NCBI RefSeq assembly: GCF_000828675.1 | Contig: NZ_AP014510.1 | Span: 1,879,413-1,943,412 of the forward strand | Length of the DNA: 64,000 nucleotides | Reading direction: 5' to 3' | Source: Thermotoga profunda AZM34c06 | GTDB lineage: Bacteria; Thermotogota; Thermotogae; Thermotogales; DSM-5069 | Shown here: piece by piece, positions 1-64,000 of the stretch | Layout of the letters: every line of letters begins with the position of its first letter | Numbering within the stretch: the stretch's first letter is position 1 | The notes under the pieces: model-generated | Database searches by the model: none | Told to the model about the DNA's origin: nothing | What the model saw: the letters and a program-made list of their open reading frames with translations, nothing else | Program-made: the position numbers and the translations under genes

Positions 1-179
1 AGGCTCTGACAAGAGTTTGGAAAGGTTTGTTGATTCAAAAGGAAGGTCAACAAATAACTTTTAAGTTGGGGGATGATATTAAAACAGGAAAGATTTTCAA
101 AATAGAAGATGAAAAGATGATTCTGACCGTTGATGATCAACAAATACAGGTGAGTTCATTGGAGATCCTGGAGCCTTGA
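1..179 (+). CDS. C-terminal end of an unidentified protein (partial)
   Basis: An open frame enters from the left edge (first full codon at base 3) and ends at a TGA at 177-179, giving about 58 residues. The tail is polar and looks like short beta strands with alternating charged and hydrophobic residues (for example KTGKIFKIEDEKMILTVDD), as in a small beta-barrel. I do not recognise the family; a pilus or secretion accessory protein is possible but unsupported. Its 3' end overlaps the convergent S4-domain gene by 24 bases. The reading frame is sound; the function is unknown. Confidence 0.55.
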   Translation, partial: ALTRVWKGLLIQKEGQQITFKLGDDIKTGKIFKIEDEKMILTVDDQQIQVSSLEILEP

Positions 180-392
180 TTGACTTATGATTTCATATTC
201 TGTTTCTGAAACCACGCGGACAACTACTTCCTTGAAAGGGTGAATGATCTTCAAAATATCTTCAGACTTGATCTCATAAGATGGTTTAACCACCCTGTTG
301 TTCACCAGAACCTTTCCATGTAAGAGCATCTGTTGAGCAACCGTTCTTCTTTTTATCAATCCAGTCAACTTCAAGTATTTATCTATCCTCAA
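156..392 (-). CDS. S4-domain RNA-binding protein (RqcP/Hsp15-like)
   Basis: A small basic protein of 78 residues that is almost entirely one S4 RNA-binding domain (MRIDKYLKLTGLIKRR at the N-terminus, then the G-K-V-L-V-N strand). Family members (RqcP/YabO, Hsp15) bind the 50S-tRNA complex and help rescue stalled ribosomes; that role is inferred from the fold. I chose the TTG at 392 because it gives the family's typical M-R-x-D-K-Y-L-K start and has a GGGGGG ribosome site at 402-407. Longer starts at 407 (ATG) and 455 exist, but the 407 start has no ribosome site. It converges on the partial gene at the window edge. Confidence 0.8.
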   Translation of the reverse strand: MRIDKYLKLTGLIKRRTVAQQMLLHGKVLVNNRVVKPSYEIKSEDILKIIHPFKEVVVRVVSETEYEIISQSRLQDLQ

Positions 393-472
393 TATCGTGC
401 CCCCCATTTTTATTATAATGCAATCATTTGAAATATAGACTCTTATCATCAACACAATTGCTTAATGAAGCA

Positions 473-481
473 TGTTATAAT
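473..481 (+). promoter_or_regulatory. Extended -10 promoter upstream of the HD-GYP gene
   Basis: TG-T-TATAAT, an extended -10 element, lies 30 bases before the start codon at 511. No convincing -35 box sits 16-18 bases upstream, which is acceptable for an extended -10 promoter. The ribosome site GGGGGTAAGG follows at about 496-506. This is pattern recognition only. Confidence 0.45.
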
Positions 482-510
482 TTTAACAACGTCTGTGGGG
501 GTAAGGAACA

Positions 511-2466
511 ATGAAGTGGCTGGTTTTTTTATGTACTACGTTGATCTGTCTTTGCTTTTCAACTTCATTAAAAGTGGGAGTCTATCATAACCCGCCACTG
601 ATCGAGTTCTCAGAAGGAAGGGCATCTGGTCTGTATGCTGAAATACTCGAGCAATTAGCATCGACAAACAACTGGGATATCGAGTACGTTTTTGATGAAT
701 TCAGCACACTACTTGATAAACTTCGAAATGGGCAGATCGATCTCATGACGGCGATCGCATATACACCACAACGTTCTGAAATGTTCGATTTCAACAATCA
801 AGCGGTTATACTCAACTGGGGAGTAATTTGTGTAAAGGGGACACTCAGCAGCTTACTGGATCTTCAAGATAAAATCATAGCGATTGTCAATAACGACGTC
901 TATGCAGAATACCTGAAAAAGCAAATCGACGATTTTAAAATGAAAGTGAGATATTTCTATGTTCAGGATTATGAAAAAGCCCTCGAAGCCGTCAAAAAGG
1001 GATTGGCAGATGCATGTATCGTCAGCCGAATCTTTGCCCAAAATAATGTACAGCGATATTCACTCAACATAAGTGGAATAGTCTTCTCACCAATTGAACT
1101 CAGATTTGCCTTGCCTAAGAATACACAGAAGAATCAGATAGTAATTCAAGCTATAGATGATTTTTTGTACAAGATCAAATCAAACCAGGAGAGTTACAAT
1201 CAATTACTCAGCCGCTATCTTGGTACTTACATGGAAAAGCGTGTGATCCCAAAGTGGGTTGAAACAGCCTTGGTTTTGGCGATAGTAGTGGCGGGATTGT
1301 TCGTTCTGTGGACAAATTCGTTGAAAAGGGTTGTGGCAACTCGTACAGATGAATTGAACAAGGCTTTGCGAGAACTCATCCACAAAAACGAAGAATTAAT
1401 CGCAGCAAACGAGGAAATCAGAGCACAGAGTGAGGAATTAGAAACCCTGAATGAGGAACTCGAAAAAACTCTTAAGGATTTAGAAAATGCTATTCAAAGA
1501 TTTACCCAATCATTGAATCTATTTGGTCAACTTGCAACTTTTTCAAAAGATGAAGAATTCTGCTGGGAATTTTTAAAAATGGTGAGATCTGTGGCTCCAA
1601 ATTGCTCGGCTGCCCTTTCATATATGAATCTATGCTATCTTCAAACGAAAGATGGAGTTCAAGTTGTTTCATCTATAGATAGTTATAATTTACCTGAAGG
1701 GCGATTCGAAGGCTTACCCCTTCAACTTCCATATACTTTTGATCAACATCAAAAAGTTTATGAAGCGATTAGTATTAGATCAAATGATCTATATCTGATT
1801 CTTTTGAACCATTCAGAGAAGAAAATTTCAAGTGAAATTGAGATGGCCAAAAGTCTTTTAAATATAGTAAGGGTCTTTTTGAGAATAAAATCTTATGAAG
1901 AGAATGAAAAACAGTTTTACAGAAGGATCAACGATGTTTTGATAACGATTTTGAACTATCATGAACCTTATACGGCTGTACATTCAACTCGGTCGAGTGA
2001 TTACGCTGTGAAAATTGCGCAGAATTTATTTTTGAATGACGAAGCAATTGCAAGAGTCTATTGGGCAAGTCTTATTCATGATATTGGAAAAATTGCAATA
2101 CCAAGAGAAATATTGTGCAAGAGTTCAAAGTTGTCACCTGAGGAATTCGAAGCAATCAAAATTCATCCAGTTGTAGCAGCCGATCTACTTGAAAAGGCGG
2201 GATTGAGAGATATCGCAAAGATAGTACGCCACCACCACGAAAGATTTGATGGAAATGGTTATCCAGATGGTCTTAAAGCAGAACAGATACCAATTGAATC
2301 GAGAATCATAGCGGTGGTTGATGCATACGACGCAATGATCAGTGATAGACCTTATAGAAAAGCAATGTCAAGTGAAAAAGCGATTGAAGAGTTGAAGGCA
2401 AATGCTGGCAGCCAATTTGATCCACTGATCGTGGAGATATTCATTGAGCTTTTGAAAAAGGAGTGA
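511..2466 (+). CDS. Sensor with solute-binding domain and HD-GYP c-di-GMP phosphodiesterase domain
   Basis: 651 residues. A signal peptide (about 1-18) leads into a family 3 solute-binding domain (about 20-245, amino-acid-binding type). A membrane helix (about 251-268), a long Glu-rich coiled coil (about 275-330), a linker of unknown fold and an HD-GYP domain (about 470-650) follow. The HD-GYP signature is intact: H-D-I-G-K near 523 and H-H-H-E-R-F-D-G-N-G-Y-P near 575-585. The family hydrolyses c-di-GMP to GMP or pGpG with a metal centre. The inferred role is to sense a periplasmic ligand and lower c-di-GMP. It is first in a run of same-strand genes ending at 6079, and its stop overlaps the ribosome site of the next gene. 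Confidence 0.9.
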   Translation: MKWLVFLCTTLICLCFSTSLKVGVYHNPPLIEFSEGRASGLYAEILEQLASTNNWDIEYVFDEFSTLLDKLRNGQIDLMTAIAYTPQRSEMFDFNNQAVILNWGVICVKGTLSSLLDLQDKIIAIVNNDVYAEYLKKQIDDFKMKVRYFYVQDYEKALEAVKKGLADACIVSRIFAQNNVQRYSLNISGIVFSPIELRFALPKNTQKNQIVIQAIDDFLYKIKSNQESYNQLLSRYLGTYMEKRVIPKWVETALVLAIVVAGLFVLWTNSLKRVVATRTDELNKALRELIHKNEELIAANEEIRAQSEELETLNEELEKTLKDLENAIQRFTQSLNLFGQLATFSKDEEFCWEFLKMVRSVAPNCSAALSYMNLCYLQTKDGVQVVSSIDSYNLPEGRFEGLPLQLPYTFDQHQKVYEAISIRSNDLYLILLNHSEKKISSEIEMAKSLLNIVRVFLRIKSYEENEKQFYRRINDVLITILNYHEPYTAVHSTRSSDYAVKIAQNLFLNDEAIARVYWASLIHDIGKIAIPREILCKSSKLSPEEFEAIKIHPVVAADLLEKAGLRDIAKIVRHHHERFDGNGYPDGLKAEQIPIESRIIAVVDAYDAMISDRPYRKAMSSEKAIEELKANAGSQFDPLIVEIFIELLKKE

Positions 2467-2471
2467 GCAGT

Positions 2472-3293
2472 TTGGTCTATCTTTACTTAGCAGCCACACT
2501 CTTATTTTGGTCTTCCATGGAAGTTCTCACCAAACCTATGATGAATCAAGTTGATCCTTTCTTTCTCACTTTCTTCAGATTTCTCTTTGGAGGTATTTTT
2601 CTGCTGATTTTCATTCGTAAAAAGATACCTTTCAAAGATGTGATTTTACTGGTTTTAATAGGCTCAATCAACGGCGTATTGTCGATGTCGCTTTTGCAAC
2701 TGGCTGTCAAATTCTCAAATGCATCGACTGCAGCGACACTTGTAGCAACAAATCCCTTATTTGTGACAGTATTATCATTATTACTCGGTAAAGAAAGATT
2801 CAGCACGAAGAGATTTCTGAGTGTGGGAGTTGGATTAGTGGGAATCTTGATTCTTTCTTATGGAAGAATTGAAGGTGATAGTATAGTTGGTTTGTTGTGT
2901 GGCATAGGCGCTGCAGTGACTTTTGCTCTCTACGCAGTGTTAATGAGAGATTTTACATTGAAATATGGTTCACTGAATGCCACGGCTATTTCTATTTTCT
3001 CGGCAGGACTTATATACGGTGTTCTTTTGATTTTCACAGGTAATTTGAAGATACCTCATATTGGGATTTCTCAATGGCTGATTTTGATCTATGCCGGTGT
3101 CTTTGTAACAGGTCTTGCATATGTTACCTATTTCAAAGCCATGGAAAGACTTGGTCCATCCTTAACGAGTTTGGTTTTCTATCTCAAACCAGCCGTTGCG
3201 AGTTTCTTGGCTTTCTGGCTTCTTTCAGAACCAATTGGTCTATTCAAGTTACTGGGTACTGGTATCATAGTGTTTGCATTATTGCTCAAATGA
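2472..3293 (+). CDS. EamA/DMT-family membrane transporter
   Basis: About 273 residues forming ten hydrophobic segments in two repeated EamA halves, the drug/metabolite transporter layout (e.g. G-K-E-R-F-S after the fourth helix of the first half, L-S-E-P-I near the end). Such proteins export metabolites or drugs; the substrate cannot be read from sequence. I prefer the TTG at 2472, eight bases after the AAAGGAG site at 2457-2463. The GTG at 2463 overlaps that ribosome site itself. It follows the HD-GYP gene directly and is 25 bases before the MFS gene, so co-transcription is likely. Confidence 0.85.
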   Translation: MVYLYLAATLLFWSSMEVLTKPMMNQVDPFFLTFFRFLFGGIFLLIFIRKKIPFKDVILLVLIGSINGVLSMSLLQLAVKFSNASTAATLVATNPLFVTVLSLLLGKERFSTKRFLSVGVGLVGILILSYGRIEGDSIVGLLCGIGAAVTFALYAVLMRDFTLKYGSLNATAISIFSAGLIYGVLLIFTGNLKIPHIGISQWLILIYAGVFVTGLAYVTYFKAMERLGPSLTSLVFYLKPAVASFLAFWLLSEPIGLFKLLGTGIIVFALLLK

Positions 3294-3318
3294 GATTATT
3301 GCTGTGGGAGGTGGCATT

Positions 3319-4605
3319 GTGAAAACCTTTTTGTCTGTCTTTTTTCTGGTGGTATTGTTAGTACTCTTGAATGCCGATCAAATGGTGATGTCTCCGACTA
3401 TTGGCATGATCGAGGATGAATTTCACGTAACCGATGCGCATATAGGTCTTGTTGGAGCTGTTTTCACGATCATAGGTGCGCTGATAAGTCTGGTATGGGG
3501 TTATTTGTCAGATAAGTACAATCGAAAAAATTTATTGATTTATTCCATCCTTGTTGGAGAAATTCCATGTTTTATGACGGCGTTCTCTACATCTTTTGGT
3601 CAGCTATTTTTCTGGCGTGTATTAACTGGGATCGGCGTGGGAGCGAGTTTTCCAATAGTCTATTCGCTGGTTGGAGATATGTTTGATGAAGTCAGCAGGG
3701 GAAAGATCGTGGCTATCTTGGCATCTGCGATGTCCATAGGTGGGATCTTGGGTATGATCGTTGGTGGCTTTGTTGGACCGACATTTGGCTGGAGAATTCC
3801 ATTTATACTGGTTTCTCTTCCAAATATAGTACTTGCTTTGATTGCGTTGTTTGTACTCAAAGAACCAAAGCGTGGTGCTTTTGAAAAGGGAATTGGTGAA
3901 TTGGTACAGGCGGGTTATACGTATCCAAAGTTACCGAAGATGCAAGATTATGCTAAATTGATAACAGTTAAAACCAACCTCTTTTTGTTTTTCCAGGGTA
4001 TACTCGGTACAGTTCCCTGGGGTGCCATACCGTATTTTCTGGTTGAATATTTTCGTAGAGAGAGAAATCTATCGGTCGAGACTGCGACGTTTGTTTTCTT
4101 GGTCTTTGGGTTGGGGAGTATTCTCGGTACGATCATTGGGGGATGGATTGGCTCAAGGTTGTACAAGATATCCAAACCATCGGTACCTATCTTTTGCGCA
4201 GTCACCACAGCGCTTGGCGTCTGGCTCACGGTTCTCACAATAGACTATTCTGCCGTGGGATACAGAGGTCTTTTCATCCTTGGAATGCTTGGGTTGTTCG
4301 CGGCTTTGATGGACAGCCTTACAGGTGCAAATGTGAAATTTATGCTTTTGAATGTGAATGAGCCACAGGACCGTGGAAGGATCTTTTCGATCTTCAACCT
4401 GACTGACTCACTTGGAACAGGAGTTGGTAGATGGATCGGTGGATCATTCTCTGTACTGTTGGGTTCTCTCGGAGCGGCTATGAAGGTCTCGGCATATTTT
4501 TGGTTTGGTTGTTCAATCTTTTTGTTTCTGCTGACCTTCTATTTCGCAAAAGATGTGCAATCGCTTGAACAGAAAATGATTGCACTTGGGCAGGAAAGGG
4601 GGTAA
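3319..4605 (+). CDS. Major facilitator superfamily transporter
   Basis: 428 residues with twelve predicted membrane helices. The MFS loop 2-3 signature is visible (G-Y-L-S-D-K-Y-N-R-K), as is an N-terminal D-Q-M-V-M-S-P motif resembling sugar/organic-anion symporters. The start is the GTG at 3319, preceded by GGGAGGTGG at 3306-3314. Four bases separate it from the GH1 glycosidase, so importing a glycoside or exporting the released sugar is a reasonable inference, but the substrate is not determined by sequence. Confidence 0.85.
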   Translation: MKTFLSVFFLVVLLVLLNADQMVMSPTIGMIEDEFHVTDAHIGLVGAVFTIIGALISLVWGYLSDKYNRKNLLIYSILVGEIPCFMTAFSTSFGQLFFWRVLTGIGVGASFPIVYSLVGDMFDEVSRGKIVAILASAMSIGGILGMIVGGFVGPTFGWRIPFILVSLPNIVLALIALFVLKEPKRGAFEKGIGELVQAGYTYPKLPKMQDYAKLITVKTNLFLFFQGILGTVPWGAIPYFLVEYFRRERNLSVETATFVFLVFGLGSILGTIIGGWIGSRLYKISKPSVPIFCAVTTALGVWLTVLTIDYSAVGYRGLFILGMLGLFAALMDSLTGANVKFMLLNVNEPQDRGRIFSIFNLTDSLGTGVGRWIGGSFSVLLGSLGAAMKVSAYFWFGCSIFLFLLTFYFAKDVQSLEQKMIALGQERG

Positions 4606-4609
4606 TATC

Positions 4610-6079
4610 ATGTTTCCGAAGGATTTTCTCTTTGGTGCATCAATGGCGGGTTTTCAAGTTGAAATGGGATATGCAGGCGAAGATACTGATCCAAACACGG
4701 ATTGGTTTGTTTGGGTTAGAGAGCCAGAGAATCTTTTAACAGGTGCTGTCAGTGGACATCTACCAGAATACGGCGTTGGATACTGGAATAATTATCCTGT
4801 TTTGCATCAACTTGCCGTAGATTTTGGAATGAATGCGCTTAGAACCAATATTGAATGGTCCAGGATCTTTCCAAACTCGACCGCTGAAGTTCAGGTTATT
4901 GCAGAAACTCAGGATGGAATAACAAAAGTAGAAGTAAAAAAAGAGCACCTTGAAAAACTCGACAAGTTGGCAAATAAAAAAGCCGTTGAACACTACAGAC
5001 AGATTTTCAAAGATATGAAAAATCGTGGATTGAAGGTCATAGTCAATCTGTCTCACTTTACACTTCCATTGTGGATCCACGATCCAATATCTGTTCACAA
5101 AGGTCAACAAACGGAAAAAACAGGATGGGTGAACGATCAAACTGTAGTAGAATTTGCAAAATTCGCTGCATATATCGCCTGGAAATTCGATGATCTTGTG
5201 GACATGTACTCGACAATGAATGAGCCAAATGTTGTGAGTCAGATGGGGTACATAATGAGTAGATTTGGCTTTCCACCTTCCTATTTCAACCCAGAAATGT
5301 ACATGAAGAGTCTTTTGAATCAAGCTCAAGCTCATGCACGTGCATACGATTGTATCAAGTCATTTAGCAACAAACCAGTTGGAATAATTTATGCCACTTC
5401 AGTTTATGAATCTATGAATCAGGACAGAGAGATTGAAGAAAATGCCACTTATTTGATGAACTATCTTTTCTTGGATGTTATCACCAACGGTAAGATCTTC
5501 TTCCAGGAGCGTCAAGATTTGAAGAACAAAGTTGATTTCATCGGGGTGAATTACTATACAAGAACGGTAATAGACCGGATGAAGTCGGTTGATTTTGGTT
5601 TGTTGTCACTCGATTGGACTATTGTAGATGGTTATGGGTACAACTGTCCAGCTGGTGGCATGTCGAGAGATTCAAGACCGGTGAGTGACTTTGGTTGGGA
5701 GACATATCCAGAGGGTTTACTCAAGGTTCTCAGATCAATTTACGGTAGATATAAACTGCCTATCATTGTGAGTGAGAATGGTGTTGCAGATTTTAGAGAC
5801 TGGCTCAGACCATACTATTTAATAGGACATCTCTATGCCACAGAGAAAGCCATCCAGGAAGGTGTGAAGGTGCTTGGATATTTACATTGGTCAATTGTCG
5901 ATAACTATGAGTGGGCAAGGGGATATCACATGCGTTTTGGTCTTGCAGAAACAGATTATGAAACAAAACAATTCGCTCCAAGACCATCGATGTTCATTTT
6001 CAGAGAGGTTGTAAGAAATGGCAGTTGTGAGAAATTTTATAGGTACTTAAAATCACCTTATGAAATATGGAGAATCTGA
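4610..6079 (+). CDS. Family 1 glycoside hydrolase (beta-glycosidase), archaeal-like type
   Basis: 489 residues. Retaining GH1 catalytic residues are in place: acid/base Glu in T-M-N-E-P (about residue 205) and nucleophile Glu in V-S-E-N-G (about 389). The N-terminal F-G-A-S-M-A-G-F-Q-V-E-M-G resembles the LacS/Pyrococcus beta-glycosidases more than ordinary bacterial BglA, which suggests exchange with hyperthermophilic archaea (inference from memory). There is no signal peptide, so it should act in the cytoplasm on beta-glucosides or beta-galactosides. The start is the ATG at 4610, seven bases after AAAGGGGG. It is last in the run and is followed by a hairpin terminator. Confidence 0.92.
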   Translation: MFPKDFLFGASMAGFQVEMGYAGEDTDPNTDWFVWVREPENLLTGAVSGHLPEYGVGYWNNYPVLHQLAVDFGMNALRTNIEWSRIFPNSTAEVQVIAETQDGITKVEVKKEHLEKLDKLANKKAVEHYRQIFKDMKNRGLKVIVNLSHFTLPLWIHDPISVHKGQQTEKTGWVNDQTVVEFAKFAAYIAWKFDDLVDMYSTMNEPNVVSQMGYIMSRFGFPPSYFNPEMYMKSLLNQAQAHARAYDCIKSFSNKPVGIIYATSVYESMNQDREIEENATYLMNYLFLDVITNGKIFFQERQDLKNKVDFIGVNYYTRTVIDRMKSVDFGLLSLDWTIVDGYGYNCPAGGMSRDSRPVSDFGWETYPEGLLKVLRSIYGRYKLPIIVSENGVADFRDWLRPYYLIGHLYATEKAIQEGVKVLGYLHWSIVDNYEWARGYHMRFGLAETDYETKQFAPRPSMFIFREVVRNGSCEKFYRYLKSPYEIWRI

Positions 6080-6104
6080 AGGTGGGTGTTAACCCACCTT
6101 TTTT
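6079..6104 (+). terminator. Rho-independent terminator after the GH1 gene
   Basis: Arms AAGGTGGGT (6079-6087) and ACCCACCTT (6092-6100) form a perfect 9-bp stem with a GTTA loop, followed by TTTTTT (6099-6104) on the plus strand. The hairpin includes the last codon of the convergent metal ATPase gene, so the two genes share it. The T-run favours plus-strand termination. Confidence 0.85.
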
Positions 6105-8125
6105 CTCGAAAGCAATATTCTCATTGAATTGATGGTACACAAAAGTGCCACACCAGTATCTGCGAAAACGCCTTCCCACATGGTTGCCTTACCGGCTATT
6201 GCAAGAATTATGAAAAAAGATTTCATTGCAATCGCAAAAATTATATTCTGCAGGACAATCTTCTTTGTGAACCTGGCAGTGTCTATTGATTCAACAACCT
6301 TTATAGGTTCTCCACTCATTACGACAACATCTGCCACTTCGATAGCTGCATCATTACCAAATCCATTCATTGCCATGCCAACATCTGCCCTTGCCAATGC
6401 GGGCGTATCATTTATTCCATCTCCTACAAACGCGGTTTTTCCTGTTTTCATTATTTTGTTTTCAAGTATTTCGAGTTTATTTTCTGGGAGTAGTTGTGCA
6501 TGGTAATTAATCCCATAGAGTCTTTCTGATATAGTCGATGTCTTTTCCTTGCCATCACCTGTGAGAATATGTACATTTATACCCCTTTCTTGGAGCAACT
6601 TCACAGCCTTTTCAGAGGTTTTCTTAAGCCTCTCATTTAGATAAATGTTACCTGCATATTCTTTATCGATAGCGACGTGCACAGCAGATTCTTTACCCAG
6701 ATCGCACACATCTTGTGGGTGTGGAATTTGTTCTAAATGTAAGAGTTTATCATTTCCAACGTGAATTACCTTACCGTTTACAGAACATCTAACTCCTAAC
6801 CCGTTTATTTCATGAAAGTCCTTGACGGCAGAATGATCGATATATGGAAATGCCTTAACTATCGATCTGGCAACAGGATGGTTTGAATTAACCTCAGCAT
6901 GAGCCGAGTACATCAGTATCTCATCTTGTGAAAAACCGTTCATGCCATTTATCTTTGATATCTCAAAATCTCCATGTGTCAAAGTACCAGTCTTGTCGAA
7001 GACAACATTTTTAATATTAGCCAGAACATCCAAAAAAGTCGCACCCTTTACCAAAACACCGTTCTTTGATAACTTTCCTATCGCAGCAAAATAAGCCAGA
7101 GGTATTGCCAACACAAGCGCACATGGACACGAAATAACAAGCAAGATCAATCCACGATTGATCCATGGTTTCACACTTTGCCCTGTCAACAGAGGTATTA
7201 CAAAAGATGTGAAGATCGCCAATGATACAACAACGGGTGTATAATAACGGGCAAAGACGGTGATGAATTTCTCGGTCTTCGCCTTTCTCTCGGCTGCGTC
7301 CTCTACTAATTTGATGATATTTGTCATTGAAGAATCTTCATATTTTTTCAGTACCTGCAGTTTTATAGACTTTTCTTTTACTATTACTCCTGCGGGGACC
7401 TTGTCCGAGATAGTCACATATCTCGGTGTAGATTCACCCGTTATTGGTGAAACATCAAGATAACTACTGCCTTCTACAACGATTCCATCTACCGGTACCT
7501 TTTCACCTGGTTTTACCAAAATCATCTGTCCCACTTCGAGATCTTTTGGGTCAACTCGTTGGAGTTGAGAGTTTTGAACAAGCCAAGCTTGTTTTGGCAT
7601 GGCTTCAACGAGAGATTTTATAGATCTCCGTGAGCGATTGACAGCCATTTGTTGCAATAACTCACCGATTTTGTATAAAATCATCACCGCAACAGCCTCT
7701 TCATACTGTTTCAAGAAGATGGCTCCGATTGTGGCTATACTCATTAAGAAATTCTCATCAAGAACAAAACCTTTTTTAATATTTTTGAATGCCCTTAACA
7801 AAACATCATAACCTGCCAAAAGGTATGTCAGAATAAGCAAATACCAAATATTGAGAGTAATAGACAAGATAAGTAAAACAACTGCAAACAGCAAAGGAAG
7901 AAATTCTACGTATTTTCTTTTGTTACTCTCGACTATCTTGATGTCATCTTCAACGGAGTGGATTATCTTTTCAACATCAATATCATATTCAGAATCGACA
8001 TCCAACACACCTAAGGAAAAATTCAAATTCACTTTTCTCACACCTTCTGTTTTTGATAAAACTTTTTCGATCTTTGCCGCGCAGTCGGGGCAATGTAAAT
8101 TCTCCAATTGGTAACGTTTTCTCAT
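6089..8125 (-). CDS. Zn/Cd/Pb-exporting P1B-type ATPase
   Basis: 678 residues. An N-terminal heavy-metal domain carries C-P-D-C (residues 12-15). The P1B core follows with membrane motif S-C-P-C, the phosphorylation site D-K-T-G-T, an S-N-H-P motif and hinge G-D-G-I-N-D. The last helix has F-A-D-T-G-V, the Asp-containing motif of the Zn/Cd/Pb subgroup (ZntA/CadA), rather than the Cu-type motif. It pumps divalent metals out using ATP. Its start overlaps the stop of the ArsR-family repressor by 4 bases, forming a standard metal-resistance operon. Confidence 0.92.
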   Translation of the reverse strand: MRKRYQLENLHCPDCAAKIEKVLSKTEGVRKVNLNFSLGVLDVDSEYDIDVEKIIHSVEDDIKIVESNKRKYVEFLPLLFAVVLLILSITLNIWYLLILTYLLAGYDVLLRAFKNIKKGFVLDENFLMSIATIGAIFLKQYEEAVAVMILYKIGELLQQMAVNRSRRSIKSLVEAMPKQAWLVQNSQLQRVDPKDLEVGQMILVKPGEKVPVDGIVVEGSSYLDVSPITGESTPRYVTISDKVPAGVIVKEKSIKLQVLKKYEDSSMTNIIKLVEDAAERKAKTEKFITVFARYYTPVVVSLAIFTSFVIPLLTGQSVKPWINRGLILLVISCPCALVLAIPLAYFAAIGKLSKNGVLVKGATFLDVLANIKNVVFDKTGTLTHGDFEISKINGMNGFSQDEILMYSAHAEVNSNHPVARSIVKAFPYIDHSAVKDFHEINGLGVRCSVNGKVIHVGNDKLLHLEQIPHPQDVCDLGKESAVHVAIDKEYAGNIYLNERLKKTSEKAVKLLQERGINVHILTGDGKEKTSTISERLYGINYHAQLLPENKLEILENKIMKTGKTAFVGDGINDTPALARADVGMAMNGFGNDAAIEVADVVVMSGEPIKVVESIDTARFTKKIVLQNIIFAIAMKSFFIILAIAGKATMWEGVFADTGVALLCTINSMRILLSRKKVG

Positions 8126-8481
8126 CTTTGTTCCTCCTTCACATGCTCAAGAGCAGCCTTCAAAAGTTCTATTACATGTTGATCGGCGAGTGAGTAAAAA
8201 ACTTGTTTTCCCTGTCTTTTACTCTTAACCAGTTTTGTCATCTTCAAAATCCTCATTTGGTGAGATATCGCAGATTTTGTGGCATTCGTAATGGCACATA
8301 GATCACAGCCACACAACTCCATTTTTTCAAGGGCAAGTAAAATTTTCAGTCTCGTAGGATCTGAAAAGGTTGAGAACAAAACTGACATATCGTTTATTGA
8401 CTGAATATCTTCGAGTTTCTCGATGACTTTTTTGACCCGATCTTTGTGTACTTGGTCGATTGAACAGAGATATTTATTCAC
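8122..8481 (-). CDS. ArsR/SmtB-family metal-responsive repressor, CadC-like
   Basis: 119 residues, winged-helix ArsR type. Cysteines at 6, 57, 59 and 62 (E-L-C-G-C-D-L-C at the start of the recognition region) match the CadC alpha3N layout, in which an N-terminal Cys plus C-x-C bind Cd, Pb or Zn and release DNA. It should repress itself and the ATPase gene it overlaps. The start is a GTG at 8481 behind a TGAGGTGA ribosome site. A matching operator sits on its promoter. The metal assignment is inferred from the Cys pattern. Confidence 0.9.
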   Translation of the reverse strand: MNKYLCSIDQVHKDRVKKVIEKLEDIQSINDMSVLFSTFSDPTRLKILLALEKMELCGCDLCAITNATKSAISHQMRILKMTKLVKSKRQGKQVFYSLADQHVIELLKAALEHVKEEQR

Positions 8482-8495
8482 ACTATCACCTCAAC

Positions 8496-8515
8496 AGTTG
8501 AACAACTATTCAACT
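8496..8515 (-). promoter_or_regulatory. CadC/SmtB-type operator
   Basis: A perfect inverted repeat with arms AGTTGAA (8496-8502) and TTCAACT (8509-8515) separated by 6 bases. It contains the TGAA-N6-TTCA core typical of SmtB/CadC sites. It lies immediately downstream of the -10 box and 15 bases before the repressor start codon, so bound repressor would cover the transcription start. Confidence 0.8.
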
Positions 8516-8517
8516 AT

Positions 8518-8547
8518 ATTATATACCAAAAACTATCGATCTGTCCA
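8518..8547 (-). promoter_or_regulatory. Sigma-A promoter of the metal-resistance operon
   Basis: On the minus strand TGGACA (8547-8542) and TATAAT (8523-8518) are separated by 18 bases. This is a near-consensus promoter for the repressor-ATPase pair, placed directly upstream of the inverted-repeat operator. Confidence 0.7.
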
Positions 8548-8613
8548 GAGTTTTCGAAAAAGCAAAACATTTTCACAAGAGTAAAGATAAGACAGCTTAA
8601 CAGCCTTTCATAT

Positions 8614-11190
8614 TTAATGTTCTGCAATAACAGCTTTCAAACCATTTGTGAAAGATTCTATAGCCTTAATCTTAAAACCAAGCGACATCAATTCTTCTTT
8701 GATTTTAGTTGTTGTCCTGAGAATGCGGAAACCAGGATAATACCAGACCGTGTCGTTTTCATCTGAAAGATTAGGCACATGATGAAACAGGATGATCCGT
8801 TTAGCATTAGAAACCAGGTTTTTCAATTCCACAGCCTGTTCAATGCCAGATATTATGAGAATATTTTCTGATTTCTCATTCAATTCGATGCCAAGATCTG
8901 AGAAAATATCTTTGAAATTCTCTAACTGCTCATTCATTCTCACGTCATGCCAATCAACCTTCGAAAGCGTTTCGTAAAGCTCGGTCGATTGAACTCTCAA
9001 TGGGAGTTGTTTATAAGATTCTTTTTCAAAATTTTCATAAGCCTTGAGTGACTCATCGATTGGATAAGGTTTCGCATAGATCAAACCATTTTTTGCTTTA
9101 AACCATGCCCTGATAGGATGAATGACGCCGAAGGTGGTGAATTTTTCTGATATGTTACCAACCCACAGAATTTCGTCTTCACCGTTGAACCAATTAAGTT
9201 CCGTGTTTGGGTACAAACCCGTGTAAACAAATCTTCCAACAGATATGTCTGCGAGTTTTTCATTTTCTTCTACAGCTTTTATGTGATAAGATAACGATTT
9301 CTTTTTGTCTTTTTTAGAATAGAGTTTTGCGAGCCTGTAGTAATACATGGGAAATCTTGAAGGTTCCTTTATTCTATCAAGTAATTCTATTGCCTTACTT
9401 TCATCCTTAGTGTTAACGGCAGAAACATATAAAGCGATGTCATTATCGGAGAGCAAATAGAGTTTATTCACTTCATTCCCCAAGTACTTCTTAAAATCAA
9501 CTAAAAATTCCTTTTGTTTTGAATAAAAATTGTACAACTCTTCATAGACCCCACCTATTGTTGAGTCTAATCTGGTTTTCAAATCTTCTACTATTGGTTT
9601 GATGAATTGCGATAGTTCAGGTACAAGTTGTATGGCGTCTCTGTATAATCTCACCGCTTCCAGGAATTTTGATTCTTTGAGAAAATGATCTGCTAAGATT
9701 GCTTTGGCAACACCACGCACAACAAGATCCTCATCTTCTACAAATTTCTCTATGAATGATTTTTTCTGAGAGTGATCGAGCAGTGAGTATACCAAGAGTA
9801 GACCACCCACGCCATTTTCTTTTACGACATTCTCTAAATTCCCGGAACACAACAATTCCAGCATGAGATCTTGCTTAGTGTCAATCCTCTTCAAAAGTGC
9901 ATAGCTGAATGAGGTGACATCTTTAACGATGACATCTGAAAGGTTTACAGGAATTCTCTTCTCAACGATTTTCTCGTATACAGGTTGCATATTCACTCTA
10001 AGTTGTTTTCTCTTTACAAAATCTGTCAAATACTTCAAAGTTGGTAGAGATTTTTCGATATCTTTTTCTGCGATCTTGTTGATCAGATATTGAATCATAT
10101 TTACAGAAAGATCGTCATTCTTCGAAAACCTTTCCTGAGCGAGTTTGTTGAGCTCTTCATATTTTTCAAGCACGGTATAGGCGATCATCGCTCCAAGATC
10201 TGCCATTGGAATATCCTTGAAAGACATGATCGTCCATCCGAATTTCTCGATATTCTTTGAAGCATTTTCAACGGCTTTTTTGAATTTTTCATGATATTCA
10301 ATTACCTTTTTCCACTCCTGTTTTTTGAGATAGGCATTCAGCATGGCTAAATATGGATCAGGATACTCTGGGGTTGCATTTATGGCAGTTTGAGCAAGCT
10401 GTATCGCAAGATCATCCAGACCAGCATTGACTAAGTCGATTGAGAAGATATACAAGAATTCCAAACCAATCGCGGGGATAGAAGTCGATCTCCTCATGAG
10501 TTGCAAAGCCTGCCAACCCGCTTCAGCAGCTTGGTGCGGTTTACCACCGGTCTTCTCTGTTTTATACAGTTGAATGAGATAATACAGTCTTTCCTGATCG
10601 TTCTTGCATTGTTCCAAGTGTTTTCTTATTAGTGTTGCGGTTCGCTCGTATTTTTGCTTCTTGAGTTTTCTCGTCCAGATGTAACCATAATGGTAGATCA
10701 AAAAATTTGCATTCACAACCTTTGGTTTGTAAATTGCCTGGTTGTGTACGATGTTTTCATAATGAACTGTTCCGTTTCTGAAAATACGTGGTGTCGAGGC
10801 TGTTTCTGTGCGTTTGAAGTCCCAATCAAGGTAGCTCAGAGTCGGAAGATAAACTGTGTTTACATCCTTTGAAAGGGATCTCAAAAATTCTCTTATTCCA
10901 TTTTTAAAATCCTCTGAGACTTCTTCGTCGGCATCGAATATGAATACCCACTCGCAGGTTGGATATTTCAAAGAGTTGTTTCGTGCTTCAGAGAAATCGT
11001 TTTTCCATGGATGAAAATAGAGTTTGTCTGTATATTCTCGCACGATATTTGGAGTGTTATCACTCGAACCCGTATCGACAACAACAATCTCATCTGCCAC
11101 ATCTTTTATACTTTCCAAAGCCCTTCGAATATTGTGTTCTTCATCTTTGACGATCATCGCAACAGACAATAAGCAAGAATTTTCTTTCAC
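8614..11190 (-). CDS. GT2 glycosyltransferase with TPR region and unidentified C-terminal domain
   Basis: 858 residues. Residues 1 to about 190 are a family 2 glycosyltransferase of the SunS/SPBc2 subtype: I-V-K-D-E-E-H-N-I near the start, V-D-T-G-S-S-D-N-T, and the metal-binding D-A-D-E-E. Helical TPR-like repeats fill about 190-650. The last 200 residues include a strand-rich segment and a Rossmann-like stretch (I-L-I-I-S-G-I-E, then I-I-L-F-H-H-V), which might be a second transferase half. The likely role is glycosylating a protein or surface polymer in the cytoplasm; the acceptor is unknown. It starts with GTG at 11190. The broken chemotaxis receptor lies 24 bases upstream, which may hint at a motility-related target, but this is weak. 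Confidence 0.8.
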   Translation of the reverse strand: MKENSCLLSVAMIVKDEEHNIRRALESIKDVADEIVVVDTGSSDNTPNIVREYTDKLYFHPWKNDFSEARNNSLKYPTCEWVFIFDADEEVSEDFKNGIREFLRSLSKDVNTVYLPTLSYLDWDFKRTETASTPRIFRNGTVHYENIVHNQAIYKPKVVNANFLIYHYGYIWTRKLKKQKYERTATLIRKHLEQCKNDQERLYYLIQLYKTEKTGGKPHQAAEAGWQALQLMRRSTSIPAIGLEFLYIFSIDLVNAGLDDLAIQLAQTAINATPEYPDPYLAMLNAYLKKQEWKKVIEYHEKFKKAVENASKNIEKFGWTIMSFKDIPMADLGAMIAYTVLEKYEELNKLAQERFSKNDDLSVNMIQYLINKIAEKDIEKSLPTLKYLTDFVKRKQLRVNMQPVYEKIVEKRIPVNLSDVIVKDVTSFSYALLKRIDTKQDLMLELLCSGNLENVVKENGVGGLLLVYSLLDHSQKKSFIEKFVEDEDLVVRGVAKAILADHFLKESKFLEAVRLYRDAIQLVPELSQFIKPIVEDLKTRLDSTIGGVYEELYNFYSKQKEFLVDFKKYLGNEVNKLYLLSDNDIALYVSAVNTKDESKAIELLDRIKEPSRFPMYYYRLAKLYSKKDKKKSLSYHIKAVEENEKLADISVGRFVYTGLYPNTELNWFNGEDEILWVGNISEKFTTFGVIHPIRAWFKAKNGLIYAKPYPIDESLKAYENFEKESYKQLPLRVQSTELYETLSKVDWHDVRMNEQLENFKDIFSDLGIELNEKSENILIISGIEQAVELKNLVSNAKRIILFHHVPNLSDENDTVWYYPGFRILRTTTKIKEELMSLGFKIKAIESFTNGLKAVIAEH

Positions 11191-11214
11191 ATCAACGCCC
11201 CCTGACTGTATAAC

Positions 11215-13161
11215 TCACACTTTGAATTTATCCGTCAACTCATTCAGCTTCTTTGAAAGTTCTATCAACTTAGAGCTTTCTGAACTCACCTCTTGGTTTA
11301 TTTGGACTTGTTGTTCGACAATTTTACTCAATTCATCTACTCTGGTTGAGATATTCGAAATTGAAGAGTTCAGTGAATTAACTGCAGCACTCATTTCCTG
11401 TGCTGCAGCACTCTGTTGTTCTGAACTTGCAGCTAACCCATCTGTCATACTGGCAATCTCTTTTATTTGCTTTAATACATTGGTCAGAGAATTTCTCACA
11501 GTATAAGATTGTTCTGCAACTCTCTCAACGGCACTGACAGTTTCTTGAGTGACAGAACTTGCTCTATCTGCTCCTTGTCTGATATTGTTAAGTATTTGAT
11601 TTATTTTTTCAGTGGCATTTTTACTCTGTTCAGCGAGCTTTCTTATCTCATCTGCAACAACTGCAAAACCTCTACCAGCTTCACCCGCTCTTGCGGCTTC
11701 TATTGCGGCATTCAATGCGAGCAAATTCGTTTGTTCGGCTATTGAATTGATTGTATTGACTATTTCACTTATGTTTTGAGCATTCTCAGACAATTCACTC
11801 ACCACCGATGCAGTGAATACCGCCTTTTGTTTGGAGTCTTCAACTACTTGATAGATCATGTCAAGTGCTTTCTCTCCTTCTTTTGCGGCATTACTCGCTT
11901 GTTCTGATTTATCAGCAAGATCTTGCGAAGCCTTTGCGATATTCTGCGTGCTTGCTGCGATCTCACTAACACCTGTAGTGAATTCTTTTGATGATTGTGA
12001 TGCATTCTGCACTGCTTGTTCGATCTCTATCATGCTTTTGTGCAAGTCTGAGCTGGATGTTTTCAACTGTTCAGAAACATCTCTCAAGCCATCAGCAGAG
12101 TCGTCTATGCTTCTTGAGACATTCAAGATATCGCCTACAGTTGTTCTCAAACTCTGTGCCATACCATTCAGTGCGTTCGCTATTTGAGCAACTTCATCTT
12201 TTCCTCTGGTTTCAAACTTTGTCGTCAGATCGCCTTTGTCAAACTCATTCACCTTGACAGCCAGATCCTTTATCGGTTTTGAGATAGAGGTGGCCACAAT
12301 GAAAACAACAGCTGCAATTATTACAACTAAAAGAACAAAGAGAGAAATGACTACGTAATTAGTCCTCTTTGCATCCTTTAAGATCTCATCTACTGGGACA
12401 ACTATACCAAGTTACCAACCCGGTGATGATTCAACAGGTGCGAAAAATACATATCTGACAACACCTTTATCATCTGAGTATTTTCCATAACCAATCTCAC
12501 CTTTAATCATTCTCTTTCCAATCTCACTCAAACCTTTATAACCCAGTTTTTCATCTGCACTGGTAATATCAAGATTCATGACCTGTGATTGGTCGGAATG
12601 AACCATGACCGTACCTTTGGAGGTAACAACCAATGGAAAACTCGTCTCTCCAAGTTGAATATCTTTCACCATTTTTGCGAGTGTCTCAAGTGGAATAGTG
12701 GCTCCATACAATCCCATTACCTGTCCTTGATAGTCCTTAAAAGCAGCAGCCACAACAAAGACGGGATTGCTTGAGAAAACCGATCGTTCAGGTTCACTGA
12801 TTATCAAATCCTTTCCTTCAAAGATCTGCTTGAAATATGATTTTTGAGTTATGTCCGCTTCTTGTGCTTTGGTTGAACGTGCAATACCTTCTGACCAAGA
12901 TATGAACAGATCTTCTGACCCTTCAAGTGTGACCTGTGCTATTACTTTTTTCTCAGCTAAAACCTTAATTCTATCAATGATCCTTAAAAGCCATTCGGTT
13001 ACAGTTCTGCTACCGAGGCTAACAATCTTTTGTGCAGCTGTTTCTGCCATGAGGATCGATGATTTAGAAACATTTGTGTAGACAACAAAAGCTATACCCG
13101 TTGCGAGTAGGATGACCGGTATCAAAAACCACACAAGCATCTTTGAACGAAGTTTTTTCAC
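11215..13161 (-). pseudogene. Methyl-accepting chemotaxis protein interrupted by an in-frame TAA
   Basis: Read through, this is a 649-codon receptor: membrane helix (about 8-28), extracellular Cache-type sensor, second helix, HAMP (S-K-P-I-K-D-L) and a full signalling domain with the [15 protein letters not shown] hairpin tip. Codon 250 (12412-12414) is TAA, inside the sensor's last strand after P-G-W and before L-G-I-V-V-P-V-D. Homologous sensors usually have a sense codon here, often Lys, so a single AAA to TAA change would explain it. The frame is otherwise intact on both sides. A downstream GTG at 12297 could only yield a helix-less cytoplasmic piece. Pseudogene, strain polymorphism and sequencing error are all possible. 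Confidence 0.85.
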
Positions 13162-13271
13162 TGGAGCACCTCCAGAGTTATTTTACATAAAAATTTTGTG
13201 TTTTAAAAATTAATCGACGCGACACTCTATTGTTTTTGCACATCTCCTTGAGTGTTTTTCCATCATTATTT

Positions 13272-13300
13272 AAAAAAGCCAAGGTTTGAAAACCTTGGCT
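13272..13300 (-). terminator. Rho-independent terminator of the leuS operon
   Basis: Arms AGCCAAGGTT (13277-13286) and AACCTTGGCT (13291-13300) make a perfect 10-bp stem with a 4-base loop. On the minus strand it is followed by a run of six T (plus-strand A at 13272-13277). It sits 33 bases past the leuS stop. Confidence 0.88.
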
Positions 13301-13332
13301 GATTTTTGAATCTAAGATTGCTCAATTTTTTG

Positions 13333-15780
13333 TTAAACAACTATATTGAGGAGTCTTCCTTGTACATAGAGCACCTTCTTTGGTTCGCCATCGAGAAATT
13401 TTTTGACTTTATCACTCAAAAGGGCAAGTTTCAATACTTCGTCTTGATTGGCATCGATTGGAACTTTTATTCTGTCTCTGACCTTACCATTTATCTGTAC
13501 GGCTATCTCAATTTCCTGAACAATCAGTGCTTGTGAGTCGTACTGAGGCCATCTTTCTTTCATTATTGAAGTGGCCTTTCCCATTTTGTGCCAGAGTTCT
13601 TCGGCAAAATGAGGAGCAAATGGGGAGATCATGAGCAAGAAATTCTCGGCAAACTCTCTCAAAATCTCGGTATTCCACTTTTCCTGTGGTATATCTTCCA
13701 TGTAATCAGAGACGGCATTTACCAATTCCATTAATCCACTTATGGCTGTGTTGAATTTGAAACCGCCTTCCATATCTTGTGTGATCTTTTTCAAAGAAGA
13801 ATGCAATTTTCTTCTGAGCTCTCTTTCTTTTTCTGTGAATTCAGATTTGTCATGATTTGAAATAGAGATTATTTGGTCAACCACAGTCCACGCTTTTCTT
13901 ATGAATCTGTTAACACCTTCGATACCAGCATCGTTCCATTCGGCATCTCTTTCAGGTGGTCCCATGAAAAGGATGTACATTCTGAGTGTGTCGGCTCCAT
14001 ATTTTTCAATCATATCGTCTGGTGAAACAACATTGCCTTTGCTCTTTGACATCTTTGCACCATCTTTATAGATCATTCCCTGAGTGAAAAGATTTTCGAA
14101 TGGTTCATCAAAACTGAGATATCCCAAATCGTGTAGTACTTTTGTTATGAATCTCGAATAGAGTAGGTGCAATATGGCATGTTCCACTCCACCCACATAT
14201 TGATCGACAGGCAACCAATGATCAACATCTTCTTTTTTGAATGGGGCGTTATCCAATTTAGGATTGACATACCTCAAAAAATACCACGAAGAATCAACAA
14301 ACGTATCCATTGTGTCAGCTTCTCTGAGTGCTGGTCTACCACATTTTGGACAAGTTGTTTTTCTGAATTCATCGTTTAGCATCAACGGTGACTGACCAGT
14401 TGGCAGAAATTCTACATTGTATGGGAGCCTAACCGGTAGATCTTTCTCCGGTACTGGAACTATTCCACAGTGATCGCAGTAGATTATTGGTATCGGTGCT
14501 CCCCAATAGCGTTGTCGAGAAATCAACCAATCTCTCAATTTATACTGTACAGCCTTTTTCCCCAATCCTTTTTCTTCCAACCACGATATGACCTTGTCGA
14601 TACCTTCGGGAACTGGCGTGCCGCTGAGCAATCCACTGTTGATCATCACTCCAGGTCCGTCGTACGCCTTGTTCACAGTAACGTCTTCCAGCGGTTTTAT
14701 AACCTGTCTTATGGGTATGTTGTATTTCATTGCAAATTCATAATCTCGCTGATCATGAGCAGGAACACCCATCACTGCACCCGTGCCATATTCCATGAGA
14801 ACGTAATTGGCAACATATATGGGTATCTTTTCACCATTGACAGGGTTAACTGCATATCTTCCTGTGAAGAAACCTTCTTTTTCGGTATCGACTGCCCCTC
14901 TTTTGAATCTATCTTGTTGGCCAACGTATTTCAGAAAATCCTCAAGGTCTTTGTGTAGCTGTGGCAGCACCAATTGTTCAACGAGTGGTGATTCTGGTGC
15001 CAACGCCATGAAGGTTACTCCCCAGAGTGTATCTGGTCTTGTGGTGAAAACCTCGATTTCTGTATCTAAACCATCCACTTTGAACTTTATTCTTGCTCCT
15101 TTACTTTCTCCAATCCAATTTCTTTGCATTGTCTTGACATGTTCGGGCCAACCGGTGAGTTTATCCAAGTCCTTCAGAAGTCTTTCCGCGTAGTTTGTTA
15201 TCTTGAAAAACCACTGCTCCAGATGTTTTATAGTCACAGGTGTATCACATCTCTCGCATCTACCATCTTTCACTTGTTCATTTGCCAGTGATGTCATACA
15301 TTTTGGGCACCAATTGACGGCTGCCTTTTTCTTATAGGCAAGTCCTGCTTCGTAAAGCTTTAGAAAGACCCATTCAGTCCATTTGTAGTATGGTTCAATG
15401 CAGGTTATGACCTCTCTATCCCAATCGTAACTTATACCGAGTTTTTTTATTTGACCTCTTATTGTGTTGATATTTTTCATGGTCCAGTCATGTGGGTGTA
15501 TCTTTCTTTCAATTGCGGCGTTTTCGGCTGGCAGACCAAAGGCATCATAACCAAAAGGATGTAAGACATTATAACCACACATCCTTTTATATCGTGCCAC
15601 TGCATCTCCTATCACGTAGTTTTTTACATGCCCAACGTGTAGTGTGCCAGATGGATATGGAAACATCACGAGCATATAGTATTTTGGAAGATCAGAATAT
15701 TGAGCAGTTTTGAACATGCCATTTTCTTCCCAATACCTTTGCCATTTCGTTTCTATTTCCTTGGGCTCATATTTCGACAC
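13333..15780 (-). CDS. leuS: Leucyl-tRNA synthetase
   Basis: 815 residues, the usual bacterial size. It charges tRNA-Leu in the cytoplasm. The class I signatures are present: H-V-G-H (residues 48-51) in place of HIGH, and K-M-S-K-S before the anticodon-binding region. A C-P-K-C...C-E-R-C zinc module precedes the editing domain, and the editing T-T-R-P-D-T motif is intact. It is last in a minus-strand operon: rdgB is 14 bases upstream and a clear terminator follows. Confidence 0.97.
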   Translation of the reverse strand: MSKYEPKEIETKWQRYWEENGMFKTAQYSDLPKYYMLVMFPYPSGTLHVGHVKNYVIGDAVARYKRMCGYNVLHPFGYDAFGLPAENAAIERKIHPHDWTMKNINTIRGQIKKLGISYDWDREVITCIEPYYKWTEWVFLKLYEAGLAYKKKAAVNWCPKCMTSLANEQVKDGRCERCDTPVTIKHLEQWFFKITNYAERLLKDLDKLTGWPEHVKTMQRNWIGESKGARIKFKVDGLDTEIEVFTTRPDTLWGVTFMALAPESPLVEQLVLPQLHKDLEDFLKYVGQQDRFKRGAVDTEKEGFFTGRYAVNPVNGEKIPIYVANYVLMEYGTGAVMGVPAHDQRDYEFAMKYNIPIRQVIKPLEDVTVNKAYDGPGVMINSGLLSGTPVPEGIDKVISWLEEKGLGKKAVQYKLRDWLISRQRYWGAPIPIIYCDHCGIVPVPEKDLPVRLPYNVEFLPTGQSPLMLNDEFRKTTCPKCGRPALREADTMDTFVDSSWYFLRYVNPKLDNAPFKKEDVDHWLPVDQYVGGVEHAILHLLYSRFITKVLHDLGYLSFDEPFENLFTQGMIYKDGAKMSKSKGNVVSPDDMIEKYGADTLRMYILFMGPPERDAEWNDAGIEGVNRFIRKAWTVVDQIISISNHDKSEFTEKERELRRKLHSSLKKITQDMEGGFKFNTAISGLMELVNAVSDYMEDIPQEKWNTEILREFAENFLLMISPFAPHFAEELWHKMGKATSIMKERWPQYDSQALIVQEIEIAVQINGKVRDRIKVPIDANQDEVLKLALLSDKVKKFLDGEPKKVLYVQGRLLNIVV

Positions 15781-15794
15781 AGGATCACCTCCAA

Positions 15795-16379
15795 CTACTT
15801 GAAAAAGATTATATCATCGAGTTTTTCAAAAAGATCACTGAAAGCTTTATATCTGTGACTCAATTTATGTTTTTCTTCTATCATCTCACCAAAGGTGGTT
15901 TCATATCCATCTGGTATGAAGATTGGATCATAGCCAAACCCACCTGTACCCCTTATGCTGTCACTAATCTTGCCTTTGACATCTCTCTCACAAGACAATA
16001 CTATTTTCTCGATAGGATCGTAGTAAGCGGCTGCACAAACAAATCTCGCCGCTCTGTTTTGTTTGTTTTTGAGCATTTCCAAGATGAATAGCATCTTCTG
16101 CTCATATGAATAATCTTCCATGAACCTTGCCGAATGAACACCGGGAAAGCCATCAAGTGCATCTATGACAAGTCCCGAGTCATCGGCTATGGTCCTCTGC
16201 TTTGTGATATTTCCATAGAAAATGGCCTTTTTGATGGAATTTTCGACAAAGCTATTACCGTCTTCAGGGGCTTGTAATTTCACACCTAAATCGTCAAGCG
16301 ATACAACTTCTATTTCTCGCGGTACAAACCTTTTTATTTCTTCAATTTTGTGTTTGTTTCTGGTCGCGATCAGGAGCAT
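15795..16379 (-). CDS. rdgB: XTP/dITP pyrophosphatase (RdgB/HAM1 family)
   Basis: 194 residues. It hydrolyses non-canonical purine nucleotides (dITP, XTP) to monophosphates, keeping them out of DNA and RNA. The N-terminal A-T-R-N-K-H-K substrate-binding motif, the D-D-S-G-L and the G-F-G-Y-D-P-I-F signatures are visible. Its start overlaps the end of rpe by 10 bases, so it is translated as part of the rlmN-leuS operon. Confidence 0.95.
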   Translation of the reverse strand: MLLIATRNKHKIEEIKRFVPREIEVVSLDDLGVKLQAPEDGNSFVENSIKKAIFYGNITKQRTIADDSGLVIDALDGFPGVHSARFMEDYSYEQKMLFILEMLKNKQNRAARFVCAAAYYDPIEKIVLSCERDVKGKISDSIRGTGGFGYDPIFIPDGYETTFGEMIEEKHKLSHRYKAFSDLFEKLDDIIFFK

Positions 16380-17020
16380 TTTATCTCCTCCAGTTTCTTT
16401 CTGAAAGAAGCAGGATCATACCTAAAAATTCCATATCCCATTACCAATATCTGTGCGCCACTACACACTACGTCAGTCACTGTGTCTTCATTTATTCCAC
16501 CATCGACCATTATCTTGATCTTCAAATCCTTTTGTTGAATTATTTTCGAAAGTCTTTTGATTTTTTCAGTGGTGTTTTTTATGAATTTTTGGCCAGAAAA
16601 CCCGGGATTAACTGTCATGATCAAAATACCGTCAATATCGTTTAGAATATCTGAAAGCATTTCCACTGGAGTGTGTGGATTGAGTGCCACGTAGGCTTGT
16701 GCGCCTTTATCTTTGATCTGGTAAATAGTTCTGTGCAGGTGCAAACACGTTTCATAATGTACAGTGACTATCGAAGCGCCTGCATCGACAAATCTCTCGA
16801 CGTATTTTTCTGGTTGAACGATCATCAAATGTGCATCTATCGGCAAACTGGTACATCTTTTCACGGCCTCAAGTAATGGTAATCCAAAGGTTATATTTGG
16901 TACAAAGACGCCATCCATCACATCCAGATGGACCATATCTATATATGGCTCGACTCTTTTGATCTCCTCACCAAGTCTTGACAGATCACTTGCCAATATC
17001 GATGCAGAAATCATCACCAT
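16370..17020 (-). CDS. rpe: Ribulose-phosphate 3-epimerase
   Basis: 216 residues, a TIM barrel interconverting ribulose-5-phosphate and xylulose-5-phosphate in the pentose phosphate pathway. Family motifs: S-A-S-I-L-A-S-D at the start, the metal-binding H-L-D-V-M-D-G, D-A-H-L-M, V-N-P-G-F-S-G-Q and V-D-G-G-I-N near the end. The ATG at 17020 overlaps the rsgA stop by 7 bases. An rsgA-rpe pairing is common in bacteria. Confidence 0.96.
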   Translation of the reverse strand: MVMISASILASDLSRLGEEIKRVEPYIDMVHLDVMDGVFVPNITFGLPLLEAVKRCTSLPIDAHLMIVQPEKYVERFVDAGASIVTVHYETCLHLHRTIYQIKDKGAQAYVALNPHTPVEMLSDILNDIDGILIMTVNPGFSGQKFIKNTTEKIKRLSKIIQQKDLKIKIMVDGGINEDTVTDVVCSGAQILVMGYGIFRYDPASFRKKLEEIKCS

Positions 17021-17871
17021 TGCTTACTCACTTCCCTGTATATTTCAAGATAATTCTCGTACCTACTCACGGCGATCTCACCTTTTTTAACAAGTTCTTT
17101 GATCTTACATCCTGGCTCATCGATGTGAGTGCAATCTTTGAACAAGCATTTATTATTCTCGAGTATTTCTGGAAAATACAACTTCAGATTCTCTGGTTTG
17201 ATGTGGTCCATTTCTATGAGCGAAAATCCAGGCGTATCGGCAACAAAGCCTCCAAATGGCAAACGTATCAATTCGGCTGCCGTAGTTGTGTGTTTTCCTC
17301 TTTCGATTTTTTCAGAGATCTCCTGTGTTCTGAGATTTATCCCAGGACAGATACTGTTCAAAAGACTACTCTTTCCTACACCAGAAGGCCCTGCAAAAAC
17401 AGATAATCTATCTTTGAAATGATTTTTCAACTCCTCGATACCTTCACCAGTTTTTGTGCTTGTACATACGACAGGGTAGATTTTTGAATACGTATCGATG
17501 AAAGATTTTTTCCTATCTTGATCTGTCTCATCAAGTAAATCTATTTTGTTGAGTACGAGCACGGCATTGAGCTTTGCCTCTTCAACTAAAACAAGTAGTT
17601 TATCAAGCATCAAAAGAGGAACCTCGGGTTTCTTGATGGTGTGAACACAAACCACTTGATCTATATTCGCCACCCTTGGTTTTGGCAATTCATTCTTTCT
17701 TTTCAGAACAGATTCGACAACTCCCGCATCGCTCACCTTGACATATTCAACAACATCTCCCACTATTGGCCTTAATCCTTGAAGTTTAAAACGACCCCTC
17801 AGATAACATCTTATCCTTTCATAGGTTTTCGAATCTTCAACAATTAAAACATTGGACATGAATTTTACCAC
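17014..17871 (-). CDS. rsgA: Ribosome small-subunit-dependent GTPase A
   Basis: About 285 residues from the GTG at 17871, which follows an AGAGGA ribosome site; an ATG at 17859 is the alternative. The protein is a circularly permuted GTPase: an N-terminal OB-fold, then G4 (N-K-I-D), G1 (G-P-S-G-V-G-K-S-S), G3 (D-T-P-G), and a C-terminal zinc knuckle with C-x6-C-x-H-x5-C spacing. It helps the final maturation of the 30S subunit. It lies 7 bases after the PASTA gene and overlaps rpe. Confidence 0.95.
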   Translation of the reverse strand: MVKFMSNVLIVEDSKTYERIRCYLRGRFKLQGLRPIVGDVVEYVKVSDAGVVESVLKRKNELPKPRVANIDQVVCVHTIKKPEVPLLMLDKLLVLVEEAKLNAVLVLNKIDLLDETDQDRKKSFIDTYSKIYPVVCTSTKTGEGIEELKNHFKDRLSVFAGPSGVGKSSLLNSICPGINLRTQEISEKIERGKHTTTAAELIRLPFGGFVADTPGFSLIEMDHIKPENLKLYFPEILENNKCLFKDCTHIDEPGCKIKELVKKGEIAVSRYENYLEIYREVSKQW

Positions 17872-17878
17872 AATTCCT

Positions 17879-18409
17879 CTACTTCTCAGAACCTGACCCC
17901 TCCCCTGGTTCACCAGAATCAACCAGAATCGACACCTCACCGTTTTGTTTCAAAGAACTCCCTGCTGGGGGATAGATCCCCATGACTCTGCCATCTGTTC
18001 CTTTGAATGGCATCTGTACAATCCTTATTTGGAAACCCATCTCAGTTAGGACCTTCACGGCAGTTTCCTTAGGAGCACCGACAAGATCTGGAATAGTCAT
18101 CTGCTGAGGTTCTCTGAGAAAAATAATGACCGTTCTGTTTTTTCGTACTTTCTGTCCAGCATTTGGATAGGTATGGTCTACCAGCCCTGTTCCAAATATC
18201 TGTCCTGGTTTTACGCCGGATCTTTTCAATTCCTCAATGGCTCGGTCGATCTCAAAACCTTTTACATCGGGTATCTCAACTGTCTGAGGACGAATCAAAA
18301 AATAACTCAGAAAGATCACACCACCTACTACCATACCAAGAAACATGTAAAGCAAAAAGATGAAGACTGTCCTCAGCGCTGAAGATTTCTGATTCTTAGC
18401 TGTCCGCAT
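17879..18409 (-). CDS. Membrane-anchored PASTA-domain protein
   Basis: 176 residues: a short cytoplasmic tail, one membrane helix (about 14-36), then two PASTA repeats (V-E-I-P-D-V-K-G and M-T-I-P-D-L-V-G mark their starts) and a Gly/Ser/Glu-rich tail. PASTA domains bind muropeptides or beta-lactams and are normally part of PknB-type kinases or class B PBPs; here there is no kinase or transpeptidase. A peptidoglycan-sensing or scaffold role is inferred. The start overlaps the end of rlmN by 37 bases with a weak ribosome site, so a later start just before the helix is possible. Confidence 0.8.
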   Translation of the reverse strand: MRTAKNQKSSALRTVFIFLLYMFLGMVVGGVIFLSYFLIRPQTVEIPDVKGFEIDRAIEELKRSGVKPGQIFGTGLVDHTYPNAGQKVRKNRTVIIFLREPQQMTIPDLVGAPKETAVKVLTEMGFQIRIVQMPFKGTDGRVMGIYPPAGSSLKQNGEVSILVDSGEPGEGSGSEK

Positions 18410-19380
18410 GCTGCTTCTATGTCCGCTCCCTTCTCATATCTTATTTCTGCTTCCACACCTGATTCGATCAAGATTTCTTTGAATCTATTGATCTTCCATT
18501 GAGTCGGTCTTTCCATATTAGAAACAACGGGATTTATCGGAATTAAGTTTACAAAAACTTTCATACCTTTAAGTAATTTTGCAAGTCTTCTTGCGTCTTC
18601 ATCGAAATCATTGAATTCTCTTATGAGTATATATTCTATCGTTACTCTGCGGTCTGATTTTTCTTGGTAAATTCTTGCTGCGTGGAGTACTTCTTCTATG
18701 GAATATCTTTTGTTCATTGGAATTATCTGATCTCTTTTCTCATCAGTTGATGCATGCAGTGATATTGCAAGGTTCAGATCAAGTCCTTCGTCGGAGAGTT
18801 TCAAAATCTTTTCAGGTATACCCACTGTGCTTATAGTTATACGTCTTATACCGACATTCTTCGTCTTTTCATGTATGAGTATTCTCACACTCTTGAGAAC
18901 ATTATCATAATTGAGTAATGGTTCTCCCATTCCCATGTAAACTATGTTTCTTATCGTTTGGTTTGAATCTTTCTCGATAGCGAGAATCTGTGAAACGATT
19001 TCACCAGTTGAAAGATTTCTTACAAAACCACTCTGACCCGTTGCACAGAAACTGCATTTGACTGGACAACCCACTTGTGTAGATATGCAAGCAGTGGCAT
19101 AACCTTCATGGAATAAAAGTACAGACTCTATAGTATTGCCATCTTGCAATTTATAAAGATACTTTGTTGTCTTATCCAGTGAAGAAACTCTTTTTTCCAC
19201 TATCTCTGGTAGATCAATGGAGAATTTTTCAGTGAGCATATTTCTATGCTCTTTGGAAAGATTTGTCATTTTCTCAAAAACAAAGACGTGCTTTTTGTAA
19301 ACCCAATCAAGCACCTGATCGGCTCGATATCTTTCAAGTCCAAGTTCTTTAATTGCCGTTAAAAATTCATCATAGCTCAT
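18373..19380 (-). CDS. rlmN: 23S rRNA/tRNA adenine-C2 methyltransferase RlmN
   Basis: 335 residues, a radical-SAM enzyme methylating A2503 of 23S rRNA and A37 of some tRNAs. The iron-sulfur motif C-P-V-K-C-S-F-C and the catalytic C-terminal Cys in A-A-C-G-Q-L are present. M-G-M-G-E-P-L-L marks the SAM-binding strand. It is the first gene of the minus-strand operon ending with leuS, and its upstream region is shared with the divergent MoxR gene. Confidence 0.96.
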   Translation of the reverse strand: MSYDEFLTAIKELGLERYRADQVLDWVYKKHVFVFEKMTNLSKEHRNMLTEKFSIDLPEIVEKRVSSLDKTTKYLYKLQDGNTIESVLLFHEGYATACISTQVGCPVKCSFCATGQSGFVRNLSTGEIVSQILAIEKDSNQTIRNIVYMGMGEPLLNYDNVLKSVRILIHEKTKNVGIRRITISTVGIPEKILKLSDEGLDLNLAISLHASTDEKRDQIIPMNKRYSIEEVLHAARIYQEKSDRRVTIEYILIREFNDFDEDARRLAKLLKGMKVFVNLIPINPVVSNMERPTQWKINRFKEILIESGVEAEIRYEKGADIEAACGQLRIRNLQR

Positions 19381-19527
19381 TCCAAGAATATTCAGAGCAA
19401 TTCACCTCACAAAATTATTATAAAGCGATATATCATAGTTCTACTATCTTTTCAAGTTCTTAAAATTAATGAGACCAAAAAGGAGTCATTGAGCCTGGTG
19501 ATATAATCCAAAAGGAGGTGTCTTGGT

Positions 19528-20592
19528 TTGACAGTAGATGAAGCGCGGTTTTTGAGTAAAAAGATCATGGAAGCCGGAGAAGTTCCATTATTGGTTGGAC
19601 ATTTTGGAGTTGGGAAAACAGATGTGGCAAGACAAATCGCCAAAGAAACCAACAGAAAACTCGTGATTCTGATTCTTTCTCAGATGGAGCCTGGAGATCT
19701 CATAGGCCTTCCATCAAAACAAAATGAACAGACGGTCTTTCTAAGACCAGACTGGTGGCCCGAAGATGGCAATGCGATAATTTTATTAGACGAGATAAAT
19801 CGAGCGCACAGATCGATAAGAAATGCGATCATGCAACTTGTAATAGATAAAAGAATCCACAATCACGTATTGCCAGAAGGTACATGGATCATGGCAACGA
19901 TGAACCCACCAGATGATGAATACGATCAAGCCGATTTGATAACAGATCCTGCATTCATCTCACGCTTTTTCATAATTGAGATATCACCATCAATCGAAGA
20001 GTGGAAACTATGGGCACAGCAAAACAATGTCGATGAAACTATAATTCAGTTCATTGAAAAATTCCCTGAATTTCTTTACACGCATTCTCCCATGTCCCTG
20101 AGAGTCGAATTAAGACCCAGCCCCAGAAGTTGGTACAAATTGAGCAATGTCTTGAAGATAATGGATGAAAACGAGAAAAAGAAATATGGATATTCCTTGG
20201 CATGTGGGATACTTGGGCCGGAAGCCGCAAAGGTCTTTGTTGAGTCTGGTTACAATGAATCGATTCCTATGCCACAACTTGTTTTACTACAAGGTATTGA
20301 GAAAACTCTTAAAGACGATACAGATCGTGCTAATTCATTAACACTTCGGCTTATAGACTATTTTTCCAAACTCGATGATCAGACGATCGAGTTACTCCAG
20401 GCGAATATTTCAAGAGTTGCAAAAAACATAAGCGACCTTGCCTTTATCCTCCCCAGAGACTCCTTTTATGCCTTGATCAGATACATCACTGACAGGGCAT
20501 CGAATGGAGAGAAAAACTCGCAATTTTTCGATAAACTGATCGAAAACCTTGCAGCCTTTGATCAAGTGAGATCGATACTCGATGAAATCTGA
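19528..20592 (+). CDS. MoxR-type AAA+ ATPase
   Basis: 354 residues. Walker A G-H-F-G-V-G-K-T (about 25-32), Walker B I-I-L-L-D-E-I-N-R-A and sensor 1 A-T-M-N-P-P identify a MoxR-branch AAA+ ATPase. MoxR proteins act as chaperones that activate partner complexes, usually alongside a VWA protein encoded next door, as here. The start is the TTG at 19528, eight bases after AAAGGAGG. Its end overlaps the next gene by 11 bases. The client is unknown. Confidence 0.88.
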   Translation: MTVDEARFLSKKIMEAGEVPLLVGHFGVGKTDVARQIAKETNRKLVILILSQMEPGDLIGLPSKQNEQTVFLRPDWWPEDGNAIILLDEINRAHRSIRNAIMQLVIDKRIHNHVLPEGTWIMATMNPPDDEYDQADLITDPAFISRFFIIEISPSIEEWKLWAQQNNVDETIIQFIEKFPEFLYTHSPMSLRVELRPSPRSWYKLSNVLKIMDENEKKKYGYSLACGILGPEAAKVFVESGYNESIPMPQLVLLQGIEKTLKDDTDRANSLTLRLIDYFSKLDDQTIELLQANISRVAKNISDLAFILPRDSFYALIRYITDRASNGEKNSQFFDKLIENLAAFDQVRSILDEI

Positions 20593-21769
20593 TATCGAAA
20601 AAATCATACTGAATCTTGGTAGAAGATCTCCTTTTTACCTATATCTTCTACTTAATATCTCACGCGTACCTTCAAAAGAAGTGAAAAATATTGAACTCTC
20701 TTTTACGTCAAATTCGAAGATAACGCTTTATTACAATCCAGATTGGGTTTCAAACAAACATCCAGAATTCGTAGAAGGTTTGATTCTTCATCATTTGATG
20801 CATTTGATAAACTTACACTTTCTCATAAAACCAAAAGACAATAAAGACAGAATGATATGGGATCTTGCGATGGACGCGGCGATTAATCAGTATATCCCTC
20901 AACTTTCAGCATTCGGGATTCCTTTGAATCTTTTGATCGAAGAAGGTCACGGTGTGGATAACGAAAGATTGTTTGTGCTCCCGCCAGATTGGATGCCGGA
21001 CAAGAGTGCAGAAGAATACCACAAATGGATTTTGCAAAAAATGAGAGAACTTGGTAGATACGATATAGCCATAATCGCACAGGCAAGAGAAAATTCCTGC
21101 GATTCACACACTAAGATGCATCAAATACAGGACATAGACATGGTTTTGGAACTAACCAAAAGCCAGTTGAAAAAGGCTTTCAATCTGTATGGCTCTGAAC
21201 TTGAATCTGGTATCAAGAGATTGGTTGAACTCTCTATATCAAGACCCCTTTTGAACTGGAGAGATAAAATAAGGCACTTTGCCGGAGTATCTGAATACGG
21301 TGAAAGATATACAACTGTTCTTAGACCAAACAGAAGATATGAACAACAACCAGGTTGGAGGACATCCCACATGGCAAGACTTGGTGTTATCGTTGACACG
21401 AGTGGGAGCATAATAGAAGAAGAATTGGATGACTTTTTCTCCGAAATAGAGGCACTTTCAAGATATATGGACACCAATTTCGTGCTTGTTCAAGTAGATC
21501 GTGCCGTTAATTTAGAAATAAGATATTCAAAAGGCACTTACAGAAATATGGAGATAATCGGTGGTGGTGAGACGGATTTGCAACCAGCTGTCGATTACCT
21601 TCAAAACAAACATCACCCAGAAGGAATAATAGTCTTCACCGACGGCTATACAGATCTTCCTATCGTTAAAAGACGTGTTTTATTTGTACTGTCAAAGCAT
21701 CACAATGAAGAGTTCAAAACACAGGCGAGAAAGATCTATGGTCGCTCGAGTGTGGTGGTACTACAATGA
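20582..21769 (+). CDS. Putative metallopeptidase-like/VWA-like protein (DUF2201 type)
   Basis: 395 residues. The N-terminal part resembles the metallopeptidase-like domain found with C-terminal VWA-like domains (DUF2201). The C-terminal part has a MIDAS-like D-T-S-G-S at about 272-276 and a later G-G-G-E-T-D-L. The expected zinc motif HExxH reads H-H-L-M-H (residues 70-74), so the catalytic Glu appears to be replaced by His. This could be a non-proteolytic scaffold activated by the upstream MoxR ATPase; that is inference. It overlaps both neighbours (11 and 4 bases), a strong sign of coupled translation. Confidence 0.8.
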   Translation: MKSDIEKIILNLGRRSPFYLYLLLNISRVPSKEVKNIELSFTSNSKITLYYNPDWVSNKHPEFVEGLILHHLMHLINLHFLIKPKDNKDRMIWDLAMDAAINQYIPQLSAFGIPLNLLIEEGHGVDNERLFVLPPDWMPDKSAEEYHKWILQKMRELGRYDIAIIAQARENSCDSHTKMHQIQDIDMVLELTKSQLKKAFNLYGSELESGIKRLVELSISRPLLNWRDKIRHFAGVSEYGERYTTVLRPNRRYEQQPGWRTSHMARLGVIVDTSGSIIEEELDDFFSEIEALSRYMDTNFVLVQVDRAVNLEIRYSKGTYRNMEIIGGGETDLQPAVDYLQNKHHPEGIIVFTDGYTDLPIVKRRVLFVLSKHHNEEFKTQARKIYGRSSVVVLQ

Positions 21770-22560
21770 TTGGATATGGACCGAGTTTGGTCGTTGAAAT
21801 ACTACAAAGATACGTGACTTCTTTGCCAACTGAGATTGCTGTTTCCGAGCTCGAAAAACACAAAGATAAACTCGATCAATATCACAGGCATGTCTTTCTT
21901 TCCACGGTATATACCCAGGGTGGTTTTTGTGTTTTCTCGGCTATTGACACCGAAAAAAGGCAGATCATAGGTGTTTCTATCACTGATCCATTTGAAAAAA
22001 ATTTGATGATATACAATTCAACTTTCGAATTTGAAGTTCTTCAAAAGATCTACCGTGAACTTTTCAACATAAAGGCAGAATTTTTCAAGAGTGGAATCAC
22101 AAAATTACCCCTTCAATACAAAATCCTATCAGTTTTTGGTGATGATGATTTTCTACAAAAAGAGATGTTAAAAGAGAAAATCTATGGCGTGGAAAACCTG
22201 TCTTTTTGCCAAAAAATCAATCAACAATACTTTGAAAAACTCTGTAGACTGAATGAGAAAAAAATAGATTTTGCGATGATCTATCCTTTGGATGAGTACA
22301 TTGTCTGTATTTTAACGATGCCCGAATATATGAACAAAGACCATGCTTCTTTACTTTCTGAAATTTCACGCATTTACAGAAAAAAATATGGAGCAGCATA
22401 TCAAGGTAATGTGGACAAAATAAAAAAACTCTCATCGGTCTTGAGTGCCTTTGTCGTATCTTACGAAGACTTTCTAAAAGGTTTTGATGTTGAAAAGAGT
22501 TGTCTTGAATTGTGTGAAAAGATCAAAAAGGCTTACAAGTATGTCATTGATCTCGCTTAA
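21766..22560 (+). CDS. Unknown protein, third gene of the MoxR/VWA-like operon
   Basis: 264 residues with no family I recognise. It has no signal peptide or membrane helix and is a mix of charged helices and short strands (V-S-E-L-E-K-H-K-D-K-L near the start, K-I-K-K-A-Y-K-Y-V at the end). The ATG overlaps the previous stop (ATGA), so it is almost certainly translated with the MoxR and VWA-like genes and may be their client or adaptor. Its 3' end overlaps the convergent clamp-like gene by 17 bases. Confidence 0.75.
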   Translation: MIGYGPSLVVEILQRYVTSLPTEIAVSELEKHKDKLDQYHRHVFLSTVYTQGGFCVFSAIDTEKRQIIGVSITDPFEKNLMIYNSTFEFEVLQKIYRELFNIKAEFFKSGITKLPLQYKILSVFGDDDFLQKEMLKEKIYGVENLSFCQKINQQYFEKLCRLNEKKIDFAMIYPLDEYIVCILTMPEYMNKDHASLLSEISRIYRKKYGAAYQGNVDKIKKLSSVLSAFVVSYEDFLKGFDVEKSCLELCEKIKKAYKYVIDLA

Positions 22561-23581
22561 CTTTAATAATGACATACCTACCTTTTTGGTCTTCTATTCT
22601 CACAAATTCATCGAAAACCGTTAAAAAAATCCTTGTACCCATTCTCGACAGAGCCGATCTTAATCTATGTGGAGAGACCTCTATTTCAAATGGCTTTTGA
22701 AGACCTATATCCAAGTCTGCTTTGTACTGTACCGTGCCGTATGATCCATAAAAATGTATCTTTTTTTCAGTCCCGATGATCGTTAAAGGTGTATCTTTTG
22801 GCAAAAGCCAGGCAGCTTTAGAAACGAATTTTGCGAAAGCCGTGTAGAGCTGATATGGCTCTCCACGAACAAAAATCTGCTCGATCCTGCCTTGCTGAGA
22901 GTCTCTTTCACCACAAACTTGCATGGCAAAATCGTCACTGATCATACTGAACCATGCTTCACCAATTGCCAGAGTCAGCGAACAATCTTTCTCATAAGTT
23001 TTCAAGGCTTTCACGATGTGTCTACTACTCATATATGGGATCGAGAAAGAAAAAAATTCGTTGATATGATCATCGACCTTGCAAAGACTGACAATCGTTT
23101 TTGATGGAGAAATCATTATCAAAGAACTTTCAAAGGAAGAAAGATATGTCATGTCTCCTTCTTCAAGCGCGGCTGTAGCAAAATCCAGAAAATTCATGAA
23201 CTTTGTGAGTCTCGTCTTTCCTATTTCTTTGAATGACTTCATGTGTTCTCTTTCCTTGGGTTGAGATGTTCTTATTCTCAGAGTTTCTTGATACCCTTGA
23301 AGGATTATCTGATCCTGCAGAATTGTGATTTGGATTTCCTGTGATTTTTCTCCTGTCAAAAAACCTTTTAAAAGCTTCAGTCCAATAGGTATCTCACCAT
23401 AGAACTGATCACATTCAGCGATCTTCATCCAACAGGTTAAACAACCATCTGTGGCTCTCATCACCAAGCCATCTTTATAAGACAAAAAAACATTCCCAAA
23501 ACTGTATTCAGAAGACCCAATTATTTTGTCACAAAACCTGAGCCAGTGAATTAATGAACTCGTCTTGATAACCGTCTTCAA
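22544..23581 (-). CDS. Divergent DNA polymerase III beta (sliding clamp)-like protein
   Basis: 345 residues. I recall canonical Thermotoga DnaN as about 366. The segments can be laid alongside DnaN from memory: an A-T-D-G-C-L-T strand like A-T-D-L-E; I-I-L-Q-G...L-R-I-R-T like L-V-I-S-S-G...F-R-I-T-T in domain 1; S-I-P-Y-M-S-S-R-H-I-V-K-A-L like the domain 2 helix; and a C-terminal R-Y-V-I-I-K-V-K-R matching Y-I-V-M-P-I-R-L. Identity is low, so this is a remote paralog rather than the replicative clamp. It starts with a TTG directly after the ddl stop and is probably co-transcribed with ddl. The role is unknown; clamp fold confidence is moderate. Confidence 0.6.
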   Translation of the reverse strand: MKTVIKTSSLIHWLRFCDKIIGSSEYSFGNVFLSYKDGLVMRATDGCLTCWMKIAECDQFYGEIPIGLKLLKGFLTGEKSQEIQITILQDQIILQGYQETLRIRTSQPKEREHMKSFKEIGKTRLTKFMNFLDFATAALEEGDMTYLSSFESSLIMISPSKTIVSLCKVDDHINEFFSFSIPYMSSRHIVKALKTYEKDCSLTLAIGEAWFSMISDDFAMQVCGERDSQQGRIEQIFVRGEPYQLYTAFAKFVSKAAWLLPKDTPLTIIGTEKKIHFYGSYGTVQYKADLDIGLQKPFEIEVSPHRLRSALSRMGTRIFLTVFDEFVRIEDQKGRYVIIKVKRDQ

Positions 23582-24475
23582 TCATTCCACCACCGTGCGA
23601 ATTATAGCATCGATTAACTGTTCAAAACTCATTCCCGCAGCTTTTGCAGAGGCTGGTAGATCACTCAAGTCTGTGAGACCAGGTATGGTATTCAACTCAA
23701 GTACATAGAAAATACCATCTTTGAGTATGCCATCAACCCTTGCAAATCCATCGCATTCACAGACTTCGAAAGCCTTCAGTGCAGATTGGGTGACTTCTGT
23801 GTGTTCTTGTTCTGACAGCGGTGCCGGTAGGATGAATTCAGTCATGTTCGGGGTGTATTTTGCTATGTAATCGTAGAATCTCCTTTTAGGTTTGAGTTCA
23901 AGAATAGGTAAAACCTGTGGTTTTCCATTCAATTTCAATATGGAGATAGTCAGTTCTCTTCCTGGTATATATCTTTGTACGATCATCTCATCGTAGTTTG
24001 AGAATTCTTGTAAGAGCGCTTGATAGAGTTGTTCTGGATTGTCACAGATATGAACACCTATGCTCGAACCTTCCTTTCTTGGTTTGATGACACAGGGGAA
24101 TCCAAACGGCGATTCCCTAATAGGCTGTTTAACCAAGATGTATTCGGGGTATTTAACATTTCCGTTGAGTGTACGGTATGTCATGACCTTGTCAAAACAT
24201 ATCGCGCTTGAAAGCACTTTCGAACCCGTGTATTTTATACCAAGCCAATCGAGAATGGCTTGAACCACACCGTCTTCACCAAATTTACCATGGAGCGCGT
24301 TAAAAACAAGGTCGAATTCCTTCAACTTAGGTGCGATAGAAAGAAAATCACCGTTCACATCGATGGGATAAGCTTCATGCCCGAGTTTTTTCAGCGCTTC
24401 CAAGACATTCTGACCACTTTTCAGAGAAATTGGTCTTTCGCGAGATATTCCACCAAAGAGTACGGCAATTTTCAT
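23582..24475 (-). CDS. ddl: D-alanine--D-alanine ligase
   Basis: 297 residues, an ATP-grasp enzyme joining two D-Ala for peptidoglycan precursors. Visible signatures: L-F-G-G-I-S-R-E-R at the N-terminus, H-G-K-F-G-E-D-G, the ATP-grasp V-I-K-P-R-K-E-G-S-S, and the metal-binding L-E-L-N-T-I-P-G-L-T. The start is an ATG with AAAGGAG upstream. The clamp-like gene follows immediately. Confidence 0.96.
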   Translation of the reverse strand: MKIAVLFGGISRERPISLKSGQNVLEALKKLGHEAYPIDVNGDFLSIAPKLKEFDLVFNALHGKFGEDGVVQAILDWLGIKYTGSKVLSSAICFDKVMTYRTLNGNVKYPEYILVKQPIRESPFGFPCVIKPRKEGSSIGVHICDNPEQLYQALLQEFSNYDEMIVQRYIPGRELTISILKLNGKPQVLPILELKPKRRFYDYIAKYTPNMTEFILPAPLSEQEHTEVTQSALKAFEVCECDGFARVDGILKDGIFYVLELNTIPGLTDLSDLPASAKAAGMSFEQLIDAIIRTVVE

Positions 24476-24535
24476 GACAGATGCTCCTTTCTAAGATATT
24501 TTACAACGATCAAATATTGTACAATCAACAATGTG

Positions 24536-25498
24536 ATGAACATCGTGAAAAAGGTTATCTTCATTCTGATAATCTGTTGTGCAATCTATAGTTGTGTGAA
24601 AAACGAATCAAAGGATGTATTAGACGATCTCTTAGTCAGTTATATGGCGATCATGTACAACTATGGTCCTTCGTATACCATTGATGAGATCAAGACATTC
24701 GCCGAGCAAAGTAGTTATGACGATGATGTCCTTGAATATTATCACTACTTCTGTGGGAAAATAAAGCTCAAGGATGTAAAACTCCACGAAAAGCCACAAA
24801 TATATGACCAAAGAATAAAAGACTACATCAAACAACATTTACCCATGAACAATTCAAACAACTATGTCTTCATAGACAACTTTGATGACCCACCACCAGT
24901 ACAGATCTTGTTCAAAAATACAGAGTCAGAGAATATTCTTTCCGAAAGGCTCTATAGTCTTTTATATAGAGATTGGCAAAATGAAGGTTTGTTCAAAAGT
25001 TGGTATAAAAGTTTTTATAATGATGAAGTCAATATCGATCAACTGAAAGAATATGCCAATCTGTTGGCGAAATCGGCATGTAGTTATTCTTTTACAATGA
25101 GAAGACTTCAAAATACGTCTTCGACATTTTACAAAGATTACGTCGATTTATCAGAAATTCCAGCTGAACTATTGCTTGCAATCGCTTACAAAGAGTCGAG
25201 ATTCTTCCCTGGATCTTTTAGAGCGGAGATCTACCAAGACAAAATACAGGCAATTTCAATGGGATTGTGTCATATTTTGGTTGATGCAGATACCCTTGAA
25301 ATTCCAGATATAGGCAACCAAGTAGTGGATATGAGAACCTTTGAATTGATAGGTTACTACTATCTTGGCAATGACTATGGCAAGAAAAATACATTCAATG
25401 AGATAGATCTATTGCAGATAAAAGGTAATTTCCTTGTCTGTGCGATACAGCTTGGCTTGATATACCAAAGATTGTCTGAGATTTTGAAAGATCTTTGA
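24536..25498 (+). CDS. Putative lipoprotein with a divergent lytic-transglycosylase-like domain
   Basis: 320 residues. A short basic N-terminus, a hydrophobic stretch and I-Y-S-C suggest a lipoprotein signal with the anchoring Cys at about 19. The last third matches the pattern of soluble lytic transglycosylases: I-P-A-E-L-L-L-A-I-A-Y-K-E-S-R-F, with the candidate catalytic Glu at about 220, then S-M-G-L-C-H-I-L where the family has M-G-L-M-Q-I. It may cleave peptidoglycan near the cell surface. The first 180 residues are unrecognised. I chose the ATG at 24536 because the frame's upstream extension only runs antisense to ddl. No strong ribosome site is seen. Confidence 0.65.
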   Translation: MNIVKKVIFILIICCAIYSCVKNESKDVLDDLLVSYMAIMYNYGPSYTIDEIKTFAEQSSYDDDVLEYYHYFCGKIKLKDVKLHEKPQIYDQRIKDYIKQHLPMNNSNNYVFIDNFDDPPPVQILFKNTESENILSERLYSLLYRDWQNEGLFKSWYKSFYNDEVNIDQLKEYANLLAKSACSYSFTMRRLQNTSSTFYKDYVDLSEIPAELLLAIAYKESRFFPGSFRAEIYQDKIQAISMGLCHILVDADTLEIPDIGNQVVDMRTFELIGYYYLGNDYGKKNTFNEIDLLQIKGNFLVCAIQLGLIYQRLSEILKDL

Positions 25499-25525
25499 AG
25501 CCTAAGAGATCTATTTTTTGTCCTC

Positions 25526-25554
25526 TTGAAGAATTTTTCAACTCGTGGTACAAT
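25526..25554 (+). promoter_or_regulatory. Promoter of the tRNA-Glu gene
   Basis: TTGAAG (25526-25531) and TACAAT (25549-25554) with a 17-base spacer, ending 11 bases before the mature tRNA 5' end. Confidence 0.75.
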
Positions 25555-25565
25555 ATCAATTGCAC

Positions 25566-25640
25566 GGCCCCATAGGATAATGGCTAGTCCATCGGATTCT
25601 CAGTCCGAAGGTCGGGGTTCGATTCCCCGTGGGGCTGCCA
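25566..25640 (+). tRNA. tRNA-Glu (anticodon CTC)
   Basis: 75 bases fold as a cloverleaf: acceptor arms GGCCCCA/TGGGGCT, anticodon stem TCGGA/TCCGA around loop TTCTCAG (anticodon CTC, reading GAG), T stem CGGGG/CCCCG with TTCGATT loop, and encoded CCA. The discriminator base is G, as in bacterial tRNA-Glu. The first acceptor pair is G-U. It is a single-gene transcript with its own promoter and terminator. Confidence 0.95.
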
Positions 25641-25657
25641 GAAAACTTTGTCTTACA

Positions 25658-25695
25658 AAAAAACGGGGAACTTTTAACTCCCCGTTTTTTGTTTT
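25658..25695 (+). terminator. Terminator after tRNA-Glu
   Basis: A 12-bp stem (25658-25669 with 25679-25690) with core CGGGGA/TCCCCG, a 9-base loop and a T-run on both strands (AAAAAA before, TTTTTT after). It begins 17 bases after the tRNA end. Confidence 0.9.
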
Positions 25696-25803
25696 GAAGA
25701 CTCAAAAGCCACTTTTTGGTCATTCAAGCCACAGCAAAGCAATTACTTTTTCAAAATCTCAACATTGAGAAAAAATAGACAAACATTCGTAATCAACTCA
25801 TAT

Positions 25804-25832
25804 TTGTGAATGATCACGATTAATGATAAAAT
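25804..25832 (+). promoter_or_regulatory. Putative promoter of the hemerythrin/copper gene run
   Basis: TTGTGA (25804-25809) and TAAAAT (25827-25832) with a 17-base spacer, about 35 bases before the GTG start at 25867. A TGATCA palindrome sits in the spacer. No known regulator site was recognised. Confidence 0.5.
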
Positions 25833-25866
25833 TAGAGTGAAATACTCCAAATTAGGGGGTGACTTT

Positions 25867-27063
25867 GTGAGTCAGGGTGTTGGCAAGCAAGGAAAAAAGG
25901 AACTGGTAAAAAACATCATAAAAGAGCTCCACAAAGGAATGACACCACAACAAGCAAAAGAGAAGTTTGAAAAAGAAGTAGGTTCGATAACCTCTTTTGA
26001 AATAGCTCAAATAGAACAAGAGTTGATCAACGAAGGTGTTTCTCCAGATGAGATAAAACGATTTTGTAATGTACATGCCTTACTCTTCGAGAGTATACTC
26101 TCTGAGAGTTTTAAAAACCCTGAGTATCCAGTTCATCCTGTAAATCTCTTCAAACAAGAAAACCAGCAGATCAAAAAGTTACTTGAAAAGATCAGGGAAG
26201 TATCACACAAAAAGGATTTTGGACCATTAAAAGAACTTCTAAGTGAACTCAGAAAGATCGATGCACACTATAGTGCTAAAGAACAACTACTCTTTCCCTA
26301 TCTTGAAAAACATGGCTTCATGGGACCCTCAAAGGTCATGTGGGGAAAACACAATGATATCAGAGCCATGATGAAAGATGCTATCGACATGTTGGGTAAA
26401 ATATCATTTGATGAATATTTGGAAAAATACCTAAACCCATTGATCGAGGAAATCGATGGCATGATCTTTAAAGAAGAAAATATACTCTTTCCTTCATCAC
26501 TCGAGATGCTTTCAGCAGAAGAATGGGTACAGATCTTGAAAGAGACCAAAGAAACTGGTTTTGCCTTTATAAAACTTCCAGCCACACTGGATAAACTCAT
26601 AGAAGAATTTGAAGCGAATCTATCACAAGATCCAAAAATTGAGGATGGACAGATCGTCTTTGAGACAGGAACATTGGCACTGAATGAATTGGAATCAATA
26701 CTGAACACACTTCCTGTTGATATTACCTTTGTCGATAAAGACAACAAAGTCAAGTATTTTTCAAAATCAAAAGACAGAATCTTTCTGAGAACAAAGAGTG
26801 TCATAAAAAGAGATGTTCAAAATTGTCATCCACCGCAAAGTGTGGACAAGGTAATGCAGATAATCGAGTGGTTCAAGAAAGGCGAAAAGGATTTCGTGGA
26901 TTTTTGGATTAACTTCAAGGGAAGATTTATTTACATAAGATACTTCGCGGTGAGGGATAAAAAAGGTAATTATCTTGGTACCCTTGAAGTAACACAAGAT
27001 ATCACTCAGATAAAGGATTTGGAAGGAGAGAAAAGACTTGCAGACCAAGGAGATAGATCTTGA
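25867..27063 (+). CDS. DUF438-hemerythrin-PAS protein
   Basis: 398 residues from the GTG at 25867, which follows AGGGGGTGA; longer in-frame starts have no ribosome site. Order: an N-terminal helical DUF438 region (about 1-85), a hemerythrin HHE domain with iron-ligand-type His and Glu (H-Y-S-A-K-E-Q-L-L-F-P-Y-L and G-K-H-N-D-I, then E-E-N-I-L-F-P), and a C-terminal PAS domain (about 300-390, Y-F-S-K-S-K-D-R and G-T-L-E-V-T-Q-D-I). Di-iron hemerythrin domains bind O2 or NO. A sensor or iron-centre protection role is inferred. The stop overlaps the DUF1858 gene by 26 bases. Confidence 0.85.
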   Translation: MSQGVGKQGKKELVKNIIKELHKGMTPQQAKEKFEKEVGSITSFEIAQIEQELINEGVSPDEIKRFCNVHALLFESILSESFKNPEYPVHPVNLFKQENQQIKKLLEKIREVSHKKDFGPLKELLSELRKIDAHYSAKEQLLFPYLEKHGFMGPSKVMWGKHNDIRAMMKDAIDMLGKISFDEYLEKYLNPLIEEIDGMIFKEENILFPSSLEMLSAEEWVQILKETKETGFAFIKLPATLDKLIEEFEANLSQDPKIEDGQIVFETGTLALNELESILNTLPVDITFVDKDNKVKYFSKSKDRIFLRTKSVIKRDVQNCHPPQSVDKVMQIIEWFKKGEKDFVDFWINFKGRFIYIRYFAVRDKKGNYLGTLEVTQDITQIKDLEGEKRLADQGDRS

Positions 27064-27271
27064 TAAAACGATTTTCGAACTCACAGATCAGTACCCAGAA
27101 TTGATAGAAATTCTCGCACAGATGGGTTTTTTAGGTGTGAAAAACCCATTGATAAGAAATACACTTGGGCGAAAGACGACTCTAAGAGAAGGTTGTAAAA
27201 AACAAGGCAAAGATTTAAAACAAGTAGTTGAGGAGTTGAGAAAGAACGGTTTTACGGTGAAAGGAGTTTAG
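27038..27271 (+). CDS. DUF1858-domain small protein
   Basis: 77 residues matching DUF1858: an acidic start ([10 protein letters not shown]), [13 protein letters not shown], and [11 protein letters not shown] before a C-terminal helix. DUF1858 is often fused to or next to DUF438/hemerythrin proteins, as here. The biochemical role is unknown. It starts at a TTG seven bases after GGAAGGAGAG and overlaps the previous gene, so translation is probably coupled. Confidence 0.85.
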
Positions 27272-27276
27272 AAAGA

Positions 27277-29400
27277 TTGGAAGAATTCAAGAAAGATTTT
27301 GCTGTGATCGGAATGACTTGTGTCAATTGTGCACGAATTGTGGAAAAAGCTTTGAAGAAAGTCGACGGTGTGAAGTTTGCGGCGGTGAATCTTGCGACTT
27401 CAACGGGTTTTATCGTCGCACAAAGAGAAATACCATTTGACGAGATAAGAAAAGCAGTTCAATCAGTCGGTTATGATATCTCGCTCGAACGATCAGAAGA
27501 TATAGAGAAAAAAAGATATATTCAAACAAGAAACGATCTTTTAATTGCGCTTTTCATCTCAATTCCACTGATGATATCGATGTTCTATCAAATGCTTAAA
27601 AATCAGCATATGCATTCTTCAGTGCTTGAAGTTCTGTTGGCAGGTTTTGTTGTCTTTTATTGTGGAAGAAAGACGATTAAAGGCGCACTTATAGCGATTT
27701 TTCACAAACATGCAAATATGGATACATTGATTTTCCTTGGAGCTGTTGTTTCTTGGTTGACGGGTTTTCTTGCCTTGACGAATAGGGGTTTTATGTCCTT
27801 TGCCACGATTGGTGCCATGATAATCACCTTTCACTTAGTGGGTAGGTTCATAGAGTCGTATTTGAGAGACAGAGCGACCAAGGAGATCAAAGAGCTTTTA
27901 AAGATACAGGCAAAAGAAGCTGTGGTTTTGACACAGGAAGGTCAAATATTGATGCCGATAGAGGCAATCAAGGAAGGCTTCATAGTTCTTGTCAAGCCAT
28001 CAGAGAGAATACCTGTGGATGGAATAATCATAAGTGGTAGTTCTTCTGTTGACGAATCAATGATAACCGGCGAACCAACACCCGTCCAAAAAAACACTGG
28101 TGATCAAGTAACTGGTGGTTCATTCAATCTCACGGGTTTACTTAAAATAGAGGCAACAGGCGTTGGAAAAGATAGTTTTCTATCTAAGATGATAGAGTTG
28201 ATCAAAGAAGCTCAAGGCTCGAAAGTTCCAATACAAGCTCTCGCAGACACCATAACAAAATGGTTTGTACCTGTCATATTCTTTCTGGCCGTTGGATCAT
28301 CTGTTTTTTGGTACCTCAGTTACGATAGGTTTGCATCTTTTTTTGAGAAAATTCCATGGACAATGGGATTGAACAATTTAAACTTTGCGATCTTTGTATT
28401 TGTTGCAACGATCGTTATAGCCTGTCCATGTGCACTTGGCCTTGCAACACCAATGGCTTTAATGAGAGGAACAACCCTTGCAGCAAAGAAAGGGCTTTTA
28501 ATAAGAAACGCTGAGGCGATCCAAACTGCGAGAGATGTTAAGGTAGTTCTTTTAGATAAAACAGGCACCTTGACTTTGGGAAAACCTGTGGTTGTCGAGC
28601 ACAATCTTGATCAACAAACCCTGAAGATCGTTGCGGGGATTGAAAAAAACTCCAATCACCCATTGGCAAAGGCAATTGCTCAGACGATCGATGATCCTTT
28701 TTTGATAGAGCAAATTGAAGAGATTGTGGGTGAAGGCGTGAAAGCAACCTACAACGGCTCGGAATATTTTATAGGAAAACCAAAAAATCTCAGAGATTAC
28801 GATGATCACTTGAAAGATATGATCAGTATCGTTGAAGTTAGAAAAGATGGAAAAGTTTTGGGATTTATGGCGATCGAGGATCCATTGAGAGAGGATTCGA
28901 TCCAGGCAGCTGAAAGACTCAAAAAAATGGGGATTGAAACTGTCATGGTGACAGGAGATAGTGAAAAAACAGCTATTTCATTGGCAAAGAAGGTAGGAAT
29001 AAAAGAAGTACATTCAAACGTGAAACCAGATGAGAAGCTTCGTATCATGAGACAATATCAATCAAGAGGTGTTAAAGTAGTGATGGTTGGTGATGGTATG
29101 AATGATGCTGCTGCTTTGAAAGGAGCGGATATTGGAATAGCAATAGGTTCTGGTACAGACCTTGCAATCGATAGTGCAGATATAATCATTACAAAAGGCG
29201 GGATATCAAAGGTTGTTGATGTTATAGACATTTCAAAACACACTTTTAAGATCATAAAGCAAAATCTCTTTTGGGCATTTTTCTATAACATCATAGCAAT
29301 ACCAGCAGCGATGATTGGTTTATTACATCCTTTAATAGCAGAAATCGCCATGATTATGAGTTCTATCACAGTCACATTGAATTCCATGAGAGTCAAATAG
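27277..29400 (+). CDS. copA: Copper-exporting P1B-type ATPase CopA
   Basis: 707 residues. An N-terminal heavy-metal domain has M-T-C-V-N-C (Cys 15 and 18). The membrane motif [24 protein letters not shown] and [10 protein letters not shown] follow, and the last helix ends [10 protein letters not shown], the Cu(I) P1B-1 signature. It exports Cu(I) using ATP. It is not closely related to the Zn/Cd ATPase at 6-8 kb. The start is a TTG at 27277 with an AAAGGAG site further upstream than usual. It lies 5 bases after the DUF1858 gene. Confidence 0.93.
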
Positions 29401-29414
29401 AAGGAGGAGTCTTG

Positions 29415-29618
29415 ATGAGGTATTTATTACACGTTCCAGATATTTCTTGCAATCACTGTAAAATGAGGATTTCAAAAAGACTCGAAGAAATAGGTGTGAA
29501 AGATTATCAGATCGATGTAGTAAATAAAACAGTTGTGGTTGGAACAGAGAACATAGAGAAAATAATCGATGAACTTGCAAAGATAGATTACCCAGTTGAG
29601 AGATACGAAAAACTCTAA
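29415..29618 (+). CDS. copZ: Copper chaperone-like heavy-metal-associated protein
   Basis: 67 residues forming one HMA ferredoxin-like fold with I-S-C-N-H-C (Cys 12 and 15). CopZ proteins carry Cu(I) to the ATPase. The His within the CxxC is less usual than Ala-His or Gly. The ATG at 29415 follows AAGGAGGA, and the gene lies 14 bases after copA. The pair is a compact copper efflux unit without a recognisable CsoR or CopY regulator beside it. Confidence 0.85.
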   Translation: MRYLLHVPDISCNHCKMRISKRLEEIGVKDYQIDVVNKTVVVGTENIEKIIDELAKIDYPVERYEKL

Positions 29619-29687
29619 CAAGGACTACTCCAAAGATAGCTAAACATGATTAGATATCTAAAAACCCCAAAAGATTAGACCTATGGC

Positions 29688-29730
29688 AATATACGAAGGG
29701 GGTATATTATCCACCGGTGGATCAGCGCTG
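29688..29730. repeat. Three abutting palindromes in the copZ-gntR gap
   Basis: Within the 371-base gap 29619-29989 lie three adjoining inverted repeats: AATATAC-N7-GTATATT (29688-29708, centre rich in G), ATCCACCGGTGGAT (29709-29722, perfect) and CAGCGCTG (29723-29730). No T-run follows directly, so this is not a simple terminator. It could be a cluster of operator sites, perhaps for copper control, or a processed RNA structure. The rest of the gap holds the gntR promoter near its end and otherwise nothing I recognise. Confidence 0.6.
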
Positions 29731-29935
29731 TCCATTATATAGTATACGATTTTTTGTTTGTAACAATTTCTTGTTTTTGCCTTTCTGATGATACTTTAGT
29801 ATAGAAAACTCATTTTGTTTCACTATTCATCGCTATAACAGAACTTTGTTGAGACTAACTTTTGAGAGTGATTTTATAAGCCTTTGGTCATACATTTTCA
29901 ATGTGGGTATTTTAATTTTTGGACAGATTTTTTAC

Positions 29936-29964
29936 TTGACACAATTGATTATAATCATTATAAT
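29936..29964 (+). promoter_or_regulatory. Consensus sigma-A promoter of the galactoside operon
   Basis: A perfect TTGACA (29936-29941), a 17-base spacer and a perfect TATAAT (29959-29964). It lies 25 bases before the gntR start. The -10 box sits in the centre of a large palindrome, so tight repression is expected. Confidence 0.9.
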
Positions 29965-29971
29965 GATTATA
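29950..29971 (+). promoter_or_regulatory. 22-bp perfect palindrome over the -10 box (GntR operator)
   Basis: Left arm TATAATCATTA (29950-29960) and right arm TAATGATTATA (29961-29971) are exact reverse complements. Binding here would block RNA polymerase at a consensus promoter. The neighbouring GntR/UTRA regulator is the obvious candidate for autoregulation and control of the operon. Confidence 0.8.
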
Positions 29972-29989
29972 GTGAATGGGGGTGTATGT

Positions 29990-30721
29990 TTGCCTTCGAT
30001 GATTGACCCATATTCAACAGAGCCCTTATACTATCAACTTAAAGAGATCTTGAGAAAGAACATACTCGCGGGGATATGGAAGTCAGGTGAAAAAATCCCC
30101 ACAGAAAAGCAGCTTTCAGAAAATTTTCATGTCAGTATAGCAGTTGTCAGACAGGCTGTATCTCTTCTTGTTGAGGAAGGATTTCTTGTCAAACGACAGG
30201 GTAAGGGAACCTTTGTAGTCGATACAAGAGTCAGGCAGGGCCCAAGAAAGCTCACCAGCTTTACCGAAGAAATGTCGTCCATGGGGCTTAAACCGTCTTC
30301 GATTGTCTTGGAAAAGTTTGTAAAACAAGCAGACGAGAAGATTTGTAATACTCTGAGATTAGAATCAAAAGCCAATGTAATAATGGTCAGAAGGCTCAGG
30401 CTTGCCAACAATGAACCTCTTGGTATACAAACATTTTATATTCCTGAATACTTAGCTCCTGATTTCCTCGAGAATGATTTATCTCAATCCCTTTATAAAT
30501 TGCTGGAAACAAAATACGGTGTCCGAATCGTCTCAGCACAGGAAAAATATTTTGCCACAATACTCGACAAGTACGAATGTAAATTACTAAAAGTTAAATG
30601 GCCTTTTGCAGGTTTCATAGTTGAACGTGTTACCTTCGATCCAACTGGTAGCCCTGTTGAATACACAGAGTCCGTTATCAGAAGCGATAAATACTCCGTA
30701 CAGGTAAATTTGAGGAAGTGA
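29990..30721 (+). CDS. GntR-family transcriptional regulator (HutC/UTRA type)
   Basis: 243 residues: a winged helix at about 10-75 (L-Y-Y-Q-L-K-E-I-L, then P-T-E-K-Q-L-S-E-N-F and G-K-G-T-F-V) followed by a UTRA effector domain (about 90-240). UTRA domains bind small ligands such as phosphorylated sugars. I chose the TTG at 29990, five bases after GGGGGTG; the ATG at 29999 is the alternative. It lies just after a consensus promoter with a palindromic operator and heads the ROK-SIS-GH42-ABC operon, so it is probably that operon's repressor. Confidence 0.9.
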   Translation: MPSMIDPYSTEPLYYQLKEILRKNILAGIWKSGEKIPTEKQLSENFHVSIAVVRQAVSLLVEEGFLVKRQGKGTFVVDTRVRQGPRKLTSFTEEMSSMGLKPSSIVLEKFVKQADEKICNTLRLESKANVIMVRRLRLANNEPLGIQTFYIPEYLAPDFLENDLSQSLYKLLETKYGVRIVSAQEKYFATILDKYECKLLKVKWPFAGFIVERVTFDPTGSPVEYTESVIRSDKYSVQVNLRK

Positions 30722-30725
30722 CCAG

Positions 30726-31610
30726 ATGTATTTTGTAGCCGATATTGGGGGTACAAATCTTAGAACAGCAATCGTTGATGAAAATGGAACAGTTTTGTGC
30801 AAATCAAAGCGAAATACACCAAGAGATTATGGACAACTCTTGCGTTTATTAAAAACCGAGTTTGATGAGAACGCAGAAAAATACCAGATATTGGGATGCT
30901 GTTTTTCTATAGCTGGAGCTATCTTCAACGATGGTAGTGTATGGCTTCCAAATGTGTTTGGTTTGAACAGATTCAACATGTCAGACGATCTAAGAGATTT
31001 GTTTAGTAAATCAAGTGTTTTTATGATAGATGATCGAGTATCTGGATTGCTGGGAGAACTCTGGAAGGGGTGTGCCGTAGGAAGGAAGGATGCACTTTAT
31101 CTCGTTATAGGAACGGGTGTAGGACTTGGAATATTTGCAAATGGTGTTCTAATATCTGGTACTCAGAATCTATCTGGTTCTGTTGGATGGATTAAAGCTT
31201 GTGACCCTTTGACGAGCGAATTCAAAAATATTGAAGATCTCATCTCTGGTCCAGCGATTGTGAAGCGATGCAAGGAGATCTGCAAAGTGCAAGTGGACTC
31301 TCCAGAAGATGTCTTCAGACTACATTCAAACAAAAACGAGTGTGCAGAAAAGATAATTGTGAGTACCTCGCAGCTGATAGGTTATCTTCTGAGTGTCCTC
31401 ACTAATACTTTTAATCCAGATTTGATCATCCTTGCTGGAAGTCTATCTTTACAATGGAGTGTGTTAAAAGAAAATGTACTCAGGGTATTGAAGGATCATA
31501 TTAGTCCATTCATTCAGCAACCCACTGTCCAACCAACATCTCTTGGGGAAGATGCTCAGTTAATCGGGTGCGTGAAATACATTCTGATATCGCAAGAAAG
31601 GAGTGACTGA
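30726..31610 (+). CDS. ROK-family sugar kinase
   Basis: 294 residues. The ATP-binding D-I-G-G-T-N-L-R at the N-terminus, the sugar-site region I-D-D-R-V-S-G-L-L-G-E and I-G-T-G-V-G-L-G place it in the ROK/hexokinase superfamily. The usual ROK zinc motif (C-x-C-G-x2-G-C) is absent, so it belongs to a zinc-free subgroup. It probably phosphorylates the monosaccharide released by the GH42 enzyme (glucose, galactose or an amino sugar). Four bases separate it from gntR, and the SIS gene follows 1 base after its stop. Confidence 0.82.
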   Translation: MYFVADIGGTNLRTAIVDENGTVLCKSKRNTPRDYGQLLRLLKTEFDENAEKYQILGCCFSIAGAIFNDGSVWLPNVFGLNRFNMSDDLRDLFSKSSVFMIDDRVSGLLGELWKGCAVGRKDALYLVIGTGVGLGIFANGVLISGTQNLSGSVGWIKACDPLTSEFKNIEDLISGPAIVKRCKEICKVQVDSPEDVFRLHSNKNECAEKIIVSTSQLIGYLLSVLTNTFNPDLIILAGSLSLQWSVLKENVLRVLKDHISPFIQQPTVQPTSLGEDAQLIGCVKYILISQERSD

Positions 31611-31611
31611 G

Positions 31612-32391
31612 TTGTTTGCATTTGAGACGTATCTTGAGAAAATCAACAATATTTTGAACAAAATCAAGAATGAGCAAAAAGAAAACATTCTCAAGGCATC
31701 CGAAGTCATGGCGAATTGCATCGAAAATGGTGGTATCGTTCATTTATTTGGTAGTGGCCATTCAGTTCTTCCGGTTCTGGATGCCTTTCCAAGATACGGA
31801 AGCTTTCTTGGTTTTAATCCATTGACCGATCCCAGATTGATGTGGTTCAGTCCCACAGGCCCTGCAAGTGCACCTGGGCTTTTGCTTATTGAGAGAAAAG
31901 AAGGTTATGTCGTGGATGGTTTTTTGAGATATCAACCAATAGGTAAGGGAGATGTACTTATTGTTTATTCGCATGGAGGAATCAATGCCGCACCTGTGGA
32001 AGCCGCCATTTATGGCAAAAAGATCGGAGCAACCGTCATAGCTATTCTATCAATGGAAAATCAAACTTTTGCCAAACCAACTCATAGTACTGGTAAGAAA
32101 TTGTCAGATATCGCTGACATAGTTATCGATAACTGTGTACCACCTGAAGATGCTGTAGTTCCCCTTGAAGGCAGAAGCGAAAAAATCGCAGCTTCTTCAA
32201 CAATAGCTGCAATAGCTGTGACGATGTGCTTGGTAGCAGAAACAGGAACAATTTTGAATGAAAAAGGAAAAGATTTAAAGATCTTTGTCTCTCCAAATGT
32301 TGCTGGATTTGGTGTGAATTACAACATAAAAATCTTCGATGAACATCAAAAAATGATCTGTAATCATCAAAAAAAGATTCAAAAGGAGTGA
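31612..32391 (+). CDS. SIS-domain sugar-phosphate binding protein
   Basis: 259 residues with an N-terminal helical hairpin and a SIS domain: H-L-F-G-S-G-H-S at the phosphate-binding loop, then I-V-Y-S-H-G-G-I-N and the G-A-T-V-I-A-I strand. It resembles the UPF0309 group. SIS proteins isomerise or bind phosphosugars; pairing with a ROK kinase suggests it acts on the kinase product. I prefer the TTG at 31612, eight bases after AAAGGAG; the GTG at 31603 overlaps that site. Its stop overlaps the ribosome site of the GH42 gene. Confidence 0.82.
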   Translation: MFAFETYLEKINNILNKIKNEQKENILKASEVMANCIENGGIVHLFGSGHSVLPVLDAFPRYGSFLGFNPLTDPRLMWFSPTGPASAPGLLLIERKEGYVVDGFLRYQPIGKGDVLIVYSHGGINAAPVEAAIYGKKIGATVIAILSMENQTFAKPTHSTGKKLSDIADIVIDNCVPPEDAVVPLEGRSEKIAASSTIAAIAVTMCLVAETGTILNEKGKDLKIFVSPNVAGFGVNYNIKIFDEHQKMICNHQKKIQKE

Positions 32392-32396
32392 GGATT

Positions 32397-34550
32397 TTGA
32401 AGGATTTCTTTCCTGTATCGGTGTGGTATGGTCCTGAAAGATCAAGAGCACCCATGGTAACAAAGATTAAATCTTTGAAAGAAGTAAAAGAAGATATCCA
32501 CAGGATAAAATCACTCGGTTTTAACTCCGTTAGATTTTGGTACGATTGGGCAGCCGCAGAACCGAGACCAGATACTTGGGATTTTTCAACAATAGATACA
32601 CTTTTATCAATCGCGGATGAGCAAAGAATAAAAGCCATAGTTCAAGTTTACACAGATTCTGCACCAAATTGGGTTGAACGAGATCATCCAGATTCACTAT
32701 TTGTGGATAGATCTGGATTAGTTATACATTCACAAGCATCTCCGGGTTACTGTTCAGACCATCCAGTAGTGCGAAAACACATAGAAAAATTCCTTACAAA
32801 ACTCGCTCAGATCGTATCTTCACACGAGTCTTTCTATGCTTGGGATATTTGGTCAGAGCCACACATTGTCCAATGGTCTTGGATAGATTATATTAAAGAT
32901 CCTTGGTTTTGTTACTGCAGAAATTCTCAAAATAGATTCATCGAATGGCTCAAGAAAAAATACAAAACGATTGATGCACTGAACGAAGCATGGTACAGAA
33001 CTCATAAAGATTGGGAAGAGATAGTTGCCCCAAGATATGTCTCTCTGTCAAGTTTTAGAGATTTATTGGATTGGATTCAATTCAACATCGAAAAGATAGC
33101 AGACGATCTCAAGTGGAAAACAGATGCTCTACGTGAAGTCGATAAAGATCATTTTGTGTCAAGCCATGCAGCGATATCAAGTGTTTATGGGATACCGGGT
33201 ATCAGTTACGGCGCATCAGACGATTGGAGACTTGCTGAGAAAGTAGATATATGGGGTACTTCGTTCTATCCAAAACACACAGGTTCATGGATGCCTTTAA
33301 AATCTCATCACATGGGAGTCGCTCTGGATGCAAGCAGATCTTCTTGTGAGAGTCGTGGAAAGCCGTTTTGGATAGGAGAACTCCAAACCGGTCATGGCGT
33401 TACCGGAATGAGATTTGGTGAATCTGTTGACAAATTCGACGTAGAAAGATGGGCGTGGTTAGCGGTTTCAAGGAATGCAAAAGGTTTGAATTATTACGCT
33501 TGGCTACCAATGAGTTGTGGCTATGAAATCTCTGGTTTTGGCTTAGCAAATTACGATGGCTCAGTAAACGAAAGAGCAATTGCTGCTGGCAATGTCTCTA
33601 AGATAATCACTCAGAATATGAAATTATTTTTGGATTCAAAGCCTCTGAAATCTGAGGTGGCGATACTCTACAACATAGAAGCTCATAAAGCCCTGGCTTG
33701 CCTGAGAGCAGAAAGCGCTGAACTAATCCGCAAGGACATCTTCGGAATATACAAAGCACTCATGGATTTTGGTATTACAATCGATTTTTTGCATCTAACA
33801 GATCTCACCAAAGATCTATCTGAGTACAAATTGATAATCCTTCCATTTTCGATATCCATGAATGCAGAAGCTGTCAAAGCTATAGAAAGATATGTTGCCA
33901 ATGGTGGGACCATTTTAGCAGATGGTCGGATAGCTTGGATGAAAGAAGATGGAACTCTATGTGAAAAGATACCAGGCTTGGGTCTTGATAAATTATTTGG
34001 TTGTGAAGAACTTTATATGAAGGAACTGAGAGAACCAAAGACCTTTCAACTAAATGGAAAGACTCTTTCAGCTTGTAGGTATATTTCAGCTTACAAAGTT
34101 GGAACCGGGAAAGCCTTGGCGTCATTTGATAATCAACCTTTGATAGTAGAAAATGCTTATTTCTCTGGAAAGGCAATCATTGTAGGTACCTTAGTTGGAA
34201 TTGGTTATGAAGAAACCGGGAATATTAACAACCTCGATTTCATAAGAGAGATTGCATCGCAATGCGGCATCCAGAAAAAATATTCTCTCAAGAAAAAAGA
34301 AGGCAATACAGATGATTTGGAAGTGAAATTGGCAATCTCTCCAGAGGGAGTCTTGGTTTATCTTTTCAATCACGGAAATAGTAACTGCAGTTTCGATCTA
34401 TCTATCCAAAAAGATCTTTTTGGCAATGTCAGTAAAGTCAGTTGCTTGAACGAATCAATTTCGATCTCGATCAAACACGAGGATGAATTTTTAACCATGA
34501 AAGATCTAACACTGAACGCATATCAAACACTGGTTTTTTTAGCGAAATAA
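32397..34550 (+). CDS. GH42 beta-galactosidase
   Basis: 717 residues, no signal peptide. The GH42 TIM barrel starts W-Y-G-P-E-R, with acid/base Glu in D-I-W-S-E-P-H and nucleophile Glu in W-I-G-E-L-Q-T-G. A trimerisation domain (I-L-Y-N-I-E onward) and a C-terminal beta domain follow. It should release galactose from imported beta-galactosides in the cytoplasm. I chose the TTG at 32397, eight bases after AAGGAG, over the GTG at 32388, which overlaps that ribosome site. It is central to the operon linking kinase and ABC importer. Confidence 0.9.
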   Translation: MKDFFPVSVWYGPERSRAPMVTKIKSLKEVKEDIHRIKSLGFNSVRFWYDWAAAEPRPDTWDFSTIDTLLSIADEQRIKAIVQVYTDSAPNWVERDHPDSLFVDRSGLVIHSQASPGYCSDHPVVRKHIEKFLTKLAQIVSSHESFYAWDIWSEPHIVQWSWIDYIKDPWFCYCRNSQNRFIEWLKKKYKTIDALNEAWYRTHKDWEEIVAPRYVSLSSFRDLLDWIQFNIEKIADDLKWKTDALREVDKDHFVSSHAAISSVYGIPGISYGASDDWRLAEKVDIWGTSFYPKHTGSWMPLKSHHMGVALDASRSSCESRGKPFWIGELQTGHGVTGMRFGESVDKFDVERWAWLAVSRNAKGLNYYAWLPMSCGYEISGFGLANYDGSVNERAIAAGNVSKIITQNMKLFLDSKPLKSEVAILYNIEAHKALACLRAESAELIRKDIFGIYKALMDFGITIDFLHLTDLTKDLSEYKLIILPFSISMNAEAVKAIERYVANGGTILADGRIAWMKEDGTLCEKIPGLGLDKLFGCEELYMKELREPKTFQLNGKTLSACRYISAYKVGTGKALASFDNQPLIVENAYFSGKAIIVGTLVGIGYEETGNINNLDFIREIASQCGIQKKYSLKKKEGNTDDLEVKLAISPEGVLVYLFNHGNSNCSFDLSIQKDLFGNVSKVSCLNESISISIKHEDEFLTMKDLTLNAYQTLVFLAK

Positions 34551-34579
34551 TAGTCACTTTTTGATAGGAGGGGTGAAGG

Positions 34580-35872
34580 ATGAAAAAGTCATTGGTTTTG
34601 TTATTTGTCGTGATTTTGAGCCTTCTGAGTATTAGTGGTGTTGCAAAAACTAAGTTGATCTTTGCCGTTCACTGGTCAGATTATCAAATCGAAGGAGTTA
34701 AAGACGAAAATGAAAATGTAAAAGTGAAGGGACTCAGGCAGTATGTTGAGGAGTATCAAAAACTGAATCCAGATGTTGAAATCGAGATCCAATCTGTACC
34801 ATTTGATGACTACCTCAAACGCATACTAATTAGTCATACCTCTGGTGTGATAGCAGATGTCTATGTTTTGTATTCACTCTGGGGAGTTCAGCTCGTTGAC
34901 TCAGGAATACTGGATCAGGTTCCAAAAGATATTGTGGACAAGATCAAGAGTAATTTTGTCAAAGCCGCTGTCGATGGTGCAACTATCGATAAGGCTATAT
35001 GGGGAGTACCTGTTGAAGTAGACAATTACGCTCTCATTTACAACAAAAAATTGTTGCAAGAAGCGGGATTCAATCAACCACCAAAGACATGGAACGAATT
35101 GGTCGAAATGGCACCAAAACTCACAAAGAGAAATCCAGATGGCACAATTGCTCAATACGGTTTTGCCTTTCTATCTGGTTGGGACTCGGCAGTCGTTCAT
35201 CCATATCTCGCACTTTTGTATAGCAACGGTGGGAAACCCTTCAAAGATGATTTCACCGAATGTTTGCTTACATCAAAAGAAGCAATTGAAGCATTGGAAG
35301 CCGAGTTGAAGCTTTTCAAAAACGGTTCCACCGACCCAGCAGCAAGTGTGTGGAATTTCCCATCTGGTAAAGTTGCCATGATGGTAATGGCTCCTTGGTA
35401 CGAAACATCTTTAAAACTGGGACTAAAGGATCAATATGAACAAACAGTTGGAGTAGCACCAATGCCTTATTTGAAAAATCCAGCGACAACAGGATATACC
35501 TGGTTCATAGCTGTTGATGGTGCTTCGAAGAATAAAAAGGCGGCCTGGGATTTCATAAGATGGATGACACTACAAGATGCCGGTGGTTTCACAAGAATGG
35601 GAGAATTAATGGCAAAGAATATAGGTGCGATTCCACCAAACAAAATGGACATTGGCTTTTTCAAAGGCGAACTCGATGATCTCTACACATCCGTCTTTGT
35701 CAAAGAATTAGAAAACACGTACCAGGAGCCCAATGTTGCTCAAGGACAAGAAATCAAGACGATATTGATGAGAGAAATCATTGAAGCTTGGAATGGTCGA
35801 AAAACTGCCGAAAAGGCTTTAAGTGATGCAAAAGCACAAATCGACAAGATCTTGGCTGAGTTCTATAAATGA
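34580..35872 (+). CDS. Sugar ABC transporter, extracellular binding protein (family 1)
   Basis: 430 residues. A signal peptide (about 1-22, K-K-S then a hydrophobic core) precedes a family 1 solute-binding fold: H-W-S-D near the mature start, N-K-K-L-L-Q-E-A-G hinge segment, and W-D-F-I-R-W-M-T near the end. It captures an oligosaccharide, probably a beta-galactoside given the GH42 neighbour, and delivers it to the two permeases downstream. The start is an ATG behind GGAGGGGTGAAGG. No ATPase gene lies in the operon, so a shared MsmK-like ATPase elsewhere is expected. Confidence 0.93.
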   Translation: MKKSLVLLFVVILSLLSISGVAKTKLIFAVHWSDYQIEGVKDENENVKVKGLRQYVEEYQKLNPDVEIEIQSVPFDDYLKRILISHTSGVIADVYVLYSLWGVQLVDSGILDQVPKDIVDKIKSNFVKAAVDGATIDKAIWGVPVEVDNYALIYNKKLLQEAGFNQPPKTWNELVEMAPKLTKRNPDGTIAQYGFAFLSGWDSAVVHPYLALLYSNGGKPFKDDFTECLLTSKEAIEALEAELKLFKNGSTDPAASVWNFPSGKVAMMVMAPWYETSLKLGLKDQYEQTVGVAPMPYLKNPATTGYTWFIAVDGASKNKKAAWDFIRWMTLQDAGGFTRMGELMAKNIGAIPPNKMDIGFFKGELDDLYTSVFVKELENTYQEPNVAQGQEIKTILMREIIEAWNGRKTAEKALSDAKAQIDKILAEFYK

Positions 35873-35887
35873 AAGGAGTTTTCAGTC

Positions 35888-36802
35888 TTGATTAGCAAAC
35901 CTCATTCCAAACACTATAAATCCTTAGAGAAAAATACGGGGGCAGGGTATTTGTTCCTTGCCCCTGCTTTGACTTTTTATTCACTGTTTTTTGTATACCC
36001 AGTTATCTTTTCCTTCATTGTATCTACGAAGAGATGGAACATGTTAGTCCCTTTGTCGAGGGCAAGAAGTGTAGGATTTTCAGAGTATTCATATCTGCTC
36101 AAAGATGATATATTCTTAGGAGTATTGAGAAATACTCTTTTATACGCTTTGATAACAGTTTCACTTACAATTACAATTGCTTTGATACTCGCTGTTTTGA
36201 TAAATAACGCAAGACTATCGATTTTGTGGAGATTCATATATTTTGCACCAGTCGTGACACCGCAGGTTGCTATAGGCACCATCTGGGGTTATTTGTATAG
36301 ACCGAACAATGGTTTGCTCAATTCCATAATAAAGGTATTCGGATTCAAACCCGTCTATTGGTTAACAGATGCAAGAGTTGCTTTATTTTCGATAATTATC
36401 ACGGCAGTCTGGGCTGGTTTGGGAGGATCCATGCTCATTATCACCGCTGGTCTGAAAAACATTCCTCAAGATTATTACGATGCTGCCAAGATCGATGGGG
36501 CGGGGCCATTCAGACAATTTTTCTATATTACAGTACCGCTGCTTTCCCCAACGTTACTTTTTCTGACTGCAACTGGTTTCATAGGTGCATGGCAGGTATT
36601 TGATCTTCCATTTATAATGGGTAGAAATGCACCAGCAAGGAGTGTCATGACTGTTTCATGGTATGTCTATGAAACAGCTTTTCAGTCCTTAAGAATGGGC
36701 AGAGCATCCGCTGGAGCCTTTTTGTTGTTCTGCATAATTTTTGCTTTCACCTTGTTTATTCTCTGGATTTTCAAACGTGGAGGTATCAAGGGGTATGAAT
36801 AA
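35888..36802 (+). CDS. Sugar ABC transporter permease (MalF-like)
   Basis: 304 residues with six membrane helices. The cytoplasmic coupling loop D-A-A-K-I-D-G-A-G-P-F-R-Q-F matches the EAA motif of binding-protein-dependent permeases. It pairs with the permease that overlaps its end by 8 bases. The start is the TTG at 35888 after AAGGAG. The N-terminal K-H-Y-K-S tail is cytoplasmic. Confidence 0.92.
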   Translation: MISKPHSKHYKSLEKNTGAGYLFLAPALTFYSLFFVYPVIFSFIVSTKRWNMLVPLSRARSVGFSEYSYLLKDDIFLGVLRNTLLYALITVSLTITIALILAVLINNARLSILWRFIYFAPVVTPQVAIGTIWGYLYRPNNGLLNSIIKVFGFKPVYWLTDARVALFSIIITAVWAGLGGSMLIITAGLKNIPQDYYDAAKIDGAGPFRQFFYITVPLLSPTLLFLTATGFIGAWQVFDLPFIMGRNAPARSVMTVSWYVYETAFQSLRMGRASAGAFLLFCIIFAFTLFILWIFKRGGIKGYE

Positions 36803-37640
36803 AAAAGTGATAAAGATAATTTTCGAGATAGTAAGGTACACAATCATAATTTTCGGTGCATTTTGGATGATCTTGCCTTTCTTCTGGCTTTTTTCGGCAT
36901 CTTTGATGACACCACAAGAACTGATGTCTGATACTCCAAAATGGCTGCCTGAAAAACCCCAATGGAACAATTATTTGCAAGTTCTAAAAAGGGTACCCAT
37001 TTTCACTTATTATAAGAACAGTATCATAGTAGCGGGTTCCGTTACTGTACTTGTGATTTTGACAAGTTCGATGGCTGGTTTTGCCTTCGCTAAACTCAGA
37101 TTTTTCGGTAGAAAGATTCTTTTTAGCTTCGTCTTATCTACTATGATGTTTCCTGTCTTCATATTTCTGATACCAGTCTATTACCTTATGAAATTATTCG
37201 GCTGGCTTAACAGTTACCTGGCTTTGATCGTCCCATTCGCAGTTAGTGGGTATGGCATATTTTTAATGAGGCAATTCGTCATGACCATACCCGATGAACT
37301 TTTAGATTCGGCGAGATTAGATGGGGCAAGTCAGTTCAAAGTCTATTCTGTGATAATTCTTCCATTGATAAAGCCGGCTCTGGCTACTTTAGCAATACTC
37401 ACATTCATAGGACAATGGAACTCCTTTCTCTGGCCTTTGATAGTCACTTCCACTGCTCAAAAATTCATGACACTACCCGTAGGTATATCGAGACTTTCTC
37501 TTGCATTTTCGACCGCTGAAACACAGCATTTGATAATAACTGCTCTTGTCTATCAGGTTGTACCAATGGTGATTTTGTTCCTGTATCTACAAAGATATTA
37601 TGTGAAAGGTTTTGTGCTCAGTGGATTTTCAAATCTTTGA
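36795..37640 (+). CDS. Sugar ABC transporter permease (MalG-like)
   Basis: 281 residues with six membrane helices and the EAA-loop sequence S-A-R-L-D-G-A-S-Q-F-K-V. The ATG at 36795 lies inside the end of the previous permease gene, giving coupled translation. The C-terminal Y-V-K-G-F-V-L-S-G is typical of MalG-type permeases. It is last in the galactoside operon; no ATPase gene or clear terminator follows before the M24-like gene. Confidence 0.92.
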   Translation: MNKKVIKIIFEIVRYTIIIFGAFWMILPFFWLFSASLMTPQELMSDTPKWLPEKPQWNNYLQVLKRVPIFTYYKNSIIVAGSVTVLVILTSSMAGFAFAKLRFFGRKILFSFVLSTMMFPVFIFLIPVYYLMKLFGWLNSYLALIVPFAVSGYGIFLMRQFVMTIPDELLDSARLDGASQFKVYSVIILPLIKPALATLAILTFIGQWNSFLWPLIVTSTAQKFMTLPVGISRLSLAFSTAETQHLIITALVYQVVPMVILFLYLQRYYVKGFVLSGFSNL

Positions 37641-37682
37641 TCTTTCCTGAAAAAGTGTATAATTTATTTTTGGGTGATCATG

Positions 37683-38798
37683 ATGTTGAGAACTTTGTTT
37701 AAGGCAAGAGTTCAACTGCTCAGAGATTTTGCTAAGCAAAGAGGTTTTGACGGAATACTTCTGAGTAGATGTGATAACTTTTCTTGGTTTACCTTTGGCG
37801 CTCGAAATCACATCACGTTGAATACAGAAGTCGGTGCGGCTCACATTCTTGTAAATGAAGAAAGTGTTTACATCCTTACAAACAATATAGAGAGAAAGCG
37901 TATTGAGAAAGAAGAACTTCACGAAGATATTTCATCTGAAGTTGAGTTCGCTGAATATATCTGGTCAAAAAACATGGTAGATGTTTTAAAACCATTTATC
38001 AGCACCAAGAAAATCGCTTCCGATACAGGTATGCTTCAAACAACCGATATCAAACAACAGATCGATCAACTTCGCTATGTAATGAGCGATTTTGAATTGA
38101 AAACATACTCAGATTTAGGGAAAACATGTGATTATGTTTTGAATAAGGAAATGAAAGAACTGAAACCCGAGATGACAGAACTCGAAGTTCAAGGTATTAT
38201 ATACAAATCTTTGGCAAAGGAAGGCATCGAGCCAATTTTTGTCATGGTAAGTGGTGAAGAAAGTGCAAAACTTTATAGACATAATTTACCAAGAAATGTT
38301 AGTTTAGGCAAGAAAGTATTTGTGAGTATCTGTGCACGCAAGAGAGGATTGGTTGTTTCCGCTACAAGATCTGTTTTGTTTGAAAAAGATCAAAATTTGA
38401 TCGAGCAACACAAACAGAACTGTTATATCGACGCAGTAGCAATTTCGAAATCAAAAATTGGTATTACATTGAACCATGTCTTTGAAAAGATTAAACACGC
38501 CTATGCCGAAGTAGGTAAGCCTTATGAATGGATGTTACACCATCAAGGTGGTCTTGCTGGCTACAACGCAAGAGAGATTATAGCAAATGAATCTACAGAA
38601 TATGAGTTGAAAATCGGTAACGTGCTCGCCTGGAACCCAACGATTACAGGTACAAAATCTGAAGATACAATCGCATTGACAGAAGATGGAATGAAGATCA
38701 TTAGTTATTTTGACGACAGTGACTGGCCATGCATTGAATTCAAAATAGACGGTACATCAATTAAAAGACCAGATTTACTCGTCATCGAAAGAAGGTGA
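37683..38798 (+). CDS. M24 (creatinase/Xaa-Pro peptidase)-like protein with a degenerate metal site
   Basis: 371 residues: a creatinase-type N-terminal domain (S-W-F-T-F-G-A-R-N) and a pita-bread C-terminal domain. Active M24 enzymes use Asp, Asp, His, Glu, Glu. Here both Asp positions are replaced (V-S-I-C-A-R-K-R-G-L-V-V-S-A-T-R), while H-H-Q-G-G and the final Glu in K-S-E-D-T remain. It may work without metal, as creatinase does, or be a non-enzymatic binder. The ATG at 37683 is five bases after GGGTGA; 37674 (GTG) and 37680 are alternatives. A TATAAT at 37658-37663 suggests its own promoter. Confidence 0.8.
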   Translation: MLRTLFKARVQLLRDFAKQRGFDGILLSRCDNFSWFTFGARNHITLNTEVGAAHILVNEESVYILTNNIERKRIEKEELHEDISSEVEFAEYIWSKNMVDVLKPFISTKKIASDTGMLQTTDIKQQIDQLRYVMSDFELKTYSDLGKTCDYVLNKEMKELKPEMTELEVQGIIYKSLAKEGIEPIFVMVSGEESAKLYRHNLPRNVSLGKKVFVSICARKRGLVVSATRSVLFEKDQNLIEQHKQNCYIDAVAISKSKIGITLNHVFEKIKHAYAEVGKPYEWMLHHQGGLAGYNAREIIANESTEYELKIGNVLAWNPTITGTKSEDTIALTEDGMKIISYFDDSDWPCIEFKIDGTSIKRPDLLVIERR

Positions 38799-38802
38799 CA
38801 AA

Positions 38803-39654
38803 ATGTGGTCTTCACTTATATTTGAAATATTCTGGATGGTTTTGATTTTAAGTTTTTTCATACCTTTTATTCGTGCAAATGTCCAGAAATCTACCAGAGA
38901 GGCACTTATAAAGCAGCTTGAGATGAAAAGAAAAAGTCGAGTTATTACTTTGATACATAGACAGGAATCGATGAGCTTTTTTGGTTTAACTTTTGGAAGA
39001 TATATAAATATAGAAGATTCAGAAGAAGTACTCAGGGCAATCAAATTGACGCCAGTGGATATGCCAATAGATATAATTCTCCACACCCCCGGTGGATTGG
39101 TACTCGCAGCTGAGCAAATCGCAAGGGCTTTGGTAAGGCATAAAGGGAAGGTGACGGTCTTTGTACCACATTATGCGATGTCTGGTGGAACACTCATAGC
39201 GCTTGCGGCAGATGAAATAGTCATGGATCCCAATGCAGTACTTGGTCCACTCGATCCGCAAATAGGTAGTTATCCTGCGCCATCTATTTTGAGTGTTCTT
39301 GAGAAAAAGAACATCAATGAAATAGACGATGAAACATTAATACTCGCCGATGTTGCCAAGAAAGCCATAGACCAAGTGAGAGATTTCATCAGCTGTTTAC
39401 TCAAAGAAAAAGTAGGAGAAGAGAAAGCAAAAGAGCTTGCACAAACTCTCTCAAGTGGAAAGTGGACTCATGATTATCCAATAACAATCGAAACCCTTAA
39501 GAATATGGGACTTCCTGTCTCTGATCAGATGCCAGAAGAAGTATATCAACTCATGAATTTGTACAAACAAGCTGAGCAGAGAAGACCATCCGTACAGTAC
39601 ATACCTGCGCCTTATAAGAGTAGCGAACAGAATAACAAGTCGCTGAAATTCTGA
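38803..39654 (+). CDS. Membrane-anchored ClpP-class serine protease (SDH proteinase type)
   Basis: 283 residues: one N-terminal membrane helix (about 6-26), then a crotonase/ClpP fold. The oxyanion strand H-T-P-G-G-L and nucleophile Ser in Y-A-M-S-G-G-T are present, followed by D-P-N-A-V-L-G-P-L-D-P-Q-I-G, the signature of the SDH_sah family. It probably cleaves membrane or membrane-associated peptides at the inner face. It starts 4 bases after the M24-like gene, so the two may work together. The polar C-terminal tail is likely disordered. Confidence 0.88.
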   Translation: MWSSLIFEIFWMVLILSFFIPFIRANVQKSTREALIKQLEMKRKSRVITLIHRQESMSFFGLTFGRYINIEDSEEVLRAIKLTPVDMPIDIILHTPGGLVLAAEQIARALVRHKGKVTVFVPHYAMSGGTLIALAADEIVMDPNAVLGPLDPQIGSYPAPSILSVLEKKNINEIDDETLILADVAKKAIDQVRDFISCLLKEKVGEEKAKELAQTLSSGKWTHDYPITIETLKNMGLPVSDQMPEEVYQLMNLYKQAEQRRPSVQYIPAPYKSSEQNNKSLKF

Positions 39655-41580
39655 TCACCAAGAACGGGTATTTTTGAGTCTCTCCCAAAGATCTCTCGCA
39701 AGTTCTGGCGAACTTTGATGAAGCGCGCTTAGTAAATCCAATACCATAGAATTACTCATTTGTTCAGTCAATTTCAAAAGAGAGTCAAGTGTCAGTTTTC
39801 CTTCATCGATCCATTGTAATATTCTATCGACATCGAGTGTTGGCATCACATAAATGTTTTTTTCAGCCTTCGATGGCTGGATTTCCCAATTTGGTAAGAT
39901 GCCTTTGTATGGGTAAGATGCGATGATTTCAGCCCATATTGGTGCTGCATTAACCCCACCTGTTAGGTCCTTCCCATCTACGGCTACCGCAAGAATGATC
40001 TGGCTATCTCCTCCGATAAACCACGCTGTTTTTTCAGAGGTGCCCGTTTTACCCGCGACGGGCACTTTTTGCCTTGCATAAACACCTGTACCTTGATCGA
40101 CAACGCGTTTCATGACGTTCAAAAGCAGTGCACTCGCGACTATCTTACTGTTTTTTCTATCCTTGATAATACTCATGACTTTCGGTGAAGCTTTGTAGAT
40201 AACCCTACCATATGGATCTTGTATAGAATCTATTATGTACGGTTGAAGAACTACCCCACCATTAAAGATAGCTGCATAACATTTTAAAATTTCTTCGGGA
40301 GCACTCTCGATCGTACCGAGAGAAATTGTCAAGTCGTTGGGATAATATCCATTGAGTTTCATCTCTTTTTGAAGAAATTCAACTACCTTGTCCTTTCCCA
40401 ATTGCATAAATAAATTCACCGAAGGTATATTTCTCGATTCTATTAGTGCCTGTGCCATGGTGACAGATCCTTTGTATTGTTTATCAAAATTTTCAGGTGT
40501 CCAATCACCGATTTTGATGGGTAAATCAGTCAATTGATTTTCCAAGCCCCAGCCTTCAAGCAACGCCAAATAGTAATACAAAGGTTTTATGGCAGAACCA
40601 AGTTGCCTTCTACCTTCTGGATATGTTAGTCCAACGCCTCTATATGCAAGCACGGCTCCAGTAAAAGGATCTATGGCTTCTATTACGGTATTTTGTTCCA
40701 ATTGAACAGAGTTTTTGACCAATAATGGATCGAGTGTTGTATAGATACGATAGCCTTGTCTAACCTCATCTAAGCCAAAACCGATCGTCTTCAGCTCTCT
40801 AACAACCCTCCAGAAAACTTCTTCATCAAGGTTCCTGCTTGGTTTGTTGACAAAGACAAGTTTATCTATCATTGACAATTCATTATCGTACTGTTCTTGA
40901 GTCAGATACCCTTCTCTCAACATCGCCATGAGGACTGTTTTTGCTTTCTTCTTGGAAAGCTCGGGATTTCTGAACGGATTGTAGTTTTCGGGGGATCTTA
41001 TTGTACCAACAAGAATAGCACTCTCCTGAAGATTCACATTGGAAAGGTCCTTCCCAAAGTAATAATTACAAGCACTGGCAAGTCCATATAAACCATTCCC
41101 CATATACACGGAATTCAAATACATCTGCAAAATCTCATCTTTCGTGCGTATTCTCTCAAGCCATAATGCAATAAAAGCCTCTTTGATCTTTCTCTCCCAG
41201 GTTCGTTCCAGAGACAGATAAAGTGTCCTTGCAAGTTGTTGAGTGATCGTACTTGCCCCTTCGTTTATTGAAAATGTAGAAAGATTTCTGATAAGTGCTC
41301 TCACTATTCCTTCAAGATCAACACCGATGTGTGACGTAAAATTTTTATCTTCAGAAGAGATAAGCGCATTGATCAATACTGAAGGTGTCTCAGACAAATT
41401 CTTCCAGAAAGTCCTTGATAACATTATGGGTGACCCATCTTTGTAAAACATGATCAAACCAGTTGGCAGGTGAGATTCTGGTGCGTCGAGATCTTTTGTG
41501 ACCAGAAAATAGCATAAAAATAATCCCACCAAAGAGATTGCCATTCCTATAAAAAATGCGAATCTTTTCAAAATTTGCAC
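39655..41580 (-). CDS. Bifunctional penicillin-binding protein 1A-type (GT51 and transpeptidase)
   Basis: 641 residues. An N-terminal membrane helix precedes the GT51 glycosyltransferase (E-D-K-N-F with the catalytic Glu, then S-T-I-T-Q-Q-L-A-R) and a transpeptidase domain with S-A-I-K as SxxK, a later S-R-N, and K-T-G-T. It polymerises and cross-links peptidoglycan outside the membrane. The C-terminal 70 residues (L-D-V-D-R-I-L-Q-W) are an extension I cannot assign. Its start overlaps the end of ogt by 13 bases, and its stop abuts the convergent protease gene. Confidence 0.94.
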   Translation of the reverse strand: MQILKRFAFFIGMAISLVGLFLCYFLVTKDLDAPESHLPTGLIMFYKDGSPIMLSRTFWKNLSETPSVLINALISSEDKNFTSHIGVDLEGIVRALIRNLSTFSINEGASTITQQLARTLYLSLERTWERKIKEAFIALWLERIRTKDEILQMYLNSVYMGNGLYGLASACNYYFGKDLSNVNLQESAILVGTIRSPENYNPFRNPELSKKKAKTVLMAMLREGYLTQEQYDNELSMIDKLVFVNKPSRNLDEEVFWRVVRELKTIGFGLDEVRQGYRIYTTLDPLLVKNSVQLEQNTVIEAIDPFTGAVLAYRGVGLTYPEGRRQLGSAIKPLYYYLALLEGWGLENQLTDLPIKIGDWTPENFDKQYKGSVTMAQALIESRNIPSVNLFMQLGKDKVVEFLQKEMKLNGYYPNDLTISLGTIESAPEEILKCYAAIFNGGVVLQPYIIDSIQDPYGRVIYKASPKVMSIIKDRKNSKIVASALLLNVMKRVVDQGTGVYARQKVPVAGKTGTSEKTAWFIGGDSQIILAVAVDGKDLTGGVNAAPIWAEIIASYPYKGILPNWEIQPSKAEKNIYVMPTLDVDRILQWIDEGKLTLDSLLKLTEQMSNSMVLDLLSALHQSSPELARDLWERLKNTRSW

Positions 41581-41999
41581 CCCTCAATCTCAAGCAACAT
41601 CTTTTTCCATTCTATACCACCGGTAAACCCACCGATCGAATTTTTCGCTACAACTCTGTGACATGGAAAATATATTGGCAAAGGATTTTTCTTCAAAGCT
41701 TGTCCTATTGCTCTGGGAGAAGTTCTGAACTTTTCAGAGAGCTGTTTATAAGTCACGGCTTGCCCATAGGGTATATCTCTCAACGATGTCCAAATGCTTT
41801 TTTGAAATTCTGTACCTGAAAATTTCACGGGAAAATCGAAATTCTGTCTTTTACCCTGAAGGTACTCTTCAAATTGAGTTGCTATATTTCGTTCAATTTT
41901 CCCGTCACATCTTTTGTTGAATTTTATTTCAACAACATAACCATCTTCTTCACAAACACAGATGTAACCACATTTTGTTTCAAAAGATTGACAATTCAT
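41568..41999 (-). CDS. ogt: Methylated-DNA--protein-cysteine S-methyltransferase
   Basis: 143 residues. The active-site P-C-H-R-V-V (methyl-accepting Cys 113) and DNA-binding R-A-I-G-Q-A-L are intact. The enzyme removes O6-alkyl groups from guanine by irreversible transfer to itself. It has the short, single-domain Ogt/AGT form without an Ada regulator domain. Its 3' end overlaps the PBP gene, and it is divergent from the P1 peptidase. Confidence 0.95.
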   Translation of the reverse strand: MNCQSFETKCGYICVCEEDGYVVEIKFNKRCDGKIERNIATQFEEYLQGKRQNFDFPVKFSGTEFQKSIWTSLRDIPYGQAVTYKQLSEKFRTSPRAIGQALKKNPLPIYFPCHRVVAKNSIGGFTGGIEWKKMLLEIEGCKF

Positions 42000-42042
42000 G
42001 ATTCATATCTCCCTTCTGTCATAATATCTTTGAGGTGATCAA

Positions 42043-43035
42043 GTGAGAAAAAGATTCCGCGAACTGAATTTGACTTTTGGCAAATTATTTCCCGCAGAAA
42101 AGAATCTTATCACAGATGTTGAACAAATCAAAGTCGGGCATGTGACACTTTACTATGATAAACCATCGATAATCAGAACCGGTGTTACTGCAATAATACC
42201 AGAGAATGTTTTTGAAAAACCAGTGACTGCTGCTTGTGCGGTGCTAAATGGTTTTGGAAAATCCGTTGGATTAATGCAGATAGAGGAATTAGGACAAATA
42301 CAGACTCCTATAATCTTGACAAACACTCTGAGTGTTGGTGCTGGATTTCAAGGTCTGGTTAATTATATGAGCAAAAAATACAGTTTTAGAACCTTAAATC
42401 CCGTAGTTTGTGAATGCAACGACGGTTTCCTAAACGACATACTCTATCCGGCAGTGAGGGTAGAACACGTGGCACAGGCTATAGATTTGGCATCTGAAAG
42501 TTTCGAACTTGGAAGTGTCGGTGCTGGTACAGGAATGACTTGTTTTGGCTTCAAAGGTGGAATTGGAAGTTCTTCAAGGATCTTGAAAGATAATTTTGTA
42601 ATGGGTTCCTTAGTGCTTGCCAATTTTGGTAGCTATGAAGATCTATGCATCTTAGGTAAGAAAGCGTCAGATTTTGTCAAACCAGGTGTGGAGAAAAAAC
42701 AGGAATTTGGATCTATTATCATATTGATTGCAACAAATCTGCCACTTGACTCAAGGCAACTCAAAAGAATAGCAAGGCATTCTTTCCTTGCCTTGGGTAT
42801 GCTCGGTGCACCTGGATATCACTCAAGTGGAGATGTGTGTATAGCCTTTTCAACTACAAAGGGTTATGTAGAAGAAACAAAAGAAAATTTCGATCTACTT
42901 TTCAGAGCAGCTGTAGAATGTACATATGAAGCAATATGCGACGCCTTGTTTTGTGCGGAAGACATTGAAGGCTTTCTTGGTAAAGCAAAAGCCATGCCAG
43001 TGGAATGGGTGATAGAATCAACCAGGAGGGATTGA
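42043..43035 (+). CDS. P1-family (DmpA/BapA-type) aminopeptidase
   Basis: 330 residues. The N-terminus reads T-D-V-E-Q-I-K-V-G-H-V-T, a hallmark of the family, and the autoprocessing/nucleophile region K-G-G-I-G-S-S-S-R is present around residue 180. These Ntn-type enzymes self-cleave into two chains and release N-terminal residues from D- or L-amino acid amides and beta-peptides. There is no signal peptide. The GTG at 42043 follows GAGGTGATCA. One base separates its stop from lepA. Confidence 0.88.
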   Translation: MRKRFRELNLTFGKLFPAEKNLITDVEQIKVGHVTLYYDKPSIIRTGVTAIIPENVFEKPVTAACAVLNGFGKSVGLMQIEELGQIQTPIILTNTLSVGAGFQGLVNYMSKKYSFRTLNPVVCECNDGFLNDILYPAVRVEHVAQAIDLASESFELGSVGAGTGMTCFGFKGGIGSSSRILKDNFVMGSLVLANFGSYEDLCILGKKASDFVKPGVEKKQEFGSIIILIATNLPLDSRQLKRIARHSFLALGMLGAPGYHSSGDVCIAFSTTKGYVEETKENFDLLFRAAVECTYEAICDALFCAEDIEGFLGKAKAMPVEWVIESTRRD

Positions 43036-43036
43036 A

Positions 43037-44851
43037 TTGAAGGATATTGAACTCATAAGGAACATATGTATCATCGCTCACATAGATCATGGTAAGACCA
43101 CTTTCGTTGATCGAATACTTGAGATCACAAAAAGTGTCGATCCAAGGCTTATGCACGAACAATTCCTGGATCAAATGGATATTGAAAGAGAGCGCGGAAT
43201 AACTATCAAGGCACAGCCTGTGAAAGTGCTTTATGAATACGATGGAAAAGAATACGAGATAAATATCATAGATACTCCAGGACACGTTGATTTCTCTTAT
43301 GAGGTCAGTCGAAGTATGGCGGCATGTGAAGGCGCAGTATTAATCGTTGATGCTTCTCAAGGTGTTGAAGCGCAGACTGTGGCACATACATATCTGGCGA
43401 TTGACAATGATCTTGATCTCGTTCCGGTTTTGAACAAGATCGATCTGCCCAACGCCAATATTGAAGAATCAACGAACGAATTGGTTAGCCTTATTGGAAT
43501 AGGACAATCAGAGATTCTAAAAATGAGTGCAAAAACAGGTGAGGGAGTTAAAGAGGTATTGGATGCGATAATACAAAGAATCAGACCTCCAAAGGGCGAT
43601 TCAAAAAGATCCCTTAAGGCATTGATTTTTGATGCAAAGTACGATAAATATCGTGGAGTTATAGTCTATGTGAGAATTTTCGATGGTATCATCAAGAAAA
43701 ACGATAAGATAATTATCATGTCAACAAATGAAGAATACGAAGTCGTCGAAGTAGGCATCTTTTCTCCAGATATGAAGCCGACCGATGAACTCGGTCCTGG
43801 TGAAGTAGGTTATATCGTAGCCGGTATCAAAGAAGTATCGCAAGCCAAGGTGGGAGATACGATAACCAGTGCAAATAACCCCATAGACTCTCCATTACCT
43901 GGTTATCGGGAAGTAAAACCAATGGTATACGCAGGAATGTTTCCAGGACTGCCAGAATATTATGAAGAACTCAAGAAGTCACTCGAAAAACTCAAACTGA
44001 ACGACTGGGCACTCAGTTTTGAACCAACCCACTCACCTGCACTCGGTTTTGGTTTTCGCTGTGGTTTTCTTGGTTTGTTACACATGGATATAGTGAGAGA
44101 AAGACTCGAAAGAGAGTACGAGATGGCTGTTATTCTCACAGCACCAAATGTTGAATACAAAGTTCTTTTGAACAATGGCGAAACTATTTTGGTGAACGAT
44201 CCTGCCAAGTTTCCAGATGAAGATCAGATTCAAAAAGTCTATGAACCATTCGTAAAACTGTCCGTGATCACACCCACAGATTATGTTGGTGATATCTTCA
44301 CAAATCTTCAAAATGAAAGAAGGGCAAGTTTACTTCATACAGAGAACGCCGGAAAAAACAGAGTAGTCATGGAATTCAAAGTACCACTCGCCGAGATCAT
44401 AACAGATTTCTTCGATAAATTGAAAGCCATAAGCAGAGGTTATGCCTCTATGGATTACGAGTTCATGGGTTATGAGGAATCTGAAGTCGTCAAAATATCG
44501 ATATTGGTAAACAAAGAGCCAGTTGATGCTTTGGCAACAATAGCTCATAAAAGTAAAGAATATGCGATAGCGAAGAAATTGGTTGACAAACTCTCTGAAT
44601 TGATACCGCGCCACCAATTTGAGATCCCTGTTCAAGCAAAAGCACACGGGAGAATCATCGCACGAGCTGATATAAAAGCGTTACGAAAAGATGTACTCGC
44701 AAAATGTTATGGTGGAGACGTCACAAGAAAGATGAAATTATTAGAGAAGCAAAAAGAGGGAAAGAAAAAACTCAGAGAAATAGGGCAAGTAACCATCCCA
44801 CAAGAAGCCTTCCTCGCCCTTTTGAGAATAGGCGAGGAAGAGAACAACTGA
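43037..44851 (+). CDS. lepA: Elongation factor 4 (LepA)
   Basis: 604 residues, a translational GTPase that back-translocates or remodels ribosomes under stress. The P-loop A-H-I-D-H-G-K-T-T (14-22), R-G-I-T-I in switch I, D-T-P-G-H, and N-K-I-D are all present. The LepA-specific C-terminal domain includes R-K-M-K-L-L-E-K-Q-K-E-G-K-K-K. It starts with TTG behind GGAGGG. The last 40 bases encode a perfect 10-bp inverted repeat (44809-44818 with 44831-44840). Confidence 0.97.
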   Translation: MKDIELIRNICIIAHIDHGKTTFVDRILEITKSVDPRLMHEQFLDQMDIERERGITIKAQPVKVLYEYDGKEYEINIIDTPGHVDFSYEVSRSMAACEGAVLIVDASQGVEAQTVAHTYLAIDNDLDLVPVLNKIDLPNANIEESTNELVSLIGIGQSEILKMSAKTGEGVKEVLDAIIQRIRPPKGDSKRSLKALIFDAKYDKYRGVIVYVRIFDGIIKKNDKIIIMSTNEEYEVVEVGIFSPDMKPTDELGPGEVGYIVAGIKEVSQAKVGDTITSANNPIDSPLPGYREVKPMVYAGMFPGLPEYYEELKKSLEKLKLNDWALSFEPTHSPALGFGFRCGFLGLLHMDIVRERLEREYEMAVILTAPNVEYKVLLNNGETILVNDPAKFPDEDQIQKVYEPFVKLSVITPTDYVGDIFTNLQNERRASLLHTENAGKNRVVMEFKVPLAEIITDFFDKLKAISRGYASMDYEFMGYEESEVVKISILVNKEPVDALATIAHKSKEYAIAKKLVDKLSELIPRHQFEIPVQAKAHGRIIARADIKALRKDVLAKCYGGDVTRKMKLLEKQKEGKKKLREIGQVTIPQEAFLALLRIGEEENN

Positions 44852-44857
44852 AAAAGT

Positions 44858-45775
44858 CTATACGAATCTCCTTAGGTGCTCGAGACCCATCTTCAAACCA
44901 ATTTTGGATTTTTCGATAGTACCAGTCCAAACTGGGTCTTCGTGTTCTATACTTATAACAAAATCATAACCAATTCTTTTGAGAGACCTTGTGAATTCCT
45001 CCCAATCTATTTCTCCTAAGCCCGGCAATCTGTATATCCACCAGCTTTTACCATGCAAATTACTACCAAAATGTCCGAAGATACCTTGTTGATCTAACAC
45101 ATTGTCATCTATTTCAACATCTTTTGCATGAACATGAAAGATCCTGTCTTTGAATTCTTCAAGTGCTTTTATGTAATCAATACCGAGCCAATAAAGATGT
45201 GATGGGTCAAAGTTTATTCCAAAAGAGTCTGGTGTTATTCTCAGTATCTCTTTCCATAGTTGGGGTGAGTAAAAAATATTACCTATCTTTTCAGGCTCCT
45301 GCCAACCAACCATTGGACAATTCTCAATCATCAATTTCACATTTTTCTTTTCTCCATAAGTTATCAATGGTTTGAATACTTTTTCGAATTCTTTTATGTT
45401 CTCTTCGACAGATTTTTTAATATCTCTACCGATAAATGTTCCAACCAGTTCCACCTTCAAAAGATGTGCGGCGTCTATGACCTTTTTGAGATGTTCATTG
45501 ATGTTCTTTCGCTTTTCTGGATTTGAATCCAAGTTATTATCATAATAAGCCAACGAAGATATGATCAAACCACATTTGTCGAGTACTTTTCTGATCTCTT
45601 CAGCCTTCTTTTTATTGAAATCCCGAACATCTATCGTCGTTGAAGAAAAATCCCTCTCGTTCACAAGAGGCCAGGCAGCAATTTCCAAAGATTCAAAGCT
45701 ATTCTCAGAAGACCATTTTGCAATTTCTTCGAGCTTTGTGTTTCCAAGGGCAACTGTGAGAAATCCGATTTTCAT
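44858..45775 (-). CDS. Sugar phosphate isomerase/epimerase (TIM barrel), copy 1
   Basis: 305 residues of the xylose-isomerase-like TIM-barrel family. Metal-ligand style residues are visible: M-I-E-N-C-P near the middle, F-D-P-S-H after F-G-I-N, H-V-H-A-K-D, and S-I-E-H-E near the C-terminus. These enzymes isomerise or epimerise keto-sugars and inositol derivatives. It is the last gene of the 57-45 kb cluster and is separated from the binding-protein gene by a strong terminator hairpin, so it may be expressed less than the transporter. Confidence 0.88.
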   Translation of the reverse strand: MKIGFLTVALGNTKLEEIAKWSSENSFESLEIAAWPLVNERDFSSTTIDVRDFNKKKAEEIRKVLDKCGLIISSLAYYDNNLDSNPEKRKNINEHLKKVIDAAHLLKVELVGTFIGRDIKKSVEENIKEFEKVFKPLITYGEKKNVKLMIENCPMVGWQEPEKIGNIFYSPQLWKEILRITPDSFGINFDPSHLYWLGIDYIKALEEFKDRIFHVHAKDVEIDDNVLDQQGIFGHFGSNLHGKSWWIYRLPGLGEIDWEEFTRSLKRIGYDFVISIEHEDPVWTGTIEKSKIGLKMGLEHLRRFV

Positions 45776-45790
45776 CTTTCTACCTCCTTC

Positions 45791-45819
45791 AAAAAGGGTC
45801 AGGCTTTCTGCCTGACCCT
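45791..45819 (-). terminator. Terminator/attenuator after the first ABC binding protein gene
   Basis: Arms AGGGTCAGGC (45795-45804) and GCCTGACCCT (45810-45819) form a perfect 10-bp GC-rich stem with a TTTCT loop. On the minus strand it is followed by five T (plus-strand A at 45791-45795). It lies 4 bases after the binding-protein stop and just before the ribosome site of the last gene, so it likely allows only partial read-through. Confidence 0.85.
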
Positions 45820-45823
45820 GGTT

Positions 45824-46771
45824 CTAAAAGACCGATTCTGGGAAGTAATAGTCTTTGGCATTTTCTTTTGTCACTGTCTCTGTTGCCAGAATGATTTTTC
45901 TTGGAATGCCCCTTTGATAGAATCCATTGAGATCTTGTTTTCTCAGAGCCATCACGGCAAGGTTGATTGCTGTAGAAATCATATTTGGTGGATAGGTGAA
46001 ATTGACTCCAATGAGCGGGTTACCATCCATAATCATCTTGACGATGTTTTTCTCACAAGCTCCACCAACCAAGACTATGTTTTTGTCTCTACCAGCTTGC
46101 TTGAGTGCCAAGAGGACACCATGGAGCATGTCGTCATCACCTGTCCAGACTGCGTCAATTGTTGGAAATTTGGTGAGCAATGTTTGCATGACTTCGAAGG
46201 CCTTTTCCCTGCTCCAATATCCTGGTTGTTCAGCTATGATCTTCAGGTCTGGATAAAGGCTTATTGCATCTTTAAAGGCCTTAACTCTTTCATCATCAAT
46301 ACTGCACGGTATACCCCTTATGACGACGATATTTCCCTTCCCTTTGAGTTTTTCAGCAATATACTTTCCTGCGAGATAGCCGTACATATAATTATCTCCA
46401 GCAATGTAGGTGTTGTACTCCTCGGAATTTATACCCCTATCCACTATGACCGTGAAGACACCCTGCCTGAATGCTTGGACACAAATTGGTGTAAGTGGAG
46501 CCGATTCGTAAGGATTGATCACAAGAGCATCAATACCCTTCGCCAAGAGTGCCTGTACCTGTGCAATTTGCTCGCTCGGTTCTTTTGCTGTCACTAAGTA
46601 GAATTCAACATTCGGATCATTCTGGTACTGCTTAATTGCGTACTGTGCCCACCAAACCATTCCACCTGTCCAACCATGATCTGCTGCCGGAATTGCTACT
46701 CCAACTCTGATTTTTTCGGCAAAACTAAATACCACCACAGCTACAAAAAGAATTACAAGAAACTTTCTCAT
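45824..46771 (-). CDS. Sugar ABC transporter binding protein (ribose type), system 1
   Basis: 315 residues. A signal peptide (about 1-18) precedes a periplasmic-binding-protein type I fold (family Peripla_BP_4): V-G-V-A-I-P near the start, G-I-D-A-L-V-I-N-P, the hinge G-D-N-Y-M-Y-G, and W-T-G-D-D-D-M in the second lobe. It binds a monosaccharide-like ligand for the permease (46808-47770) and ATPase (47751-49262) genes upstream. The ligand is not set by sequence. The ATG follows GGGAGGTG. Confidence 0.92.
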   Translation of the reverse strand: MRKFLVILFVAVVVFSFAEKIRVGVAIPAADHGWTGGMVWWAQYAIKQYQNDPNVEFYLVTAKEPSEQIAQVQALLAKGIDALVINPYESAPLTPICVQAFRQGVFTVIVDRGINSEEYNTYIAGDNYMYGYLAGKYIAEKLKGKGNIVVIRGIPCSIDDERVKAFKDAISLYPDLKIIAEQPGYWSREKAFEVMQTLLTKFPTIDAVWTGDDDMLHGVLLALKQAGRDKNIVLVGGACEKNIVKMIMDGNPLIGVNFTYPPNMISTAINLAVMALRKQDLNGFYQRGIPRKIILATETVTKENAKDYYFPESVF

Positions 46772-46793
46772 ACAAACACCTCCCTTGAAATTA

Positions 46794-46807
46794 CCCCACC
46801 AGGGGTC
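46794..46807 (-). other. Small hairpin between permease and binding-protein genes
   Basis: ACCCC (46794-46798) and GGGGT (46803-46807) pair across a 4-base loop, in the 36-base gap between the permease stop and the binding-protein start. It lacks a T-run. Hairpins here often stabilise the binding-protein mRNA segment; that role is inferred. Confidence 0.45.
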
Positions 46808-47770
46808 TCATTCTTTTCTCAAATTTTGTAACAACACCGCAGCGATAATGATCAAACCTTTCACCATACCTTGCAAATAGACTGCAACGTTGAGCATAAC
46901 AAGCATGTTATTTATAACCCCCAGTATCAGTGCACCAAAAAATGTACCAAAGACACTACCTTTACCGCCGCTGAGACTTGTTCCACCTATTACTGCAGCA
47001 GCTATTGCATCGAGTTCAAAACCATTACCTGTTGAAGATGAACTTACCGCACTCATCATAGAAGACAACAAAATCGCCGATGTGGCAACGGATATACCAC
47101 TGACTACGTAAGTCCAGGTTCTAACCATATCGACTTTGATCGCCGAATAAAGTGCGGCTGTTTCATTTGCTCCAACGGCGTAGACATATCTACCGAATCT
47201 TGTTTTATCGAGTAGTATGTAAGCCAATATAGCATAAACTATGAACACAATCATTGGTAATGGAAGTCCTAAAACAAACTTCATACCTATGCTCGTGTAT
47301 TTTTGAGACATAGTCATATAGACTCCACCGTTTGCAAAATTCAGAACCAAAGATCTGTAGATTGCCATTCCACCAAGCGTTGTAACAAAAGCAGGTATCT
47401 TGCCCTTTGTTGTTAAAAGTCCTACACCGAAACCCAAAAGTACCGCCAAACCATAGGTGAATAAAAAGGAGAGTATCACAGAAGACGTTTTATCACCGAG
47501 TTTGTTCACAATTTGAATTGCTACAGAACCCAACAGAGCGAGCATCGAGCCTACTGACAAATCTATTCCACCTGCTATCATCACAAAGGTGATACCAATT
47601 GCAATGATTCCAACGTATGATGTTTGCCAGAATATATTCAGGATATTTCTCGGTTTTAGAAAAGCTGGGCTCAGTATACCAGAAAAAACCATCAAGCCAA
47701 TTAAGATAAGCACTATAAGGTATTTAGAAAGGTTCATGCTGAAAGCTTCTTTAATCTTTATAAGAATCAC
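46808..47770 (-). CDS. Sugar ABC transporter permease (RbsC type), system 1
   Basis: 320 residues with about ten hydrophobic segments. The RbsC-family stretch [10 protein letters not shown] (about 65-75) and the C-terminal [12 protein letters not shown] motif are clear. It forms the membrane channel for the ATPase gene overlapping its start by 20 bases and the binding protein downstream. Some residues before S-K-Y-L may reflect an over-early start. Confidence 0.92.
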
Positions 47771-49262
47771 CTTCCTCTAAGCCTGTTGCAAGGTAAATGA
47801 GATTTCTCTCATTGATATTTTCACCAGATACAGACCCAACTATCTTCCCATTTCTCATGACAATCACTCTGTTGCAAAGTCCAATTATCTCTGGTAATTC
47901 TGAAGAAACCACGATGAAAGTCACATCAAAATCTTTAATCATTTGATGCATAATTTCATATATCTGATGCTTTGCATTGACATCAACACCGCGTGTTGGT
48001 TCATCAAAGATGAATATTTTGGCACCTGTCTGCACAAGCTTAGAGATAACCACCTTTTGCTGATTCCCACCACTCAACGTCTTGGCAATCTGAAATGGTG
48101 TTCTTGCCTTTATATCGAATCTTTCTTGGTAGCTTTTGAAAGTTTCTATTTCTCTCTTTTTGCCGAGCAATACTCTTGAGAATTTTTCCAACGACATGAT
48201 TGTAGTATTCATAAAAACTTGAAGAGATAGAATTATCCCGGCAGTTTTCCTGTCTTCTGGAAGATAAACTATTCCAAGTTTTTTTGCATCTTTAGGAGAA
48301 TCGATATTAACCTTTTGCGTATTCAACAGAATTTGGCCAGTTTGCAACTTTCTAAGACCTATTAATGCCTCCATCAATTCTGTACGACCAGAACCAACAA
48401 GACCATAGAATCCAAGTATTTCTCTTTTAAAAACCTTGAAATTGATCTCCTTGAAGGTACCATCTTTCGAACTGAGATTTCTCACCTCCAGGACGACTTC
48501 TTCTAACGGTAGAGATTTTGGTGGATACATTTCGTCCAATTTTCTACCTATCATGGATTCTGCTATCTGTTTTTCAGTAAGCTGTCGTGCTGAACCTTCA
48601 TAAACCTTTCTACCATCTCTAAGAACGATTAAATCATCTGCAATCGCTTTGACTTCTTTCAATTTATGAGAAATAAAAATGACTGTCATTCCTGAATTTT
48701 TCATGTTTCTGACAACTTCAAAGAGTTTCGAGATTTCTTCCTCACTTAAGGAAGAAGTTGGTTCATCCATGATCAGAATCTTTGCCTGCTTTGATATCGC
48801 TTTTACAATTTCTACCATTTGCTTCTGTGCTGGTGAAAGCTGAGATACATAGGATTTTGGATCGATCTTCAATCCAAACTGATCCAAGTATTCTTTGGTC
48901 TTCTCGATCATGAACTTTTTGTTCAGAAGAAGGTTGTTTTTAACTTCATCCCCCAGAAAAACATTTTCATAGACTCTAAGAGTATCAACCAAATTCAGTT
49001 CTTGAGGAATCAATACGATACCCAATGCTTTAGCCTTGAGTGGGTTTAGGCGAACCATATGACCATCAACAAAGATCTCCCCCTTGGTTGGTTGTAGGAA
49101 ACCCGACAATATCCTCATCAATGTTGATTTGCCAGCACCATTTTCACCAACTACACCATAAACTCGTGCTTTTTGAAACTGCACATCAACGTCATGCAAT
49201 ACCCTCACAGATGAAAAGTCCATGCATATATTTTTGGCAGAGAGAACTACTTCATCAGCCAT
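47751..49262 (-). CDS. Sugar ABC transporter ATPase (RbsA type, two ATPase domains), system 1
   Basis: 503 residues with two ABC domains. The first has Walker A G-E-N-G-A-G-K-S-T and Walker B L-I-M-D-E-P-T; its signature region reads L-S-P-A-Q-K-Q. The second has the usual RbsA-type degenerate Walker A G-L-V-G-S-G-R-T-E and L-S-G-G-N-Q-Q-K. It energises sugar import with the permease it overlaps. The start overlaps the dehydrogenase stop by 8 bases. Confidence 0.94.
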   Translation of the reverse strand: MADEVVLSAKNICMDFSSVRVLHDVDVQFQKARVYGVVGENGAGKSTLMRILSGFLQPTKGEIFVDGHMVRLNPLKAKALGIVLIPQELNLVDTLRVYENVFLGDEVKNNLLLNKKFMIEKTKEYLDQFGLKIDPKSYVSQLSPAQKQMVEIVKAISKQAKILIMDEPTSSLSEEEISKLFEVVRNMKNSGMTVIFISHKLKEVKAIADDLIVLRDGRKVYEGSARQLTEKQIAESMIGRKLDEMYPPKSLPLEEVVLEVRNLSSKDGTFKEINFKVFKREILGFYGLVGSGRTELMEALIGLRKLQTGQILLNTQKVNIDSPKDAKKLGIVYLPEDRKTAGIILSLQVFMNTTIMSLEKFSRVLLGKKREIETFKSYQERFDIKARTPFQIAKTLSGGNQQKVVISKLVQTGAKIFIFDEPTRGVDVNAKHQIYEIMHQMIKDFDVTFIVVSSELPEIIGLCNRVIVMRNGKIVGSVSGENINERNLIYLATGLEEGDSYKD

Positions 49263-50292
49263 CTACTTTCACAATTCCTCCTTTTCTGGATGATTCAAAG
49301 ATCTTTTCAACGATCTTTACAGCTATCATTCCATCCTCTGGTTGAACAATTGGCTTTTCAAGACCCAAACACACCTTCGCAAAATGATCTATGACAGGCA
49401 TCTTCCAATATGGATCTTCATTGGTAAACAAAGGCTTGAGAGCTATTTGTCCGTGAAAGCCAACTGGCTTTGAGAGATATATGTCGATCCTTGAGGGATC
49501 GGTCTGTCCTATCTTCAAGGTACCTTTTTCACCGTATATAACAAAATAGTTCTCTTCCAATCCTTTTGTAATCCAATTGGCATCGATCGTTGCAAACCCA
49601 CCATTTGACAGTTTTAAAACAGCACTTGCGATATCCTCAACACTACCTTGTTTTTCCAGAGTTCCAATCATTGCCGTGCATTCGGTTACTTCCAAACCCG
49701 TTAGATATCTTATAAGGTCCACTTTGTGCACCCCAAGATCTCCAAGGGCACCGAACATTGCAGAATCTTTCTGGAAAAACCACGCGGCGTTGGGAGACCA
49801 ATTCTCAGGACCTGAGTGCCCGAACATCGTTTTTACGAGTCTTATTTCACCAATCATGCCCGAATCGATAATTTCTTTCGCTTTCTGATGATGGGGAAAA
49901 AATCTTTGAGAGTGATTGGTCATCAATATTTTCTTCTTTTCTCTTGCTACTTGAACCATTTGCAAAGCCTCTTGAGAGTTAGTCGCCATTGGTTTTTCAA
50001 CGAGTACGTGTTTCCCCATTCTCAGAGCATCGAGTGATACCTTTGCATGGAGAAAATTTGGTAGGGCAACTATTACTGCATCGATGTTCTCTCTATAGAG
50101 CATCTCTGAATATTCCGTGTAAAAATGTATTGTCTCATCATTGAGTTTGTTTTTGAAAAAGTTCAATCTCTCCTCATTTTTGTCTGAGATTGCCACAAGT
50201 TGAACATATTCAGAAAGACGTGCATTTGGAATGTGCAATACCTCAGAAATCTTCCCGGCTCCTATGATACCCAATTTGATCTTCTCTGCCAT
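49255..50292 (-). CDS. Gfo/Idh/MocA-family NAD(P)-dependent oxidoreductase
   Basis: 345 residues. A Rossmann N-terminus (G-I-I-G-A-G-K-I-S) binds NAD(P), followed by the catalytic V-E-K-P-M-A-T-N with Lys, then the alpha/beta C-terminal domain containing G-A-L-G-D-L-G-V-H-K-V-D. These enzymes oxidise sugars or inositol, or reduce the keto forms. Sitting between a deacetylase and a transporter, it probably performs the first oxidation of the imported sugar. The start is an ATG with GGAGGTATC upstream. Confidence 0.92.
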   Translation of the reverse strand: MAEKIKLGIIGAGKISEVLHIPNARLSEYVQLVAISDKNEERLNFFKNKLNDETIHFYTEYSEMLYRENIDAVIVALPNFLHAKVSLDALRMGKHVLVEKPMATNSQEALQMVQVAREKKKILMTNHSQRFFPHHQKAKEIIDSGMIGEIRLVKTMFGHSGPENWSPNAAWFFQKDSAMFGALGDLGVHKVDLIRYLTGLEVTECTAMIGTLEKQGSVEDIASAVLKLSNGGFATIDANWITKGLEENYFVIYGEKGTLKIGQTDPSRIDIYLSKPVGFHGQIALKPLFTNEDPYWKMPVIDHFAKVCLGLEKPIVQPEDGMIAVKIVEKIFESSRKGGIVKVDG

Positions 50293-50305
50293 CTGTGATA
50301 CCTCC

Positions 50306-50935
50306 TTAGATCTGTTTTATGTCGATAACTTTCTTTCTGAATGGAGACAGTGGAAACCTGGATCCGTAATGCTTAAAAACCTCTGCAAATTCACAACCAA
50401 CTTGAATTCCCCTGAAACCAGCCGGATAGATGATCGACGGCATGATTTCTTTCAGAAAAACACGCTCATCAAAGGCATCTTTCATGAGCTCGATTGCCGT
50501 CTTTTTGTAATTAAATGAATCTGTTATATCAACAGCTACATCAAAATCAAAACCGATACTTGATGCTGGTATTTCAAAAAAATAAATCTCTTTTTCAAAT
50601 CTTCTTGCCAGTTTCACAATTTGTTGAGATACAATTTCATGATCGTACAATATCTCCGTATGCCAGTGTGTGAACACAACATCTGGATTGAATTCTTCAA
50701 GTAGTTTTTTCAAATCATCGAATAATTTTTCTTCGTCTATCTGTCCATAGCGATATTCGAAGTAAACAGGTTGTGCTCCAAGCATCTCAATGGCATCGTT
50801 AAAACCCAAGATTCTATCACCGCAAGCACTGAGAACACATACATGATATCCATTGAGAATTAACTGTTTTATCGTTCCTCCCATTCCGATAATTGGGTCG
50901 TCACTATGTGCTGAAGCAACAAGGACCTTTTTCAC
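50306..50935 (-). CDS. PIG-L-family deacetylase
   Basis: 209 residues. A-H-S-D-D near the start supplies the His and Asp zinc and base residues (usual form A-H-P-D-D), G-M-G-G-T-I follows, and the third ligand is in the segment H-T-E-I-L-Y-D-H. The family removes acetyl groups from N-acetyl-glucosamine-type sugars. In this cluster it suggests that the substrate carries an N-acetyl group or is an aminosugar conjugate; that is inference. Its start overlaps the LacI stop by 4 bases. Confidence 0.88.
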   Translation of the reverse strand: MKKVLVASAHSDDPIIGMGGTIKQLILNGYHVCVLSACGDRILGFNDAIEMLGAQPVYFEYRYGQIDEEKLFDDLKKLLEEFNPDVVFTHWHTEILYDHEIVSQQIVKLARRFEKEIYFFEIPASSIGFDFDVAVDITDSFNYKKTAIELMKDAFDERVFLKEIMPSIIYPAGFRGIQVGCEFAEVFKHYGSRFPLSPFRKKVIDIKQI

Positions 50936-51933
50936 ACATTCTCTCCCCTTTTTCTTGAACTCGACTGTCTTATAACCAACCGAGGCGAAAAGATATACCT
51001 TTTGATCTTTTTGTTTCCTTTGATTAATTCAAAGAGAAGCTTTGCTGATACCTCGCCCATTTCTTCAACTGGTTGATGAACAGAAGATAGAGATGGTGAT
51101 ATGACTTCACACAATTGTTCATCGTCATCGAATCCAACGATTGCGATATCTTCAGGTACCTTCAAAGAAAATTCTTTAGCAGCTCTCAGAGCACCTATTG
51201 CCACAAGGTCATTCATACAAAAAACACCATCTACCTTCTGACCCAAAGAGAGTATCCTTTTCATGTACTCATAACCTTTGCTTTCATCATATCCCACTGG
51301 ATATGCAAGTGGCTTTAGATTGAATTCTTTCATTGCGGCCTGATATCCTTCAAGTCTTTGGAGTGAGACATACAGTTCATGCGTTCCGCCAAGGTGGATC
51401 ACATTGTAACAGCCATTCTCGATTAAATGTTTTGTCGCAGAATATGCACCATAAAAGTTATCCAATACAAGTGAAACAACATTCTCATGGTCATAATCTT
51501 TATCAAATACGACAACGGGAATATATGAAGAAACCTCCAAGACCAAGTCATCGTTGACACGTGAATTACCTATGATGATTCCATCGACACCGAAAAATCT
51601 CGCGTTTCTTATAAGCATCTCTTCTCTGTGTAGATCTCTGAAAGAATCCATCAAAATAACTAAGGAATCCTCACCGCAGGCTTTTTCAACACCGCGAGTG
51701 AGTCGGGCAAAGAACGGGTTTATTATGTCTGGTACTATGAGTCCGACAGTTGTGATTTTCGTCTTTTTCGCCATATTTCTGGCGTGAAAATCCGGTGTAT
51801 ACCCAAGTTCTTTAGCTACTTTCAAAATCTCTTTACGCTTTTTTTCACTAACCCGTCCTTTACCATTTAATACTTTTGAGACTGTAGAAACTGAAACCTT
51901 TGTTAGGTCAGCTATTTGCCTCAATTTTGCCAC
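50932..51933 (-). CDS. LacI-family transcriptional regulator
   Basis: 333 residues. The N-terminal helix-turn-helix L-R-Q-I-A-D-L-T-K-V-S-V-S-T-V-S-K-V-L-N is followed by a hinge and a ribose-binding-type effector domain (G-L-I-V-P-D-I-I-N-P-F, then G-F-D-D-D-E). LacI proteins release DNA on binding a sugar. It lies in the middle of the cluster, between the isomerase and deacetylase genes, and is the only regulator there, so it probably controls both transporters. Confidence 0.93.
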   Translation of the reverse strand: MAKLRQIADLTKVSVSTVSKVLNGKGRVSEKKRKEILKVAKELGYTPDFHARNMAKKTKITTVGLIVPDIINPFFARLTRGVEKACGEDSLVILMDSFRDLHREEMLIRNARFFGVDGIIIGNSRVNDDLVLEVSSYIPVVVFDKDYDHENVVSLVLDNFYGAYSATKHLIENGCYNVIHLGGTHELYVSLQRLEGYQAAMKEFNLKPLAYPVGYDESKGYEYMKRILSLGQKVDGVFCMNDLVAIGALRAAKEFSLKVPEDIAIVGFDDDEQLCEVISPSLSSVHQPVEEMGEVSAKLLFELIKGNKKIKRYIFSPRLVIRQSSSRKRGENV

Positions 51934-51957
51934 TCACAGACCTCCCAACAATGTATA

Positions 51958-52935
51958 TCACAAAATAGCAAATTCAATATCAGATTCGGTCATCTCTCTC
52001 ACAGCCTCTTCTCTTTGACGAAAATAGGTCACTGATTCTCTGACCAGATTGTTCATAACTGATTCATCGGGTGAAGAATTTGCCAAAACATACGGATCAG
52101 CATATGGACCAAGCGGTTCAAAGGTGATGAATCTTCCTTCTTGATTCATACCAACCAAATATGCAGCCATTATAACTAAATCCAGATCTATCATGCCTTT
52201 ACCAGGACCATCGCGATTACTGTCTGCAATATGAAGATTTATTAGCCGATCTGAACATTTGATTATTGCACTTGCAATATCATTCTCTTCACACAACATG
52301 TGATAGATATCACCATTTATATAGTATATCGCTGGATGATCTACGGCTTTGATGTATGAAATAGCCTGATCAACCGTGTGTATCAAACTGACCTCGGCAG
52401 ACCTTATTGGTTCGATGGCAGCTTTGACTGTTGATCTTTCAAAATATTTTGCACAGATTCTCAAAGTTTCCACACTTCGGCTCAGATCATAATCATCTTC
52501 AGGCTTGGTTTTTCCAACAGCACTTGGAACAACTATTAAATATCTTCCACCAACGGATTCTGCAAAATTTATCTGTCTTTTCACATAATCGATGGCATTT
52601 TGCCTTATGTATGGATTTGAGCTTGAAAGATCATTGTTTTGTGAATAAAGACCACACACTCCAGAAACCTTTACATCCACTGCCTTTAGTGTTTCACGTA
52701 CCCTATCTACCTTGGGAGAAATCTCATCGGAATAGCTATCACCTTTCAATTCAACAAAATTTATTCCGTTGCTTTTCAACCTATACAATGACTTTTCCAA
52801 AGACTCTCGTCCAAACATCCACACACTCCAGGATAGATCAAACCTTCTAACCATTTTTTCTGGGTATTTGGTTTTGAACTCCAAGAATTTTTTTACCATC
52901 TCAAGTTTTTTCAACTGGAAGTTCTGTAATCTCAT
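51958..52935 (-). CDS. Sugar phosphate isomerase/epimerase (TIM barrel), copy 2
   Basis: 325 residues of the xylose-isomerase-like TIM-barrel family. The barrel seems to begin near F-D-L-S-W-S-V-W-M-F, so the first 30 residues may be an over-early start. Ligand-like residues: V-E-L-K-G-D, A-I-E-P-I-R, N-G-D-I-Y-H, N-L-H-I-A-D-S and T-F-E-P-L. It lies 15 bases after copy 3 and is not closely similar to it or copy 1. The substrate is unknown. Confidence 0.87.
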   Translation of the reverse strand: MRLQNFQLKKLEMVKKFLEFKTKYPEKMVRRFDLSWSVWMFGRESLEKSLYRLKSNGINFVELKGDSYSDEISPKVDRVRETLKAVDVKVSGVCGLYSQNNDLSSSNPYIRQNAIDYVKRQINFAESVGGRYLIVVPSAVGKTKPEDDYDLSRSVETLRICAKYFERSTVKAAIEPIRSAEVSLIHTVDQAISYIKAVDHPAIYYINGDIYHMLCEENDIASAIIKCSDRLINLHIADSNRDGPGKGMIDLDLVIMAAYLVGMNQEGRFITFEPLGPYADPYVLANSSPDESVMNNLVRESVTYFRQREEAVREMTESDIEFAIL

Positions 52936-52950
52936 TCGTCACCACACCTT

Positions 52951-53820
52951 TTATCTTTCCTCGTTAATACCCAATTCTTTTAGAGTATCTCTCAACCATT
53001 TCAAAGATTTTTCAAGCAGAATCCCACCTTTGCCTTCACACTCTATACTCAAGGTACCTGCGTAGCCATTGTCTCTCAGCATTTCAAGAACCTTCTTAAT
53101 GTTACCTGCATTCACACCTTCACCAACTGCACAATGACTGATTCCTATGCCGGTATCTTTCCCCCTCAAACTCATCGCCAAACTTTCCGAAACATCTTTT
53201 ATGTGGACATGTTTTATTTTCTTTATAAATCTCCTGCAAAATTCAATGGGATCTTGTCCGGCTATGAAGGTATTACCTGTATCAAAATTGAGACCTAATC
53301 TATCACTCTTAACAAAGTCAAGCATCTTCTCAAGCATTTCTGGTTTTGTCGTGAAATAACCATGAATTTCTATGTTGATGTTGATCCCATAAAGCTCTGC
53401 AAGTTCAACGATGTATGAATAAGATCTTTTCATCAACTCCATAGCTTCTTGGTCTGACAGTCCCTCGGGTTTGTGCAATCCATCGGTAGTGGCAATATTA
53501 TCACATCCAACCAATTTTGCCCAAGGCAGTGTTTTACAAACATATTGGACCCCAAAGTACATCCCATCTTTACCGGAAAGAGGGTATGCGGCATCGAGTT
53601 GAGAGAATTTCACCCCGTACTTTGCCATTTTCTCCTTCATCCTGATTGGATCCTCTGATAAAGAAATGTGAGGAAAGTATCCCAAGCCATGTATCCAGGT
53701 AAGACCATCGATGACACCACATTCAATGTAGTGGACATCATGTTCCTTAGCCCACTGCAAAGCTTTCTCAAAACTAAAGACAGCAGAGTTAAAAGCATCT
53801 GTATGAAAACCTATTTTCAT
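52951..53820 (-). CDS. Sugar phosphate isomerase/epimerase (TIM barrel), copy 3
   Basis: 289 residues of the xylose-isomerase-like family. Starts M-K-I-G-F-H-T-D-A-F, with Y-I-E-C-G-V, N-I-E-I-H-G, N-F-D-T-G-N, K-H-V-H-I-K-D and L-S-I-E-C-E-G as metal and substrate-site positions. Probably an epimerase or isomerase acting on the keto-sugar made by the dehydrogenase. It follows the permease of system 2 by only 2 bases, tying that transporter to sugar isomerisation. Confidence 0.9.
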   Translation of the reverse strand: MKIGFHTDAFNSAVFSFEKALQWAKEHDVHYIECGVIDGLTWIHGLGYFPHISLSEDPIRMKEKMAKYGVKFSQLDAAYPLSGKDGMYFGVQYVCKTLPWAKLVGCDNIATTDGLHKPEGLSDQEAMELMKRSYSYIVELAELYGININIEIHGYFTTKPEMLEKMLDFVKSDRLGLNFDTGNTFIAGQDPIEFCRRFIKKIKHVHIKDVSESLAMSLRGKDTGIGISHCAVGEGVNAGNIKKVLEMLRDNGYAGTLSIECEGKGGILLEKSLKWLRDTLKELGINEER

Positions 53821-53822
53821 GC

Positions 53823-54836
53823 CTACCCCTCCTTACTTTGCTTGACGGATTTCTTAAAGATCCCCTTCCCTGCATATGCACTGAAAGCGCTAACGGCGAG
53901 CGAAGCCACTATGAAGATTCCAAAGACAACTTCTTGAAAATATGGGTTCACTCTAAGCATGTTCAATGTATTGGAAATTATTCCCATCAATAAAACACCA
54001 AAAAATGTACCCAATATGTTACCTTTTCCTCCAGACAGTGGAGTACCTCCAATGACAACGGCACCTATTGCTCTTAATTCCAATCCAGAACCTGTAGTTG
54101 GCTGAGCTGCGCCAACTCTTGATAAGAGTATCATCGAAGCCAAACCCACTAACAGTCCGTTTGCCAAAAAGGCAAGCATTTTGGTCTTGAAAATCGAGAT
54201 TCCAGAGAGATAAGCAGCTGCAGGGTTACTTCCCACTGCATAAAAGTGTCTACCGAGTTTTGAATATTTCAGAATGAAATGCACCAAAAAATATATAGAG
54301 ATTCCTATCAAAAAACCCAAAGGAAGTATTCCCCAAATTCTGGTTAATCCCAAAGCTTCGAATTTGCCATATATGGTTTGAAAGACTCCTTTTGTTATGG
54401 CATATGCAGTTCCTCTGAAAACACTCAAGAATCCCAAGGAAGTGATAAAAGAAGGCGCTCTGAAAACCAAAGATGATGATCCAACAAGTAAACTATCAAA
54501 AGATGCTAAAGCCAATGCTACCACGATCACCCAGAAATAACTGACATCATTCTTGATCATCATAGCAATTACACATGTAACCAACCCAATGTTGGCACCA
54601 ACGGATATATCTATCTCTCCAGAGATTATCAACATGGTCATACCCGATGCGAGTATTCCTAAAACAGCGATTTGCTCCAGAATATTCGTGATGTTACTCA
54701 GACTGAAAAACCTTGGGTTTATGGTTCCAGTAATAGCTGCGAGAACTACTTCTGCCAAAAGTAGAAAAAACCATTGATTCTTGTACACTGGCCTTTTACC
54801 CTTGGGTAAGACTTGATTTGAATTCTTCTGCTGCAT
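53823..54836 (-). CDS. Sugar ABC transporter permease (RbsC type), system 2
   Basis: 337 residues, multi-helix RbsC family, with S-G-E-I-D-I-S-V-G-A and a C-terminal G-G-T-P-L-S-G-G-K-G-N motif. The charged N-terminal 25 residues are cytoplasmic. It partners the ATPase (54855-56354) and binding protein (56408-57424) genes upstream. It shares the family plan with system 1, but the two differ along most of their length, so this is not a recent duplication. Confidence 0.92.
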   Translation of the reverse strand: MQQKNSNQVLPKGKRPVYKNQWFFLLLAEVVLAAITGTINPRFFSLSNITNILEQIAVLGILASGMTMLIISGEIDISVGANIGLVTCVIAMMIKNDVSYFWVIVVALALASFDSLLVGSSSLVFRAPSFITSLGFLSVFRGTAYAITKGVFQTIYGKFEALGLTRIWGILPLGFLIGISIYFLVHFILKYSKLGRHFYAVGSNPAAAYLSGISIFKTKMLAFLANGLLVGLASMILLSRVGAAQPTTGSGLELRAIGAVVIGGTPLSGGKGNILGTFFGVLLMGIISNTLNMLRVNPYFQEVVFGIFIVASLAVSAFSAYAGKGIFKKSVKQSKEG

Positions 54837-54854
54837 GTCATGTCCCTCCCAAAA

Positions 54855-56354
54855 TCAAACACCTATGAAGAGTCTCATTAAATCTTCTTCTTTCAAATTC
54901 TTATTTTCCAAAATATGAGTTAGTCTTCCATTTCTCATGACGCCAATGCGATCACTCATAGACAAAAGTTCAGGCATATCTGAAGAAACCATTATTATAC
55001 TCTTACCATTTTCTGCGAGTTCCAACATGATTTGATATATCTGTTCCCTCGCACCTATATCAACACCTTTTGTGGGTTCATCAAAAATATAAAGTGTTGC
55101 GTTAGAATTCAACAACCATCTACCAATAATAACTTTTTGCTGGTTACCTCCAGATAGTTCCTCAATCAATTGGTCTCTGTCTGAAACCACAATTGAAAGT
55201 CTTTTGACAGTCTGGGTGGAAAGTCTCAGTTCTTCATTCAAATTGAGTAAAAATCTGCGTGATAACTTATTTTTGACGCTTACCAAATTTTCTACCACAT
55301 TTCTTCCCAAAAACATTCCATACCTCTTTCGATCCTCCGAAACAAAGCAGATGCCTTTTTTCATAGCGTCTGTCGGTGATTTCAATACGACTTTCTCCCC
55401 ATCTATGAAGATTTCACCTTTATCAGGTCTTTCAGCACCATATATCAAACTCACCAATTCTGTCCTTCCAGACCCAACCAAACCCCCTATACCAAAAATT
55501 TCACCTGCTCTCACATCAAAATTGATATCTTCTACGACACCTTCTTTACTAAGATCGCGTACTCGAAGGCGAACGTCACCAATTGGAACTCGTCTGCGCT
55601 GGAAAAATAATGCGGTATCTCTTCCAACCATTTTCTTGACAACTGTGTTCAAATCGATTTGTTCTAAAGGATATGTGCCCATCTTTTCTCCATCTTTCAA
55701 GATGGTCACCCTGTCTGCTATCTCAAACACTTCGTTCAAATAGTGAGAGATATATATAATACCCAATCCTTCTGATTTGAGGCTTTTCAGCAGAGAAAGC
55801 AGTGCTTTTGTTTCTTCGAGACCTAATGAACTGGTTGGTTCATCCATTATTATTACTCCGGCTTTTCTATGTAGTGCCTTTGCTATCTGAACCATTTGTT
55901 TTTCTGCTGTAGATAAATTTCCTGCGATCTCATTGGCATCCAGGTTGATTCCAAGTTTCTCAAGTATTTTTTGAGTCTCCTGAACTTGTTTCTGCCTGTC
56001 TATCTTGAAAGGTACTTTTGAATTCAATTCATTACCCAAAAATATGTTCTCGGCGATGGTTAGCGAGTCAACTATTTCAGCATCTTGATAAACTGTCGTA
56101 ATACCAAGTTCAATAGCCAATCTGGGAGTCAAGGTTTTTACTTTTTTACCGAGAATGAATATCTCCCCTGATTCTGGTGAAACTGCACCCGATAAGATTT
56201 TTATCAAAGTCGACTTACCGGCACCATTTTCACCAACAAGACAGTGTATCTCTCCTGCTCTTAAATCAAAATCAACGTTCTTCAAAACGGTGTGTTCGCC
56301 GTATATCTTTACTATGTTCTTGAGCTCGACAAGAAGATCTTTCTCAATCATCAA
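54855..56354 (-). CDS. Sugar ABC transporter ATPase (RbsA type), system 2
   Basis: 499 residues with two ABC domains: Walker A G-E-N-G-A-G-K-S-T with V-I-I-M-D-E-P-T-S in the first half, then the variant G-L-V-G-S-G-R-T-E and L-S-G-G-N-Q-Q-K in the second. ATP hydrolysis drives sugar import. It is second in the operon after the binding-protein gene, with a GC-rich hairpin between them that may lower its expression relative to the binding protein. Confidence 0.94.
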   Translation of the reverse strand: MMIEKDLLVELKNIVKIYGEHTVLKNVDFDLRAGEIHCLVGENGAGKSTLIKILSGAVSPESGEIFILGKKVKTLTPRLAIELGITTVYQDAEIVDSLTIAENIFLGNELNSKVPFKIDRQKQVQETQKILEKLGINLDANEIAGNLSTAEKQMVQIAKALHRKAGVIIMDEPTSSLGLEETKALLSLLKSLKSEGLGIIYISHYLNEVFEIADRVTILKDGEKMGTYPLEQIDLNTVVKKMVGRDTALFFQRRRVPIGDVRLRVRDLSKEGVVEDINFDVRAGEIFGIGGLVGSGRTELVSLIYGAERPDKGEIFIDGEKVVLKSPTDAMKKGICFVSEDRKRYGMFLGRNVVENLVSVKNKLSRRFLLNLNEELRLSTQTVKRLSIVVSDRDQLIEELSGGNQQKVIIGRWLLNSNATLYIFDEPTKGVDIGAREQIYQIMLELAENGKSIIMVSSDMPELLSMSDRIGVMRNGRLTHILENKNLKEEDLMRLFIGV

Positions 56355-56375
56355 TGATCAGCTCCTACAAATTAA

Positions 56376-56398
56376 GGGGATGGGAATGACCCATCCCC
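56376..56398 (-). other. Intercistronic hairpin after the system 2 binding-protein gene
   Basis: GGGGATGGG (56376-56384) and CCCATCCCC (56390-56398) form a perfect 9-bp stem with a 5-base loop, 10 bases past the binding-protein stop. The following minus-strand bases (TTAATTTG) are only weakly T-rich, so it is more likely an mRNA-stabilising or attenuating element than a full terminator. Confidence 0.65.
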
Positions 56399-56407
56399 AC
56401 TATTTTT

Positions 56408-57424
56408 TCAGTTCAAAACATCCAATAGACCTTTATATTCTGGGAAATATTCCTTTGTGAGCTGAATCCACACTGGATCTATATCCCAAGGTACAACCTT
56501 GGTCTTGTCGTCTATAGTTTCAGGAGTGATAGGTGTTATGGGTAGGAAAATCCATTGTCTTAATGCTTTGATCTTACCTGTGACATAAGAATGCAGAGCC
56601 AAGAATGAAACAAAACCTTCCCATCCAGGTGAACTTGAGATTGAATACTTGATTCCACCTTCTTTGATCAATTCGATTCCATATGGAGCGCCATTAGTCG
56701 TAATAACCTTTATCGGGTTGTTCAATAAACCTCTTGACTTAAGCATACGAACAACAGCGGCACCCATTTCTTCATTGAAGACAAACAAAACTGAAAATTT
56801 ATAACCAGATTCAATCAAATCCTGTGCTTGTTTCACGGCTTCATCTGGTATATACTGTCCATCTCTGATGGCAACTATTTTGTTTTTACCCAGCTCTTTT
56901 ACGGCAGGTTCAAAAGATTTCAAAAACATCTGTACTGGTACATGCTCTAATCTTCCCATAATGACTGCGATATTCTCTCCTGGATAATTAGTTGCAACAT
57001 ACTGTGCGATATCCTTTCCCATGGCATCCCAGTTGAAGTCAATACAAGCAACAACGGGATCTTTTGATTTTAAGACTTCACCAACATTGTCTGTTACAAC
57101 GAGTGGTATACCTGCTTTTGCACATTCTCTTGCCGCAATGAAAGCACCATTTGGATTGAAGGAGAATATACACATTCCGTCCACTTTCATGTTCACCAAT
57201 GTCTGGATGTTTGAGATTTCTTTTTCCACATCATAATCTGAATTCAGGACTACAACTTCAACTCCAGCAAGGTTTGCTGCATAGACAAATCCTTCTACAT
57301 CCTTCCTGTACCATGTGTCTGGTCCAGGAGTAACATAACCATAAACCAGTTTCTTTGCCATACCAAGAGATGCAAAGACAGTGATCAGAAATACTGCTAA
57401 AACTAATACCTTAAAGCCCTTCAT
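56408..57424 (-). CDS. Sugar ABC transporter binding protein (ribose type), system 2
   Basis: 338 residues. A signal peptide (about 1-22, ending S-L-G-M-A) precedes a Peripla_BP_4 fold: G-Y-V-T-P-G-P-D-T-W-Y, V-D-G-M-C-I-F-S-F-N-P-N-G, and V-V-T-D-N-V-G. It is the first gene of the 12-gene cluster. I prefer the ATG at 57424, six bases after GGAGGT; the GTG at 57430 overlaps the spacer. The ligand is unknown. Its leader carries a hairpin. Confidence 0.92.
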   Translation of the reverse strand: MKGFKVLVLAVFLITVFASLGMAKKLVYGYVTPGPDTWYRKDVEGFVYAANLAGVEVVVLNSDYDVEKEISNIQTLVNMKVDGMCIFSFNPNGAFIAARECAKAGIPLVVTDNVGEVLKSKDPVVACIDFNWDAMGKDIAQYVATNYPGENIAVIMGRLEHVPVQMFLKSFEPAVKELGKNKIVAIRDGQYIPDEAVKQAQDLIESGYKFSVLFVFNEEMGAAVVRMLKSRGLLNNPIKVITTNGAPYGIELIKEGGIKYSISSSPGWEGFVSFLALHSYVTGKIKALRQWIFLPITPITPETIDDKTKVVPWDIDPVWIQLTKEYFPEYKGLLDVLN

Positions 57425-57445
57425 ATGCACACCTCCTCTATGTGG

Positions 57446-57464
57446 GGTTCGCTTGATGCGAACC
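57446..57464 (-). promoter_or_regulatory. Leader hairpin upstream of the system 2 binding-protein gene
   Basis: GGTTCGC (57446-57452) and GCGAACC (57458-57464) pair perfectly with a 5-base loop, ending just upstream of the ribosome site. It could stabilise the transcript or control initiation. The wider gap (57425-57841, about 420 bases) also holds a promoter-like pair for this gene and otherwise nothing recognised. Confidence 0.5.
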
Positions 57465-57560
57465 GAAAAGAAAGTTTCTCAACCATGCCTCCCAAGAAAC
57501 CAAGCAAAAATCTTTAGGGAAAGTCAATTTATTTTCTTTAATGACCCGTTACGATTAGAG

Positions 57561-57597
57561 TGTTTATTAAGTATTTGCGTGAAGTCAATCGTTTGAC
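57561..57597 (-). promoter_or_regulatory. Candidate promoter and operator of the sugar cluster
   Basis: On the minus strand TTGACT (57588-57583) and TAAACA (57566-57561) are 16 bases apart; the -10 is weak. The -35 overlaps an inverted repeat GTCAA-N4-TTGAC (57584-57597), which could bind the LacI-family regulator encoded in the cluster. Support is positional only. Confidence 0.35.
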
Positions 57598-57841
57598 CAA
57601 CAATTTCATCTTAAAAATACCAAAAATCAACCAATGAGTCAAATATGTTCTTTCTCTATATTTGCAAAAATACAATCAATATTCTCGACTACACAGCTTT
57701 GGGGATCAGATTCGCCCTTGAGCTAACTTTTTCTTGTTTTTTCTTTTAAAATCACTTTGAGTTCAAACAAAACGTCAATTGGCTGAAAAAAATCGATGTT
57801 ATTCTTCTGATGAATTTGAATAAATTCAAGTGGGTGAGATG

Positions 57842-59158
57842 ATGTTTCATCGTTGGAATTGGTTATATTCAGCTTTTCAAAGTGTATCAATTGGTTTTAT
57901 GGCTGGTATCCTCGTAGCTTCGTACAGATTCTGCATCGCCAAGGTAGATACCTTAAGAGGATACGTGGTAACAAACTGGGGTGGTTTTTCATGGATCATA
58001 CTCACGATATTAGTTGTATTTATTTTGGAATCAATTGTGCGAAGATTACCATCGATCAGTGGAAGTGGCATACCTCAGGTTAAAGCCCTTGTCTCAGGGA
58101 AAATCGACTATGAACCACTGAAGGTCTTAATTTGTAAATTCATAGGTGGAGTTCTGGCGATATTCAATGGTTTGTCACTTGGAAGAGAAGGTCCCTCTAT
58201 ACAGATAGGATCTACCGTAGGATATCTGTTTTACAAAAACTCTAAAAGTGTACTGGAGAGAAAAAGATTCATAATAATAAGTGCAAGCGCAGGTTTAGCC
58301 GCGGCTTTTAATGCCCCGTTGGCAGCAATAACTTTCTCGATCGAAGAGCTACAGATGGATTTTTCAGTATTCTCCGTTGTTGATTGCGCAATTGCTGCCA
58401 TCAGCGCTGATTTTGTCTCCAGATCATTCTTTGGTATGACTCCTGCTCTTCACATTCAACTTGAAAAGGTTTTGCCTTTGAAACACTATTTGCTGGTGAT
58501 CATCCTCGGGGTAGTTCTTGGAATAGTAGGCTCGTTCTTTGAAAGATTGCTTCTATACTTTGTAGATATCTTCGGGAGATTTAAAAAATTCCGTATCCTG
58601 ATCCCGACGGCTCTCGCATGGATCTTAATGTATAACCTACCGCAAATACTTGGTGGTGGTCATGAACTAATAACACACAGTTCGTTGGGGTTATTTTCTC
58701 TGAAAACTATTTTAATTTTATTGGTTACAAAACTCTTATTCACAATGATAAGTTATAGCTCAAAGGCACCAGGCGGTTTGTTTCTGCCAATGGTTGCAAT
58801 CGGTGCGATGATAGGTGCATCGTACTCAAAGACAGTTGCACTCATGAATGGTATTGATAGCTTCTATCTACCAAACTTCGTGATTCTTGGTATATCAGGT
58901 TTTCTCACAGCAGTTGTAAAGGCTCCATTGACCAGTATTATTTTAACAACAGAGTTGGTTGGTTCACTCAATCATTTCATGTCTTTAATGCTTGTATCGA
59001 TCGTAGCTTATGTAGTATCCAGATTCTTCAACACAAATCCCATATACGATGATCTTTTGAACAAAATTTTGCAAGGCACTTGTGATAAATCATGTGATTT
59101 ACCTCAAAAAGAAATGATCGCAGATATCAAAAAGGCGAGCGAAGACAATCTCGCCTAA
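57842..59158 (+). CDS. ClC-family chloride channel or H+/Cl- antiporter
   Basis: 438 residues with many membrane helices. The ClC filter motifs are present: G-S-G-I-P (about 70-75), G-R-E-G-P with the gating Glu, and G-G-L-F-L-P. The family includes chloride channels and H+/anion exchangers; the gating Glu is compatible with exchange, but the internal proton Glu could not be placed by eye. The ATG at 57842 is four bases after GGTGA; 57839 and a GTG at 57830 are alternatives. No CBS domains follow. Its stop overlaps convergent fabD. Confidence 0.9.
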   Translation: MFHRWNWLYSAFQSVSIGFMAGILVASYRFCIAKVDTLRGYVVTNWGGFSWIILTILVVFILESIVRRLPSISGSGIPQVKALVSGKIDYEPLKVLICKFIGGVLAIFNGLSLGREGPSIQIGSTVGYLFYKNSKSVLERKRFIIISASAGLAAAFNAPLAAITFSIEELQMDFSVFSVVDCAIAAISADFVSRSFFGMTPALHIQLEKVLPLKHYLLVIILGVVLGIVGSFFERLLLYFVDIFGRFKKFRILIPTALAWILMYNLPQILGGGHELITHSSLGLFSLKTILILLVTKLLFTMISYSSKAPGGLFLPMVAIGAMIGASYSKTVALMNGIDSFYLPNFVILGISGFLTAVVKAPLTSIILTTELVGSLNHFMSLMLVSIVAYVVSRFFNTNPIYDDLLNKILQGTCDKSCDLPQKEMIADIKKASEDNLA

Positions 59159-60066
59159 ACTTGTACAACTTCAAGTTTGCTCTCTTGTATTACAAGCTCT
59201 GTGAAATGATGACAGGACAAAGGTGTAGATCTTTTCAAGAGATTTGATAAGACTTTATTAGGTCCTACTTCGACAAAGTCTGAAACATTTGTTTTTCTCA
59301 TGATGTTGCAAATTGAATCGTACCAGAGTACTGGTGAAGTTATTTGCTCTAATACATATTTTTTTATCTCCTCTGGATCTGTCGTTTCTTGACCAGTGCA
59401 ATTCATTACGATTGGCCAGCGTGGTTTTCTGAATTTGACATCTCTGAGTTCTCGTGCCATTTTTTCTTTTGCACTTTCGAGTAAAGGTGTGTGGAATGGT
59501 CCACTAACTTTGAGTTCAACAACTCTTTTTGCCTTCGTTTTCAACAACTCCATAGCTGTTTTAACACTGCTCTTGAGACCACTTATCACAACTTGATCTT
59601 CGGCGTTGTGGTTCGCAATCCATACTCCTTCCAAGGTGGATATCTTTTCTTCAACTTCCTTGAATTTGAGACCTATGATTGCTGCCATAGTACCTTCCCC
59701 TGGAAGGACTGCCTGTGAGATATATTCACCCCTTTTTCTGACCAAATAGATCCCAAGTTCGAAGTCATAAACATCAGCAGCTGCAAGAGCAGTATACTCA
59801 CCCAAACTATGACCAGCCAGTATTGAAGGGACATGACCATTTCGCATTAATTCATCAAAAGCTATATAGCTTGCAAGATAAATCGCTGGTTGTGCATTCT
59901 CTGTTAATTTGAGAACCTCTTCATCCTCGTTCATCAACCGGTACATATCAATTCCAAGTACATCCTTCGCTCTTTCAAAGAAAAAATACGCCCTTGGATA
60001 AATTGAGAAGTCTTTTCCCATCCCAGAATATTGAGAACCTTGACCTGGAAAGAGGAACGCTTTCAT
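59155..60066 (-). CDS. fabD: Malonyl-CoA:ACP transacylase
   Basis: 303 residues. The N-terminal F-P-G-Q-G-S-Q and active-site G-H-S-L-G-E-Y (Ser 87) with the later G-P-F-H-T-P His identify FabD. It loads malonate onto acyl carrier protein for fatty acid synthesis. It is last in the fab cluster, overlapping fabK by 4 bases. fabH, fabG and acpP are not in this window. Confidence 0.95.
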   Translation of the reverse strand: MKAFLFPGQGSQYSGMGKDFSIYPRAYFFFERAKDVLGIDMYRLMNEDEEVLKLTENAQPAIYLASYIAFDELMRNGHVPSILAGHSLGEYTALAAADVYDFELGIYLVRKRGEYISQAVLPGEGTMAAIIGLKFKEVEEKISTLEGVWIANHNAEDQVVISGLKSSVKTAMELLKTKAKRVVELKVSGPFHTPLLESAKEKMARELRDVKFRKPRWPIVMNCTGQETTDPEEIKKYVLEQITSPVLWYDSICNIMRKTNVSDFVEVGPNKVLSNLLKRSTPLSCHHFTELVIQESKLEVVQV

Positions 60067-61001
60067 GGCAACACCTCCTCATAAAGCCTTTTAATTGTCT
60101 GTTTAAACTCCTGAAAAATCCTACAAATGATTTCGTTGACAGGTAATATTTCATCTATCAATCCCGTCACCTGCCCTGCCATAAAGGAACCAGAATCGAT
60201 GTCTCCCTCCAGAACTGCTCTTCTTAAGCTGCCAACCAAGACTTGTTCTGCCTCAAGAGGGCTTTGTGCTTCAAGTTCACAAATTTGTTTTGCAAATGGT
60301 GTCTTCAAGACCCTTGCCGGATGACCAAGTTTCATACCAGTCACAACGGTATCTCTTATTGAAGCACTCAGAATCTTCTTTTTATAATTTTCATGAATTT
60401 CCGCTTCGAACGATGCTAAAAATCTTGTACCAATTTGAACACCCTCTGCGCCTAAAGCGAAAGCCGCAGCCATCGCTCTACCATCGGCAATACCGCCCGC
60501 CGCAATGACTGGTACCTTCACGGATCTTGCCACCTTGTTCACCAACACAATTGTTGTTACCTCTCCGATGTGACCACCAGATTCCATACCTTCCGCAACC
60601 ACAGCATCTACTCCTGATCTTTCAAGCAATTTTGCCAGTGAATCAGAGGCAACCACTGGAATTACCGTTATACCATGTTGCTTTAATGTTGACACATACT
60701 TTGCAGGATTTCCCGCACCAAAGGTTACAACTGGTACACACTCTTTCAAAACGATTTTGACAAGTTCATCTGCATATGGCGAAGCAAGCATGATATTCAC
60801 ACCAAAAGGCTTATCTGTCAGATGTCTCGTGGAATGAATTGCGTTTGTTAGCTGTTCTGGATTCATGGCACCTGAACCTATTACTCCCAAACCCCCGGCA
60901 TTTGAAACAGCAGCTACGAGTTTTGGAGTGCCGGCCCAAGCCATGCCACCCATGAGAATTGGATATTCTATTTTCAGCAACTCGGTCAGTCTATTTTTCA
61001 T
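60063..61001 (-). CDS. fabK: Enoyl-ACP reductase II (FMN-dependent FabK)
   Basis: 312 residues of the 2-nitropropane dioxygenase/FabK flavoprotein fold: P-I-L-M-G-G-M-A-W at the N-terminus, G-M-E-S-G-G-H (FMN phosphate and active-site His), A-A-G-G-I-A-D-G, and G-T-R-F-L-A-S. Found in a fab cluster, it is FabK, the flavin enoyl-ACP reductase used instead of FabI and naturally insensitive to triclosan. It overlaps fabZ by 11 and fabD by 4 bases. Confidence 0.92.
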   Translation of the reverse strand: MKNRLTELLKIEYPILMGGMAWAGTPKLVAAVSNAGGLGVIGSGAMNPEQLTNAIHSTRHLTDKPFGVNIMLASPYADELVKIVLKECVPVVTFGAGNPAKYVSTLKQHGITVIPVVASDSLAKLLERSGVDAVVAEGMESGGHIGEVTTIVLVNKVARSVKVPVIAAGGIADGRAMAAAFALGAEGVQIGTRFLASFEAEIHENYKKKILSASIRDTVVTGMKLGHPARVLKTPFAKQICELEAQSPLEAEQVLVGSLRRAVLEGDIDSGSFMAGQVTGLIDEILPVNEIICRIFQEFKQTIKRLYEEVLP

Positions 61002-61413
61002 TCTTTTTCACTCCCACTAAAAGTGTTGCTGTCGCTACTACTTTCCCTTGAACTTTGGCGATGCCATTGACTTTGAAAACTCCCAATTTTGATTCTTTCA
61101 AACTGACTTCGTAGGTAAGAGTGTCACCGGGTCTTACCTCTGACTTGAACCTCGCTTCATCAATTCCAAGAAATAGTGGTATTACATTTTGATCGGGTTC
61201 GAGCAACATAATCCCCGCCGCCTGAGCAAGGCCTTCAATTATCAACACACCAGGGTAAATAGGATAATCTGGAAAATGACCCATGAAGAATATCTCACCA
61301 GCAGTTACGTTCTTTGCTGCAATCACATGATCTTTACTTTTTTCAATAACTCTGTCGACCAGAAGCATTGGAAAACGATGAGGTAATATTTTCATTATTT
61401 GATCAATATTCAA
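60991..61413 (-). CDS. fabZ: 3-hydroxyacyl-ACP dehydratase
   Basis: 140 residues, a hotdog-fold enzyme that dehydrates beta-hydroxyacyl-ACP. The active-site G-H-F-P-D-Y-P-I-Y-P-G-V and the Glu-containing helix (L-I-I-E-G-L-A-Q-A-A-G) match FabZ. It starts with TTG seven bases after a GGAGGT lying inside the fabF end, and overlaps the fabF stop by 4 bases. Confidence 0.95.
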   Translation of the reverse strand: MNIDQIMKILPHRFPMLLVDRVIEKSKDHVIAAKNVTAGEIFFMGHFPDYPIYPGVLIIEGLAQAAGIMLLEPDQNVIPLFLGIDEARFKSEVRPGDTLTYEVSLKESKLGVFKVNGIAKVQGKVVATATLLVGVKKNEK

Positions 61414-62636
61414 CCTTGATACCTCCCAACCACGAGCGAAACATTGTGTCCGCCAAATCCAAAGGAATTTTTCATGAAATTCCTTATCTCAGTTTCAATA
61501 GTCTTTTTACCAACAACATTGATGCCAATCTGTGGATCCAGATTATCGAGATTTGGCATTGCATGTAAAAAGTTACTGTGCATTTGAAGGATTGCTATGA
61601 CGAGCTCTGCCGCAGCCGCAGCTCCGAGCAAGTGTCCCATGAGAGCTTTTGAGCTATTGACAAAAACATGTTTTCCAAAAATTCTTTCTATAGCTTTTGC
61701 CTCTGCTACATCTCCTGCAGGTGTACTGGTAGCATGGCAGCTGACATATTGAATATCATCTGGGTTGATCTTCGCATCTTCCAGTGCCATTCTCATTGCC
61801 TTTTCTGCACCTGACCCTTCTGGATCTGGTGCACTCATGTGGTATGCATCGTCATTCATGCCAAAGCCCTTTATTTCGGCAAGAATTTGAGCATTTCTTT
61901 TTTTTGCAATTTCCTCAGCTTCGATAATCAACACTGCTCCACCTTCACCCATGACAAAGCCATCTCTATCAACATCAAAGGGTCTCGATGCTTTTTTCGG
62001 CTCATCATTCCTGGTTGATAGAGCTTTCATGTTTGCAAATCCAGCTATTGGTAGTGGAGCAATTGTGGCTTCTGCTCCACCAACGATTGCAACATCTGCA
62101 TATCCATGTCTTATGAGCATACTACCCATTGCCACGGCATGACCTGATGCTGCACAAGCACTTACTGGGGCGAAATTGATCCCTTTCAATCCATGCTCTA
62201 TCGCTACAATTCCTGAAGCCATATTTATTAAGAGCATTGGTATTAGAAATGGACTGACCTTTGAAGCTCCAGCCGATAAGAATTTATTGTTCTCTGTATC
62301 CAGAGTTATAAAACCACCCATACCCGAAGCTATGAGAACTGCAGTTCTCTCTGAGAAATCTGGTAAATTAATCTTTGCCTGATCCAACGCCTCTTTGACT
62401 GCAACGAGTGCAAAGTGAACAAACCTGTCTGTTCTACGTGCAAGTTTTTTGTCGATGAATTTTTCAGGATCGAAATCTTTTATCTCTGCTGCTATTTTCA
62501 CTGGTAAATTACTTGCATCAAAACTCGTGATTGTATCAGCTGCTATTTTTGAATCTTTCAAGGATTGAAGTACTTCTTCTTTTCCTATACCAATTGGTGA
62601 AATTATTCCCATTCCAGTGACAACAACTCGGCGCAC
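61410..62636 (-). CDS. fabF: Beta-ketoacyl-ACP synthase II
   Basis: 408 residues. Thiolase-fold condensing enzyme with the Cys-His-His triad: S-A-C-A-A-S-G, C-H-A-T-S-T-P-A-G-D and M-G-H-L-L-G-A. It elongates acyl-ACP chains. It is the first gene of the fab cluster, with a GTG start behind GGAGGT and its own promoter. I see no FapR/FabT-like operator. Confidence 0.96.
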   Translation of the reverse strand: MRRVVVTGMGIISPIGIGKEEVLQSLKDSKIAADTITSFDASNLPVKIAAEIKDFDPEKFIDKKLARRTDRFVHFALVAVKEALDQAKINLPDFSERTAVLIASGMGGFITLDTENNKFLSAGASKVSPFLIPMLLINMASGIVAIEHGLKGINFAPVSACAASGHAVAMGSMLIRHGYADVAIVGGAEATIAPLPIAGFANMKALSTRNDEPKKASRPFDVDRDGFVMGEGGAVLIIEAEEIAKKRNAQILAEIKGFGMNDDAYHMSAPDPEGSGAEKAMRMALEDAKINPDDIQYVSCHATSTPAGDVAEAKAIERIFGKHVFVNSSKALMGHLLGAAAAAELVIAILQMHSNFLHAMPNLDNLDPQIGINVVGKKTIETEIRNFMKNSFGFGGHNVSLVVGRYQG

Positions 62637-62658
62637 TCAATCTACCTCCTTTGCGTTC

Positions 62659-62688
62659 ATTATACCCATCAAAGAAAAAGGCGGTCAA
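62659..62688 (-). promoter_or_regulatory. Promoter of the fab operon
   Basis: On the minus strand TTGACC (62688-62683) and TATAAT (62664-62659) with an 18-base spacer, ending about 22 bases before the fabF start. The -35 box lies in the loop and arm of the terminator hairpin of the upstream gene. Confidence 0.7.
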
Positions 62689-62694
62689 ACCGCC
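62671..62694 (-). terminator. Terminator upstream of fabF (end of the GGDEF transcript)
   Basis: GGCGGT (62680-62685) and ACCGCC (62689-62694) pair across a CAA loop. On the minus strand this is followed by TTTTT (plus-strand A-rich 62671-62679). It separates the GGDEF gene from the fab operon; the 238 bases between it and the GGDEF stop contain nothing I recognise. Confidence 0.75.
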
Positions 62695-62932
62695 AGTTTA
62701 CTCAGTGAAAAATGTGGTTTTATTTTTTTAACATTGAAAATCCCCTTAACAGAAATATCTGTCTTTATGAGTGATAAAGAATTATTAGTAAAAATATTAT
62801 TTAACCGAAATCGGATGAATTAACCAGGTAAGATGATCTTCAGCTACAGATTGCATCGGTGGCAATAGTTGAATTAAAAACAATTTTGACATCTTCAAGC
62901 CGCCTTGAATTCACAAATAAGTAATATTAATG

Positions 62933-64000
62933 TCACATCTGATCTCTCGACAACCGTGAGTAGAAGGCAAATGATTCACTTCTCTTTTTGGAGAAATATA
63001 GAGCCATGTCCGCGTTTCTGAGAAGAGTCTCGAGATTGTCTCCATCGGTTGGATAGAAGGCTATACCAAAATTCGCAGAGATCGAAAAAACATTGTTTTC
63101 AACAACCAATGGTTCTTGAATTACCTTCAGTAATCGCTTTGTGAATGTGGTGATCTCTTCAGTAGAAAAATTCGACAAGAGAAATACAAATTCGTCTCCA
63201 CCCAACCTCGCTACAATGTCATTTTCGCGAATGCTCTTTTGAATTCTTAGAGCAATCATCTTGAGCAACTGATCGCCAACTGAATGACCAAATTTATCGT
63301 TGACTTGCTTGAATTTGTGAAGATCCATGAAAAGCAAACATGCAGATCTGTTCGTTCTTCTGGCAAGTGAAAAGATCTTCTCGGCAAATTCTTCGAGTAA
63401 TCTTCTATTCGCCAAACCAGTTAAAGGATCGTGATATGAGTAATATTCCATGATGCGTCTTTGTTCTTCAAGCTCTTCCTCAAGTTTGATCCTCTCAAAG
63501 AGTAATCCAACCTGACCCGCAAAGAGTTCTGCAACTTCTATTGACTCTTGTGTAAATGCATTTTCATCTTCGAAATTATCCAGATTGAAGAACGCTATCG
63601 TGTCATTTTTCACTATGACAGGTATTGACAAGAGAACTTTTATCTGATTCACGCGACCTTCCGAGTACAGAAAATCTCTTTTTTCACTGTTCAAGAGTTC
63701 CTCGTTGATTTTGTGCAAATTCTTGATGATCTTCACCTTACCATCCTGTCCTTGTGCAAGTTCCTCTGGCCTGAAGAATAGATTTCCAACAATCTTTTGA
63801 TCATATCCATAGACATTTGTAAAGACAAAAACATCGCCTTTTTTCATCAACAGGCTTCCCGCTTGAGCACCTGGAACGAGTTCAACGGCTTTTTGCAAAA
63901 TATATTGTGATGCATCATGGATCCGTCCATTTAACACAAGTTTTGTGAATTCAAGCAATGCATCCTGAAAGGTGTTTTTTTTCAGCAATTCATTTCTCAA
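62933..64000 (-). CDS. GAF-GGDEF diguanylate cyclase (may extend past the window)
   Basis: 355 residues visible: a GAF-type sensor (about 15-175) and a GGDEF domain (about 190-350). The catalytic G-G-D-E-F is intact and an allosteric I-site R-E-N-D lies five residues before the R-L-G-G-D-E-F core. The enzyme makes c-di-GMP from GTP and is probably feedback-inhibited. No signal peptide is visible; the open frame reaches base 64000 at a TTG, so the true N-terminus may lie outside. It functionally opposes the HD-GYP protein at 0.5-2.5 kb. Confidence 0.88.
   Translation of the reverse strand: MRNELLKKNTFQDALLEFTKLVLNGRIHDASQYILQKAVELVPGAQAGSLLMKKGDVFVFTNVYGYDQKIVGNLFFRPEELAQGQDGKVKIIKNLHKINEELLNSEKRDFLYSEGRVNQIKVLLSIPVIVKNDTIAFFNLDNFEDENAFTQESIEVAELFAGQVGLLFERIKLEEELEEQRRIMEYYSYHDPLTGLANRRLLEEFAEKIFSLARRTNRSACLLFMDLHKFKQVNDKFGHSVGDQLLKMIALRIQKSIRENDIVARLGGDEFVFLLSNFSTEEITTFTKRLLKVIQEPLVVENNVFSISANFGIAFYPTDGDNLETLLRNADMALYFSKKRSESFAFYSRLSRDQM

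Follow-up and report, generated by a model that had tools for sequence, protein, structure and literature searches.

The locus analysed here raises the question of whether a bacterial genome can encode a second, remote relative of the DNA sliding clamp and, if so, what such a protein would do. In textbooks, bacteria have a single, universal sliding clamp whose only partner pocket is equally universal. The window, i.e. the whole stretch of 64,000 nucleotides that was analysed, is part of a complete 2.19 Mb Thermotogota genome (G000). The initial annotation had placed a distant paralog of DnaN beside ddl, at positions 22544-23581. An open frame spans exactly these positions, but it had to be reassigned to the minus strand, since on the plus strand the reading is interrupted by many stops. 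The two genes concerned are:

22544..23581, minus strand: clamp-paralog CDS, 345 AA plus stop, TTG start; homologues in 98/103 Thermotogota genomes; dN/dS 0.04-0.13
23582..24475, minus strand: ddl (D-Ala-D-Ala ligase), directly upstream of the paralog

The reading frame is real, as its phylum-wide homologues and its dN/dS values demonstrate. Its start immediately follows the stop of ddl (TGA-TTG), and 17 nt at its 3' end are shared with a convergent DUF4895 gene. With no spacer between them, ddl and the paralog probably share a transcript and are translationally coupled, which applies to the family of the window only: the position beside ddl holds within this family, while the neighbours differ elsewhere. 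Three genes converge on the paralog from the plus strand (19528-22560), namely an AAA ATPase with a MoxR-like look, a VWA-like protein (DUF2201) and the DUF4895 gene. This cluster looks like a pair of the MoxR-VWA type with a lineage-specific third gene.

Relationship to the DnaN clamp

Searches of Pfam, NCBIfam and the PDB with the window protein alone gave only chance matches, and the curated DnaN models (Pfam gathering score, TIGR00663) do not recognise it. As sole query, it retrieved just a single close relative from the contigs, and the nearest named relative was a Pseudothermotoga MAG. A profile of 41 family members behaved differently: its confident PDB matches were bacterial beta clamps exclusively, including all 12 best, with T. 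maritima DnaN (1vpk) at the top (E 2.4e-7, nearly whole length). Among the individual members, the first of the DnaN Pfam domains (PF00712, DNA_pol3_beta; the others being PF02767 and PF02768) was matched by 8/41 at E-values up to 1, the best being 1.1e-5. The central and C-terminal DnaN domains were also matched by individual members, TIGR00663 by a single one of the 41 (9.8e-6), and PHROG 947 'processivity factor' weakly by 13/41.

The HMM-HMM comparison that had been suggested as a check gave a clear result. With hhalign, the paralog profile matched that of 22 Thermotogota DnaNs with a probability of 98.8 and an E-value of 7.4e-17 over 340 columns, and each domain aligned best to its own DnaN counterpart, so that the similarity spans all three clamp domains. 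Structure prediction agrees with this. The AlphaFold2 monomer model (pLDDT 93.5, pTM 0.91) contains the repeated clamp domains, three in number with two inner helices each:

23231..23581, minus strand: predicted clamp domain 1 (residues 1-117), inner helices at residues 7-21 and 68-75; hhalign to DnaN domain 1, E 2.7e-10
22862..23230, minus strand: predicted clamp domain 2 (residues 118-240), inner helices at residues 125-135 and 183-196; hhalign to DnaN domain 2, E 1.6e-5
22547..22861, minus strand: predicted clamp domain 3 (residues 241-345), inner helices at residues 247-259 and 304-312; hhalign to DnaN domain 3, E 1e-9

In a Foldseek search against the PDB, the best 50 matches were all beta clamps (TM about 0.79-0.84, E about 1e-20, 12-14% identity). 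Foldseek also matched phage clamps. Against solved clamps, the model reaches a TM of about 0.83 at an rmsd of 3.5-4. Since the canonical DnaN of the same genome, modelled likewise as a control, reaches 0.95 to 1vpk, the paralog is predicted to be a clamp fold with altered geometry.

Sequence profiles, profile-profile comparison, the predicted fold and the presence of a canonical DnaN elsewhere in the genome (C1:412340-413431) together strongly support remote paralogy to DnaN. The very low similarity to Thermotoga DnaN across three domains that had been noted initially is thereby borne out with profile methods and structure prediction. The paralog shares with bacterial DnaN (T. maritima TM0262, PDB 1vpk) the three-domain fold, the domain order, a similar length, six inner helices of net positive charge and profile similarity over the full length. 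It differs in its 12-14% identity, its own clade, the loss of the D-G-x-R-L pocket and the C-terminal MPxR, its conserved C47/C223 and R187-H188-K191, and its position below Pfam and NCBIfam recognition. Orthology to dnaN does not apply either, because the canonical gene lies elsewhere and the paralogs form a separate clade with 100/100 support. The protein is thus a member of the clamp superfamily, yet fails membership in DnaN by pocket, curated models and orthology.

Distribution and evolutionary history

Homologues were found in 97/103 Thermotogota genomes by single-sequence search and in 98 with the 41-member profile, mostly as a single copy; the latter count takes in a contig-edge fragment (G032) and a split gene (G041). 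Canonical DnaN is present in 99/103. Outside the phylum, none of 287 sampled genomes contained the paralog, and the profile gave weaker matches only (best 1.4e-10). Twelve of these were fetched and are DnaN, as they matched the Thermotogota DnaN profile with E-values of 1e-49 to 1e-94.

In the tree, every GTDB family sampled more than once was recovered as one group within the single paralog clade. Judged from these sequences, the paralog is old and apparently vertically inherited, and its descent from a DnaN-type clamp predates the radiation of the known Thermotogota; the tree left its branching place relative to non-Thermotogota DnaN unresolved. Nothing supported an origin from phages or plasmids, as tblastn against records of both gave no match. 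Like the phage beta clamps (PHROG 947), the paralog is a diverged three-domain clamp, but unlike them it is chromosomal, vertically inherited and linked to polC. It evolves faster than DnaN, with 26% versus 54% identity between the genome of the window and T. maritima. Nevertheless, it is under purifying selection, the larger dS values behind the dN/dS range being near saturation.

Five Thermotogota genomes lack the paralog (G064, G003, G004, G086 and G087). G003/G004 and G086/G087 are in each case both members of one genus and may represent true losses; in G004, the gene following polC is unrelated to the paralog. G064 was rejected as a true absence, the ddl orthologue being likewise missing from its assembly. 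Irregular copies were also observed. G059 carries the paralog followed by a partial tandem copy of domains 2-3 (L009:1495-2514 and 2459-3043, plus strand). In G041 (L185), a frameshift in either the gene or the assembly leaves two frames of about 189 and 151 AA in place of one. A second DnaN in G083 (contig C23, L111:303-1394, minus strand) groups with DnaNs of other phyla and stems from horizontal transfer or a contaminating contig.

DNA-facing surface and partner pocket

The conservation pattern separates a retained surface from a lost one. The positions concerned are:

23009..23023, minus strand: R187-H188-I-V-K191, second inner helix of domain 2, presumed DNA-facing
23090..23107, minus strand: P159-V164, where DnaN has its peptide-pocket motif (S/T)DG(F/H)RL according to the profile alignment
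23441..23443, minus strand: C47, 'ATDGC' loop of domain 1, conserved in 89/94
22913..22915, minus strand: C223, last strand of domain 2, conserved in 89/94

The six inner helices carry a net positive charge in all 94 members, with a mean of +7.8 versus -3.0 for the rest of the protein; the DnaN control gave +3.8 with slightly wider helix bounds. These helices are also more conserved than the rest, a difference reached by 12 of 344 circular shifts. R187 and K191 occur in 93/94 members, i.e. in every member covering them, as one row is gapped there. At H188 (88/94), R313, K255 and K72, the residue type is strongly conserved.

The pocket for clamp-binding motifs (T/S-D-G-x-R-L with a C-terminal MPxR) is absent. 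DGxR was found in 0/94 paralogs versus DxxR in 22/22 Thermotogota DnaNs, and the C-terminal MPxR is degenerate. Ranked by information, C47 and C223 exceed all other positions in conservation. Both are missing together in family f11 (S/H, T/S, V/M), but this coupling is imperfect, with two f7 members showing S/C and one f2 member C/R. By pseudo-symmetry in the profile alignments, C47 would occupy the position that the pocket histidine has in domain 2, and C223 that of the MP on the final strand of domain 3. The two cysteines may thus mark the counterpart of the canonical pocket between domains 1 and 2, an inference that does not involve any distance from coordinates.

Link to PolC and possible function

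In 30 of 98 genomes, the paralog lies directly 3' of polC on the same strand with a gap of at most 17 nt, adjacency being defined as a start no more than 20 nt away from the polC end and PolC being identified by Pfam. These cases comprise 16/17 genomes of family f9, where ruvC is often found in front of polC, and 14/21 of family f10. The remaining 68 paralogs do not adjoin polC and are located in unrelated operons (ddl, alaS, peptidase). In Thermotoga, the paralog follows alaS and precedes hslO. G090 is very probably T. maritima, as its DnaN reads as 1vpk; the hslO beside its paralog corresponds to the solved structure 1vq0, and its paralog gene is presumably TM1395, a locus tag given as a lead only.

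PolC is present in 102/103 genomes and ends in QISLF-, QFTLF- or QMSLF-like motifs, i.e. the canonical C-terminal clamp motif (QxxLF). Canonical DnaN is therefore still expected to serve PolC. Even the normal clamp-loader delta subunit is not recognised by PF06144 in these genomes. In several f10 genomes there is a further polymerase of the PolC type, about 970-1025 AA long and with PHP, polymerase and finger domains (L195:985-3951, minus strand, in G049; L196:665-3730, plus strand, in G038; similar ones in G036, G037, G047-G052, G054 and G055). It keeps the catalytic motif PDID(V/I)NFS and has no 3'-5' exonuclease domain, which makes a non-proofreading PolC paralog possible on the basis of its sequence.

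A role as clamp for a specialised polymerase had been considered in the initial annotation. Taken as a Y-family translesion polymerase, such a client is disfavoured: only 34/103 Thermotogota genomes contain one above the curated cut-off, and that of the window has none, yet has the paralog. The polC linkage points to the main replisome instead.

The explanation we favour, with reasonable but limited confidence, is an accessory clamp that encircles DNA and serves the PolC replisome through non-standard contacts, with ring closure, sliding, replisome membership and function all inferred. A second, fast-evolving clamp paralog is established by homology, predicted fold, phylum-wide spread and its own clade. 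Judging from charge and conservation, it most likely still surrounds duplex DNA as a ring or C-shape via its basic inner helices, and from the gene linkage it is most likely an accessory of the PolC replisome. Its contribution would be DNA grip or the recruitment of a lineage-specific partner; the surface used for recruitment would not be the canonical pocket and could, judging from the pseudo-symmetry, be the pseudo-equivalent site that C47/C223 mark between domains 1 and 2. Canonical DnaN, with its intact pocket, would be the clamp bound by the QxxLF motif of PolC. Against this explanation stand the lack of any direct sign of dimer or ring formation, the model being that of a monomer, the majority of genomes in which the paralog does not adjoin polC, and the unresolved origin relative to non-Thermotogota DnaN. 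The paralog is also not indispensable to PolC, since G003, G004, G086 and G087 have PolC without it. A more specific version, a two-clamp Thermotogota replisome in which DnaN is joined by a second ring, or a hybrid, that holds DNA by PolC and offers a new domain 1/2 site, remains tentative and is rather to be doubted.

Several clamp genes per cell are known from archaea, where additional PCNAs (PCNA1/PCNA2 of Thermococcus kodakarensis, the crenarchaeal heterotrimer) have divided partner specificity (PMC3504372, PMC4894655). Archaeal PCNAs are trimers with recognisable PIP pockets, while the Thermotogota paralog is a bacterial three-domain protein whose pocket is lost. By analogy with heterotrimeric crenarchaeal PCNA or 9-1-1, one paralog and one DnaN subunit could form an asymmetric, heteromeric ring in which only one of the two peptide pockets is intact. 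Nearly all genomes encode both clamps, the loss of one pocket would be tolerable if the partner keeps its own, and the archaeal heteromeric clamps with divided partner binding provide a precedent (PMC3504372; PMC4894655). No interface data are available, though, and the paralog evolves much faster than DnaN, whereas obligate interface partners usually constrain each other, so that this arrangement is unlikely, if conceivable.

Similarly improbable is a reuse of the fold without a closed ring, either as a monomeric or open DNA binder or as a regulator competing for the clamp loader or DNA. The lost pocket, the varying operon contexts and the larger deviation of the model from solved clamps compared with the DnaN control would fit such a protein, but a pure regulator would not need all three domains and the basic inner-helix residues, which are kept. 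A redundant or decaying DnaN copy, as the fast evolution, the split gene in G041 and the partial tandem copy in G059 might suggest, is in essence refuted by the purifying selection across the phylum, the retention in 98/103 genomes and the near-invariant residues.

No description of a second clamp in Thermotogota was found in the literature searched, whose coverage is incomplete, most subscription papers being outside it. The Thermotogota, including the model hyperthermophile T. maritima, possess a conserved second clamp paralog that has lost the pocket and kept the DNA channel. Together with the polC adjacency in two families, it suggests that a bacterial lineage has divided clamp duties as archaea and eukaryotes have, for which heteromeric PCNA and 9-1-1 are the parallels. 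A conserved protein that has gone unrecognised thus becomes a directly testable component of the replisome.
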